From: a virus
Length of the DNA: 31,287 bases
IMG/VR virus record: IMGVR_UViG_3300042905_000399
Span: 1-31,287 of that record
Strand: one strand, 5' to 3'
Shown here: positions 1 to 31,287 of the stretch, one piece after another
How positions within the stretch are numbered: position 1 is the first letter of the stretch
Layout: each line of letters begins with the position of its first letter
Program-made: the position numbers and the translations under genes
Notes under the pieces: model-generated
Database searches by the model: none
What the model was told of the DNA's origin: nothing
Seen by the model: only the letters and a program-made list of their open reading frames with translations

Positions 1-2803
1 GGTTCCGTGTTACTTCGGGCGCTTCTTCCGCCGCACCAAAGATATCTTGTTGGCCACGGGCTGCGGCCTCGTCTGCTGCGCGGTCACTACCGGTCAGAAC
101 AAACTCGTCACGCTCTTCGTCAGCCTTAGCTTTCTCTTCAGCCTTGCGCCTTTCATCTGCCTCGCGTTTAGCAGCAGCGGCCTCTTGCTCTGCCTTCTGA
201 CGCAGCTCTTCTTCCGTCTGGGCAGCAATGACAGGCTCGACCGGCGTCAGAGTTGGCGGTGCCGTACCGCGCTCAGCGCGAATCTCGGCCACCAGATCAG
301 GGCTAGTAGACCAGTTTTTCCAAGCAGCTTTTTTCTGACGCAGTTCTTCTATGCGGCGCTTAACTGCCTCAGGGTCACGGACATCAATGCCTTCAGCCTT
401 TGCAATAGCCGGGTCTTTGACTGTACCGCTGATGACCGACAAGCGCCTATCGATTTCCCGCTGTTTGCGCGCCGCGATCTTGGCCATCTCTTCGGCCTCG
501 CGTATGGCGCTGTCATCAAACCCAAACATGTCGGTGGTCGTGTCCCGCTCACTGGCCAGAGCTTTGACCGCCTGCATCATGTGGATGGCAGTGTTGGCAG
601 ACTTGCCATCCATCACGGCCTTGATGCCCACGCCTTGCAGCCTGGCATCGTTTGGTGCATTTAGCGCGATATAGAACGCGGCTTCGTCACCGACTTGATC
701 GGCCCTAAGCGAGTCGATGAGTTCATCGCTGCCTTGATTTGCGATTGTGAAACCCCGCTTGCCTTTATCCCGCGCCAGAAATCCTTTTGACTCGGCGGTT
801 TGCCTGTCGGTGCCGCTTTCCCGGAAGTAGTTGACATAATCCTTCACCTTTCCTTGGTCATCACGAATGTTGAGTTCCGCGTCCTTAATGGCCGCGTCCA
901 TCGCCGTGAACCCTTGACTCTCGTAGTAGATCTGGGCCGGGATCTTTTCCGTGCCGCTGCGCTGTGCCAGATCAAAGCGGTGACGGCCAGAGATGACCTC
1001 CAGCGATCCGTCCAGGCGCTGCCACACCGCAATGGGCGCAACGCCCTCAGTGGTGAACTTGCCGCCCAGCGGCTCAACCACGCCCTTCTTGTTGGCCCCG
1101 TACTTAAACTGGGGCACATCATCGGACAGCTTAAGATCTTTCACCGGGACGCCAACGATGGGGCGCCCCAAATCCATGTGTTGGGGCGGCGTGGGCTCAA
1201 ACGTTTTTGGCTTAGTTTCCGGAGGAACGGTTGGCGTTTCAGGCAAAGCTGCGGCGGCAATGGTTGGCTCAACAGCCGGAGGAGCGGCAGGCGGTGCAGT
1301 AGCCGGCTCTTCCTCGAGTTCTGCCCCGGTAGGCATGCCAGGGACGACATCTTCTTCAGTCTCTTGAAGAGGCCTGAATGTAAACGTCGGCTCTCGTCTT
1401 TCTCCTGCCGGAGCGGGCAACTCTCCCGTCTCTAGGCGTGGCTCAACCCTTGCAGCAGGCGCTACAGGCGGAACAGCGGGAACTGCCGGCGGCGCGGGAG
1501 GTGCTATCGATGGTACGCGGCCAACCCGAGCAAGTGTCTCTGCGCGCTGAGCATCTCGCAGGCTGGAGTAAACGTCGATGGGCGAGGTCAGGCCTTCTGC
1601 CAATCCCTCCATCAGGACATCTGCCGGACGATCTTCTCCAGTTGCCTTCTGGGCGGCAAACTCACCACCAGCACCCGCGCCCATTTGCAGGGCAAGCTCT
1701 TTGCCCCAGGCTGCTACGGTTGCCTTTTTGGCCGCGCTTCCGGTGAGCTTTCCGGCTGCAATCAGATCGTTGGCAGGCTGCATAAACCTACCAGCAAGAC
1801 CCATCGACAGGGCATCAAACGCGCCAACAATCAAGCCGCGTTTCGCACCCTTTTCTTTGATCTCGTCTAGGACTTTGGGATCTTGCAAAGCCCTGGCGAC
1901 TCTGGCGGGGTCCATCAGATCAATGCCTTTGTCTTGTAAGACATCGGCCATGACTGATGTGTACTCCATCGCGCCCGACCCGGCAAACGTCATGCCAGCC
2001 CTGACCGCCGCCCCAGCGGGTGCCGTTGCTATGGTTGCTGCCAGCGTCGGCGCAGTCACCAGCAGCGACTCTGCCAACATGGTGAAGGTTGCCCTTGGGT
2101 TGCGCAGCATTGCCTCTGCTGCTTCCCCGTATGTCGTTGCGTTCCCGATAGCTTCCATCCCCTGCTGGATAGCAGTTGATGGTGCCGCTGCTGCACGCTG
2201 TCTTGCGGTTTCTCTCAACCTAAACGCAGCCTGATCAGCATCAAAGGCTCCGGTGGAAAACAGGAAGCCCGTTGCCATATCTCCAAAACGAGTGTTGGCT
2301 CGCTTGAAGAGGTTAGCAGTGCCTTCTAAAACACCCGGCTCTCTGCCTGTAATCGTGGCCGTATCTGTCCGGGGCATTGCCCTGGCTCGAGCTGCTTCTT
2401 CAGGGGTTACATATTGCTCTCTGAAGTAAGGGCTGCTGCGCTCTTTGCCGCGCTTGATGATCTCGTTCCAGTTGACGCCGATGTTCTTGAATGACTGGAT
2501 GACTTGATTCTGGTCAAAGCCTTCCTCAAGCATGTTGACGGCGTCATTCAGCGCCTCTTGACGATTTCTATACGGCTTGGGCTGTGTTGGCTGGGGCGCG
2601 GCAACAACTGGCTCAGCAGCAGCTGGTGGCGCAAATACATCTGCAAAGCCTGCAAACTCACCAGACAGACCGGCAGGAGGAGGCTCTGCTCCTACGTTAA
2701 CAGCGCGTCTTGCAGGCTGTATTGGATCCGCCGAGACAACAGACCATCCATCAGGAGCCTGAGTGTTTTCTTGCGAAACAACGCTCCAAGGATCTTTTGC
2801 CAT
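1..2803 (-). CDS. Giant polyvalent protein with ParB/DdrB-like domain (N-terminal 934 residues; C-terminus beyond left edge)
   Basis: An open frame runs from the ATG at 2803 to position 1 without a stop, so at least 934 residues are present and the end lies outside the window. Residues about 1-110 are a Pro/Ala-rich leader that repeats WSVVS twice and then becomes helical. Residues about 235-400 are Ala/Gly-rich and partly hydrophobic, and about 410-540 are a Pro-rich linker. Residues about 540-700 match the ParB/sulfiredoxin-like domain of phage polyvalent proteins, with ISGRHRFDLAQ near residue 603, AELNIRDDQGKVKDYVNYFR and, further on, DMFGFDD. The visible end is a charged coiled coil followed by FVLTGSDRAADEAAARGQ. 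Known for the class: several effector domains fused in one protein, often thought to enter the cell with the DNA. Inference: an ejected protein, since it follows internal virion-type genes. The gene starts one base after the previous stop. Confidence 0.85.
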   Translation of the reverse strand, partial: MAKDPWSVVSQENTQAPDGWSVVSADPIQPARRAVNVGAEPPPAGLSGEFAGFADVFAPPAAAEPVVAAPQPTQPKPYRNRQEALNDAVNMLEEGFDQNQVIQSFKNIGVNWNEIIKRGKERSSPYFREQYVTPEEAARARAMPRTDTATITGREPGVLEGTANLFKRANTRFGDMATGFLFSTGAFDADQAAFRLRETARQRAAAAPSTAIQQGMEAIGNATTYGEAAEAMLRNPRATFTMLAESLLVTAPTLAATIATAPAGAAVRAGMTFAGSGAMEYTSVMADVLQDKGIDLMDPARVARALQDPKVLDEIKEKGAKRGLIVGAFDALSMGLAGRFMQPANDLIAAGKLTGSAAKKATVAAWGKELALQMGAGAGGEFAAQKATGEDRPADVLMEGLAEGLTSPIDVYSSLRDAQRAETLARVGRVPSIAPPAPPAVPAVPPVAPAARVEPRLETGELPAPAGERREPTFTFRPLQETEEDVVPGMPTGAELEEEPATAPPAAPPAVEPTIAAAALPETPTVPPETKPKTFEPTPPQHMDLGRPIVGVPVKDLKLSDDVPQFKYGANKKGVVEPLGGKFTTEGVAPIAVWQRLDGSLEVISGRHRFDLAQRSGTEKIPAQIYYESQGFTAMDAAIKDAELNIRDDQGKVKDYVNYFRESGTDRQTAESKGFLARDKGKRGFTIANQGSDELIDSLRADQVGDEAAFYIALNAPNDARLQGVGIKAVMDGKSANTAIHMMQAVKALASERDTTTDMFGFDDSAIREAEEMAKIAARKQREIDRRLSVISGTVKDPAIAKAEGIDVRDPEAVKRRIEELRQKKAAWKNWSTSPDLVAEIRAERGTAPPTLTPVEPVIAAQTEEELRQKAEQEAAAAKREADERRKAEEKAKADEERDEFVLTGSDRAADEAAARGQQDIFGAAEEAPEVTRN

Positions 2804-2804
2804 A

Positions 2805-5195
2805 TTACTTCACCCGTTTTGGATTGCCACTGCTGTCAAGCGTCCATACCTGCCCATTGCTAAATGTCGTATTTACGCCTGAGCGCAATTGTGCCTGTGC
2901 GGCAGCCGGCAGTCCACCATCATTAGCTGGCGCGGCGGGGGTTGCAGTTCCGGCACCGGCTCCTGGCCTTGGTTGCGCTGGCGCGGCGGCCCGGCCATCT
3001 ACGATCCCCTGAGCCATCTCATTAATTTTTTGGTTTTTAAAGGCCTCGGCCAAGCTCGTCGGATTGCCTTTTTCAGCATTGTCTTTGTCAATGCGCGCAA
3101 GCCTCCTGTACTCTTTGGCCATCGGATTGTCTCTTGGCAATCTTAGAAAAGCGTTTAGGGCGGTTGCCCGAGCGTCTTGCGCTTGACCCTGTGAGGTAAC
3201 TTGTTGCCCAGCCAACTGAACACCTTGCTGACCTGCTGCCGTCGCCGCAGTCTGCCTGATACGCTCCTGCGCTTGACCGGCTTCTTCCAGATACCTTACA
3301 TATCCTTCGTCCAGCAGATCTTCCATAGATCTTTGGTCGCCGGCTTTCTGCATCTTCGCGGCGTAATTTCTGGCAAACCTATCCGCCACAGAGGTTCTCT
3401 CGGCTGCAAGTCGAGCCCGCTGTTCACGGTCAAGCTGCTTCCCATACATGTCGATGGCCGAGCCAATCTCCTGGCGCTGCTCTGCCCTGCGCAAGTCTGC
3501 AATCTCTGCGGCTGATTTTGCCTCGGCCAGCTTCTGGGTGCGCTGTGCCTTGAGGTCTTCTGCGTATCCTTGCAGAGCTTCTTTTGATCCCTCAGCAATG
3601 TTTCTGAGTGCATAGGGAGACTGACCGCCCAGGATGCCAAGGCCAGCCTGGAGAAACCGCATACCGCGTTGCTTTTCCATGTCTCTTTGCGACATAGAAC
3701 CGGCCTTGAGCATATCCAAGTAGGCCTTGCGCTCAGGCGTTATGTTGGCTGTTTCGGACCCACCATATGCCCTCCTAATGTTTGCGAGGACTTCTTCAAA
3801 GCCTTTTGGTGCGACCGTGGGGGTCTGTCCAGCAGCGGCAGCGCGCCTTGCAGCTGCTTGTGCCTCAGCGACACCCTCATCGCCTTCAGCTGTAGATGTG
3901 CGCCCCGTCAGCGCAGCGGCGAGTCCAGCAGGCGGTTGAGCGGCAGGTTGAGCCACAGGAGCAGCAGGAGCTGTGGGAGGCGCGGCGGCGGCCGCAAGCC
4001 CAGTGGCAGGAGGCGCAAGAGATCGAGACGCTTCAGGAGCAACAGCCGCAGGAGCCGGCTCAGCAGCCGCAGCAGGGGCAGCCGCAGTGGGAGGTTGAAT
4101 TGCTTCTGGGACTCGACCGCCACCCATGCCGCGTGTGTTAACTATTGCGCCCGTCTGAATGTAAATAGGAACAGCATCCGGCCCAAACTCTCTGGCAATC
4201 TCAGCAATTTTTGCTTGGTCAGCCGCCCTAGCTTCTGGCGAGTTTCTGCCCTGTTCTTCTGCGGCTCTTTGTTCTTGCACCCTTCTTTCTAGAGCTTGCC
4301 TTTCAGCCTGCCGCGCTTCTATTCCTGGTGCATGAATTGCCTCTATCTCAGCCATCCCCATTTTGTATATATCAGAATCCATATCAACACTTCCCGGCCC
4401 CGGCTTATAACCGGCGCTAGGATCGTTGGGGTCTTGGATATACGGGTTGGTATCCGCTGATTCAGCAGCTTGTGGTTCTGCAGCCGCAGCAACCGAAGCA
4501 GGGGCGGCAGCTTGTGATTCTGCTGCTGCGGCAAGTCCCAAATTAACCCGCTCAAGAGGAACGGTAGGGGGAGTGAGGCGAGCCTCCGATTCCCCGGCCC
4601 TCATCTCGTCACTCGGTCCCGCAGTATTTATCAGCGCACCTCTTCTGTCCCTAGAGTACGACACCATTCGTCTGATATCAGAATCTCTATAACCTTCATC
4701 TTTATCTGTACGGCCACTTTCTTTTCTAAAGGCATCTGCAAACCTCTTAAAATCTGCAGGACTATTAAGCAAAATATTAAAGGCCCTGTAATCTTTTAAA
4801 AGCTCATCCTGACTCTCAAAAGGATCAGCCGAGGGAACGCCGCCACTCTGGAATGCAACGATCCCGCCGGAGTTAAAGTTTTCCTCACGGAACATATTGC
4901 CAAGAGGTATCCCCGCTACACCAGACTCGACTCGAGGCATTTCTTCCTGTGCATTGGCTCGCATAGCCTGCTCAATAACGGTTGGCATCTCGCCGCCACC
5001 AACCTGTTGAGCGGCTCGCAGGTTGGCTGCCTCTTGAGCCATCCTGGCTTTCTCACTGATGACGACGGGAACCACATCGGCAGGGATCTGCCCCATCTGA
5101 GCAAGACGGATGATTTGATTCTGAGGCAGAGCTGCCAAATCAGCTATTGACTGCTGATTGGCCTTTTGCACCTTAAGTGCGCCAAGGATGCTCAT
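2805..5195 (-). CDS. Internal virion / ejection-type protein, 796 aa, Ala/Pro/Gln-rich
   Basis: The ATG start is preceded by GGGAG. Residues 1-70 form a conserved-looking helical N-terminus, and a GGIVAFQSGG motif follows at 110-119. This Gly-Gly pattern recurs in internal proteins of environmental phages. Residues about 215-250 and 365-455 are low-complexity Ala/Pro/Gln. Residues about 465-720 are predicted long helices with heptad-like charge (QRDMEKQRGMRFLQAGLGIL starts at 503). The C-terminus ends with FSNGQVWTLDSSGNPKRV. No enzyme motif is seen. It lies between the polyvalent protein and another Gln-rich virion-type protein, with no tape measure gene in the region. That fits an ejected core protein of a short-tailed phage, comparable in role to T7 gp14-gp16 (inference). 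The coding assignment is firm; the function is not. Confidence 0.8.
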   Translation of the reverse strand: MSILGALKVQKANQQSIADLAALPQNQIIRLAQMGQIPADVVPVVISEKARMAQEAANLRAAQQVGGGEMPTVIEQAMRANAQEEMPRVESGVAGIPLGNMFREENFNSGGIVAFQSGGVPSADPFESQDELLKDYRAFNILLNSPADFKRFADAFRKESGRTDKDEGYRDSDIRRMVSYSRDRRGALINTAGPSDEMRAGESEARLTPPTVPLERVNLGLAAAAESQAAAPASVAAAAEPQAAESADTNPYIQDPNDPSAGYKPGPGSVDMDSDIYKMGMAEIEAIHAPGIEARQAERQALERRVQEQRAAEEQGRNSPEARAADQAKIAEIAREFGPDAVPIYIQTGAIVNTRGMGGGRVPEAIQPPTAAAPAAAAEPAPAAVAPEASRSLAPPATGLAAAAAPPTAPAAPVAQPAAQPPAGLAAALTGRTSTAEGDEGVAEAQAAARRAAAAGQTPTVAPKGFEEVLANIRRAYGGSETANITPERKAYLDMLKAGSMSQRDMEKQRGMRFLQAGLGILGGQSPYALRNIAEGSKEALQGYAEDLKAQRTQKLAEAKSAAEIADLRRAEQRQEIGSAIDMYGKQLDREQRARLAAERTSVADRFARNYAAKMQKAGDQRSMEDLLDEGYVRYLEEAGQAQERIRQTAATAAGQQGVQLAGQQVTSQGQAQDARATALNAFLRLPRDNPMAKEYRRLARIDKDNAEKGNPTSLAEAFKNQKINEMAQGIVDGRAAAPAQPRPGAGAGTATPAAPANDGGLPAAAQAQLRSGVNTTFSNGQVWTLDSSGNPKRVK

Positions 5196-5207
5196 GATTG
5201 CTCCCTA

Positions 5208-6287
5208 TCAAGCACGGTTAAGTATTTGTTGAAGACTGAGGTTGGCAAGACCAAGAGGGCCAGCCTCTTCTTGTTTGCTTACCTTGCCGCCTTCTTTAAA
5301 GAATTTACTTGCGCCGTATGCGCCCATTCCAAGGCCTGCCAGTTGAGATATAGGGCTTGGAGGCGGAGCGTACATGGTCTGCACAGTGCCCATCGGTGTG
5401 CCGCGCAATATGTTGGACATGAACTCCAGCTGCTGGTATGGATACCGCTGCTGGTTCATGAAGTCTTGATATTGCTGTCCCAGGCGCTGCTGCTCTAGCT
5501 GCTGTTGCTGCTCGCCAAACTGAGCCTGTAGGCCCATAATATCTTTGCGCTGACCAAACTCAGTCTGGCCAAGCTGTCCCATCTGCCCCGCGCCTTGGAG
5601 TGCAGTCTGCAAACCCTGCAAACCAAGCCCGGCCCCATATTGGCGGGACTGCTCGCGCATCTGCTGCTCACGGGCAAAGTTCTGCTGAGCCTGATCAAAA
5701 GCCGACATGTATCCACGAGCGCGGATGTCACCCATTTGAGTGCCCAGGTTGCGCTGCCGCTCCGCCTCAACGATAGCCTGACGGCCGCCACCAAACGCCC
5801 CGGAGCGAACCGCCTGCGCCTGATCAGCCATCCGCTGCATCTCAGACGAACGCTGGGCTTCACGAAGCTGGGGCTCCATCGCCATTTCGACGAACGGGTT
5901 CATGTACTGAGCAGCGCGTCCAGAGGTGAACTGTCCCATCCGGTAGGGGTCGTACGTTGTGCCCAAGGCTCCGTACGTAGCCGCACCAGCCATCTGCCCA
6001 GCCTGCTGCCCAAGTTGAGACGGCTGCATTTGCGCGGCGGCCGATTGAGCCTGCTGCTGCATAGGAGTAAAGCCGGCAATACGCTCACTCTGGTACTGTT
6101 GGTACGGGTTCTGATTAACGTCCGTCAGAGCCTGCGCTTTGCCAAGAGTCTCCTTGGCATACGGTTTAGCCCACTCTGGGAGGTCTGCTACTTGTGTTTG
6201 AGTGGGGGATGGCGAACCACCACCGCCGCCGCCAATACTCAGAATAAACCAATCGGGGTTGAACAACCACTTCCAAAGCTTAAACAT
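5208..6287 (-). CDS. Gln-rich internal virion-type protein, 359 aa
   Basis: The ATG lies downstream of AAGGAGC and overlaps the previous gene by 8 bases. The protein opens with an aromatic/hydrophobic stretch (MFKLWKWLFNPDWFILSI), then a six-glycine run at 19-24. Next is a short motif common in such proteins, LPEWAKPYAKETLGKAQAL. The centre (about 65-310) is extremely rich in Gln, Ala and Arg, with repeated short helices such as SEMQRMADQAQAVRSGAFGG. The C-terminus holds a KEGGKV motif. I recognise this composition and the LPEW...Y opening from internal or ejection proteins of environmental podoviruses. No catalytic motif is visible. Role as a virion protein is inferred from context. Confidence 0.78.
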   Translation of the reverse strand: MFKLWKWLFNPDWFILSIGGGGGGSPSPTQTQVADLPEWAKPYAKETLGKAQALTDVNQNPYQQYQSERIAGFTPMQQQAQSAAAQMQPSQLGQQAGQMAGAATYGALGTTYDPYRMGQFTSGRAAQYMNPFVEMAMEPQLREAQRSSEMQRMADQAQAVRSGAFGGGRQAIVEAERQRNLGTQMGDIRARGYMSAFDQAQQNFAREQQMREQSRQYGAGLGLQGLQTALQGAGQMGQLGQTEFGQRKDIMGLQAQFGEQQQQLEQQRLGQQYQDFMNQQRYPYQQLEFMSNILRGTPMGTVQTMYAPPPSPISQLAGLGMGAYGASKFFKEGGKVSKQEEAGPLGLANLSLQQILNRA

Positions 6288-6729
6288 TTAGATGCTCCTT
6301 GCGGTAGTCGTCAAACCGCTCATAAAACACAGCTTTCCAGACCTCTGGAAGAATCTCTTTAGCCTTCTCTGGACCGACACAAACATGTGCGGCATAGGCC
6401 AGAATATTGCCAGCAGCGTACCGCAGACTGTGCGCAATCTCAATACCGTGCGGGTCTTTGTCTCGCTCAAACTTATTTGCCGTCTCAAACGAAGAAACTA
6501 CAACCAACCACATGGGCAAGATGTCGTCTTGGATGCTGCGGTAAAACGGGTTGGCAGGAAGATAAACCAGCGCGGTCAGGAAGGCTTGGTTGATGGTGTC
6601 ATCGGATACTTCCTTGTCCCTGTCCACCATGTCATCCCAAGCGTGGGACAAAAACACAAACGCCCGAAACATGTTCAGGGCGTCTTGGTTCCCTCCGAAC
6701 CACTCAAGTTTGCCTTCTTCGATGTTCAT
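6280..6729 (-). CDS. Small helical protein with a DDxxD motif, 149 aa, unknown function
   Basis: The ATG overlaps the stop of the upstream 464-residue gene as ATGA, and the 3' end overlaps the next gene by 8 bases, so translation is probably coupled. The protein looks wholly helical and acidic, with no signal or membrane segment. Residues 28-37 read SHAWDDMVDR, an aspartate cluster D32-D33-x-x-D36 of the kind that binds Mg in class I isoprenoid synthases. A later conserved-looking stretch is LPANPFYRSI at 57-66. I have a weak memory of similar small proteins beside internal virion genes in environmental phages. The length is far too short for a full terpene synthase and no second metal motif is clear, so I assign no function. 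Confidence 0.75.
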   Translation of the reverse strand: MNIEEGKLEWFGGNQDALNMFRAFVFLSHAWDDMVDRDKEVSDDTINQAFLTALVYLPANPFYRSIQDDILPMWLVVVSSFETANKFERDKDPHGIEIAHSLRYAAGNILAYAAHVCVGPEKAKEILPEVWKAVFYERFDDYRKEHLNV

Positions 6730-8120
6730 GCTGGCAGGTACTTCTCTGCGCGAGTGTTCTTGGCCACTTTGCCTTTGCCGGTGGTTTTACCCCGAGCCCG
6801 TTGCACACGGTCCATCATGGCGTACAGCTTACGCGCACCAGCTTCGGTCGAACCGTTGCCCAGTTCGGAGACAATCCGAGCCGGGATTACAAACTCACCA
6901 TCGGCAAGACGGGCGGGACGTTTATTTGCAATCGTGGCAGGGATAGAGTCAGAGACACCGTCACCAGGGCCGCGCAGCAGCCTGCCGCCATCAGAGTAGT
7001 CGCCTAGGTGGGACATGCCTCCCGCTGCCATGCGCTCCTGGCCTGTAGACATGTCTACACCCAAGTCTGACACGCCACCACGGACGCGCTGCATGTCGTA
7101 GACGTTGGCATTGGACATGTTTTCTACGGTACCGCCATCTGCCAACCGGGTGTATTGAGGTTGGAAATACATGCGCTCGCCAGTAGAAGCTCCGGTATAA
7201 CCGGCCTCTGGATCTTCAACTCGACCAGGGCTGTAAGCAAAGCGCATCTGCTCCCGATCTAGTTCGGGCTGGTTGTATTTTGGTTGCTCCAGCAAAACAG
7301 GTGCTGCCGCTGCCAGACCGTATTTGGCCAAGTCTTTACCGGGCATTGCCTTGAATCGTTCGGCAAAAGTTGGGTCCGCGTTACGCGCTGCAATCTCGCT
7401 GGCTCGGAACGCCTCTTTGGGGGTGTTGCCTACGAACTCAGGAGTTACTGAAGGGGTTACTGTGGGAGGTGCAGACAATTGCGACATTGCCTGTAGATGC
7501 TCTTGTGCAGAGATTGGAGCCGCCTGCAGTGCGCTAGGGCTTATGGCGCCAGCCTGAGCCATTGGAGCTGCTTGTGCAGCAATAGCTTCCTGCATAACCG
7601 CTTGCTCTGCCGCCGTTGCCGCCCCAAAGTCATAAGGCGCTCCGGCAAGCCCAGTAACGCCCGCCTGTGCCGCCGGAGTTGCTTGCGCCGCAGCAATCTG
7701 CGCGGCTTGAGGATTGGCGACTGTCATACCGGGTCCGCCAGCAAGTCCAGCGCCCAGGCCAGCACCACCGTAAGCACCCAAACCAGCCATGATGCCCTTG
7801 CCCAGATCACCAGTACGAGCCGTCTGAAGTGCGCCCACGCCAAGGCCAATAGTCGCAGCGTTACTCAGCCCAGGAATGATCGCGGCACCAGCTGCACCGC
7901 CTGTTGCAAACATCAGCCCTGCACCAATAATGGCTGGCAACAGGTTGTCCAAGAACCCCGCCTCAGGCAAGCCCGTCTCAGGGTTAATACTTAGAGACCC
8001 CCCGTGGGCCATTGCCAGCGCCTGGAGCCCTGCAACTTCGCGTGGGCTCATGTGGATAAGCTGTGTATCGGGTCCGCGCCCCTGCGCGGCTAGGTGCTGG
8101 GCGGCAAGTTGTAGGCTCAT
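6726..8120 (-). CDS. Virion/ejection-type protein with hydrophobic Gly/Ala core and conserved C-terminal domain, 464 aa
   Basis: The ATG at 8120 has GAGG nine bases upstream. Residues about 55-135 are a long Ala/Gly-rich hydrophobic stretch (AIIGAGLMFATGGAAGAAII), which could insert into a membrane. Residues about 135-240 are low-complexity Ala/Gln/Pro. The C-terminal 81 residues, from 384, carry a recognisable block: GPGDGVSDSIPATI, RPARLADGEFVIPARIVSEL and STEAGARKLYAMMDRVQRAR. I know this block from internal or injection proteins of environmental tailed phages. It is the first gene of the internal-protein group and is coupled to the DDxxD gene by ATGA. Inference: a DNA-ejection or tail-internal protein that may help form a channel through the host envelope. 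Confidence 0.8.
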   Translation of the reverse strand: MSLQLAAQHLAAQGRGPDTQLIHMSPREVAGLQALAMAHGGSLSINPETGLPEAGFLDNLLPAIIGAGLMFATGGAAGAAIIPGLSNAATIGLGVGALQTARTGDLGKGIMAGLGAYGGAGLGAGLAGGPGMTVANPQAAQIAAAQATPAAQAGVTGLAGAPYDFGAATAAEQAVMQEAIAAQAAPMAQAGAISPSALQAAPISAQEHLQAMSQLSAPPTVTPSVTPEFVGNTPKEAFRASEIAARNADPTFAERFKAMPGKDLAKYGLAAAAPVLLEQPKYNQPELDREQMRFAYSPGRVEDPEAGYTGASTGERMYFQPQYTRLADGGTVENMSNANVYDMQRVRGGVSDLGVDMSTGQERMAAGGMSHLGDYSDGGRLLRGPGDGVSDSIPATIANKRPARLADGEFVIPARIVSELGNGSTEAGARKLYAMMDRVQRARGKTTGKGKVAKNTRAEKYLPA

Positions 8121-8177
8121 TTTTGCCTCACAAGAAAGGGGTTGATCGAGTCTATCATGGGGGGTTTATTTGATCAA
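8121..8177. other. Short intergenic gap, 57 bases
   Basis: One of the few gaps in the transcript. On the minus strand it carries GATCAA twice, the ribosome binding site of the 464-residue gene and a 13-codon ATG frame (8117-8158). The TGA of that frame overlaps the ATG of the gene as ATGA. No clear terminator hairpin or promoter is visible. Confidence 0.4.
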
Positions 8178-9563
8178 TTACCGGCTGATCTCTTCCCAGT
8201 CCAAAGAACCAAGAACCTGATCACCGTTGGATGCAGCCGTGCAAGCCAGCGTAATCTCATAGGCAGTCGCGGTAAATGGGTTGCGCTCAAGCTGGGTGGT
8301 AAACAGCGCAGCCTTCAGAATGTCCACGCTGGTGGCCCCTTGGTTGGAGCCTTGGAAATAGCCCGTTGCCAAGATGCGGCCCCCGGTAGAGGAGAACGAT
8401 GTGCCGGTGATGTTGTACTCAACAGAAGAGTTTGTGCCTGCACTAACCCAAGTGCCGCCTGTCGTGGTGCCGTTGACAACCACCGACCATTGATAGTTTG
8501 CGTTGTTTGTGACACCCAAAATTGATATCGCGGTCAGGATAGCAATGCCGTCCAACCGCGTTGATTTCAAGCGGAACGACACAATGGGGTAAACCGTTCC
8601 GGCAGTAGTCAGGGTTTTCGGGGTTGTGATGGGCGTCCCCGCCGACAACTGCGCTCCGCGTAGTTCATACCCACCCTCAGAGATCACCGTCGAGCAAACC
8701 TGTTTAAGGGTGCTGGCTCCGGTCGTGGCAGCCACGTTGGTCATCTCGTACCGCAGCGGGAGTGAAGCGGTGGTGATGTAGGTGGTGTTGACCAGATTGG
8801 CGTGATCAAAGTTGTGGCACGGGACAAATGACCCGTTGATGATGAAGCCAGTGCGCACCGTACCAAGACCCAGCCACTCAACGTCGAGGTACAGAATCTG
8901 CGCCTTGGAGGAATCAAGCGTCAGGCCAGACGGCCCGGTTCCATCCATCGGGTCTTGGTTCCAATCCGCCTGAGCCACACGGGTGTTGATTGGCGCGCCT
9001 GTCACGCTGCTGCGCTCGACCATGTAGTTGACCGAGCCCTCACGCTCAAAGTAAATGCCGTTAGCTGCGCCGTAGTAGCCAGCCCGCTGGCGCAGGTTGG
9101 CCTTGGCCGCACCAAACACAAACGTGTTCATCACCAACAGGCTCTTACCCGGCTGGTAGGAAAAGACTTTGATGGTCTCGCGGATGATCTCATCCCCACT
9201 GGCCGAGCCAACCGTCATGTTGATCAAACCTTCATCCGCGCTGAACGTGGCCGCTGCGGTTCCAGTGATGCTGTTGACCCACAGGTTGTTGTCCGCGTAG
9301 CGATGAGATGAGTCAAACAGGGTAAGAGGATTGCTGACCCGCAGCCTTCCAAAAGCATCCGTGTTGGTGCCACCAATTGATACCGGGATTGTTTCCATAG
9401 AAGCCACCAATTGACCCAGGATGTTGTCGAGTCGGTTGAAGTACAGACGCAGGATGTCAGCAAACTGATCGTGATACCGCTTCTCGTATTCAACAGGCGC
9501 GGTCGGCAGACGAGGCGCAACGACTCGGTTGAGTTCAAACTCTGATGTGACGATCAGGGTCAT
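8178..9563 (-). CDS. Beta-rich structural protein, probable tail appendage, 461 aa
   Basis: Start and previous stop abut as TAAATG, with GGAAGG just upstream. Residues about 25-50 are a short helix (EKRYHDQFADILRLYFNRLD). This is followed by GRLRVSNPLTLFDSSHRYAD, a motif I associate with phage structural proteins. The rest (about 85-461) is rich in Thr, Ser, Gly and Asn with alternating hydrophobic residues, as in beta-sandwich appendage proteins. No cleavage site or enzyme motif is seen. It lies directly after the nozzle/stabilization-type gene and before the internal proteins, so I infer a tail-associated or capsid-surface structural protein. It could be a tail spike lacking a recognisable enzymatic domain. 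Confidence 0.72.
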   Translation of the reverse strand: MTLIVTSEFELNRVVAPRLPTAPVEYEKRYHDQFADILRLYFNRLDNILGQLVASMETIPVSIGGTNTDAFGRLRVSNPLTLFDSSHRYADNNLWVNSITGTAAATFSADEGLINMTVGSASGDEIIRETIKVFSYQPGKSLLVMNTFVFGAAKANLRQRAGYYGAANGIYFEREGSVNYMVERSSVTGAPINTRVAQADWNQDPMDGTGPSGLTLDSSKAQILYLDVEWLGLGTVRTGFIINGSFVPCHNFDHANLVNTTYITTASLPLRYEMTNVAATTGASTLKQVCSTVISEGGYELRGAQLSAGTPITTPKTLTTAGTVYPIVSFRLKSTRLDGIAILTAISILGVTNNANYQWSVVVNGTTTGGTWVSAGTNSSVEYNITGTSFSSTGGRILATGYFQGSNQGATSVDILKAALFTTQLERNPFTATAYEITLACTAASNGDQVLGSLDWEEISR

Positions 9564-11717
9564 TTAACGCCTTCCGTCAGGACGTACGTCGAGCGACGGG
9601 ACACCCAACTGCCAGTTGACCCCAAGGCCATCTGAACTGACCTTGAACGCCATCTGCCTGCCACGGATGCGCGTGTAAACAATCTGGGTGAACTGCTGCA
9701 CCGTGTAGTTCCGCTGGCCCTGATAGTTCTGCGTGCTGGTTACAGTGGGCGTACCTGCGGCGCTGTAGTTGGCACCAGGGTTCTGGCGCGGGCGCAGTGT
9801 GAACGTGACCTGCGGGTTGTTGACGTACGACCCATCGAACGTGATGTCGGGGATCATCCGCCACGCAAAGCCGTAGTTGTGGCCATCACCGATGTCGAAG
9901 TCGGCAGACTGGATGAAGCAAGAGATCGGGCTGGGCGGGTTGGTGGTGCCGTCATCCACGCCGTTCTCATGGTAGAGCAACTGTCCGTTGTAGGTTGTAG
10001 CCGTGGGGAAGTCCCTCAAAGGCGTATCCAACCACGCCGTGCGCGACAGATTGCCATACGACCAGATGCGCTCCAAGTGGTTGTAAATGACGTACCTGTC
10101 AACTACGGTTGAACCCGCCGAGCAGTAGAACCACCAGATTTCGTTGTAGCCCTCATTGGTGCCGCCGTAAATCTGATACTGCTGCTGGAGGTTGATGTCG
10201 CCAAATATGTACTGACGCAGGGGGCAGTACAAGGTCTCGACCCGGCCAGAGTACATGTAAAACTTATCCAGCCCCATCCAGTACGTGATGTTGGCTGCTG
10301 TGGCCACAGAGTTGGGGCCAGCGATTGAGATGTTGTAGCCCAAAACCTGAAAGCCCCAGATGTACGGGGGGCCAAGGTACTGCATGGAGTAGATGGCTGC
10401 GTCAGTCCAGACCAGAATCTCTTGTCGGGTTTGTTGGTGGGCAACGATGCTCGACCCCGTGGACAGGCGGTAGCTGCCAGCCTGATTGGTTGCAGCGGGG
10501 GTCCATGTGGCGTAGTCTTCTTGGTCAGACCAACGGATTAGCAGCGGGTCTTGCGTCGCCGAGCCGTAGTCATTGCACCCGAAGGCAATTACAAACCGAG
10601 AAGCATCAGACACCGCGACCATGTTGGAAACAGTCGGGCAGCCGGAGTCCGTCGTGTAGGGTGATGGGCTTGTCGGAGACAGCAGGACTGCGCGGTCGTA
10701 AATCAACGGGTTGGCGTTGACCTTCCAAAGATACAAAGCTCCGCCACGCGGGTTGAGGACCAAATCTTGGCCGTAGTTGGTCTGACTCCACAGACGCAAC
10801 TGAGCGCCCACACCAGAAGTTGCGGCTTGTCCCCAACCAGAAGCATTGCTGTATTGATTGACCACGGCACCTGAGTCATGCGCCACGGCGGTGCTGCCCA
10901 CCCCGCGAGTGCAGCCTGTAAAGGTGGTGGATGTCTTGCCTGAGTATGTGATGTATTCACCACCAATACCGATGGCCCCTGAAGCAGAGAAGCCTGTCGT
11001 CGATACGACGGTGATGGTGGTGTCGCTGTTGTTTAAAGCACCGTTGAGTGTCGTTGATGCAGAAATAGTGGTCGTGCCACCCCAGCCTCCAGCGCCCCAA
11101 CCAGTAAGCGTGGTAAAAATTTCTTGCCCAATTGAAATCTGATAGGCAAACGTGGCTGCGCCCGTGGTGCCTGAAGAAGTGGCAGGCGAAGAAACAGTGA
11201 TGCTGTACGTCGAAGCATCAATGTATGTGATGCGAAACTCTTGGTTAAGCGCAGCCGCAGGGATGCCGTTGATAGCGCCCCCAACCCCGGAGATGGTTAC
11301 AAAATCCCCGTTTGACGACCCATACCCTGGGTCATTGACGATAACCGTTGTAGAGCCGTTGGTTGTCGTAAACGCATTGGCGGCAATGACGCTGGTACTG
11401 CGCAGCGGCGTAATGTCGTAGAAATCACCCCCGTTGGACTGCTGAATGTAGTACTTGAGGTGCGTGCCCAAACCCATCAGGTTGTAGCCCGCCAGGGTGA
11501 TCCAGTTCCATAGAGACCGGCACGTGCCCCAGAACGAACCAGTTGGTGGCGCAAGGCCCGTCTCTTGTATTCCGGTGTCCTTCACCCAGCCGCCCAACTT
11601 CTCTGGGTAGCCAGAGCGAAACCGCACCTTGTCCATCTCAAACCAAGTTCCCTCATTGGAGAGGGTGGTTGACTCTCGATTGACGCCTGGGCGTAGTTGC
11701 AGTTTCTGAAGTGGCAT
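9564..11717 (-). CDS. Tail nozzle / stabilization-type protein (P22 gp10 or T7 gp12-like role), 717 aa
   Basis: I chose the ATG at 11717, giving MPLQKLQLRPGVNRESTTLS and AGGACGACC just upstream. A longer in-frame start at 11792 would overlap the lysozyme gene by 68 bases and adds a Cys/Arg-rich leader unlike the rest. The opening, with MDKVRFRSGYPEKLGGW near residue 28, resembles tail tubular B / stabilization proteins that form the tip of podovirus tails. Residues about 110-190 and 220-286 look like inserted beta modules. The second contains EYITYSGKTSTTFTGCTRG, a pattern found in many phage structural proteins. The C-terminal half is beta-rich with many Trp and Tyr, typical of a propeller. 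The family assignment is by eye and the role is inferred from position. Confidence 0.8.
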   Translation of the reverse strand: MPLQKLQLRPGVNRESTTLSNEGTWFEMDKVRFRSGYPEKLGGWVKDTGIQETGLAPPTGSFWGTCRSLWNWITLAGYNLMGLGTHLKYYIQQSNGGDFYDITPLRSTSVIAANAFTTTNGSTTVIVNDPGYGSSNGDFVTISGVGGAINGIPAAALNQEFRITYIDASTYSITVSSPATSSGTTGAATFAYQISIGQEIFTTLTGWGAGGWGGTTTISASTTLNGALNNSDTTITVVSTTGFSASGAIGIGGEYITYSGKTSTTFTGCTRGVGSTAVAHDSGAVVNQYSNASGWGQAATSGVGAQLRLWSQTNYGQDLVLNPRGGALYLWKVNANPLIYDRAVLLSPTSPSPYTTDSGCPTVSNMVAVSDASRFVIAFGCNDYGSATQDPLLIRWSDQEDYATWTPAATNQAGSYRLSTGSSIVAHQQTRQEILVWTDAAIYSMQYLGPPYIWGFQVLGYNISIAGPNSVATAANITYWMGLDKFYMYSGRVETLYCPLRQYIFGDINLQQQYQIYGGTNEGYNEIWWFYCSAGSTVVDRYVIYNHLERIWSYGNLSRTAWLDTPLRDFPTATTYNGQLLYHENGVDDGTTNPPSPISCFIQSADFDIGDGHNYGFAWRMIPDITFDGSYVNNPQVTFTLRPRQNPGANYSAAGTPTVTSTQNYQGQRNYTVQQFTQIVYTRIRGRQMAFKVSSDGLGVNWQLGVPSLDVRPDGRR

Positions 11718-11724
11718 GGTCGTC

Positions 11725-12240
11725 CTACGACAAGAAGAGGGCGCGTTCGTCTTTGCGGCGTTTATCCAGCCCTGGCAGCACTTTACCCCCACCCTTGTTC
11801 CAAAGCAAGAAAGCGTCTGCTGCGCCTTCCCAATCGCCCCGGTTTGCTTTCATGCGGATGCTGCTGCGCTGGAGGTTGCCTAGCCCGAAATTAAAGGAAA
11901 TACTGACCAGAGCGTCAAAGCGGCCTTGACTGCCAACACTGCCGGGAACAAGTCGAAGAACACCACGTTCAAAACTTGCGACATCCGCGTCGAAGAGATC
12001 ATCAATTTCCTTTTTTGACCAGACACGGTTGTCCTCCGGTTTTAGTGGGTACTCCCTGCGAATCATGGGGATGTCGATCTGGGTCTTTCCTTCTGGCCGC
12101 ATCATAGGCAGGCGAATCTGTTCTTGGTACAGCACATGGCCATACCCAATAGTCCAGATGTGCGCCGGGCACAGGTACGGGCGGTTTCTAAACCCCTCGT
12201 ACTTATGCATCAAGTCAGCGCCAACCTTACTTAGTTTCAC
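11725..12240 (-). CDS. Endolysin, GH24 phage lysozyme with Cys at the catalytic Asp position
   Basis: It would cleave the beta-1,4 glycan bonds of peptidoglycan at lysis. From the GTG start the triad is Glu15 (KYEGF), Cys24 (YLCPAH) and Thr30 (TIGYGH), with the classic E-8-x-5-T spacing. FDALVSISFNFG and GLDKRRKDERALFL are the usual C-terminal lobe motifs. No signal peptide or SAR segment is visible, so it needs a holin. I chose the GTG at 12240 because it overlaps the holin stop as GTGA. A TTG at 12270 would add ten residues and overlap the holin gene by 34 bases. Length (171 aa) is normal for T4/P22-type lysozymes. Cys in place of Asp is known in P1 Lyz, so activity is expected. Confidence 0.92.
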   Translation of the reverse strand: MKLSKVGADLMHKYEGFRNRPYLCPAHIWTIGYGHVLYQEQIRLPMMRPEGKTQIDIPMIRREYPLKPEDNRVWSKKEIDDLFDADVASFERGVLRLVPGSVGSQGRFDALVSISFNFGLGNLQRSSIRMKANRGDWEGAADAFLLWNKGGGKVLPGLDKRRKDERALFLS

Positions 12241-12740
12241 TTCCGGCCCCAGGTGCGCGTCCCAAACCAAAATCCAATAATCCCGCCCAACATGGCCATT
12301 TCGTCGGGACTAAAAATAATATCCGAGTACCGCAGCACATCGTCCATACTCTTAATCATTCCAGGGTTTGTGTACAGGTAGTAACACAAAAACAAATTGA
12401 TCAGCACCAACTCCAGCACGAAGATGTACGTCACCGTCGGGCGCACGGTGCCGACGTAGTTGGCGACCCACTGGCTGGCCCTGTCCAATACCTTTTCATC
12501 GTGCTTGAGCGCGGCTTCCGTCATCTGCGCCTCGGTCTGCATCATGACCTGATCGGTGCGGATTTCTTCAATCTTCTGCTGCGCGGCATATCCTTGAGCG
12601 GCCAGGGCCAACTCACGCTCGTTTTGCATCCTGGCCAGGGCAAGCTCATGCTTTTGGTCGGCCTTGTTTTGGAAGTACTCAAGCAGTTTGGGCAGCCCGG
12701 AAATAAGCAGGCCGCCGAGGGTAGAGATGAGGGACAGCAT
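12237..12740 (-). CDS. Putative holin, 3TM GTA-type, 167 aa
   Basis: Residues 1-20 are hydrophobic (MLSLISTLGGLLISGLPKLL). Residues about 25-85 are a charged coiled coil with repeated Gln/Glu/Lys. Residues about 95-122 (VRPTVTYIFVLELVLINLFL) and about 147-165 (MAMLGGIIGFWFGTRTWGR) are membrane segments. The RP...TY segment and the closing GFWFGTRTWGRK match what I know of the holin-of-3TMs family (GTA_holin_3TM). It sits directly before the lysozyme, sharing GTGA with it, and follows another small membrane gene with a TAATG junction, so a role in opening the inner membrane at lysis is well supported by context. The coiled-coil insert makes it longer than small holins. Confidence 0.78.
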   Translation of the reverse strand: MLSLISTLGGLLISGLPKLLEYFQNKADQKHELALARMQNERELALAAQGYAAQQKIEEIRTDQVMMQTEAQMTEAALKHDEKVLDRASQWVANYVGTVRPTVTYIFVLELVLINLFLCYYLYTNPGMIKSMDDVLRYSDIIFSPDEMAMLGGIIGFWFGTRTWGRK

Positions 12741-13048
12741 TATCTTTTCTCCATTTTGGCTTCAATGATTGCAATCTTCTGGCGGTTGTACTGGATGTCA
12801 TCGCGGTTCTTTTGAATCTCAGCCGACAGGTCTTGCCGCAGCCGCTCACGCGCCAACTCTGCCCCAGTGTTGGTGGCCTGCTTGTTGTCACTTGTCACCA
12901 CAAGGCTGATCTTGCTGTTCAAAATCGTGACCTCATGGCTCAGGTTTGACAGCGCCGACATGAGATACACCACGCAGCTAAAAAGCAGTGGCAGCAGAGC
13001 AAACGCGATCTTTTCGATCAATGCGCTTTTTCCGGTTTCTTCAGCCAT
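12740..13048 (-). CDS. Small membrane-anchored coiled-coil protein in the lysis block, 102 aa
   Basis: The stop overlaps the holin start as TAATG. A single hydrophobic segment lies at about 12-32 (IAFALLPLLFSCVVYLMSAL), preceded by a short charged N-terminus. Residues about 40-102 form a heptad-like coiled coil (ELARERLRQDLSAEIQKNRD). One N-terminal membrane anchor plus a periplasm-facing coiled coil is the shape of an inner-membrane spanin. However, no paired outer-membrane lipoprotein gene is seen nested in or after it. It could also be an antiholin or a lysis accessory protein. I give no firm function. Confidence 0.72.
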   Translation of the reverse strand: MAEETGKSALIEKIAFALLPLLFSCVVYLMSALSNLSHEVTILNSKISLVVTSDNKQATNTGAELARERLRQDLSAEIQKNRDDIQYNRQKIAIIEAKMEKR

Positions 13049-13049
13049 T

Positions 13050-13529
13050 TTATCTCCCTTGTGCCGTGGCTTCCACGATGAACCAAACAGTTACGCCAAC
13101 AGTGACAAACACCACCAACGCGCCGATCAAAAGGATGAACAACTCGTCCAACTCCTGCTGCCGTTTCTTTGCGGCTTCTTTCTTACGCCTCGCTGCATGG
13201 GCTGCGTCTGCTTCCATCCGCTGTGCCCGAGCCGCAATCCGCATCCAGACATCCATCTTGTTTGCCTGGAAAAACAGCATCTTGATCTGTTCCTCAAACT
13301 GCTTGGCCTGCTCAATGGCCATTTCCAGTTCAAGCGCCTTGCCTAAAGCGGACCCTTTGAACTCACCCTGCTGCGACTTTTGAACAACTTCGATGGCGTC
13401 GGCTTTGGCATCAAAATATTTACCCAGCACCGGCCCGAGCGAGGTGACATCATCAACCGTCGCGGCAACCTTTTTTACAAGCTCAACCGCTGACGATATT
13501 GCAGCAAGGGCGGTGATCGGGTCGATCAT
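13050..13529 (-). CDS. Membrane protein with N-terminal MIDPITA motif, 159 aa
   Basis: The ATG at 13529 overlaps the stop of a 31-codon frame as ATGA. The protein starts MIDPITALAAISSAVELVKK, a pattern I know from conserved proteins of environmental phages placed near lysis or tail genes. Residues about 65-128 are charged and helical (AARRKKEAAKKRQQELDEL). A single membrane span follows at about 130-152 (FILLIGALVVFVTVGVTVWF), leaving a short C-terminal tail. It lies just before the two other small membrane genes of the lysis block. The first ten codons or so are duplicated 750 bases upstream (14252-14280). The function is unknown; a lysis or membrane role is inferred from the span and position. 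Confidence 0.75.
   Translation of the reverse strand: MIDPITALAAISSAVELVKKVAATVDDVTSLGPVLGKYFDAKADAIEVVQKSQQGEFKGSALGKALELEMAIEQAKQFEEQIKMLFFQANKMDVWMRIAARAQRMEADAAHAARRKKEAAKKRQQELDELFILLIGALVVFVTVGVTVWFIVEATAQGR
13501..13529. repeat. Direct repeat copy A flanking the oxygenase insertion
   Basis: 29 bases matching 14252-14280 with two mismatches by eye. This copy covers the first codons of the intact 159-residue gene. The two copies lie in the same orientation, about 750 bases apart, and enclose the AT-rich oxygenase gene. Confidence 0.85.
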
Positions 13530-13621
13530 GATGCGCGTTGGGCCTGATGCCCAGACGAAAAAAAATTTACCAGTGCAATGCGGCTGGCTTCCTCAAGAAC
13601 ATCGTCTAATACAATCAACAT
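13526..13621 (-). CDS. Possible 31-codon ORF, remnant or linker peptide
   Basis: An ATG frame at 13621 overlaps the oxygenase stop by seven bases and ends with a TGA that overlaps the next ATG as ATGA. The peptide begins MLIVLDDVLEEASRIA, then becomes polar. Two tight junctions argue that it is translated and couples the oxygenase to the downstream gene. The VLDDVL opening resembles the first strand of 2OG-oxygenase-type proteins, so it may be the leftover start of a lost gene. No further evidence; low confidence. Confidence 0.35.
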   Translation of the reverse strand: MLIVLDDVLEEASRIALVNFFSSGHQAQRAS

Positions 13622-14175
13622 TTTGTATATACCAAAGCAAAAGTTAATCTGTAAAACGAGGCAATATATGATTGAGGGCGGATTGTATGAGGTATCTTTG
13701 CGTCAAATGCAATTATTCTGCCGGGGGTATATGCGCTGGCAAACCTGATATTTTTACCAGCCTCATCATAGAACAGCGTTTCCCCATGCCAGCCATCTTG
13801 CCAGTCTAGATTTACGTAGTACAAAACAACTTTATCCTCTGGGTGCGTATGAATAAAATTAACATCCGCAGGTGTGGATAAATTTAAAACAGCTTTGCTA
13901 AGCGTATGCCCGACGAGCTCTTGCCCGACCGGGGTTTGCTGTAGCCGCTCTATGTATTCAAGCGACTTTAAATCATCTTCAGAAAAAGCAGAGTGTAAAA
14001 ACTCATATCCTTTTTTCTCTGGCGTAACACTGTCTGCCCAACCAATTTTAAAAAACGAGTTTCTCATAAACTGATAAACCCATGAACGATACGACATGTC
14101 AAACACGCTATCGTACAGCCGCAGCTTGCGTCCGTTGTCAACTTCAGCTTCAATAATTGTTTGGTTTTGCAGCAT
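13615..14175 (-). CDS. 2-oxoglutarate/Fe(II)-dependent oxygenase (prolyl-hydroxylase-like), 186 aa
   Basis: These enzymes couple decarboxylation of 2-oxoglutarate to hydroxylation of a protein, nucleic acid or small molecule. The C-terminal half shows the double-stranded beta-helix core: NFIHTHPEDKVVLYYVNLDW (first iron ligand His109), GETLFYDE at 131-138, PGRIIAFDAKIPHTIRP with distal ligand His163, and Arg176 as probable 2OG anchor. The usual HxD reads His-Thr-His here, so the acidic ligand is unclear; Glu113 or Asp114 might serve. The start ATG has no clear ribosome binding site, unlike its neighbours. Hand-counted GC is about 42% over 13621-14160, against 57% and 65% in two sampled lines of the upstream ATP-grasp gene. 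With the flanking direct repeat this points to recent acquisition. The substrate is unknown. Confidence 0.85.
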   Translation of the reverse strand: MLQNQTIIEAEVDNGRKLRLYDSVFDMSYRSWVYQFMRNSFFKIGWADSVTPEKKGYEFLHSAFSEDDLKSLEYIERLQQTPVGQELVGHTLSKAVLNLSTPADVNFIHTHPEDKVVLYYVNLDWQDGWHGETLFYDEAGKNIRFASAYTPGRIIAFDAKIPHTIRPQSYIASFYRLTFALVYTKC

Positions 14176-14217
14176 TTGAATTGGTTATTTTTTGGTGTAC
14201 GACCGTGTTTTACTCGA

Positions 14218-14280
14218 CTACAATCTGAACATACTCATCGCAAAAGATACGGCAGCAAGGGCGCTTATCGGGTCGATCAT
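14218..14280 (-). pseudogene. 20-codon remnant of the MIDPI-type gene
   Basis: The ATG at 14280 overlaps the TctC-like stop as ATGA, the junction expected for a real gene. The frame starts MIDPISALAAVS, closely matching the first twelve residues of the 159-residue protein (MIDPITALAAIS), then diverges and stops after 20 codons. I read it as the broken or displaced 5' end of that gene, left behind when the oxygenase segment entered. It could instead be a decayed paralogue. Confidence 0.6.
14252..14280. repeat. Direct repeat copy B flanking the oxygenase insertion
   Basis: Matches 13501-13529 at 27 of 29 positions in the same orientation. It encodes the start of the truncated MIDPI frame and abuts the TctC-like gene. 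Confidence 0.85.
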
Positions 14281-15101
14281 GGTATTGGTATGAGCGCATA
14301 TTCTCGCAGCAACTGGCTGCGAAGTGTTGCAGCATCTGCTTTAAAAAACGGTTGTGGCAGGGCAGCCATATTCTCAGCGGTCACGACTTTCTTCGCGGCT
14401 TGTGCGACCTTGCCATTCTCATTTCCGGCTTTGACAAACAAAGCAGTCCAAGAGAAATCAGGAACACCCGTTTGATCAAGCCGCCCCAGCGAACGCAGGT
14501 GGCCACTTTGAACCAAGGCCGCCGCAGAACTGGTTGCGCCTCCAAATGCGTAGTCCAGAATGCCAGACGACAGGTCTGTGTACAGTTGGGTTATCTGCTT
14601 GTAATTTATTTGCTGCGTGTTGGTGCCGATGGTCTTGTCCAAAATGTGCATGGACGCATTCGCCGACGGGTGTGCAGTACCGCCCTTGAGGCCGTTGTTG
14701 GCCTTGGAAAGAGCCACCAGCCCCGCCACATCCTTGACCGGAGACTTGGCAGGCACCAAGATGTTCATCGGCGCATGGGTCAACCCAACGACCGGCACGA
14801 ACTCGCTGATGGGGTCAAAGTCTTTTTGCGGCAGCGTTTTGGCCACAAAAGGAACGGCGAAGCTGCCGATCAAGATGTGATCCCCGCTGAGTTGGTTGAA
14901 GGCCCGGAATCCGACAACACCGTTCCCGCCTGGGGCGTTTGTCACGACTACGTCCACCCCAAGCTCTTTGGCCAGCAGCGGCTGGAGAAACCTTGCCGCT
15001 TGATCCGACAGGGAGCCTGGGCCCGATGTGGTGACGATGGTCAGCGTTGACGCAAACACATTGGTCGAGATCAAAGCCAACGCCAACAGAAACCGCTTCA
15101 C
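14277..15101 (-). CDS. TctC/Bug-family periplasmic solute-binding protein, 274 aa
   Basis: The GTG start overlaps the ATP-grasp stop as GTGA. Residues 1-17 are a Sec signal peptide: MKRF, a hydrophobic core, then NVFA before the mature start, with no lipobox Cys. The mature chain shows the fold signatures of tripartite tricarboxylate transporter binding proteins. These are TSGPGSLSDQAARFLQPLLA, NAPGGNGVVGFRAF, the MNILVPAKSPVKDVAGLVAL segment, GTAHPSANASMHIL, then YTDLSSGILDYAFGG and LVQSGHLRSLG. At 274 residues it is shorter than the usual roughly 320. No TctA or TctB membrane partner is nearby, so it would have to use a host transporter or do another periplasmic job. The family is huge in Burkholderiales and rare in phages. 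GC is like the neighbours, so it is well settled. Confidence 0.9.
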   Translation of the reverse strand: MKRFLLALALISTNVFASTLTIVTTSGPGSLSDQAARFLQPLLAKELGVDVVVTNAPGGNGVVGFRAFNQLSGDHILIGSFAVPFVAKTLPQKDFDPISEFVPVVGLTHAPMNILVPAKSPVKDVAGLVALSKANNGLKGGTAHPSANASMHILDKTIGTNTQQINYKQITQLYTDLSSGILDYAFGGATSSAAALVQSGHLRSLGRLDQTGVPDFSWTALFVKAGNENGKVAQAAKKVVTAENMAALPQPFFKADAATLRSQLLREYALIPIP

Positions 15102-15988
15102 AGTGCAGCCTCCATCGCGTCAAACTTTGCGTTGACTTCGGCCTCGGTTGCACCCACGCCGTTGACCCGGATGAAATCTCCGCCCTTGTCTTTTGCGTCC
15201 GTGCGAGGCAGCAAACCAAACGATTCAATCAACCGCCGCTTGCTTCTCGGGATTGGAGAGCCCCAGTACGAACGATTGACGAACACTGCCGGGGCTACGT
15301 CTGGGATGGGCAAGCCAACCATGTGAGCCAGGGCCGCATCAAGGCACGGGTACTTGTTCGCCAGACCCTGCGTGTAAACCTGCGGGGCCCGTGGGTTCCA
15401 GTCGATTGCGCACCATACGCCTTGGTAGGACAAGAACTGAATGTCGTGCAGGCCGCCAGTGATGTTGAGCCGCTTGCAGGCGGCGGTTATCTGCTCACAG
15501 ACGCCGACATACTCATCCGGCGTTGCCATGCGCAGTTCCGCAGGCTTCTTGGTGTCCAGATGCTTGTGCCGTTGGGCGGCGATCACATGGATGTCGCCAG
15601 ACCTTCCCACAGAAAAATGGATGTCCAAATCTTCCACTGGAAAGCCCAGATGCGGCTGATGCACCCACCCGCCCGTGGCGGAGTTGCGGGGCTTTGCAAG
15701 CGTGCCCGAGGGGGCGTCTTCCGGCCTCTCAATGACAACCGTGGGCAACGTGGCCAAGCCCGTCTCGTGAAGACGATCACGATTCAGGATTTTTTCCAGG
15801 GACGACGCCGGCATGTATGCCGGGTGCCCACCCACGCTGACTGCCGTGTGATCGGAGACAAGCAGAACCGAATCTGCCCCGTCTTTGAAAGGCGTTACCC
15901 CGATCCCCAGCCTGTCGAGCGTGGGCTTATACGCCGCAAGACCAATCCTTTGGTCTGCAAGTGGCATATAAACATTTACTGCGGCCAT
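15098..15988 (-). CDS. ATP-grasp ligase-like protein, 296 aa
   Basis: ATP-grasp enzymes join a carboxylate to an amine or thiol through an acyl-phosphate. Visible motifs are the N-terminal turn LEKILNRDRLHETGLATLPT (about 64-83), ATP-binding LAKPRNSATGG with Lys99 and a Gly loop at 106-107, and the metal site HDIQF (Asp182) with AIDWNPRAP (Asp196, Asn198, Arg200). This is the order expected for the fold. The N-terminal domain is short, which fits small amino-acid or peptide ligases better than biotin-type enzymes. The ATG has GAGG upstream and overlaps the DUF4376 gene by 13 bases; the 3' end shares GTGA with the TctC-like gene, so the two are co-translated. The substrate is unknown. It may modify a virion, cell-wall or small-molecule target. 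Confidence 0.82.
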   Translation of the reverse strand: MAAVNVYMPLADQRIGLAAYKPTLDRLGIGVTPFKDGADSVLLVSDHTAVSVGGHPAYMPASSLEKILNRDRLHETGLATLPTVVIERPEDAPSGTLAKPRNSATGGWVHQPHLGFPVEDLDIHFSVGRSGDIHVIAAQRHKHLDTKKPAELRMATPDEYVGVCEQITAACKRLNITGGLHDIQFLSYQGVWCAIDWNPRAPQVYTQGLANKYPCLDAALAHMVGLPIPDVAPAVFVNRSYWGSPIPRSKRRLIESFGLLPRTDAKDKGGDFIRVNGVGATEAEVNAKFDAMEAAL

Positions 15989-16566
15989 GTAATTGCCTCG
16001 ACAGCTTCAATGGTCGTAGCGGCCTTCACGAGGGCGACCAATTGTTCTTCCGTGGTGAAGCAACTTTGAACGTGCGCCGTTACCGCCTGAACCACGGCAG
16101 CCATCTCGGTTGCATCCAAGTCCAGCCATGTCTCGTTCAGCGCTTTCCAGCTTACCGTTTGGACGGCACCACTTTGCAGCGCAAGATTGGCATTGTTCAG
16201 CGCCGCCTGAGAGCCTCTGTCGGTCGTGATCGTCGCGTTGTAAATCTGAACACCCGCCACTTCCGCCCTCCACCTGTCGTTTGCAAGCTCAGCCATCTTG
16301 TTTGCTTTTGCAATCTCAAGCGTGATGGGCACGGGCTTATTCATCGTGCCGGACGAACCGACGGCAACCGCGATGGTGTGCTCATCTTGCTCAATCCAGT
16401 ACGCGATGGGCGCGTACATTTGCACGATTGCTTCCAACGTCTCACCAACATAAGGCAGCCGGGTGCCAATATGCATGGTTTGACGGCCAGCGGAGGTGTA
16501 AACAATCTCCATAGAATGCGCCGCTTGGTCAACGGCGATGACGTTGTATGTGTACTCAATGCTCAT
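15976..16566 (-). CDS. DUF4376-type tail-fibre-associated protein, 196 aa
   Basis: I chose the ATG at 16566 (MSIEYTYNVIAVDQ), which overlaps the adhesin stop as ATGA and has GGGAG upstream. An ATG twelve codons earlier lies inside the adhesin gene. The N-terminal part (1-70) is a small beta domain. The C-terminal part from about 85 matches DUF4376 as I know it: RWRAEVAGVQIYNATITTDR then SQAAL, a WLDLDATEMAAVVQAVTAHV segment, and a closing TIEAVEAITW. Proteins with this domain usually sit directly after tail-fibre genes and are thought to be fibre assembly or tip proteins. The position after the glycine-rich adhesin agrees. Confidence 0.8.
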   Translation of the reverse strand: MSIEYTYNVIAVDQAAHSMEIVYTSAGRQTMHIGTRLPYVGETLEAIVQMYAPIAYWIEQDEHTIAVAVGSSGTMNKPVPITLEIAKANKMAELANDRWRAEVAGVQIYNATITTDRGSQAALNNANLALQSGAVQTVSWKALNETWLDLDATEMAAVVQAVTAHVQSCFTTEEQLVALVKAATTIEAVEAITWPQ

Positions 16567-17537
16567 GTGATACTCCCAAGACGGGTGCCAAAGGCAACCC
16601 ATGTGATATTTGAATTTCCTGTGATTGCGCCGCCGCCTGAGCCGCCGGAATAGGGGCCTGGACGAGTATTGCTTGTTAGACCTGAAGTGTTTCCGCCAGT
16701 GCTACCAGCAGAGCCCCAGCCACCCCCTGCGCCGCCTGCTCCACCTGTTACGCTTACAATCCCCACGCCCCCTGCTCCACCGCCCCCTGCTGCTGAAGAT
16801 GTGCCAGAAGAACCGGCGCTTCCAGGGTATGAAGAGTCTTGCCCAGTAGCAGGCCCCCCTGCTCCGCCAGAAGAATTTGCAGCAACACCTGATCTACCGC
16901 CGCCACCACCACCGCCCCCAACGCAGGCAAGGCGACTATCTTTATTACCGTCCACATAGGTGTAAATGCCGGTTCGGCCTCCTCCGCCCCCACCCCCACC
17001 ACCGCCTATAGTGTTGTTATTGGTGATGCTAACCGCGACTGATACAGACAAAGCCAACCCACCAGCAGCACCAGCGGAACCAGCAACACTTGAGCTACCG
17101 CTACCACCAGAACCAGCACCGCCGTTACCGCCCATGCCAATGATGAAACCGCCGTTAATTAAGTCCACCCCGCTGGGGAACGACCCATTAATAGTTAAAC
17201 CAGGCGTGCCAGTGCTATTGCTTGAGCAGTAAACACCGCTGGCAATAGTGGCGATGACTTTGCTCGACTGATTCCACCCAGCATTTACAGCCAGCGTACG
17301 GAGGTTGGCGTTGGTCTGGTTTGACGAGATTGTGAATGAGAATGTGTTGGACTTGCCATAAGCATCATTCAAAGAAATGGCACCGCTGGCCTTGCCCAAT
17401 AGTGCACGAACAGCGGCATCATTTAAACTGATTTGTGCCGTGCCACTATAACCAAGCTCCACGTTAATGGATTGGTTCAAACCACTTGTAGTGGCCGTAC
17501 CCCCAAGGGAGATTGGCCCGGAAGATACCATTGTCAT
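16563..17537 (-). CDS. Glycine-tract tail-fibre adhesin, 324 aa
   Basis: The ATG has GAGGT upstream. The N-terminus carries VSSGPISLGGT and SLNDAAVRALLGKASGAISL (37-56), common in fibre proteins of environmental phages and likely the attachment part. Residues about 65-130 form a beta domain. From about 129 to the end the chain is glycine-rich, with runs of ten (178-187) and eight glycines (207-214) and many GGxGG units separated by short polar loops. This composition is that of gp38-type adhesins, such as phage S16, where glycine stretches pack as polyglycine II helices and the loops between them bind the receptor. Inference: this is the receptor-binding tip. The neighbouring DUF4376 gene may assist it. 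Confidence 0.82.
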   Translation of the reverse strand: MTMVSSGPISLGGTATTSGLNQSINVELGYSGTAQISLNDAAVRALLGKASGAISLNDAYGKSNTFSFTISSNQTNANLRTLAVNAGWNQSSKVIATIASGVYCSSNSTGTPGLTINGSFPSGVDLINGGFIIGMGGNGGAGSGGSGSSSVAGSAGAAGGLALSVSVAVSITNNNTIGGGGGGGGGGRTGIYTYVDGNKDSRLACVGGGGGGGGRSGVAANSSGGAGGPATGQDSSYPGSAGSSGTSSAAGGGGAGGVGIVSVTGGAGGAGGGWGSAGSTGGNTSGLTSNTRPGPYSGGSGGGAITGNSNITWVAFGTRLGSIT

Positions 17538-17548
17538 GGTTTATTACC

Positions 17549-18325
17549 TCACGGCGTTCCGTATGCGGTCACGTTGGCCACCATTATGAAGTTGCCAGAC
17601 GAGTCTATTGAGCCAATTGTTGTCGCGCCATACTTAAATACCAGCTTGCCTCCAGACTCTTCAACAGTAAAGTTGGTAGTGGCTAACTTGGTGGCGTTCG
17701 TTGCATTCGTCGCGTTCGTTGCATTCGTTGCGTTCGTTGCGTTTGTCACAGCCGTGGCCCCAATGGCTGCAACGATGTCTGCTGCCGAGGCGACAGAAAG
17801 CGCCGACGTACCATTACCGCGCAATATCCCGCCGTTGGTAAACGATGAAGCTCCAGTGCCTCCGTCAGCTACGGCAAGGTCGGTTGCAAGCGTTAGGCTG
17901 GATAGGTGATTGTTCTGAAACGCAAAGTTGGTTCCATCCGACCAGACTGTCACGGTTTTGCCTGCCGGGATTGCCACTCCAGCGCCAGCAGCCGTTGTGT
18001 TGCCAAGCACCGTCGAATTGTAGATGGTTGCTGTATAGGCACTGGCGTTGTAGATGACGTAGGTCTTTTCTGCCGGGGGTGCATACACCGCGAAGTTGGC
18101 ACCCGTCGAGGTGGTCAGAGCAATCGCCATGTGCCGCGCTTCATCCGGAGCGCCATTTGCGGCCGTAAACGCCTGATTGGCAGCAATCACAGATACAGAG
18201 ATGTACCCGGCAATCGACGACTCGATCAACGTGCCGAGGTTGGTGTTGGTTGTGTTGCCCCACGTACCGGCTTGATCACCCGTGGTGATAAGCTCAATTC
18301 GCAGGCTGGGGGAGTAGGTGGACAT
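17549..18325 (-). CDS. Tail-fibre protein with NAT repeat, 258 aa
   Basis: The ATG has GAGGA upstream. Residues 3-43 (YSPSLRIELITTGDQAGTWG then TNTNLGTLIE) form a conserved N-terminal block found in many fibre-type proteins. A beta-rich middle follows, with GGTGASSFTNGGILRGNG near 155-172. Six tandem Asn-Ala-Thr triplets come next (about 195-212), and the chain ends in a short beta domain holding GSIDSSGNFIMVANV. That last element is the one found before S74-type or lectin tips in many fibres, but here the protein ends soon after it. It is probably a fibre or fibre-anchoring subunit. It sits in a row with three other fibre genes. Confidence 0.8.
   Translation of the reverse strand: MSTYSPSLRIELITTGDQAGTWGNTTNTNLGTLIESSIAGYISVSVIAANQAFTAANGAPDEARHMAIALTTSTGANFAVYAPPAEKTYVIYNASAYTATIYNSTVLGNTTAAGAGVAIPAGKTVTVWSDGTNFAFQNNHLSSLTLATDLAVADGGTGASSFTNGGILRGNGTSALSVASAADIVAAIGATAVTNATNATNATNATNATNATKLATTNFTVEESGGKLVFKYGATTIGSIDSSGNFIMVANVTAYGTP
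17693..17747. repeat. Six 9-base tandem repeats encoding NAT
   Basis: Units read close to ttcgttgcg on the plus strand with a few third-position changes. Gain or loss of a unit keeps the frame, so the fibre can change length without breaking. Confidence 0.85.
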
Positions 18326-18334
18326 AGATGTTCC

Positions 18335-19174
18335 TCACTGGGAATTGTTGATATTCTGCCAGTTTGCGTTTTGAGCGGTAACTATTTTTATCCACCCACC
18401 CAGCCCGAAGCTGTCGGCCAGGACCGCGTTCTCAGACACGGCCACATTGAACCCGGCCTGCACAGTGCGGATGTCGTTGGCGTTCAGGTTCTCGATGACA
18501 CTGCCAATAAACCCAGCCACAATGGTCTCGACAGATGCCGCCCCAAAGTTTTCAACGACGGTGTCCACAAAGACGTTAACAATTGCAGCGGCGTCCTCAA
18601 CCGTCATCCCCTCTGTCACAGCCTGGGCGAACTGAGCGGCGATGGCCTGAATGTCGTTCATCGTCATAGCCTCAGACAAGGACTGAGCAAACTGGGCGGT
18701 GATTACAGGGGTGTCATTGAGGTTGGCGTTTTCAATGATGGATTGCCCAAAGTTGGACTGCTGAACACTGGCATCGGCCACCTCCAAAATGTCTTCGGTG
18801 CGGGTCTGGCCAAAGGCAAAGAAGACGTTCTGGGTATCGGCAAGGTCTGCGTTCTCAGTGACAGATTGGGCAAACTGAGCCGAGATGGCAATGACATCTG
18901 CCGGGTTGGAGTTCTCGCTGATGGATTGCAGAAACGTCGAGGCTTGGGTGCTGGCGTCGTCGGCTGTAAACGGCTCATTGATGGTGGCAATAAACAGCGC
19001 GTTGCCTGTGATCTCAATGTCGTTCTCAGTGATGACCTCAGTGATGGATTGCAAAAAGGCAGAAACCTGAGTACTGGCGTCGGCCAAAACAATATCTTCA
19101 GTAATAGCAAAAGAAAAACTTCCCCCCGCAAGAGACGCAAACGGGGTTTGGGCGAAGTTAGATATTCCAAACAC
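18335..19174 (-). CDS. Fibre-type protein built of about eleven 20-residue repeats, 279 aa
   Basis: The start is GTG at 19174, eight bases after the previous stop, with GGGTAAG upstream. After a 25-residue leader the chain is a series of units near 20 residues long that end in a hydrophobic pair plus Glu. Examples are NANLNDTPVITAQFAQSLSE, AMTMNDIQAIAAQFAQAVTE and NSNPADVIAISAQFAQSVTE. I count eleven units from about residue 27 to 248, followed by a distinct tip (SFGLGGWIKIVTAQNANWQN). Asp at position 6 and Phe near 14 are the most constant. No known family is certain; the repeat suggests a rod or solenoid. Its place among fibre genes suggests a tail-fibre shaft. Confidence 0.75.
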   Translation of the reverse strand: MFGISNFAQTPFASLAGGSFSFAITEDIVLADASTQVSAFLQSITEVITENDIEITGNALFIATINEPFTADDASTQASTFLQSISENSNPADVIAISAQFAQSVTENADLADTQNVFFAFGQTRTEDILEVADASVQQSNFGQSIIENANLNDTPVITAQFAQSLSEAMTMNDIQAIAAQFAQAVTEGMTVEDAAAIVNVFVDTVVENFGAASVETIVAGFIGSVIENLNANDIRTVQAGFNVAVSENAVLADSFGLGGWIKIVTAQNANWQNINNSQ

Positions 19175-19182
19175 GTTGCGTC

Positions 19183-20841
19183 TTACCCAAGCAGGGCTTT
19201 CTTAATTTCAGCGACTTCCGCCCGCAACTCTTTGATGGCCTCAATTACCAGCGGCAAAGCACGCTCGTACCGCACAGTCAAATATTTATCGTCAATTGGG
19301 GCAGGGGCAACAATTTCTGGCATTACAGCCTGCACGGCTTGCGCCGAAACACCCACCTCACGCTTAGCCTCGTATCCCAAAGCCTGCGCTGTTTCGTTGG
19401 CCTCATAGTAAAAACCATCAAGGCTGCACAGCTTGTCCAGAGCATTCTCGATCTTGCCGAGTTTTTTCTTGAGACGGTCGTCGGAGTAATAAGCTGTGAC
19501 GTTGTTAGTCGCCCGAATTTCACCCGTTGTCCCAGATGCCGCCGTGCCTACACCAAAAGAACCAAACTGAACGCTGGCGCTTGTGTTAATACTCTGTGGA
19601 GTAGAAAGCGTCACACCGCCAGTAGAAGCAGACGCGGTAATCTGGTTGGCGGTGCCAGTAATGGAAGTGACGCCGCTATTTGTAATAGTTACTGCGCCCG
19701 TAGCGCCGCTCACACTAATGCCGGTGCCTGCAACGGCACTTGTCACGCCCGTGTTATTGATGGTCAGCGTGCCAGAGCCAGTCGTTGTGCTGATACCTGT
19801 GCTGGTACCCAGTGTTGCAACGGCAAAATTGGTGCCGTTGCCAATCAACAGTTGGCCGTTTGTGGGAGTGGCTGTAGCGCCCGTACCGCCCGCCGCAGCA
19901 GGCAAAGTGCCAGCGGTCAGTGCCGAGGCGCTGGTTGAGTACAGGGCGTAGTTTGCCGCCGTGAACGTGGTCAGGCCGGTGCCGCCGTACCCTGGCTGGA
20001 TTGTGCCGCCTTGCCAAGTGCCACCGGAGATGACCGCCGAGCCAAGATTGAAGGCGTTTGTGCCAAACGTCACGCCCTCCGGCAGATAAGCGTGGAGGTC
20101 CCAAGTGCCGCCCGTCGTGCCGTTGTTCGTCAAAAACACCGCGCCTGCACCACCCGAGGGGATGGTGCCAATTGTGGCAGTGGCGTAGTCCGTGATGGTC
20201 AGGGTGCCCGTGGCAAGGTTGTTGAACACAAACGCCACACCCGTTGTCAGAGTAGTGGCGTCAGGCAGTGCATACGTCTGCCCACCCGTCCCAACAAGGG
20301 TTTGAATGTAGCTGGATGCCGCCGTCAGGGCTGTGGTTCCCCCTGCTGCGGTTGTGTTGGTGTTGGCCTGATTGACCCGGTTGACCGTGATGTTGGAGTT
20401 GGCATCGCGCAGCACCACCGAGTTGGCCCCGGAGGAGGATGTAACCCCCGTACCACCATACGCCACAGCAATAGTTGATCCCTGCCATGTGCCAGAAGCC
20501 ACCGTGCCCAGGGCGGAGACGTTACCGCTTCCATCCAGATTGACCGACCGCCCGGACGGGTAGGTCACAAAGACGTTGACCGCGCCCGAGAAGGTTACAG
20601 CGTTGTTGGAGTTGCTCGACGCATAAATCGTCGTGCGCGTCAGTGTGGGGCCCGTGGTCGAATACGTGCCAAGACCCACCTCCCAGTTACCCGACCCGTC
20701 AGTGGCAGAGTAGTAGGTGGTGTTGGTATCGCCAATAACCGCAAACGTCTGAAACCCGGCGACTGCCCCCGTAAGCGTGAAACTTACAGTCGTATTCGCC
20801 GTGGCCGATTCTTGGACACGGTTTGCAAGGACCAGAGCCAT
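19183..20841 (-). CDS. Tail fibre with C-terminal S74 intramolecular chaperone, 552 aa
   Basis: The ATG has AAGGAG upstream. The shaft (about 1-445) is rich in Gly, Thr, Ser and Ala, with repeated GGTG elements (VAYGGTGVTS, GYGGTGLTT, AAGGTGATA), as in trimeric fibres. The last 102 residues are the Peptidase_S74 / endosialidase chaperone domain. It begins YYSDDRLKK at 451, with the conserved Ser-Asp cleavage site, then ALDKLCSLDGFYYE, VGVSAQAVQAVMPEIV and YLTVRYERALPLVIEAIKEL. This domain guides trimer folding and then cuts itself off. It is the clearest receptor-facing fibre in the window. Confidence 0.88.
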   Translation of the reverse strand: MALVLANRVQESATANTTVSFTLTGAVAGFQTFAVIGDTNTTYYSATDGSGNWEVGLGTYSTTGPTLTRTTIYASSNSNNAVTFSGAVNVFVTYPSGRSVNLDGSGNVSALGTVASGTWQGSTIAVAYGGTGVTSSSGANSVVLRDANSNITVNRVNQANTNTTAAGGTTALTAASSYIQTLVGTGGQTYALPDATTLTTGVAFVFNNLATGTLTITDYATATIGTIPSGGAGAVFLTNNGTTGGTWDLHAYLPEGVTFGTNAFNLGSAVISGGTWQGGTIQPGYGGTGLTTFTAANYALYSTSASALTAGTLPAAAGGTGATATPTNGQLLIGNGTNFAVATLGTSTGISTTTGSGTLTINNTGVTSAVAGTGISVSGATGAVTITNSGVTSITGTANQITASASTGGVTLSTPQSINTSASVQFGSFGVGTAASGTTGEIRATNNVTAYYSDDRLKKKLGKIENALDKLCSLDGFYYEANETAQALGYEAKREVGVSAQAVQAVMPEIVAPAPIDDKYLTVRYERALPLVIEAIKELRAEVAEIKKALLG

Positions 20842-20854
20842 TTAAGACTCCTTA

Positions 20855-21460
20855 TCAAGATGTTGCGGTGGTGCTGTAGGTAACAGAAACAGTGTCGCCT
20901 GCGGTCGTGACCTTGGCAGTGGCAAATGCGCCTGCGCTGTACAGCGTACCAGAGGTATTGCCTTGAGTCGAAGATGCGCCAGAGCCGGTCACCAAGAAAC
21001 AGCCACCCACCGTGCCACCGCCACCCGTGATGGTGTAGGTAATGGCGGAAGCAGTCTTGGTCGTCACGTTGGTGGGCGTGGTGCCAGTCGATGATGCTGC
21101 GCTAAACGATGCCGTGCCACGAACAGCCGAACCGCCCACGGTGTAGTTGGTGAACTCCGTCCAGCCGCCGTGCGAAGCCATCGTGTCTGCCGCAGCAAAG
21201 GTCGGGCTTGCGCCAGAAATCAAGCCCAGGAACGGACCAACGGTGGTGTAAGAAGTGCCAGACAGCAGCGTGTCAAGCATGAGTTCTTTGCCAACCGCGT
21301 TGACCAGATTGGGGAACTGCTCTTCCCACTTGATGTTGCCATCGGCATCGCGGCAGACCACATGGTAGTGGCCCTCAATACCAACAGACTCTGCGCCAGC
21401 CACATTGGACCGCATAGTCACTTCAGCGTGGTCACCAAAGTTGGAAAACTCTTTTTGCAT
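20855..21460 (-). CDS. Conserved beta-rich structural protein, 201 aa
   Basis: The ATG has AAGGAG upstream. The N-terminal 80 residues include GIEGHYHVVCRDADGNIKWE and LVNAVGKELMLDTLLSG, a pattern I recognise from conserved proteins near the fibre genes of environmental phages. The rest is Thr/Ser/Gly-rich and strand-forming (ASAITYTITGGGGTVGGCFL). No enzyme motif or signal. It lies between the adaptor-side genes and the S74 fibre. I infer a baseplate-, fibre-base- or head-surface structural protein; the exact role is unknown. Confidence 0.72.
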   Translation of the reverse strand: MQKEFSNFGDHAEVTMRSNVAGAESVGIEGHYHVVCRDADGNIKWEEQFPNLVNAVGKELMLDTLLSGTSYTTVGPFLGLISGASPTFAAADTMASHGGWTEFTNYTVGGSAVRGTASFSAASSTGTTPTNVTTKTASAITYTITGGGGTVGGCFLVTGSGASSTQGNTSGTLYSAGAFATAKVTTAGDTVSVTYSTTATS

Positions 21461-21469
21461 GATAACTCC

Positions 21470-21892
21470 TTAAACAAGTCGAATTAAAGCAGAAGTTGCA
21501 GTGTTGACGGGCATCTGCACGGTGAAAGTGGTGGTTGAGGTTTTGTCAGACCCAAAGTCCAACACGCACACAGCGCCGTTGTCACCCGGCGTGTAGATCA
21601 ATGCACCACGCGCTGTAATCGCCCCCGTCCATGCTGGAGAGGAGAAGTTGACGTACGTGATGCTGCCGCTGGCTGTGTCTTGGCTTGCGATGGTGGCGGT
21701 CACAACCTGACCTCCAGCGACATAGTTGCCACCAGAGGCTTCGCCCGTCACAGTGTACGCTGTGGTGGTCTGATCCAGCGTGGCTGAGTTGGTGTACAGC
21801 GCCAGATAGAACGTGTCCGAGGCGAAGTTGATCGTGCCGTTGGCAAGCCCAGACCGCAGCGTGTTGCAAGAATAATTGCCTGCGAACGCCAT
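21470..21892 (-). CDS. Small beta-rich structural protein, 140 aa
   Basis: I chose the ATG at 21892, which overlaps the adaptor stop as TGATG; the TTG one codon upstream is unlikely. The sequence opens MAFAGNYSCNTLRSGLANGT, continues with FYLALYTNSATLDQTT, and is rich in strands and Thr/Ala to the end. I recognise this type from conserved small structural proteins next to adaptors. It may decorate the tail or the fibre base. No catalytic features. Confidence 0.72.
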   Translation of the reverse strand: MAFAGNYSCNTLRSGLANGTINFASDTFYLALYTNSATLDQTTTAYTVTGEASGGNYVAGGQVVTATIASQDTASGSITYVNFSSPAWTGAITARGALIYTPGDNGAVCVLDFGSDKTSTTTFTVQMPVNTATSALIRLV

Positions 21893-22605
21893 CAAGCCAC
21901 CCCGTTATTCTGCGGCAGCGGGGCTGCGCGGTACTGACCCGACCTGTAGGCATCGCTGCGCTCAAGTCCATCACCCAGACGTTTGGCCAGAGCAAGAGCT
22001 TCTTTGTACTTGCCGTCGTACAAGGCCATCATGTCGTTCTCGCCCTTCATGAACGTGTAAGCCTCCACCAGGGAGCCGTACAACAACACCGTGTCAAAGT
22101 TGTCGCCCAGCCAAGTCTGGCCATCAGCGGCAACCGTGATTGACTCAGGGTAATAGTAGTAATGCAACTCGACATCATAGGCCGCATCAGGTGTCGGGCC
22201 GAGGATAAAGCTCAACTCGTCAGAGATGGTTGCGCTAGAAACTGTTGGCCCAAACAGCGCATAGTACTTGGGCGTCCCAGTGTCGTTTGGCGACGGGTAT
22301 GCCTGCCGGATGAAGTTCACATCCTTGTTGAGCAGGTACTCGTACGACCCCGTGTTGAGGTTGCCACCTGTCACGCCCGTGATGACCGCCAGCGAATAGA
22401 CCGACAGGAAATCACTGGGACAAGACAGGTACTTGTTGCTGGCAGACACCGAGCCCGTGACGTTCTTGCGAAGAGACGGGAACTGAACCGAGTTGTAAAT
22501 GCGCTGCTCTGCCTGTTGAACGAAGACAGGGATATTCGCCACGAACTCCGTTTCGTAGTTCTGGGTGTAGTCCTGAATTGCAGCAGACAGGGCAGCGTAG
22601 TTCAT
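21892..22605 (-). CDS. Head-tail adaptor protein (SU10 adaptor-like), 237 aa
   Basis: The ATG overlaps the previous stop as ATGA. The features fit the adaptor family typified by phage SU10. The N-terminal helix YAALSAAIQDYTQNYETEFV and IPVFVQQAEQRIYNSVQFPS are followed by YLSCPSDFLSVYSLAV. A strand-rich middle has HYYYYPESI, and the C-terminal helices are TWLGDNFDTVLLYGSLVEAY and MALYDGKYKEALALAKRLGD. Such proteins form a ring below the portal to which nozzle and fibres attach. The match is by pattern memory and not by alignment, but the helix-strand-helix order is right. Neighbours are fibre-side proteins on one side and small basic proteins on the other. Confidence 0.78.
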   Translation of the reverse strand: MNYAALSAAIQDYTQNYETEFVANIPVFVQQAEQRIYNSVQFPSLRKNVTGSVSASNKYLSCPSDFLSVYSLAVITGVTGGNLNTGSYEYLLNKDVNFIRQAYPSPNDTGTPKYYALFGPTVSSATISDELSFILGPTPDAAYDVELHYYYYPESITVAADGQTWLGDNFDTVLLYGSLVEAYTFMKGENDMMALYDGKYKEALALAKRLGDGLERSDAYRSGQYRAAPLPQNNGVA

Positions 22606-22871
22606 GCCATCGGACCCCTAGCCATCACACCTTTGGTTGCAGCACCAGTGCCACGGATTTTGATGCCGCTGGTTTTGGGCGCAGGATACTGGGCGCTGTG
22701 GTTATTGCCAACCGACATGTTCACTTCATTGATCGGGTTTGTTTTTACGGCCTTGCCATAACCAGCACTGCTGAGGTCAACGCCAGCATTGCCCTTCATG
22801 TCATGGACAGGAGCATACAAACTAGCAGGGCCAATCTCTTTGCCCATCACCTTCATGCTAAATTTTGCCAT
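22602..22871 (-). CDS. Small conserved protein of unknown function, 89 aa
   Basis: I chose the ATG at 22871 (MAKFSMKVMGKEIGPASLYA), with GGAGG directly upstream. A TTG 16 codons earlier lies inside the preceding gene. The protein is basic, Gly- and Met-rich, with no membrane segment and little predicted structure (GNAGVDLSSAGYGKAV, SGIKIRGTGAATKGVM). It begins one base after the stop of the preceding gene and is coupled to the adaptor by ATGA. Function unknown; possibly a minor virion protein. Confidence 0.65.
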   Translation of the reverse strand: MAKFSMKVMGKEIGPASLYAPVHDMKGNAGVDLSSAGYGKAVKTNPINEVNMSVGNNHSAQYPAPKTSGIKIRGTGAATKGVMARGPMA

Positions 22872-22872
22872 A

Positions 22873-23061
22873 TCAGCCTCCGCGAGAAGATTTGAACGAA
22901 GATACTTTTTGATTCGCAACCTTAGCCAGATTGCGGCCTAGTTGGCGCATCTGCTCATTGGTCTTGCCGCCCTTGGCCATCTTGGTCATGGGCTTGCCTG
23001 GGTGCATAGCTTTCTCGTGCTTATGCACGGCAGTTTTTGCGGCTTTCTTTGCGTCCATCAT
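22873..23061 (-). CDS. Small Lys-rich protein, 62 aa
   Basis: I chose the ATG at 23061 because AAGGAG lies six bases upstream; a second ATG follows at once. A longer frame from 23100 would lie inside the previous gene. The protein is very basic, rich in Lys and His (AKKAAKTAVHKHEKAMHPGK), and contains a KGGKTNEQM element. I recognise such short KGG proteins from environmental phages. No known function; nucleic-acid or capsid binding would suit the charge, but that is guesswork. Confidence 0.68.
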   Translation of the reverse strand: MMDAKKAAKTAVHKHEKAMHPGKPMTKMAKGGKTNEQMRQLGRNLAKVANQKVSSFKSSRGG

Positions 23062-23071
23062 GATCGACTCC

Positions 23072-23500
23072 TTATGTCGTTGCAGTTGTAACTGTACCAA
23101 GACTTACGTTTAAAACCAAGGAATTTGGTGTCAACGCGGTATCAAAAAAACTTGCTCCACCCACTGGGTTCCACCCCCACTGGATGATCCTGCTTCCCCC
23201 CGTTGCGGTCCCGTCTTCATTAAGACCAGTGCCGCTTACAGTTGAGATCTGAAGCCCGTTGTTTCCGCCCAGGCGATAAGTGAGGTCTGGCCTGGGATTG
23301 CGAACGGCCTGCGGATCCTCAACGGGATACATGCCGAGCTGAAGCTGCGGATGATCCGGATCCCAGCAAGTCGAGCACACCAGCATGTTGACATTTTTTG
23401 TCTTCAGCGTGTAGGTCTTCAGCTCCTTGAGCTTATACCGGAAGCCGCACCTATCGCATTGAGCGATAGAGTACTTTCCAGAGGAAAACCTATTTGGCAT
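23072..23500 (-). CDS. Zinc-ribbon phage protein, 142 aa
   Basis: Two CxxC pairs (Cys15/Cys18 in QCDRCGF and Cys42/Cys45 in VCSTCWDPDHPQ) form a probable zinc ribbon in residues 10-50. The next part reads GMYPVEDPQAVRNPRPD, which I know from conserved phage proteins beside connector genes. The C-terminal half is Gly/Thr-rich and beta-like. The ATG overlaps the connector stop as TGATG. Probably a structural or assembly protein with a zinc-stabilised head; no DNA-binding evidence. Confidence 0.75.
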   Translation of the reverse strand: MPNRFSSGKYSIAQCDRCGFRYKLKELKTYTLKTKNVNMLVCSTCWDPDHPQLQLGMYPVEDPQAVRNPRPDLTYRLGGNNGLQISTVSGTGLNEDGTATGGSRIIQWGWNPVGGASFFDTALTPNSLVLNVSLGTVTTATT

Positions 23501-24444
23501 CAGAATGCCCCAGAAATATACTGCCTGCGCGGCACAAACCTGATGGCGGCTTTCTCTCTATCCTCATCGGAAGCTGCTTGCCATGCCTCGTCATACTGCT
23601 GTTTAAGCACCAACAGCCTGTCCATTCCACCGGGAACTTTGAGCGCAAGATGATAGGCAAGGCCAGCAGTCATGCAGGGGATAAACCTAAACGGCACATC
23701 CATGACGTTGACACCGCCGCCGGCATCTTGCACTCGCCTCATGCGCCAGTAGACAAACTGGTAGTAGGGATTGCCCACGACACCCTGGTCCGGCGTTGGC
23801 CAGACCGTGATGCGCGGGATGTTGTTGACGTACACAGCAGTGCCAACGGACGGGGTAATCTGGCTAGTGCCGTTTTGAGCCCGGAACACGCCGCCAATCT
23901 GAGTGCTGTTGTTGATCCAGCCGTAATAGATGGTCTCGGCACCGATGTTCAGATATCCAGTGGTCGGGAGGCCTGCGGTTGCAGATAGCGTTATGGTCTG
24001 CGCCCCAATGTTGGCGCTTTGAAATGTGTATCCCGTGGGAGACACTTGACCATCCAGGCGCTGGATCCAAACTTGGATCGGGCGAGCCTGGGTCAGTTTG
24101 TTGGGGATCGTCGCATAGGTAGAAACACTAATACGCGTGATGGACAGATCTGCCTGATTGGACTGCTGGTTAGGCTGAGTGCGGATCACATGCTCCAACA
24201 GGTCAACGGTGTCGTTGGGCAGCGTGTAGGTGTTGAGCCCCTGGATAAATGGAATGGTGCCCTGCTCAAACGTCCACATGTTGACGCCGCGATTGGCCCA
24301 TTCCGTAAACATCAGGTTCAGGGACCGGCGAGCCGTCTTCAGATCGTAGCCAGTGCGCAGCTCCGAGCCCACGCGCTCAAACGCTTCCTCAACGATCTCA
24401 GTCAGATCGAGGTTAAATGCGGATGACCCGGATGTGGTGGCCAT
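23500..24444 (-). CDS. Head-tail connector / tail-tubular-A-like protein, 314 aa
   Basis: Stop and start abut as TAAATG, with GGGGAAG upstream. The N-terminal helix block LDLTEIVEEAFERVGSELRT and TARRSLNLMFTEWANRGVNM is followed by INxYTLP-like text (LNTYTLPNDTVDLLEHVIRT) and SISTYATIPNKLTQARP-type text. This is typical of connector proteins in environmental podoviruses. A beta insert at about 150-210 carries TLSATAGLPTTGYLNIGAET. The C-terminal helices (KQQYDEAWQAASDEDREKAA) close the fold. Similarity in layout to the adaptor at 21892-22605 suggests that both form stacked rings below the portal. The role is inferred. Confidence 0.78.
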   Translation of the reverse strand: MATTSGSSAFNLDLTEIVEEAFERVGSELRTGYDLKTARRSLNLMFTEWANRGVNMWTFEQGTIPFIQGLNTYTLPNDTVDLLEHVIRTQPNQQSNQADLSITRISVSTYATIPNKLTQARPIQVWIQRLDGQVSPTGYTFQSANIGAQTITLSATAGLPTTGYLNIGAETIYYGWINNSTQIGGVFRAQNGTSQITPSVGTAVYVNNIPRITVWPTPDQGVVGNPYYQFVYWRMRRVQDAGGGVNVMDVPFRFIPCMTAGLAYHLALKVPGGMDRLLVLKQQYDEAWQAASDEDREKAAIRFVPRRQYISGAF

Positions 24445-24621
24445 TTACTTCCCCAGTTTTTTCAGGGTCTGCGCCAGTCGAGCGCGTTGTCCCATCTTGC
24501 CTGGAGCTTTTGCGGCTTTGGCCAACTTCCCAGTCGGGATGGTTTTGCCTTCTTTCACACCAAGCGCGGAGCGCAGAGCCCCTGGTTTCTTGATCGCTTT
24601 TTGAATCCATTTTTCAGCCAT
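24445..24621 (-). CDS. Very small basic protein, 58 aa
   Basis: I translated this by hand. The ATG at 24621 overlaps the previous stop (TGATG) and the TAA directly abuts the connector start. The protein begins MAEKWIQKAIKKPGALRSAL and ends RARLAQTLKKLGK. It is rich in Lys, Ala and Gly, with no acidic stretch. The W.xxAxKxPG opening and the APGKMGQRARLA segment are familiar from conserved phage proteins. Tight junctions on both sides support it as a gene. Function unknown. Confidence 0.75.
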   Translation of the reverse strand: MAEKWIQKAIKKPGALRSALGVKEGKTIPTGKLAKAAKAPGKMGQRARLAQTLKKLGK

Positions 24622-24854
24622 CACCGGTACCTCGCCGTCTTTGCTGCCACCTTGGGCGGCTGCTTCACAAACTGTTTCCCGGCCTTCTTGCCAGCCCGCT
24701 TTGCGCGGGTTGTAGCGGCATACTCAGCAGGGGTCAGGGCTTTGATGGCAGACTCAGGCAGATACCGCTCCCCCGTCTTAGATGACGGTTTACCGGACTT
24801 AGTGCGCCATTTTTGCGCGGTCCAGTCCTTGAGCGACTGCTGTGGGTCTTTCAC
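24621..24854 (-). CDS. Small basic conserved phage protein, 77 aa
   Basis: I chose the GTG at 24854, which overlaps the preceding stop as GTGA. A GTG 21 codons upstream would sit inside that gene. The sequence has DWTAQKWRTKSGKPSSKTGE, RYLPESAIKALTPAEYAATT and RAKRAGKKAGKQFV, a set I recognise from small proteins in cyanophages and other aquatic phages. Strongly basic, probably partly disordered. Function unknown; it may be a minor virion component. Confidence 0.75.
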   Translation of the reverse strand: MKDPQQSLKDWTAQKWRTKSGKPSSKTGERYLPESAIKALTPAEYAATTRAKRAGKKAGKQFVKQPPKVAAKTARYR

Positions 24855-25123
24855 TTGTACCCACCCCCACGGGCCTTGTATTGCTTGGCCAGAAGCTGTG
24901 CCTTGCGGGCTGACCACTGACCTGCACCCGTGCCTTGCACCGCACGGGACTTGATCGACTCAAACAGCGACTTGCGCATACCCGGCTTGGTGTAGTTGCC
25001 GGCCGCATTGACTTTCCCGCCCTCAGCGTACTGAGTGAAGTCCGTGTCGTCCCGGCGGGGTTTCTTAACACCCTTGGGCATCTTGGATTGCCGGATAGCG
25101 CCCATGCCACGCGAGGCCATCAT
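24851..25123 (-). CDS. Small basic conserved protein, 90 aa
   Basis: The ATG at 25123 overlaps the previous stop as ATGA, and AAGGGG lies upstream. An upstream TTG is rejected because it lies deep in that gene. The centre reads QYAEGGKVNAAGNYTKPGMR, followed by LFESIKSRAVQGTGAGQWSA and RKAQLLAKQYKARGGGYK. I know this signature from widespread aquatic phage proteins. It contains the EGGKV element shared with internal virion proteins here. Function unknown. Confidence 0.75.
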   Translation of the reverse strand: MMASRGMGAIRQSKMPKGVKKPRRDDTDFTQYAEGGKVNAAGNYTKPGMRKSLFESIKSRAVQGTGAGQWSARKAQLLAKQYKARGGGYK

Positions 25124-25320
25124 ACGAATCGCCCCTTGGTCTTGCCGCGCTTGGCGCAACCGTCAGCAGCTTTGACGTACCCTCCAGCAGCCATCTTCTT
25201 TGGCTTGCTAGAGTAGTCAAACATCTTGTCGGCCATGTCCATTTTTTTGCTGGTGTGACCAAGAGACGGTTTTGCTGGTTCCGTCATCATGTCTTCATAC
25301 ATTTTTTTGACGGATTTCAT
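25120..25320 (-). CDS. Small protein with C-terminal ADGCAxRGKTKG motif, 66 aa
   Basis: The ATG at 25320 has only a weak ribosome binding site and lies two bases after the previous stop. The N-terminal half is Met- and Lys-rich (MKSVKKMYEDMMTEPAKPSL). The C-terminus, GGYVKAADGCAKRGKTKGRF, is a motif that recurs at the C-terminus of the next gene upstream and, in altered form, of the 144-residue protein. The Cys, Lys and Gly pattern does not fit a known zinc site on its own. Function unknown. Confidence 0.72.
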   Translation of the reverse strand: MKSVKKMYEDMMTEPAKPSLGHTSKKMDMADKMFDYSSKPKKMAAGGYVKAADGCAKRGKTKGRFV

Positions 25321-25322
25321 GG

Positions 25323-25868
25323 TTACACCATCTTGCCCTTGGTCTTACCACGAACGGCACAACCATCGGCACGCTTAGAGGCCGAGCCAACCTTGCCGCC
25401 AGCTTTGTAGCCAGCGCCCTGGTATGCCTCGTACTCCCGAGCCTTTTCAGGAACGGACTCGCGCATCCTTTTGGCTTCGCGCATGTCATCCCGTGCTGAC
25501 TTGGCCATCGTCGTAGAGATCTTGGACATAAAGTCCTGCTCTCCCTCGATGCCCTTGCGCATGAGCTGGCGAGACTCCTCGAGCTTGGCAGCCTCTTTCT
25601 CTGTGGGTTTACGGATTCTGTTCATAGTAGATCCTGTTGTTCCGCCATTCTTCATGGGCTTTGCGACAGCGCCGGTAGAACCAACGTTTCCAACACTGCC
25701 AACAGACGCGGCCTTAGCAGCGGCTTCTGCTTGGCGCTCCTTAATTGCATCTCGAGCAATTAGAGCTGGCAAAATGCCGCCAAAACCTTTGGCCGCAAGT
25801 TTACCCATAGCCCCTTTGCCGGTCATCATGCCGGCGAGTGGAGAAACATCTCCAATCTTAATGCCCAT
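25323..25868 (-). CDS. Helical protein ending in the ADGCAxRGKTKG motif, 181 aa
   Basis: The ATG has AAGGAG upstream. The first 45 residues are Gly/Ala-rich (SPLAGMMTGKGAMGKLAAKG). A short repetitive GSVGNVGSTGAV stretch follows at about 56-67. Then comes a long charged helix (about 80-150: EKEAAKLEESRQLMRKGIEG, AKSARDDMREAKRMRESVPE). The C-terminus reads ADGCAVRGKTKGKMV. No enzyme motif. It is longer than its relatives and could be a fusion of an unrelated helical domain to the shared tail motif. Function unknown. Confidence 0.74.
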   Translation of the reverse strand: MGIKIGDVSPLAGMMTGKGAMGKLAAKGFGGILPALIARDAIKERQAEAAAKAASVGSVGNVGSTGAVAKPMKNGGTTGSTMNRIRKPTEKEAAKLEESRQLMRKGIEGEQDFMSKISTTMAKSARDDMREAKRMRESVPEKAREYEAYQGAGYKAGGKVGSASKRADGCAVRGKTKGKMV

Positions 25869-25880
25869 GATAGCTCCTTG

Positions 25881-26315
25881 TTAGCACTTGCCGCCGTACT
25901 TCATGGCAACCATCTTGCCAACAGTTTTGCCTTTTTTGGCAATGCCGTCAGCGGCTTTGTGTCCAGCTGCAAGACCGCCGCGAGCCATCTTCTTCATGCC
26001 GGCTTCAGCCATCTCATGCTTGATCATGGACTTGGGAGCACCTTTCTTCTTCATGAAAGACACTTCTTTCTTCATCATCGATTTAGACTCAGCCATACGG
26101 CCTCCTTCTGAAAACAATTCCATCTTGCCTTGATTGGTCTTAGACCTGTTGACGGACTGCAAATCAGCCCTGCTTCCAGACCCAAACCGCTTACCCTTGT
26201 CTGCCTTCATAAACTCCTTGCCGACAGACTGGGGGATTCCTACGCGCTTGGCAGCGGCGGGGTTGTTGGCCACCATCGCCATCAAGTTGTGCTGTTTCTT
26301 GCTAACCGAGGGCAC
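25881..26315 (-). CDS. Lys-rich protein with PSVSKKQHNLM opening, 144 aa
   Basis: The GTG start at 26315 has GAAGGAG eight bases upstream and overlaps the previous gene by 14 bases. The opening PSVSKKQHNLMAMVANNPAA and VGIPQSVGKEFMKADKGKRF are known to me from small aquatic phage proteins. The middle is Met/Lys-rich (KSMMKKEVSFMKKKGAPKSM). The C-terminus has HKAADGIAKKGKTVGKMVAM, a variant of the motif in the two genes downstream, with Ile in place of Cys, followed by GGKC. Function unknown. Confidence 0.74.
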   Translation of the reverse strand: MPSVSKKQHNLMAMVANNPAAAKRVGIPQSVGKEFMKADKGKRFGSGSRADLQSVNRSKTNQGKMELFSEGGRMAESKSMMKKEVSFMKKKGAPKSMIKHEMAEAGMKKMARGGLAAGHKAADGIAKKGKTVGKMVAMKYGGKC

Positions 26316-26550
26316 TGCGCTGCTCCTTCATAAAGTCATCAATCTTCCTCTCAAGCCGATCCAGCCGATCCAAGACGCGATTGATGTCCGTATGCACCTC
26401 CTGCTTGGTGACATACTCCTTCGCAATCTCTTCTCGGGTGCGGTTGAGAAGAATCTGAATGCGCTTCATCTCGTCCGTGGACATCTTCACCCAGAACAAA
26501 ATCAGGGCGGAGACAAGGGAGAGCGCAGCGTTCCACAGCGTTACATCCAT
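26302..26550 (-). CDS. Small membrane-anchored coiled-coil protein, 82 aa
   Basis: The ATG follows the previous stop by one base. Residues about 5-21 are a single membrane span (LWNAALSLVSALILFWV). The rest is a charged helix with heptads (RIQILLNRTREEIAKEYVTK, DRLDRLERKIDDFMKEQRSA). This resembles conserved membrane/coiled-coil phage proteins of the XhlA type, but far from the lysis genes. It may be a virion- or membrane-linked accessory protein. Function unknown. Confidence 0.72.
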   Translation of the reverse strand: MDVTLWNAALSLVSALILFWVKMSTDEMKRIQILLNRTREEIAKEYVTKQEVHTDINRVLDRLDRLERKIDDFMKEQRSALG

Positions 26551-26551
26551 G

Positions 26552-26806
26552 TCAGCAATTCCATGCCCTCAGGCTCTTGTTGATACGGCTGTTTGGGTCT
26601 TTCTTGGCCTTTTCGCCGGTCATCTTGGCCTTCATCCCAGACATCCTGGCACAGAAGGAGTCGCGGCGTGCTCCGCCTTGTGGCTGCGGTGGTTTGAGCC
26701 CCGGCTTGCCTGGATTGGCTTTGTTGTAGGAGGCACGCCCCTTGGCGTTGAGTCCGCCCTTGGGGTTCTTGCCTTCCTTGCGCTGCCATGCTGCGGTCTT
26801 AGCCAT
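26552..26806 (-). CDS. DUF6321-like conserved phage protein, 84 aa
   Basis: The ATG overlaps the previous gene by eight bases, without a clear ribosome binding site. The sequence carries AAWQRKEGKNPKGGLNAKGR, ASYNKANPGKPGLKPPQPQG, RRDSFCARMSGMKAKMTGEK and DPNSRINKSLRAWNC. This set is highly conserved in aquatic phages and matches what I remember as DUF6321. It has two Cys and is strongly basic. Its invariance across phages suggests an essential virion or assembly role, but none is known to me. Confidence 0.8.
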   Translation of the reverse strand: MAKTAAWQRKEGKNPKGGLNAKGRASYNKANPGKPGLKPPQPQGGARRDSFCARMSGMKAKMTGEKAKKDPNSRINKSLRAWNC

Positions 26807-27299
26807 AGAACAAAGTGGTTGTTACGTTTGCAACAAGACCAACAAAGATGCCGTTCTCAGCCAAAATGCCCTCGCCAGGGATGATCACGTTAAACGCCGT
26901 CGGGTTGTAAGAGTCGGCCTCCAAAAGGAGGTCGGCATACATAACAACCGCCGGAGATCCCGTGATGGACCCGGTTGCGGAATCTGTGACCGTAAACGTG
27001 TTGGCATCCGACACCGTAACCGAGTAGACGTTATCCGTTGCCGTACCACCTGTGCCAGCAGAAAAGTCCAGCCAAACGCGGTCACCAGAAGTGAGGCCGT
27101 GATTGGTGATAGTCACCGTCACAGTGTTCGTAGACCGCCCGTAAGTACCCGTTTGCGTCACATTGTTTGCAAACACAGTGTGCCGCGCCGCCGCAGTGGC
27201 GTTCGCGGACACAATAGCCCCTTTGACGCGTGTACGGTAGTTAACCGCCACGCCCGAAGAGGTCATGTGTTTCGACTTAACGTCGTATTGCATACCCAT
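26799..27299 (-). CDS. Beta-rich structural protein with a GDRVWLDF-type module, 166 aa
   Basis: The ATG has AGGAG six bases upstream. Residues about 45-110 contain STNTVTVTITNHGLTSGDRV and NVYSVTVSDANTFTVTDSAT, a module (strand, GDxV, strand, D-x-x-TFTVT) that I know from phage virion proteins. It also appears in the nozzle-type protein of this window. Flanking parts hold VKSKHMTSSGVAVNYRTRVK and LLLEADSYNPTAFNVIIPGE. It follows a similar-sized structural protein and lies close to the capsid gene, so a head or head-tail location is likely (inference). Confidence 0.72.
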   Translation of the reverse strand: MGMQYDVKSKHMTSSGVAVNYRTRVKGAIVSANATAAARHTVFANNVTQTGTYGRSTNTVTVTITNHGLTSGDRVWLDFSAGTGGTATDNVYSVTVSDANTFTVTDSATGSITGSPAVVMYADLLLEADSYNPTAFNVIIPGEGILAENGIFVGLVANVTTTLFYG

Positions 27300-27312
27300 G
27301 ATGGGCTCCTAA

Positions 27313-27768
27313 TTAGGCGCTTTGCTGGCCAACCAACGGATCTGCTACGAAATACAGCAGGTAACCGCCAACCGTACCGCTGCCGCTAGTGTCAATACGC
27401 GAAGTGACATAGCTCATTTCAGAGATGGGGTTGTTGAGAACCCCAGCGGTAACCGTGGCAATTGAAGCAACCGAAAGGTTGTTTGCAATGTTTGCCGCAG
27501 TGGCAGTGCCGGAATCATAGCCAGTAGTGCCCAGGTCAATAGAACCAGAGCCAGCGTCATTGATGGCTACGGCCACAACCACAGCACCTGCCGGAAGAAT
27601 CAGGTTGGGAGCGCCAGCAACGGAAGAAATTTTGACGTTGGTAGAGCCAACGGTGGAGGCGTCAGCAATGTAAAACTGCGCGGCCATGAGACCAGAGCCG
27701 CAATAAGCGGTGCGCGTCTGATCGCCGCCACCAGAACGCCAAATTGATTGGGTGGTTGAAACAGCCAT
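27313..27768 (-). CDS. Small structural protein next to the capsid gene, 151 aa
   Basis: I chose the ATG at 27768 (MAVSTTQSIWRSGGGDQTRT), which has AAGGA upstream; a longer frame reaches back into the intergenic region and has no support. The rest is Ala/Thr/Val-rich with alternating strands (NLILPAGAVVVAVAINDAGS, GTVGGYLLYFVADPLVG). It is the first gene after the capsid terminator. Composition suggests a decoration or head-closure protein, but I cannot assign a family. Confidence 0.7.
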   Translation of the reverse strand: MAVSTTQSIWRSGGGDQTRTAYCGSGLMAAQFYIADASTVGSTNVKISSVAGAPNLILPAGAVVVAVAINDAGSGSIDLGTTGYDSGTATAANIANNLSVASIATVTAGVLNNPISEMSYVTSRIDTSGSGTVGGYLLYFVADPLVGQQSA

Positions 27769-27928
27769 TTGAATTGTCCTTCGTACAAAGATCAGCGTGT
27801 CAGTTGTGTACGCATCTGCCGGATCAGTCTGACACACCGGGAACTCCGGTTAATCTCAATATACAGCAAAAGAAACGGGGGCACAAGGCCCCCGTCTCAA
27901 TTAATGGTTTGTCACCACTAATTCCCTA
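27769..27928. other. Structured intergenic region after the capsid gene
   Basis: It is the largest gene-free stretch in the window. Besides the terminator it has a 5-bp hairpin ACCGG-GAACT-CCGGT (27836-27850) and a 7-bp inverted repeat GTGTCAG/CTGACAC (27797-27803 and 27829-27835) with a 25-base loop. I see no convincing sigma-70 promoter on the minus strand. Confidence 0.6.
27875..27895 (-). terminator. Rho-independent terminator of the capsid operon
   Basis: On the minus strand it reads as an 8-bp GC-rich stem (ACGGGGGC pairing with GCCCCCGT) with a 5-base loop, then TTCTTTT. It lies 34 bases past the capsid stop. Partial termination here would raise capsid expression over the downstream tail genes. 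Confidence 0.88.
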
Positions 27929-28837
27929 TCAAGCTCCCGGCGAACCGAAAGCGCCCAGGGGGTCAGACCAGCCGAACGAATAACGCTCGCGAGCCTTGTA
28001 GCGGACGTTGCCCGTATCAAAGTCGCCATCCATAGAGGTGGCAAGCGGAGTACGGATAAAGTGCTTCAGGCCGTTGGGAACATCGGTGGTCAGGAACCAC
28101 GCATCGGTGTCGGTCAAGAAGTGGTTAACAGTGTAACCCTCCGGGATCGAACCGTTGTTCTTAATAGCGTTGATGTCGTTGTCGTTGGTGCCAACGCGCA
28201 GCTCGGTCTCAAGCAGACGGGTCGCCACGAACTGGAGGCTCGGGGGAACAATCAGCTTGCGAGGCTTAGCTGCAATCAGCAAACCACGCTCATCCGTCCA
28301 GCCAGCGATCTGAATAACGGCGGCTTCCAGGGAAGTCTCGTTCAGATCAGCAGGGGTAGACGGCTCGTTGGAGTTGGTGCCGCCAGAGACCAGCGGGTGT
28401 GCGGTCGAGAACAGTTCGACGCCATCTCCACCTGGGTAGGTAGACGAAAAGCCGTTGTTCAAAACTGCAGCAGCCTTGGTCTGCTTGGTGTACGCCATAG
28501 CACGGGCCAGGGCCTTGGTGTAACGGCTCGACAGAGTGTCATAGAGGTTGTCCTCGATGGCCTCTTCGGTCAAGCTGAAACCCAGGGCAATGGTTTCGTG
28601 GTTATAGCGGGCGGTCCAAGCCTCTTGGCCGTTGTCATAGGCAATCGCACTGCCCTCGTTCTTCACCGGAGCGGCGGAGAAGCCAGACAGTTTGGTTTCC
28701 TCTTCAAACGAACGCTCAGAGGTCTCGGTCTCAAAGATTTCCTTATGCTCTTCGCCGTAGGTCTTGTACTCAAGACCAAACAGTGCGTTGAGGCCAGGGA
28801 GCAGCTCTTTGAGTAGCTGGGCACGAGAAATAGCCAT
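27929..28837 (-). CDS. Major capsid protein, HK97 fold (gpT-like type), 302 aa
   Basis: The ATG has AAGGAG upstream. The N-terminal helix (QLLKELLPGLNALFGLEYKT) is followed by an acidic E-loop-like region. Then comes the block typical of gpT-like capsid proteins: NHETIALGFSLTEEAIEDNL, the spine helix ARAMAYTKQTKAAAVLNNGF, ELFSTAHPLVSGGTNSN at about 121-138, a P-domain helix and VPPSLQFVATRLLETELRVG. The chain ends KARERYSFGWSDPLGAFGSP. Length (302 aa) is normal for a capsid without a long delta domain; scaffolding is probably supplied by the upstream 317-residue protein. The decoration-type gene precedes it and a strong terminator follows. Confidence 0.92.
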   Translation of the reverse strand: MAISRAQLLKELLPGLNALFGLEYKTYGEEHKEIFETETSERSFEEETKLSGFSAAPVKNEGSAIAYDNGQEAWTARYNHETIALGFSLTEEAIEDNLYDTLSSRYTKALARAMAYTKQTKAAAVLNNGFSSTYPGGDGVELFSTAHPLVSGGTNSNEPSTPADLNETSLEAAVIQIAGWTDERGLLIAAKPRKLIVPPSLQFVATRLLETELRVGTNDNDINAIKNNGSIPEGYTVNHFLTDTDAWFLTTDVPNGLKHFIRTPLATSMDGDFDTGNVRYKARERYSFGWSDPLGAFGSPGA

Positions 28838-28850
28838 GTTAAGTTACTCC

Positions 28851-29543
28851 TTACACACCGACGGGGTTGAGATACTGATGACCGCCGGTCACAGTGCTGG
28901 TGGTGGTGTAGACGCCGCCGGATTCGGTAGTCGCAGAGACCACGTACGGAGCATTCCACTTGCAGATCACTTCCACAAACAGACCAGACGAATTGGCAGT
29001 ATCAGGCACGACATCAACGATGCGAATCGGGAGAGACGCAGTGGTGGTAGCACCAGCAGCGGTATAAATACCGACGCGGCTGTTACCAGTCGAGGTCAGG
29101 CCAGTGTTTTGCACCAGCTCGGCATTGCTGCCAATAACGGTACGGCCCAGGTAGGTCGGGGTCAAACCGTTTCCGTCTTCAGTCTGACCAGAGACGAGAA
29201 CTGCTTTAAACAGAACGTCCGGATCATCTGCAACGAAAGCGGAAATCACCGTCCCGGTCGGGGCAGCGTAACCAGTGGGGTAGTACTGAGCAAAGATCGT
29301 CTGACCCTGAGCATTCACATAGGAGCAACCTAGGAAAATGCCAACAGGGGTAGCGGTCGCTTGACCAGTATCTTTCTCCAGGTAGCCCGTCGAAACAAGC
29401 TTCACCACATCTCCATAAAAGATGTTTCCAGCAAACCCGGCAGGGTTAATCTGGAACTGGCGAGTTGCGCCGGCGAACACCTGACCACCGATCAGATTGA
29501 TCGGCTTTAGCCCGTAAGGGGCGTCTACGGTGGGATAAGCCAT
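28851..29543 (-). CDS. Putative capsid decoration protein, 230 aa
   Basis: The ATG has AGGAG upstream. The opening APYGLKPINLIGGQVFAGAT and the run GFAGNIFYGDVVKLVSTGYL, then TATPVGIFLGCSYVNAQGQT, match proteins of environmental phages encoded directly before the capsid gene. All-beta composition with many Thr, Gly and Val. No enzyme motif. Inference: a decoration or cement protein on the shell, expressed in large amounts from the capsid operon. A minor capsid role is an alternative. Confidence 0.78.
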   Translation of the reverse strand: MAYPTVDAPYGLKPINLIGGQVFAGATRQFQINPAGFAGNIFYGDVVKLVSTGYLEKDTGQATATPVGIFLGCSYVNAQGQTIFAQYYPTGYAAPTGTVISAFVADDPDVLFKAVLVSGQTEDGNGLTPTYLGRTVIGSNAELVQNTGLTSTGNSRVGIYTAAGATTTASLPIRIVDVVPDTANSSGLFVEVICKWNAPYVVSATTESGGVYTTTSTVTGGHQYLNPVGV

Positions 29544-29559
29544 TAAAGACTCCTAAAAG

Positions 29560-30009
29560 TTAATTGCCTTTGCCAAAGCTAGTCGCAGACTTCCGCTCCC
29601 TAAAGAGTGGCATCCGCGCATCGCTCTCTCTCAAGAAATTGTTGTCCACAGCGTCCATGTTGTCCTTGGTAGCCTTGGCAAAATATGCCGTCCGCTGTTC
29701 CACGAAGTCCACGGGCATCTTGCAGAGCAACAAACCTGCGATCTCAATATTGTCTTTGAATCGACTATTGGGATCAACTAGCAGCTTGAATTGAGGTTGC
29801 TCTTCGATTGCTACAGGCTCCCAGCCCTCTCGGAACTTGGAGGAGACGTTTTTACCGTCACTCTGTCCAACCATTGCAACCCTAATCCACCTGTAAGCAT
29901 ACCCCGGCTGTTTATCAGGCTGGGGCAAAGCCTCCGGACGCACCCATTGTTTGGGGCGCTCAGAAGAGCTACGGGTTTGTACTTCGCGTGCAAGTCTATT
30001 CTCAGCCAT
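29560..30009 (-). CDS. Conserved head-region protein, 149 aa
   Basis: The ATG overlaps the scaffold gene by eight bases. Segments such as GYAYRWIRVAMVGQSDGKNV, SSKFREGWEPVAIEEQPQFK, EIAGLLLCKMPVDFVEQRTA and MDAVDNNFLRESDARMPLFR recall a family always found between scaffold and capsid genes in environmental phages. The closing KSATSFGKGN is also typical. No catalytic motif. Probably a head assembly or scaffold-associated protein (inference). Confidence 0.78.
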   Translation of the reverse strand: MAENRLAREVQTRSSSERPKQWVRPEALPQPDKQPGYAYRWIRVAMVGQSDGKNVSSKFREGWEPVAIEEQPQFKLLVDPNSRFKDNIEIAGLLLCKMPVDFVEQRTAYFAKATKDNMDAVDNNFLRESDARMPLFRERKSATSFGKGN

Positions 30010-30955
30010 TTTGGTTCTCCAGTTTCATGTACTCACGAGCATACTGCTCAGGCGTGATGCCAAATTTCTTGGCAAGGCGCACTTGTGTCTCCGTCAACAC
30101 AACTTTTTTGGGAGCTGTGCTTCGTGAAGCCGGAGCTACCACGGTGGCAGGTTTGTTTGCGCTGCGACTAGGCTTGCCGCCCCCAGTCTGCGTTTCTTCG
30201 GTGAATTCCTCGGGGAACTTTGACCGCATGGTCTTGTCGATGCGGTTGTAGTATTCATCCGTGGTTGCATAGGCCATCCCATGCTTTTCCACCATTTCCT
30301 CATGCAGGCCTAGGGCCATAGCCGTCATTACGCGATTTTTCCCGAACCATAAATTGCGCTCTAGCCACGCATTTACTCGCGGGTCCGCTGGAATAACGGG
30401 CCTTTCTTCCTGCTGATTCCGTATGTTTACCTCATTTTCTTCGCGCTGTAAAGCATTTTGTTCTGCCCTGCTGGTTTGCGCAACCTTATATTGTGCGGCT
30501 GTCAAAGCCTGCTGGGCATCGAGGAGCTGGTCAGAATCTCCAGACTCAAACGCCTGCTTGTAAGCCGTTTGTGCCTCTTTAAGCTCTCGCTGAACCGAGT
30601 CTTTGTACGATTCATAGAGGGCTTGTTCTGACTTGCTGGTCTTGGTTTTAAGTGCTTTATTTTCTTCCATCAGTCGTTGCGCAAAAGCAACGGCCTCGGA
30701 ACGCTCGCGATCAGCAGCCTCTTTGGCTCGGCGCTCATCGTGCCAAACCTTCTTCATCTGCTTGAGGCGGAACTTCACTTTTTCCGAGTAGTCCTCAAGC
30801 TCGTCTTCTTCAAGCTCTTTAACCAGATCTTCTGGCATGGGCTCTCGGCCGCGATCATCTTCAGGAGTGTCATCTTGGACAGAGACTTCAACTTCCTCTG
30901 CCGTACTGTCGATATCGACTGTGATCTCTTGATTCTCAGGCTTTTGTGTTGCCAT
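30002..30955 (-). CDS. Putative scaffolding protein, 317 aa
   Basis: The ATG has AAGGAG upstream. The first 50 residues are acidic and disordered (EVSVQDDTPEDDRGREPMPE). Residues about 55-180 are a long charged coiled coil (EKVKFRLKQMKKVWHDERRA, ENKALKTKTSKSEQALYESY). A conserved-looking helical part follows (ADPRVNAWLERNLWFGKNRV). The C-terminus is basic (ITPEQYAREYMKLENQNG). Acidic N-terminus, coiled-coil middle and basic C-terminal helix upstream of a capsid gene are the usual shape of scaffolding proteins. No protease motif is seen. The chaperonin gene just upstream fits an assembly block. Confidence 0.82.
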   Translation of the reverse strand: MATQKPENQEITVDIDSTAEEVEVSVQDDTPEDDRGREPMPEDLVKELEEDELEDYSEKVKFRLKQMKKVWHDERRAKEAADRERSEAVAFAQRLMEENKALKTKTSKSEQALYESYKDSVQRELKEAQTAYKQAFESGDSDQLLDAQQALTAAQYKVAQTSRAEQNALQREENEVNIRNQQEERPVIPADPRVNAWLERNLWFGKNRVMTAMALGLHEEMVEKHGMAYATTDEYYNRIDKTMRSKFPEEFTEETQTGGGKPSRSANKPATVVAPASRSTAPKKVVLTETQVRLAKKFGITPEQYAREYMKLENQNG

Positions 30956-30964
30956 GACTTCTCC

Positions 30965-31287
30965 TTATTTGCGTGAAATGCCGCGAGGATCTTCTACAAC
31001 CCCCTCGACAGAATCATCGTTGATGATGCGGAACTCTCGTCCGTGGATCTTCAACCTTGTCCCAGCGTGAGGCCGGACCAAGATAAAGTCCCCTTGTTTG
31101 CACCAAGGGCCACTTGGAAAACGTGAGGCGTCTTTGTAGCAGTCAGGTCCGAGTTTGACGACGAACAAGACTGTCGTTAGCAGCTCTTCGTGCTGCATGG
31201 TAATGTCGGCTTTAACGATGCCGCTATCGAACTTGTCTTCTATCTCCGGGATAGCGCACAGGATGCGATACCCACTTGGGTCAGGAA
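30965..31287 (-). CDS. GroES-like co-chaperonin (N-terminus beyond right edge), 106 aa visible
   Basis: The frame stays open to the window edge. The internal ATG at 31198 is not the true start, because the GroES match continues upstream of it: SGYRILCAIPEIEDKFDSGI. SGIVKAD corresponds to the mobile loop, whose hydrophobic tripeptide docks on GroEL. Further matches are VVKLGPDCYKDASRF, PSGPWCKQGDFILVRPHAGT (barrel strands) and IINDDSVEGVVEDPRGI at the end. Known: T4 gp31 and RB49 CocO replace GroES so that GroEL can fold the phage capsid protein. Placement just before scaffold and capsid genes fits that role. Confidence 0.88.
   Translation of the reverse strand, partial: PDPSGYRILCAIPEIEDKFDSGIVKADITMQHEELLTTVLFVVKLGPDCYKDASRFPSGPWCKQGDFILVRPHAGTRLKIHGREFRIINDDSVEGVVEDPRGISRK

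Follow-up and report, generated by a model that had tools for sequence, protein, structure and literature searches.

A probable layered mosaic joint around an oxygenase-like gene ahead of the lysis block of a tailed phage

Gene layout and composition of the locus

The window analysed here is the full length, 31,287 bases, of virus record IMGVR_UViG_3300042905_000399. It carries tail-fibre and endolysin genes along with others of phage type. The minus strand holds nearly all genes of the window and every gene at the locus described below. An ATP-grasp-like gene (15988-15098; 59.1% GC, GC3 0.68) is followed by TctC, a TctC-like periplasmic binding protein gene (14277-15101; Pfam TctC PF03401, E-value = 1.2e-17; 55.8% GC, GC3 0.64). 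These two genes, at 14277-15988, are found adjacent in phages down to 32–35% identity (relative loci L003 and L127-L129). The retention of a TctC-like periplasmic binding protein in a phage tail region is odd.

The TctC stop codon TGA at 14279-14277 overlaps an ATG at 14280, which opens a 20-codon open reading frame (14218-14280). An AT-rich spacer at 14176-14238 includes the end of this short frame and is followed by OXY (13615-14175), a 186 aa 2OG-Fe(II) oxygenase-like gene with 41.5% GC and a GC3 of 0.40. A 31-codon open reading frame at 13526-13621 overlaps the OXY stop and, as ATGA, the start of MIDPI (13050-13529; 53.1% GC, GC3 0.62), which encodes an uncharacterized 159 aa protein of phrog_32327. 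MIDPI is the first gene of a conserved pre-endolysin block; the order on its 3′ side is a 102-aa gene, a 167-aa gene and the endolysin. Relatives differ in the 102-aa gene (12740-13048): L001, L012, L013 and L120 have it, and it is cleanly absent in L003-L007.

The enclosed segment, positions 13531-14252 (722 bases), shows 41.8% GC versus 50–60% for the phage overall. An AT-rich insert of this length had been recognized in the original prediction, and composition calculated per gene agrees with it: GC and GC3 both set OXY apart from TctC, the ATP-grasp-like gene and MIDPI, the GC3 of OXY being 0.40 versus 0.62–0.68 in these neighbours. The data support OXY as a compositionally foreign gene. 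The spacer contains no promoter-like match, nor does a terminator-like match lie between OXY and MIDPI; overall, the number of such matches is about that in shuffled sequence.

OXY gives a weak match to PF13640 (E-value = 0.02), a domain matched in 6 of 16 family members with a best E-value of 1.3e-4. Residues H109, H111, E132 and H163 are invariant in the 16 OXY-family sequences and would be the set that binds iron. The protein is therefore placed, as a prediction, in the 2OG-Fe(II) oxygenase superfamily, with putative 2-oxoglutarate-dependent catalysis. Compared with the L082 homolog, pN is 0.10 and pS 0.88, and because of these values and the conserved His/Glu/His set the gene appears to be functional. 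OXY also matches a PHROGs family labelled DNA endonuclease V (2.2e-10), a label that is probably wrong for this fold. The OXY family displays H-x-H-P before the sheet (H109 and H111), where many relatives carry H-x-D/E.

The duplicated gene start and the two joints

The first 29 bases of MIDPI (13501-13529) recur in the same orientation 751 bases upstream, at 14252-14280, with 27 of 29 positions identical. This direct repeat had been predicted, and it is borne out: when the window is shuffled 100 times with its dinucleotides preserved, no match to the 29-mer with three or fewer mismatches occurs, and one-strand matches in 20 Markov-shuffled windows peak at 17–20 of 29. At 84% identity the repeat extends to 43 nt (13488-13530 and 14239-14281, spacing 751). 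The upstream copy opens the 20-codon frame (14280-14218; MIDPISALAAVSFAMSMFRL, stop), which is MIDPI-like over approximately its first 42 nt (14280-14239) and unrelated beyond. The original prediction placed an ATGA junction at both copies. Both are present: at the upstream copy the ATG overlaps the TctC stop, and at the downstream copy the partner is the 31-codon frame (13621-13526) and not the OXY stop.

The upstream copy was also predicted to be a 5′ remnant of MIDPI. L014 and L004, among others, have a MIDPI start identical (29/29) to its first 29 bases, and L120 has one that differs at a single base. In a scan of all viral contigs the 29-mer, with C or T at base 9, was found in nine contigs. 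Eight of these have it at the beginning of a MIDPI frame, which in one case runs into the end of the locus, and in the ninth, the 66-kb contig IMGVR_UViG_3300042516_002421 (contig 002421), it is the relic. The upstream copy is thus a true MIDPI start, but of an allele other than that of the window's own MIDPI, which reads ATCACC where the relic reads ATAAGC and is common to L033 over the first 42 nt. The two copies are different alleles, each from other phages, and therefore point to two parents; simple duplication is for that reason disfavoured. L014 and L120, which carry the relic-type MIDPI start, are also the nearest relatives in TctC (98–99% aa identity). The spacer (14176-14238) has no match in the loci examined except contig 002421, and a 22-nt exact probe taken from it matched contig 002421 alone among viral contigs.

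The left joint lies at 14271-14280 and consists of ATGATCGACC, 10 nt common to the TctC 3′ flank of L014 and the MIDPI start. Homology of L014 to the window stops at 14271. After TctC, L014 reads ATGATCGACCAAGTGC and L082 reads ATGACCGACCAAATC; further readings of this flank are CCATGATCGACCAAGTGC (L014), CCATGACCGACCAAATC (L082) and CCATGACTGAACAAAAC (L122). In L082 and L122, TctC overlaps an oxygenase start as ATGA, and that ATG opens MTDQIAQ and MTEQNAP, respectively. The interval from TctC to MIDPI is occupied by a 303-aa tail-repeat gene in L120 and by three small open reading frames in L014. Since the old TctC flank holds the same ATGATCGACC as the MIDPI start, a crossover there would yield the TctC-relic joint of the window. 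As a guess, the ATGATCGACCAAGTGCTTTAA of L014 may be a relic of an oxygenase start, with 11 of 12 bases in agreement.

The right joint involves a second gene. A gene of 160–164 aa (OXY2), similar to the 31-codon frame of the window, comes after OXY in L083-L086 and L088-L105, overlaps OXY by 7 or 10 nt and begins MLIV-D-VLD or similar; L087 shows the OXY2 start only, at the contig end. An OXY2 after OXY is not shown in L106-L119, L082 or L122. The overlap of the 31-codon frame with the window's OXY is the same as the OXY/OXY2 overlap of these tandem relatives, and by its sequence this frame is the start of a truncated, putative second oxygenase gene. The window's OXY2 breaks off at ATCAGGCCC, where L096 and L103 read ATCAGGCCCGA, and L120 reads ACAGGCCCAACGTGCATC ahead of its own MIDPI. 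The window passes from OXY2 of the L096/L103 type to a leader of the L120 type through CAGGCCC (13546-13540), 7 nt common to both; homology of L096 to the window stops at 13540 and that of L120 starts at 13546. The matches at the joints are short (7 and 10 nt), and the parents are represented by relatives rather than by the true parents. The tandem OXY-OXY2 cassettes of L083-L105 display a conserved overlap and also a coding end just 5′ of OXY, which may belong to a third gene.

Relatives of the locus and the variable slot

At least 552 relatives of MIDPI occur in viral contigs. The best 80 of these loci were retrieved and, with the loci obtained through OXY and TctC, give 91 in which MIDPI is matched from its first residue. 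The upstream copy is present in 3 of the 91, all from contig 002421, at 27 of 30 positions. None of the other 88 has an upstream match better than 20 of 30 over the up to 2,500 nt compared; 82 of them have 750 nt or more of DNA on that side and 65 have the full 2,500.

Contig 002421 matches the window base for base on both sides of the MIDPI ATG, for 6,572 nt ahead of it and 285 nt beyond it. The 100% identity drops at 13244 and on the other side reaches 22676, so that the whole scar is inside a shared block of about 9.4 kb; outside this block, the matched pieces are only 68–94% identical. Both records share the scar block at 100% and therefore constitute one observation of the scar, not two. 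The tail-fibre/TctC/OXY block appears to have moved recently between phages, an assembly effect being less likely. Mis-assembly, in which reads of two phages were wrongly joined, can also produce this pattern of a fully identical block between flanks of 68–94% identity. As the source of the scar it is, however, very unlikely: the joints are well inside the shared block and in both records, full genes are kept in frame, and the OXY-OXY2 overlap agrees with that in other contigs.

For the 26 loci in which MIDPI is at least 85% identical and more than 300 nt of upstream DNA is available (contig 002421 left out), mean identity to the window per 30-nt step is 0.21–0.30 upstream of the MIDPI ATG and 0.77–0.92 downstream. 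At the ATG edge itself it is 0.25, the chance level, just upstream versus 0.89 just downstream. The upstream DNA of loci with more than 150 nt falls into 20 clusters. Such an abrupt change of relatedness at a gene boundary, where the partners differ between the two sides, is that of a mosaic joint. Of the presumed parental arrangements, OXY-OXY2 (L083-L105) and the L120-type leader with MIDPI are found separately in other phages; TctC joined directly to MIDPI was found in none of the loci examined. The original prediction expected relatives without the oxygenase in which the TctC stop overlaps a single MIDPI start as ATGA, and this is not borne out: none was found by the TctC profile (9 loci), by the 29-mer (9 contigs) or by the pattern over the loci examined.

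A parallel joint at a gene start is found in the same slot. L013 carries the tail-repeat leader and first bases of L005, followed by a different open reading frame, and a similar tail-repeat start joint is found in L014, where the start is fused to another open reading frame, and, in decayed form, in L003. The tail-repeat gene is intact in L005, L006 and L120. It is situated inside the TctC/MIDPI slot in L120 (3240-4151) and far upstream in the window (18335-19174).

Among known phage genomes, MIDPI and OXY each match two records, at less than 60% identity, and there is no match for TctC or the ATP-grasp-like protein and nothing like the whole stretch. Genome contigs scanned with OXY gave no relative. 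Literature searches on mosaicism at gene boundaries, recombinases, morons and oxygenase/TctC auxiliary genes turned up none that deals with this phage group.

Proposed origin of the arrangement

The locus is likely a layered mosaic joint in a variable slot of a tailed phage, flanked by the tail-fibre/TctC region on one side and the MIDPI-lysis block on the other, and formed by successive short-match exchanges near gene starts. Three steps would account for it, the numbers serving as labels and not as an established order. In step 1, a MIDPI start of the ATAAGC allele would have been joined to the end of TctC via the shared ATGATCGACC; no relative with TctC joined to MIDPI was found, so this step is without an observed intermediate. 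In step 2, OXY and the tandem OXY2-start DNA would have entered after about 42 MIDPI bases. In step 3, OXY2 would have been cut after about 75 bases and joined via CAGGCCC to a MIDPI leader of the other allele, a joint that the alignments support at base level and that would have restored an intact MIDPI and lysis block. Homologous recombination of the phage or the host, acting on short matches, probably made the exchanges, and selection would have kept those that left MIDPI and the lysis genes intact. The two short open reading frames are most likely leftovers, and the structure is most likely a record, not a device. A further reading, that gene-start joints are the rule in this phage group, with start regions linking swapped genes and relic frames kept as ATGA chains for ribosome hand-on (TctC to relic, and OXY through the OXY2 relic to MIDPI), is improbable.

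The original prediction had a moron entering by recombination at a gene start. The scar and the foreign gene stand, but one clean insertion does not, because the right joint is in a truncated OXY2, the MIDPI alleles differ and a flanking promoter and terminator are absent. L120 and L014, with 98–99% identity in TctC and 91–96% in MIDPI, have no oxygenase, and the extra open reading frame is in this respect moron-like.

A different reading takes OXY as an old resident after TctC, the intruder being the 105 nt of MIDPI relic and spacer, which replaced the first codons of OXY (MTDQIAQ... in L082). In L082 and L122 an oxygenase follows TctC through ATGA, and the tree places the window's OXY in one clade with these two (100/100). 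L014, with 98% identity in TctC, keeps ATGATCGACCAA, much like the oxygenase start of L082. Since the oxygenases of L082 and L122 also follow TctC, OXY may have occupied this slot earlier, with only its ends remade. Several observations argue the other way and leave this reading possible but doubtful. The window's OXY ends YTKC and overlaps OXY2, as in the tandem cassettes, but those of L082 and L122 end LTKNP and have no OXY2. L082 and L122 are each other's nearest relatives (97/88), GC3 is 0.40 in the window versus 0.47–0.55 in these two loci, and the relatives closest by TctC, L120 and L014, lack the oxygenase. Identity to the window is higher in L122 than in L082 for TctC (73 vs 64%) and the ATP-grasp-like protein (87 vs 58%) but lower for OXY (75 vs 81%). 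The mixed nearest relatives, the tandem-type end and the lower GC3 therefore fit a separate import of OXY. A target-site or tandem duplication, in which the target at the MIDPI start was copied on entry of an element and the copies later drifted, would explain direct repeats in the same orientation that bound a foreign gene. This is highly unlikely: the upstream copy matches the MIDPI allele of other phages at 29/29 and the neighbouring MIDPI at 27/29, and the right joint lies 10–17 nt outside the repeat, in OXY2/leader DNA. A search of the insert for a transposase, a homing nuclease and terminal inverted repeats gave none, nor does an inverted repeat bound it; only OXY and the OXY2 start are inside. 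An origin by transposition was rejected, the flanking copies being two alleles at home in different phages.

The scar, read as a layered mosaic joint, belongs to known phage mosaicism, of which it is a well-resolved further case; joints at gene boundaries are a familiar feature of phage mosaics. A near-precedent in print is mycobacteriophage Island3 of cluster I, whose genes 67/68, compared with Brujita, are described as showing a gene bounded by two copies of a gene end of about 60 bp, an arrangement attributed either to recombination of the copies with each other or to recombination with an unknown partner (PMC3029335). In both cases an extra gene in one phage lies between two copies of a short gene end. 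In the Island3 account, however, it is a 3′ end that is shared, and Brujita shows the single-copy state (PMC3029335), whereas the window has a shared 5′ end, copies that belong to different alleles, and a second gene relic. A single-copy empty site, unlike in the Island3/Brujita case, was not found in the relatives examined.

Short boundary sequences and relaxed homologous recombination are given as sources of phage mosaicism (PMC3029335, PMC3945230), and phage recombinases acting on diverged sequences are described as making such exchanges, illegitimate joining being rarer (PMC3945230). Module joints at short matches near gene boundaries are common to these descriptions and the window (PMC3029335, PMC3945230), but the matches in the window are 7–10 nt pieces of coding starts, not dedicated boundary sequences. 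Morons are described as typically flanked by a promoter and a terminator, and an extra gene of odd composition in one phage, absent from near relatives, resembles them (PMC3029335). OXY differs in that no promoter-terminator pair flanks it and in being a piece of a tandem oxygenase cassette.

The locus is a readable fossil of gene exchange in which both joints are placed within 7–10 bases and the parent types can be named, and the relatives show one start codon, that of MIDPI, as the fixed edge of a variable slot. The placed joints, named parent types and fixed edge therefore make this phage group a useful natural set for the question of whether short gene-start matches, or random joining followed by selection, make phage mosaics. 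No general view is changed by the scar, which represents ordinary phage gene shuffling.

A short repeat of another kind is found elsewhere in the window. The 258-aa gene at 17549-18325 contains a 9/18-bp tandem repeat (17694-17743) that codes for repeated NAT.

Follow-up and report, generated by a model that had tools for sequence, protein, structure and literature searches.

An old viral gene encoding a TctC/Bug-type solute-binding protein is maintained under purifying selection in the window, that is, the 31,287 nt of the IMG/VR virus record IMGVR_UViG_3300042905_000399. It belongs to an accessory cassette lying in a variable slot of a phage genome, between the tail-adhesin genes and those of a probable lysis region, and is directly preceded by a gene that accompanies it in all its close relatives. 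Together with the recurrence of TctC genes next to genes for ATP-using enzymes in other phages, this suggests that viruses boost or redirect the uptake of small acids by their hosts.

The TctC gene and its product

The frame (Table 1) is a real gene rather than a chance one, since four other viral contigs keep it open, with low dN/dS (see below). Its product matches the Pfam TctC profile PF03401 with an E value of 1.2e-17 and 64.8 bits, against a curated cut-off of 27, which bears out the TctC/Bug-type identity proposed in an earlier note on this DNA. The best-matching stretch corresponds to profile positions 2-180 of 274, and the homolog from the viral contig L004 scores similarly (64.1 bits); searches of the window protein against PHROG and NCBIfam profiles gave no match. 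The earlier note had also described the protein as secreted, and export is predicted from its signal-like N-terminus: the putative signal (MKRFLLALALISTNVFA, followed by ST) has a K/R start, a hydrophobic core whose 10-residue Kyte-Doolittle mean reaches 2.46, and a plausible A/S cleavage site. On inspection, signal-like n, h, and c regions are visible at the N-termini of both the window and the L004 proteins.

Table 1. Features of the TctC locus and its surroundings in the window
Feature	Position	Strand	Remarks
742-aa virion protein, comparison anchor	9564..11792	-	phrog_3287, 2.6e-51
159-aa protein, downstream slot edge	13050..13529	-	phrog_32327, 1.1e-10 (PHROG label: function unknown)
2OG-Fe(II) oxygenase-like protein, downstream of TctC	13615..14175	-	Annotated phage relative
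TctC/Bug-type solute-binding protein gene	14277..15101	-	274 aa, GTG start, PF03401 match
Signal-peptide-like N-terminus MKRFLLALALISTNVFA	15051..15101	-	Sequence and Kyte-Doolittle hydrophobic core
GTGA overlap, stop of 296-aa gene/start of TctC	15098..15101	-	Read from sequence
296-aa protein, directly upstream of TctC	15098..15988	-	87-97% identity in L001, L002, and L004
Shine-Dalgarno-like GGAGG	15109..15113	-	7 nt before the TctC GTG start
DUF4376 tail-fibre-type protein, upstream slot edge	15976..16602	-	PF14301, 6.5e-21; phrog_10508 (tail fiber), 2.7e-25
Gp38-like tail adhesin	16563..17537	-	PF05268, 1.7e-5; phrog_10745, 1e-12

Modelling of the fold, which the earlier note had put forward as a check, gave a confident result: the AlphaFold2 model, built on an alignment of 31 viral and bacterial sequences, has a pLDDT of 84.8, and its closest counterpart is Bug27 (PDB 2qpq; TM 0.78/0.73, E 1.1e-17). 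Bug/TctC proteins (Bug27, TBP, BugE, MatC, TphC, AdpC, and BugD) account for all of the best 17 PDB matches, with TM values of about 0.69-0.78. The predicted structure is thus the two-lobed type II periplasmic-binding-protein fold of the Bug kind. Since both the PF03401 cut-off is passed and the Bug fold recovered, the protein is treated as a shortened and divergent member of the family. It is 35-50 residues shorter than typical Bugs and, when aligned with bacterial Bugs, the window clade displays a shortened C-terminal region and lacks the PTxAExG segment; as a consequence of these losses, docking to TctAB could have been lost. The same alignment shows that the domain-1 loops PGG(x)nD and PGG(N)G are kept, as SGPGSLSD and NAPGGNG, respectively. 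In Bug27, docking indicates that backbone amides and a threonine hydroxyl, both from a domain-1 loop, contact the carboxylate of the ligand (PMC11452294), and SGPGSLSD is the counterpart of this carboxylate-anchoring loop.

Genomic context

The window encodes tail fibre, Gp38-like adhesin, virion, DNA-ejection, and head proteins, as recognized with Pfam and PHROG, and these genes flank TctC, so that its placement in a phage late region stands. One conserved virion protein shares 68% identity, across 401 residues, with Puniceispirillum phage HMO-2011, and the large terminase of a 66-kb relative of the window resembles those of Pelagibacter phages and of two phages of uncertain host. For these two reasons, the source is taken to be a podovirus-like aquatic phage, probably related to HMO-2011. 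The terminase relatives span diverse hosts, and no tRNA genes were found in either the window or the 66-kb relative. Near the two ends of this relative lie two versions of the 742-aa virion gene (L012:3236-5245 and L015:4182-6410), and it may therefore join two strains or be circularly permuted. A giant 2405-aa protein without assigned function is encoded in the related phage (L012:11761-18978).

A possible join of two strains at the ends of the 66-kb relative would be in line with the idea that bacterial DNA was misassembled into a viral contig. The probability of such an artefact, or of contamination, is nonetheless negligible, as it is refuted by five independent contigs, from different metagenomes, that share the same phage flanks and junctions.

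On the downstream side, the 159-aa protein has one hydrophobic C-terminal segment; its gene heads a conserved block and keeps this position in relatives, and the block is probably the lysis region. Between this gene and TctC, the product of 13615-14175 is 38% identical to an annotated 2OG-Fe(II) oxygenase of Synechococcus phage S-SCSM2R and 75% identical to its counterpart in L004, while its match to the Pfam 2OG-FeII_Oxy_3 profile reaches only 0.02. PHROG 274 labels this family "DNA endonuclease V", which looks wrong because the best annotated relative is the oxygenase.

On the upstream side, the 296-aa gene directly precedes TctC in all five contigs of the window clade, and the two genes overlap by 4 nt in the window, L001, L002, and L004. 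Its product matched nothing in Pfam, NCBIfam, or the PDB, and relatives sought in phages, plasmids, and genomes were restricted to the same contigs; one genome match (L076) reads like a DNA-ligase-type protein and was set aside as a chance match. By eye, the K..L...G..TLPTVVI and DWNPR motifs look ATP-grasp-like, so that the protein may be of this kind, but every profile test failed to support it, including an hhalign comparison with ATP-grasps that gave a probability of 0.3% from an alignment of four rows.

Conservation, selection, and phylogeny

The earlier note had considered that the frame might prove interrupted in related phages. It is intact in four other viral contigs, three of them at 98-100% and L004 at 74% protein identity. 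Estimates of dN/dS (NG86, with dS of 0.24-1.6) are about 0.03 between the window and L001/L002 and 0.14 between the window and L004, and the gene is thus under purifying selection. The oxygenase-like gene follows TctC in the window, in the 66-kb relative, and in L004, where their junction is again a 4-nt overlap.

In a 61-row tree, the window TctC proteins form a virus-only clade (100/100), whose stem measures 1.93 substitutions per site. About 2.9 substitutions per site separate the clade from the nearest bacterial rows, and at this distance of nearly 3 a Burkholderiales origin or host is not supported. A scan of genome contigs for close bacterial relatives returned only one 25%-identical protein, and the best match among 398 Pseudomonadota genomes has 30-35% identity. 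Altogether, the intact and constrained frame, the kept neighbors, and the long-stem virus-only clade indicate that viruses have long maintained TctC and did not acquire it recently.

The very long stem could also be read as the mark of a Bug fold that has acquired a new function without small-molecule binding, for instance as a virion or lysis-associated periplasmic protein, and the shortened C-terminal region, as well as the location between tail and probable lysis genes, would fit. This is nonetheless improbable: the loops that anchor the ligand have been retained under constraint, and full-length Bugs occur in other phages at quite different sites, for instance with a gp47-like gene on one side and a gp46-like gene on the other.

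An accessory cassette in a variable slot

With the 742-aa virion protein as an anchor, at least 599 related viral stretches were found; 80 loci were fetched, 50 of which extend at least 4.5 kb upstream and could be read. TctC is absent from 49 of these 50, the sole carrier being a contig already known. In L124, which is 93% identical in the anchor, the slot, bounded by the tail genes and the 159-aa gene, is filled with unrelated small ORFs; three relatives have the 2OG-like gene but no TctC. Because slot content differs among relatives and TctC is missing from nearly all of them, the cassette is accessory. Given this context, its patchy presence, and purifying selection, TctC qualifies as a putative phage accessory metabolic gene.

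Such rarity (one carrier among 50 readable relatives) and accessory status are what would be expected of selfish or neutral moron cargo recently taken from a host and of no benefit to the phage. This is very unlikely, however, in view of the selection test: dN/dS is 0.03-0.14 and the frame is unbroken down to 74% protein identity. Conservation of the three-gene order in L004 and the long-standing virus-only clade also argue against it.

TctC genes in other phages and their enzyme neighbors

TctC was identified by alignment-based scans in another 28 viral contigs (L048-L075), which reach 374 kb in length; in one of them (L049), the flanks resemble host or prophage DNA. Each of the nine full-length phage copies that were checked scores above the Pfam cut-off. 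In the 61-row tree, one phage clade (100/100) unites fourteen of the viral copies and other virus-only groups are separate; at least two changes between viruses and bacteria are forced by starred branches, and the best tree has seven.

Many viral TctC genes are flanked by an SbcD-like and an SbcC-like gene (gp47/gp46 kind), and TctC directly adjoins an ANL (AMP-binding, PF00501) or PP-loop (SGGxDS) gene in 21 of the 28 viral contigs, although these loci are partly related by descent and hence do not represent 21 independent events. In contrast, no such adjacency was found at the 14 bacterial loci, out of 20 fetched, with a profile-recognized TctC (Fisher p 2.7e-6, computed as 20/28 versus 0/16 and ignoring shared descent). 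As large phages have several PP-loop genes each, some of the adjacency to TctC may be due to chance. In related phages, an AMP-binding or a PP-loop enzyme occupies the same position between the gp47-like, TctC, and gp46-like genes; L056 has an ANL gene where L057 has a PP-loop gene, which looks like the exchange of one enzyme kind for another. L203 was found through its ANL gene alone and has a TctC C-terminus directly before it, a fragment that Pfam does not recognize. The 4-nt overlap at the upstream junction is in modest excess for TctC, with 13/30 versus 68/342 for other same-strand pairs.

In large phage contigs, TctC is present in two or three copies. In the 374-kb L212, two TctC genes each adjoin a PP-loop gene, as does a gene for a weakly NMT1/phosphonate-binding-like protein; this contig also encodes a DctP-family binding protein (PF03480, 1.4e-44) without obvious signal peptide. 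In large phages, a second kind of TctC has immediately downstream a conserved protein of about 209 aa (MKYIFVAGAPGSKWSSVVKNIYYSP...; L209:5622-6251, L211:6053-6682, L212:6196-6816), of which the tested copy has no Pfam match. In L074 (9007-13302) and L070, TctC lies near a gene for a radical-SAM protein; the L074 locus also has a RimK-like ATP-grasp (PF08443, 3.4e-18) near TctC, and its adjoining tail-adhesin-like gene appears to hold a Hint/intein-like region.

Membrane partners

No TctA (PF01970) was detected in the window, the 66-kb relative, or L004, records that may be fragments, and a complete TctABC transporter, with TctA in the same genome segment, was thus not found in them. As far as TctA is concerned, the absence of membrane partners remarked upon in the earlier note stands, but it is ordinary, as most bacterial Bugs are orphans without a local permease (PMC5812351, PMC11452294). 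Among 14 viral records searched, TctA (PF01970, 5.5e-45) was found in one, the 343-kb contig L208. There (4982-8210), the order is a signal-bearing SBP-like protein, TctA, and a PP-loop ATPase, with overlaps of 1 and 4 nt, and a large array of 22 tRNA genes plus a tmRNA lies next to this operon; the SBP-like protein next to TctA matches TctC weakly.

Possible role during infection

The best explanation, to which an even chance can be given, is that the window protein acts as an orphan Bug that feeds a host TctAB-type permease, with a co-expressed enzyme using the ligand. Late in infection, TctC would be made together with the upstream 296-aa protein and the downstream 2OG-oxygenase-like protein. 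Once exported to the periplasm, it would bind a small carboxylate or an amino acid and deliver this ligand to a host permease of the TctAB type; in bacteria, a few permeases are likewise thought to serve the many orphan Bugs. The adjoining cytoplasmic enzyme could then activate or use the imported compound, presumably to the benefit of infection. The missing TctA is no objection to this, since orphan Bugs are the rule in bacteria.

Alternatively, the protein could have a periplasmic function other than transport, such as sequestering a ligand, altering host sensing, or occupying an envelope protein and thereby excluding other phages. The TctC slot is variable and lies beside the tail adhesin, and host-range and exclusion genes are common in such slots. 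In addition, loss of the C-terminal part and of PTxAExG could mean that the transport contact was given up, and BctC, with the BctE sensor, works in signalling besides transport (PMC5812351). This reading is nonetheless unlikely: the search yielded no candidate receptor or sensor, and the recurrent pairing with ATP-dependent enzymes, as well as the phage TctA, point to metabolism. Although sequence alone cannot decide between them, uptake and enzymatic use are favored over the receptor-blocking role because an ATP-using enzyme is encoded next to TctC in most of the phages and one phage has its own TctA.

More tentatively, and with less than even odds, several phage lineages could share a recurrent capture-and-activate module, made of an exported Bug and an interchangeable carboxylate-activating, ATP-using enzyme, with which the phage would import and activate a chosen acid. 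The ATP-grasp-like protein may hold the enzyme position in the window, and at least one jumbo phage would supply its own TctA permease. To our knowledge, few phage-encoded nutrient-binding proteins are understood beyond PstS. If the proposed role is correct, maintained and recurrent Bugs of aquatic phages, linked to ATP-using enzymes and once to a phage TctA, would add carbon or amino-acid uptake capacity to hosts; they would also help to address the function of orphan Bugs and the identity of their permeases.

Comparison with known systems

The view that a phage-borne case of the TctC type is without precedent has to be abandoned. A 2014 study described a tctA domain from SUP05 viral contigs (PMC4164917), and BFVD holds five proteins from uncultured phages labelled "PBP2_Bug_TTT" or "Bordetella uptake" (E down to 9e-16), in addition to the 28 further viral contigs described above. 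Phage TctC is thus not unique to the window and phage Bug proteins are already labelled in structure libraries; no paper discussing TctC/Bug binding proteins in phages was found in the open-access literature. The SUP05 gene is likewise a tripartite tricarboxylate transporter component on viral contigs, but it is a permease domain, known from a domain match only, whereas the window gene encodes a binding protein. The BFVD proteins of uncultured Caudovirales (such as A0A6J5T247 and A0A6J5M1T7) are phage-encoded and have the Bug fold as well, but they share no more than 16-18% identity with the window protein and are longer in most cases.

Compared with Bug27 of Bordetella pertussis and other orphan Bugs, the window protein belongs to the same PF03401 family, shares the two-lobed fold (TM 0.78 with 2qpq), and has no adjoining TctA. 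It differs in being phage-encoded, only about 22% identical, shorter by the 35-50 residues mentioned above, and tied to a fixed upstream partner gene.

A functional parallel is offered by cyanophage PstS, a phage-carried periplasmic phosphate-binding protein that is thought to use the host transporter. Virally encoded pstS has been mentioned elsewhere (PMC6359870). PstS and the window TctC, whose export is predicted, are alike as phage-carried periplasmic binding proteins; however, PstS is of another family and ligand class and serves an ABC transporter, whereas TctC would serve an ion-driven TctAB permease.

Follow-up and report, generated by a model that had tools for sequence, protein, structure and literature searches.

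Two adjacent genes in a viral DNA stretch of 31,287 nucleotides (IMG/VR record IMGVR_UViG_3300042905_000399, positions 1 to 31,287; the whole stretch is referred to here as the window) encode a divergent protein with a predicted ATP-grasp fold (gene A) and a TctC/Bug-type solute-binding protein (gene B), and we conclude that the two genes make up a single module linked to the receptor-binding fibre locus. Relatives were found by pattern scans, which were not exhaustive. Gene B lies directly downstream of A in all 11 contigs that show both genes (the window, L001, L002, L003, L004, L008, L023, L024, L025, L032 and L044), which span three divergent branches and phages of two types. Both proteins of L001 are the same as those of the window, leaving ten distinct pairs. 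The gap between the genes is −4 bases in five of these (a four-base overlap in the window, L002, L003, L004 and L008), +3 in another four and +9 in the remaining pair. A motif scan of the whole viral collection returned ten contigs with the pair present in every one, and scans with B added a single contig, L035, whose end falls before any A could appear. As far as seen, the pair is obligate. The proposal of a sequence-only reading of this DNA that the two genes may be one functional unit is supported by their adjacency in related phages, with no independent occurrence in any of the 11 contigs, and by the ATP-grasp fold modelled for a homologue of A.

The locus lies on the minus strand of the window, in the order Gly-rich fibre-tip gene, DUF4376 fibre-accessory gene, A, B, 2OG-oxygenase-like gene (gene C), small genes and lysozyme gene (Table 1), and PHROG matches for other window genes are to virion and DNA-ejection functions. 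The first 13 bases of A are shared with the fibre-accessory gene. The sequence-only reading had placed A between fibre and lysis genes and noted a GTGA shared with the TctC-like gene, and both observations hold; its description of A as late-expressed would follow from gene position only. Comparison of the window with L004 gives a dN/dS of 0.14 for A and 0.14 for B, and purifying selection acts on both. At this value A is no chance open frame, and the 340-residue frame on the opposite strand (15047–16069, plus strand), which covers A and B, is therefore a shadow open reading frame and not a gene.

Table 1 Features of the fibre locus in the window
Feature	Position	Strand	Basis
Gene A, divergent protein with predicted ATP-grasp fold, 296 residues	15098..15988	−	Open reading frame; homologue model, PurK Z 19.1; hhalign 99.2%
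Codon of K99, conserved lysine of A	15692..15694	−	Same residue in 10/10 rows
D196-W-N-P-R200 of A, putative metal-site motif	15389..15403	−	D, W, N and R in 10/10 rows
Gene B, TctC/Bug-type solute-binding protein, 274 residues, GTG start	14277..15101	−	PF03401, E=1.2e-17
Apparent Sec signal peptide of B, about 17 residues, ending V-F-A	15051..15101	−	Judged by eye
GTGA stop/start overlap of A and B, 4 bases	15098..15101	−	Sequence
Fibre-accessory protein, N-domain of about 70 residues plus DUF4376	15976..16602	−	PF14301, E=6.5e-21; phrog_10508 tail fiber protein, E=2.7e-25
Gly-rich tail-fibre tip, adhesin-like	16563..17537	−	PF05268 GP38, E=1.7e-5, 25.2 bits (cut-off 25); phrog_2056
Gene C, 2OG-Fe(II) oxygenase-like	13615..14175	−	NF052475, E=1.3e-15, 57.9 bits (cut-off 240); PF13640, E=0.02
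Lysozyme, lysis gene downstream of the pair	11725..12270	−	PF00959, E=1.6e-33

The A protein of the window has no match in Pfam at E≤1, no informative one in NCBIfam or PHROGs, no match to the ATP-grasp models of these three libraries, and no PDB sequence match at E≤10. Searches of the INPHARED phages with tblastn returned nothing for A of the window (E≤0.01), L024 (E≤1) or L044 (E≤1), and L044 A has no match among plasmids at E≤1. The sole direct family hint is a match of PF15632 (ATPgrasp_Ter) to L025 A (E=7.6e-4, 19.7 bits, under the cut-off of 29.1). Homologues were gathered from IMG/VR using the gene itself, the neighbouring oxygenase gene, a distant-branch profile and the motif scan, and ten distinct sequences in three branches align along their length. 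An AlphaFold model of the L025 homologue (ten sequences, L025 first) has a mean pLDDT of 82.5 and a pTM of 0.81. Its best structural match is PurK (Foldseek E=1.4e-13; VIA-align Z-score of 19.1 and r.m.s.d. of 4.4 over 299 aligned residues, with 11% identity), followed by near-ties with the amino-acid ligase YwfE (Z-score of 17.8) and biotin carboxylase (Z-score of 17.7), and the model confidently predicts an ATP-grasp fold for this homologue. A model led by the window protein (four near-identical sequences) reaches a pLDDT of only 35; its branch aligns with that of the modelled homologue at an hhalign probability of 99.2, and a single BLASTP comparison relates window A to L044 A (2e-14). By this homology to the modelled branch, window A probably has the ATP-grasp fold, as first read from its letters. 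A is shown here to be a new, sequence-divergent family with this fold, one that no family library names in the window. PurK, YwfE and biotin carboxylase are carboxylate- or bicarbonate-activating enzymes, and by analogy A is a putative ligase.

K99, G178, G179, H181, D196, W197, N198 and R200 are the same in all ten A rows, position 182 is D or E throughout, position 184 is Q or E in nine and A in L008, and position 199 is P, A or T. Position 70, a candidate for the linker basic residue before the RAGNYA domain, is R in nine rows and K in L008, and a second basic residue follows K99 as R101 or K108, the site differing by branch. The ExN-type motif reads D-W-N in all ten rows, with D replacing E. 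By analogy with characterized ATP-grasp enzymes, K99 would be the ATP-binding lysine of strand 2 and D196-W-N-P-R200 a metal site patterned on ExN(P)R; Q184, D196 and N198 would be the counterparts of the residues that bind metal in carbamoyl-phosphate synthetase-type enzymes. Three elements had been named from the letters (Lys99-Pro-Arg, a Gly loop and Asp-x-Asn-Pro-Arg): the lysine and the metal-site motif stand, with K, D, N and R in 10/10 rows, whereas the Gly loop is not shared by the family as a whole. The TGG at 105–107 is confined to that branch, positions 106/107 being T/S, T/A or G/E in the five homologues outside it, and a Gly-rich loop is absent from all A rows when the alignment is read by eye. 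Such absence is no bar to membership of the ATP-grasp superfamily, because the R2K families, as far as the accessible text of PMC4431377 goes, also do without this loop.

The stretch between K99 and Q111 comprises 11 residues in the window branch compared with 45–48 in relatives outside it. The lid of ATP-grasp enzymes is mobile and closes over ATP; this lid appears largely missing from the window branch, which leaves catalysis there uncertain, and together with A184 in L008 the short lid means that activity in this branch may be lost. Window-branch A might thus be a pseudo-enzyme, serving as a lidless ATP-binding protein or a scaffold, with B an ordinary auxiliary metabolic gene by which carboxylates are taken up. 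The short lid, the lack of a Gly-rich loop and A184 in L008 all suit this explanation, as do the phage-borne uptake binding proteins on record (PstS of cyanophages, in the accessible part of PMC10976474). We nonetheless consider it unlikely: K99, D196, N198 and R200 are kept in all five short-lid sequences, including L008, which is only 58% identical to the window, and dN/dS is low.

Gene B is recognized directly by PF03401 (64.8 bits against a cut-off of 27), as are, above cut-off, B of L008, L024 and L044 and the TctC of L028, and its profile matches in the structure library are Bug27 and terephthalate-binding proteins. A positively charged and then hydrophobic N-terminal stretch is seen by eye in all seven aligned B rows and in L044, and B is apparently exported through a Sec signal peptide. 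TctC proteins bind carboxylates. The domain-1 motif P-F-x-A-G-G-x-x-D is kept as A-G-G-x-x-D in L025 B, whereas the window has T-S-G-P-G-S-L-S-D, in which the G before S and the D are retained. Window-branch B is also about 26 residues shorter near the C terminus than B of L023–L025 (17 + 9 alignment columns). Both partners have shrunk in the window branch, A by about 34 residues (the lid) and B by about 26.

The B proteins of the pairs form a group of their own. YKQ occurs in all ten paired phage B proteins and in none of 12 bacterial TctC proteins, seven of which have YKG. In a tree of 25 rows, which omits L001 (same as the window) and L035 (partial), a branch with 100/100 support separates the ten paired phage B proteins from the 12 bacterial TctC proteins, which were drawn from plasmid records only; the Cupriavidus metallidurans row (L045) is an open frame of 493 residues whose TctC part is preceded by additional residues. 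Elsewhere in the same tree are L028 and the two faecal records (MT835824 and MT836965). The faecal records were rejected as paired phage TctC because they fall outside the phage clade, and MT835824 has no match to A. Two genome-contig scans, which as exact-peptide scans are weak, found no bacterial relatives. The TctA permease (PF01970) was found in none of eight phage records, some of which are fragments.

The tight coupling of the genes could also mean that A acts on B itself, for example by ligating a residue to an end of B before export, with the four-base overlap giving 1:1 synthesis. Translational coupling and obligate linkage would both be expected if so; B varies at its C-terminal end from branch to branch, though, and no conserved acceptor site was recognized in it, and we regard modification of B by A as very unlikely.

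The pair is not limited to one phage type: L044, a 43-kb record with T4-type baseplate PHROGs, belongs to a contractile-tailed phage. Among its 35 open reading frames of at least 80 residues, two match the window-like phage and three match the L024 phage (E≤1e-5), and the frames that match are the fibre, A and B. The N terminus of its adhesin is 53% identical over 60 residues to the corresponding segment of L020, which is related to the window phage and belongs to the podovirus-like group, by direct BLAST (E=1.6e-16); an adhesin profile search against the L044 phage gave nothing. Apart from the pair, L044 shares almost nothing but the fibre region with these phages, and the travelling unit thus seems to consist of adhesin, A and B. 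The N-domain of about 70 residues in the fibre-accessory protein accompanies DUF4376 in the window and its relatives and sits on proteins other than A in L018 and L021. In one contig, L023, A is itself fused behind this fibre-accessory N-domain (E=7.6e-29), with a junction suggestive of loss of the DUF4376 part by deletion. L044 A bears a long N-terminal extension; this was considered as a counterpart of the L023 fibre domain and rejected, since it shows no similarity to that domain and resembles nothing searched.

An oxygenase gene lies beside the pair in 7 of the 11 contigs (absent from L002, L003 and L044, with L032 unscored), and gene C is thus a frequent, non-obligate neighbour. Its presence, the constant adhesin neighbour and the L023 fusion are what would be expected if A were a ligase acting on the fibre, with the adhesin receiving an amino acid or peptide from it, and B were exported as an independent accessory, for instance to mask or compete for a receptor, the two having timing rather than a ligand in common. 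This explanation, which we consider somewhat unlikely, does not account for why B never leaves A when the oxygenase does: only 6 of 23 oxygenase loci contain A and 17 are without it. A cargo site holding varied enzymes, such as oxygenases and desaturases, could alternatively keep A and B adjacent as neutral hitch-hikers through block exchange of fibre loci. Of the explanations considered this is the least probable, given purifying selection on both genes and the reshuffling of other cargo around the pair, the oxygenase being downstream of it in the window, L004 and L008 and upstream in L023–L025.

The cargo of these loci is varied. In two close relatives, L002 (3240–4151) and L003 (3835–4650), no gene C follows B, its place in L002 being taken by a gene resembling the structural gene at 18335–19174 of the window. 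In the relatives L009–L016, L019 and L020 this locus, from the fibre to the genes downstream, holds runs of small genes in a fixed order (about 157, 182, 186, 160 and 196 residues, some absent from individual contigs), of which the 186-residue gene is the oxygenase-like gene C; two other run genes from L010 have no Pfam match and are oxygenase-like by eye only. The label of PHROG 274, 'DNA endonuclease V', may be wrong; its members here (window 13615–14175) resemble 2OG oxygenases. Fatty-acid desaturase genes (PF00487) are present at L018:6409–7131, L021:4203–4976 (below cut-off) and L028:185–1003, of which two lie within the fibre cargo locus. In L028 (3111–8315), another large phage, a TctC gene lies 151 bases before a 2OG oxygenase gene; about 1.9 kb upstream is a gene for an AMP-binding ligase (PF00501, E=1.5e-65), and the desaturase is nearby. 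L028 was rejected as a member of the module, being a different phage with a distant TctC and no A; its gene set is possibly a convergent combination of a binding protein with a carboxylate-activating enzyme.

The explanation we tentatively prefer, at somewhat less than even confidence, is a two-protein module in the fibre-tip locus of unrelated tailed phages that captures and ligates a carboxylate. Since carboxylates are the ligands of TctC proteins, and the enzymes closest in fold to A activate carboxylate or bicarbonate, the simplest unified account has B capturing and A activating. Beyond the export of B, the steps are ones we infer. B would hold a small carboxylate through the TctC carboxylate clamp and either feed a host TctAB permease or serve as a reservoir; A would use ATP to convert the captured carboxylate into an acyl phosphate and join it to an amine. 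The fibre or adhesin would be the likeliest acceptor, because A is fused to a fibre domain in L023 and the adhesin is a constant neighbour. Several points weigh against this explanation. With A in the cytoplasm and B apparently in the periplasm, a shared ligand is not required, and with TctA absent from the eight phage records examined any permease would have to be the host's. The short lid, A184 in L008, the departure of window B from the domain-1 motif, the shortening of B and the restriction of the fusion to the single L023 contig also count against it. The fullest form of the proposal, in which exported B collects a carboxylate during infection and the ATP-grasp ligase attaches it to the receptor-binding fibre, is in our judgement improbable as a whole; if true, it would be a chemical route to diversify or finish an adhesin, block-exchanged between unrelated tailed phages. 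Because the locus also gathers 2OG oxygenases and desaturases, the pair would allow a test of whether enzymes modify tail fibres before these are assembled. Orphan TctC proteins are very numerous in beta-proteobacteria and poorly understood. If functional, the pair gives an orphan TctC a setting with an obvious partner and adds an unnamed ATP-grasp family.

Among characterized ATP-grasp enzymes, PurK, the L-amino-acid ligases (YwfE and BL00235) and biotin carboxylase share with L025 A the whole-length fold, the lysine and a [D]xN-x-R core. A differs from them in its 11–13% identity, in D for E in the ExN motif and in having no Gly-rich loop, and further in the lack of a Pfam match for window A and the short lid of the window branch. 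Phage ATP-grasp proteins of the R2K clade are on record (PMC4431377 and, in its accessible part, PMC7824862), R2K.2 being found in caudate phages (PMC4431377). In the accessible text of PMC4431377, R2K proteins resemble A in being phage-borne, in lacking the usual G-rich loop and apparently in a further basic residue beyond the strand-2 lysine, but are said to miss a basic residue ahead of the domain, for which position 70 is the candidate in A; A gave no match to the R2K Pfam models.

Orphan TctC genes stand beside carboxylate enzymes (arylmalonate decarboxylases) in bacteria, and the beta-proteobacterial TctC/Bug orphans, as described in the accessible part of PMC5812351, resemble B in PF03401, an export signal and no adjoining permease. 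Unlike them, B has its own phage clade, YKQ for YKG and a constant position behind an ATP-grasp gene, and window-branch B is shortened at the C terminus. Cyanophage PstS is likewise a phage-borne solute-binding protein used in infection, but it belongs to another family, and no linked ligase or fibre-locus position is mentioned in the accessible part of PMC10976474. A TctA domain on a SUP05 phage contig places another gene of the TTT system on a phage contig; it is a permease subunit and not TctC, and the accessible part of PMC4164917 mentions no ATP-grasp protein. No report of the A–B pair was found in the open-licence literature searched, and no paper there joins TTT transporter, bacteriophage and ATP-grasp. 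The comparison suggests that, while a single PstS and single ATP-grasp enzymes are known in phages, a linked unit of a binding protein and an ATP-grasp protein is apparently new.
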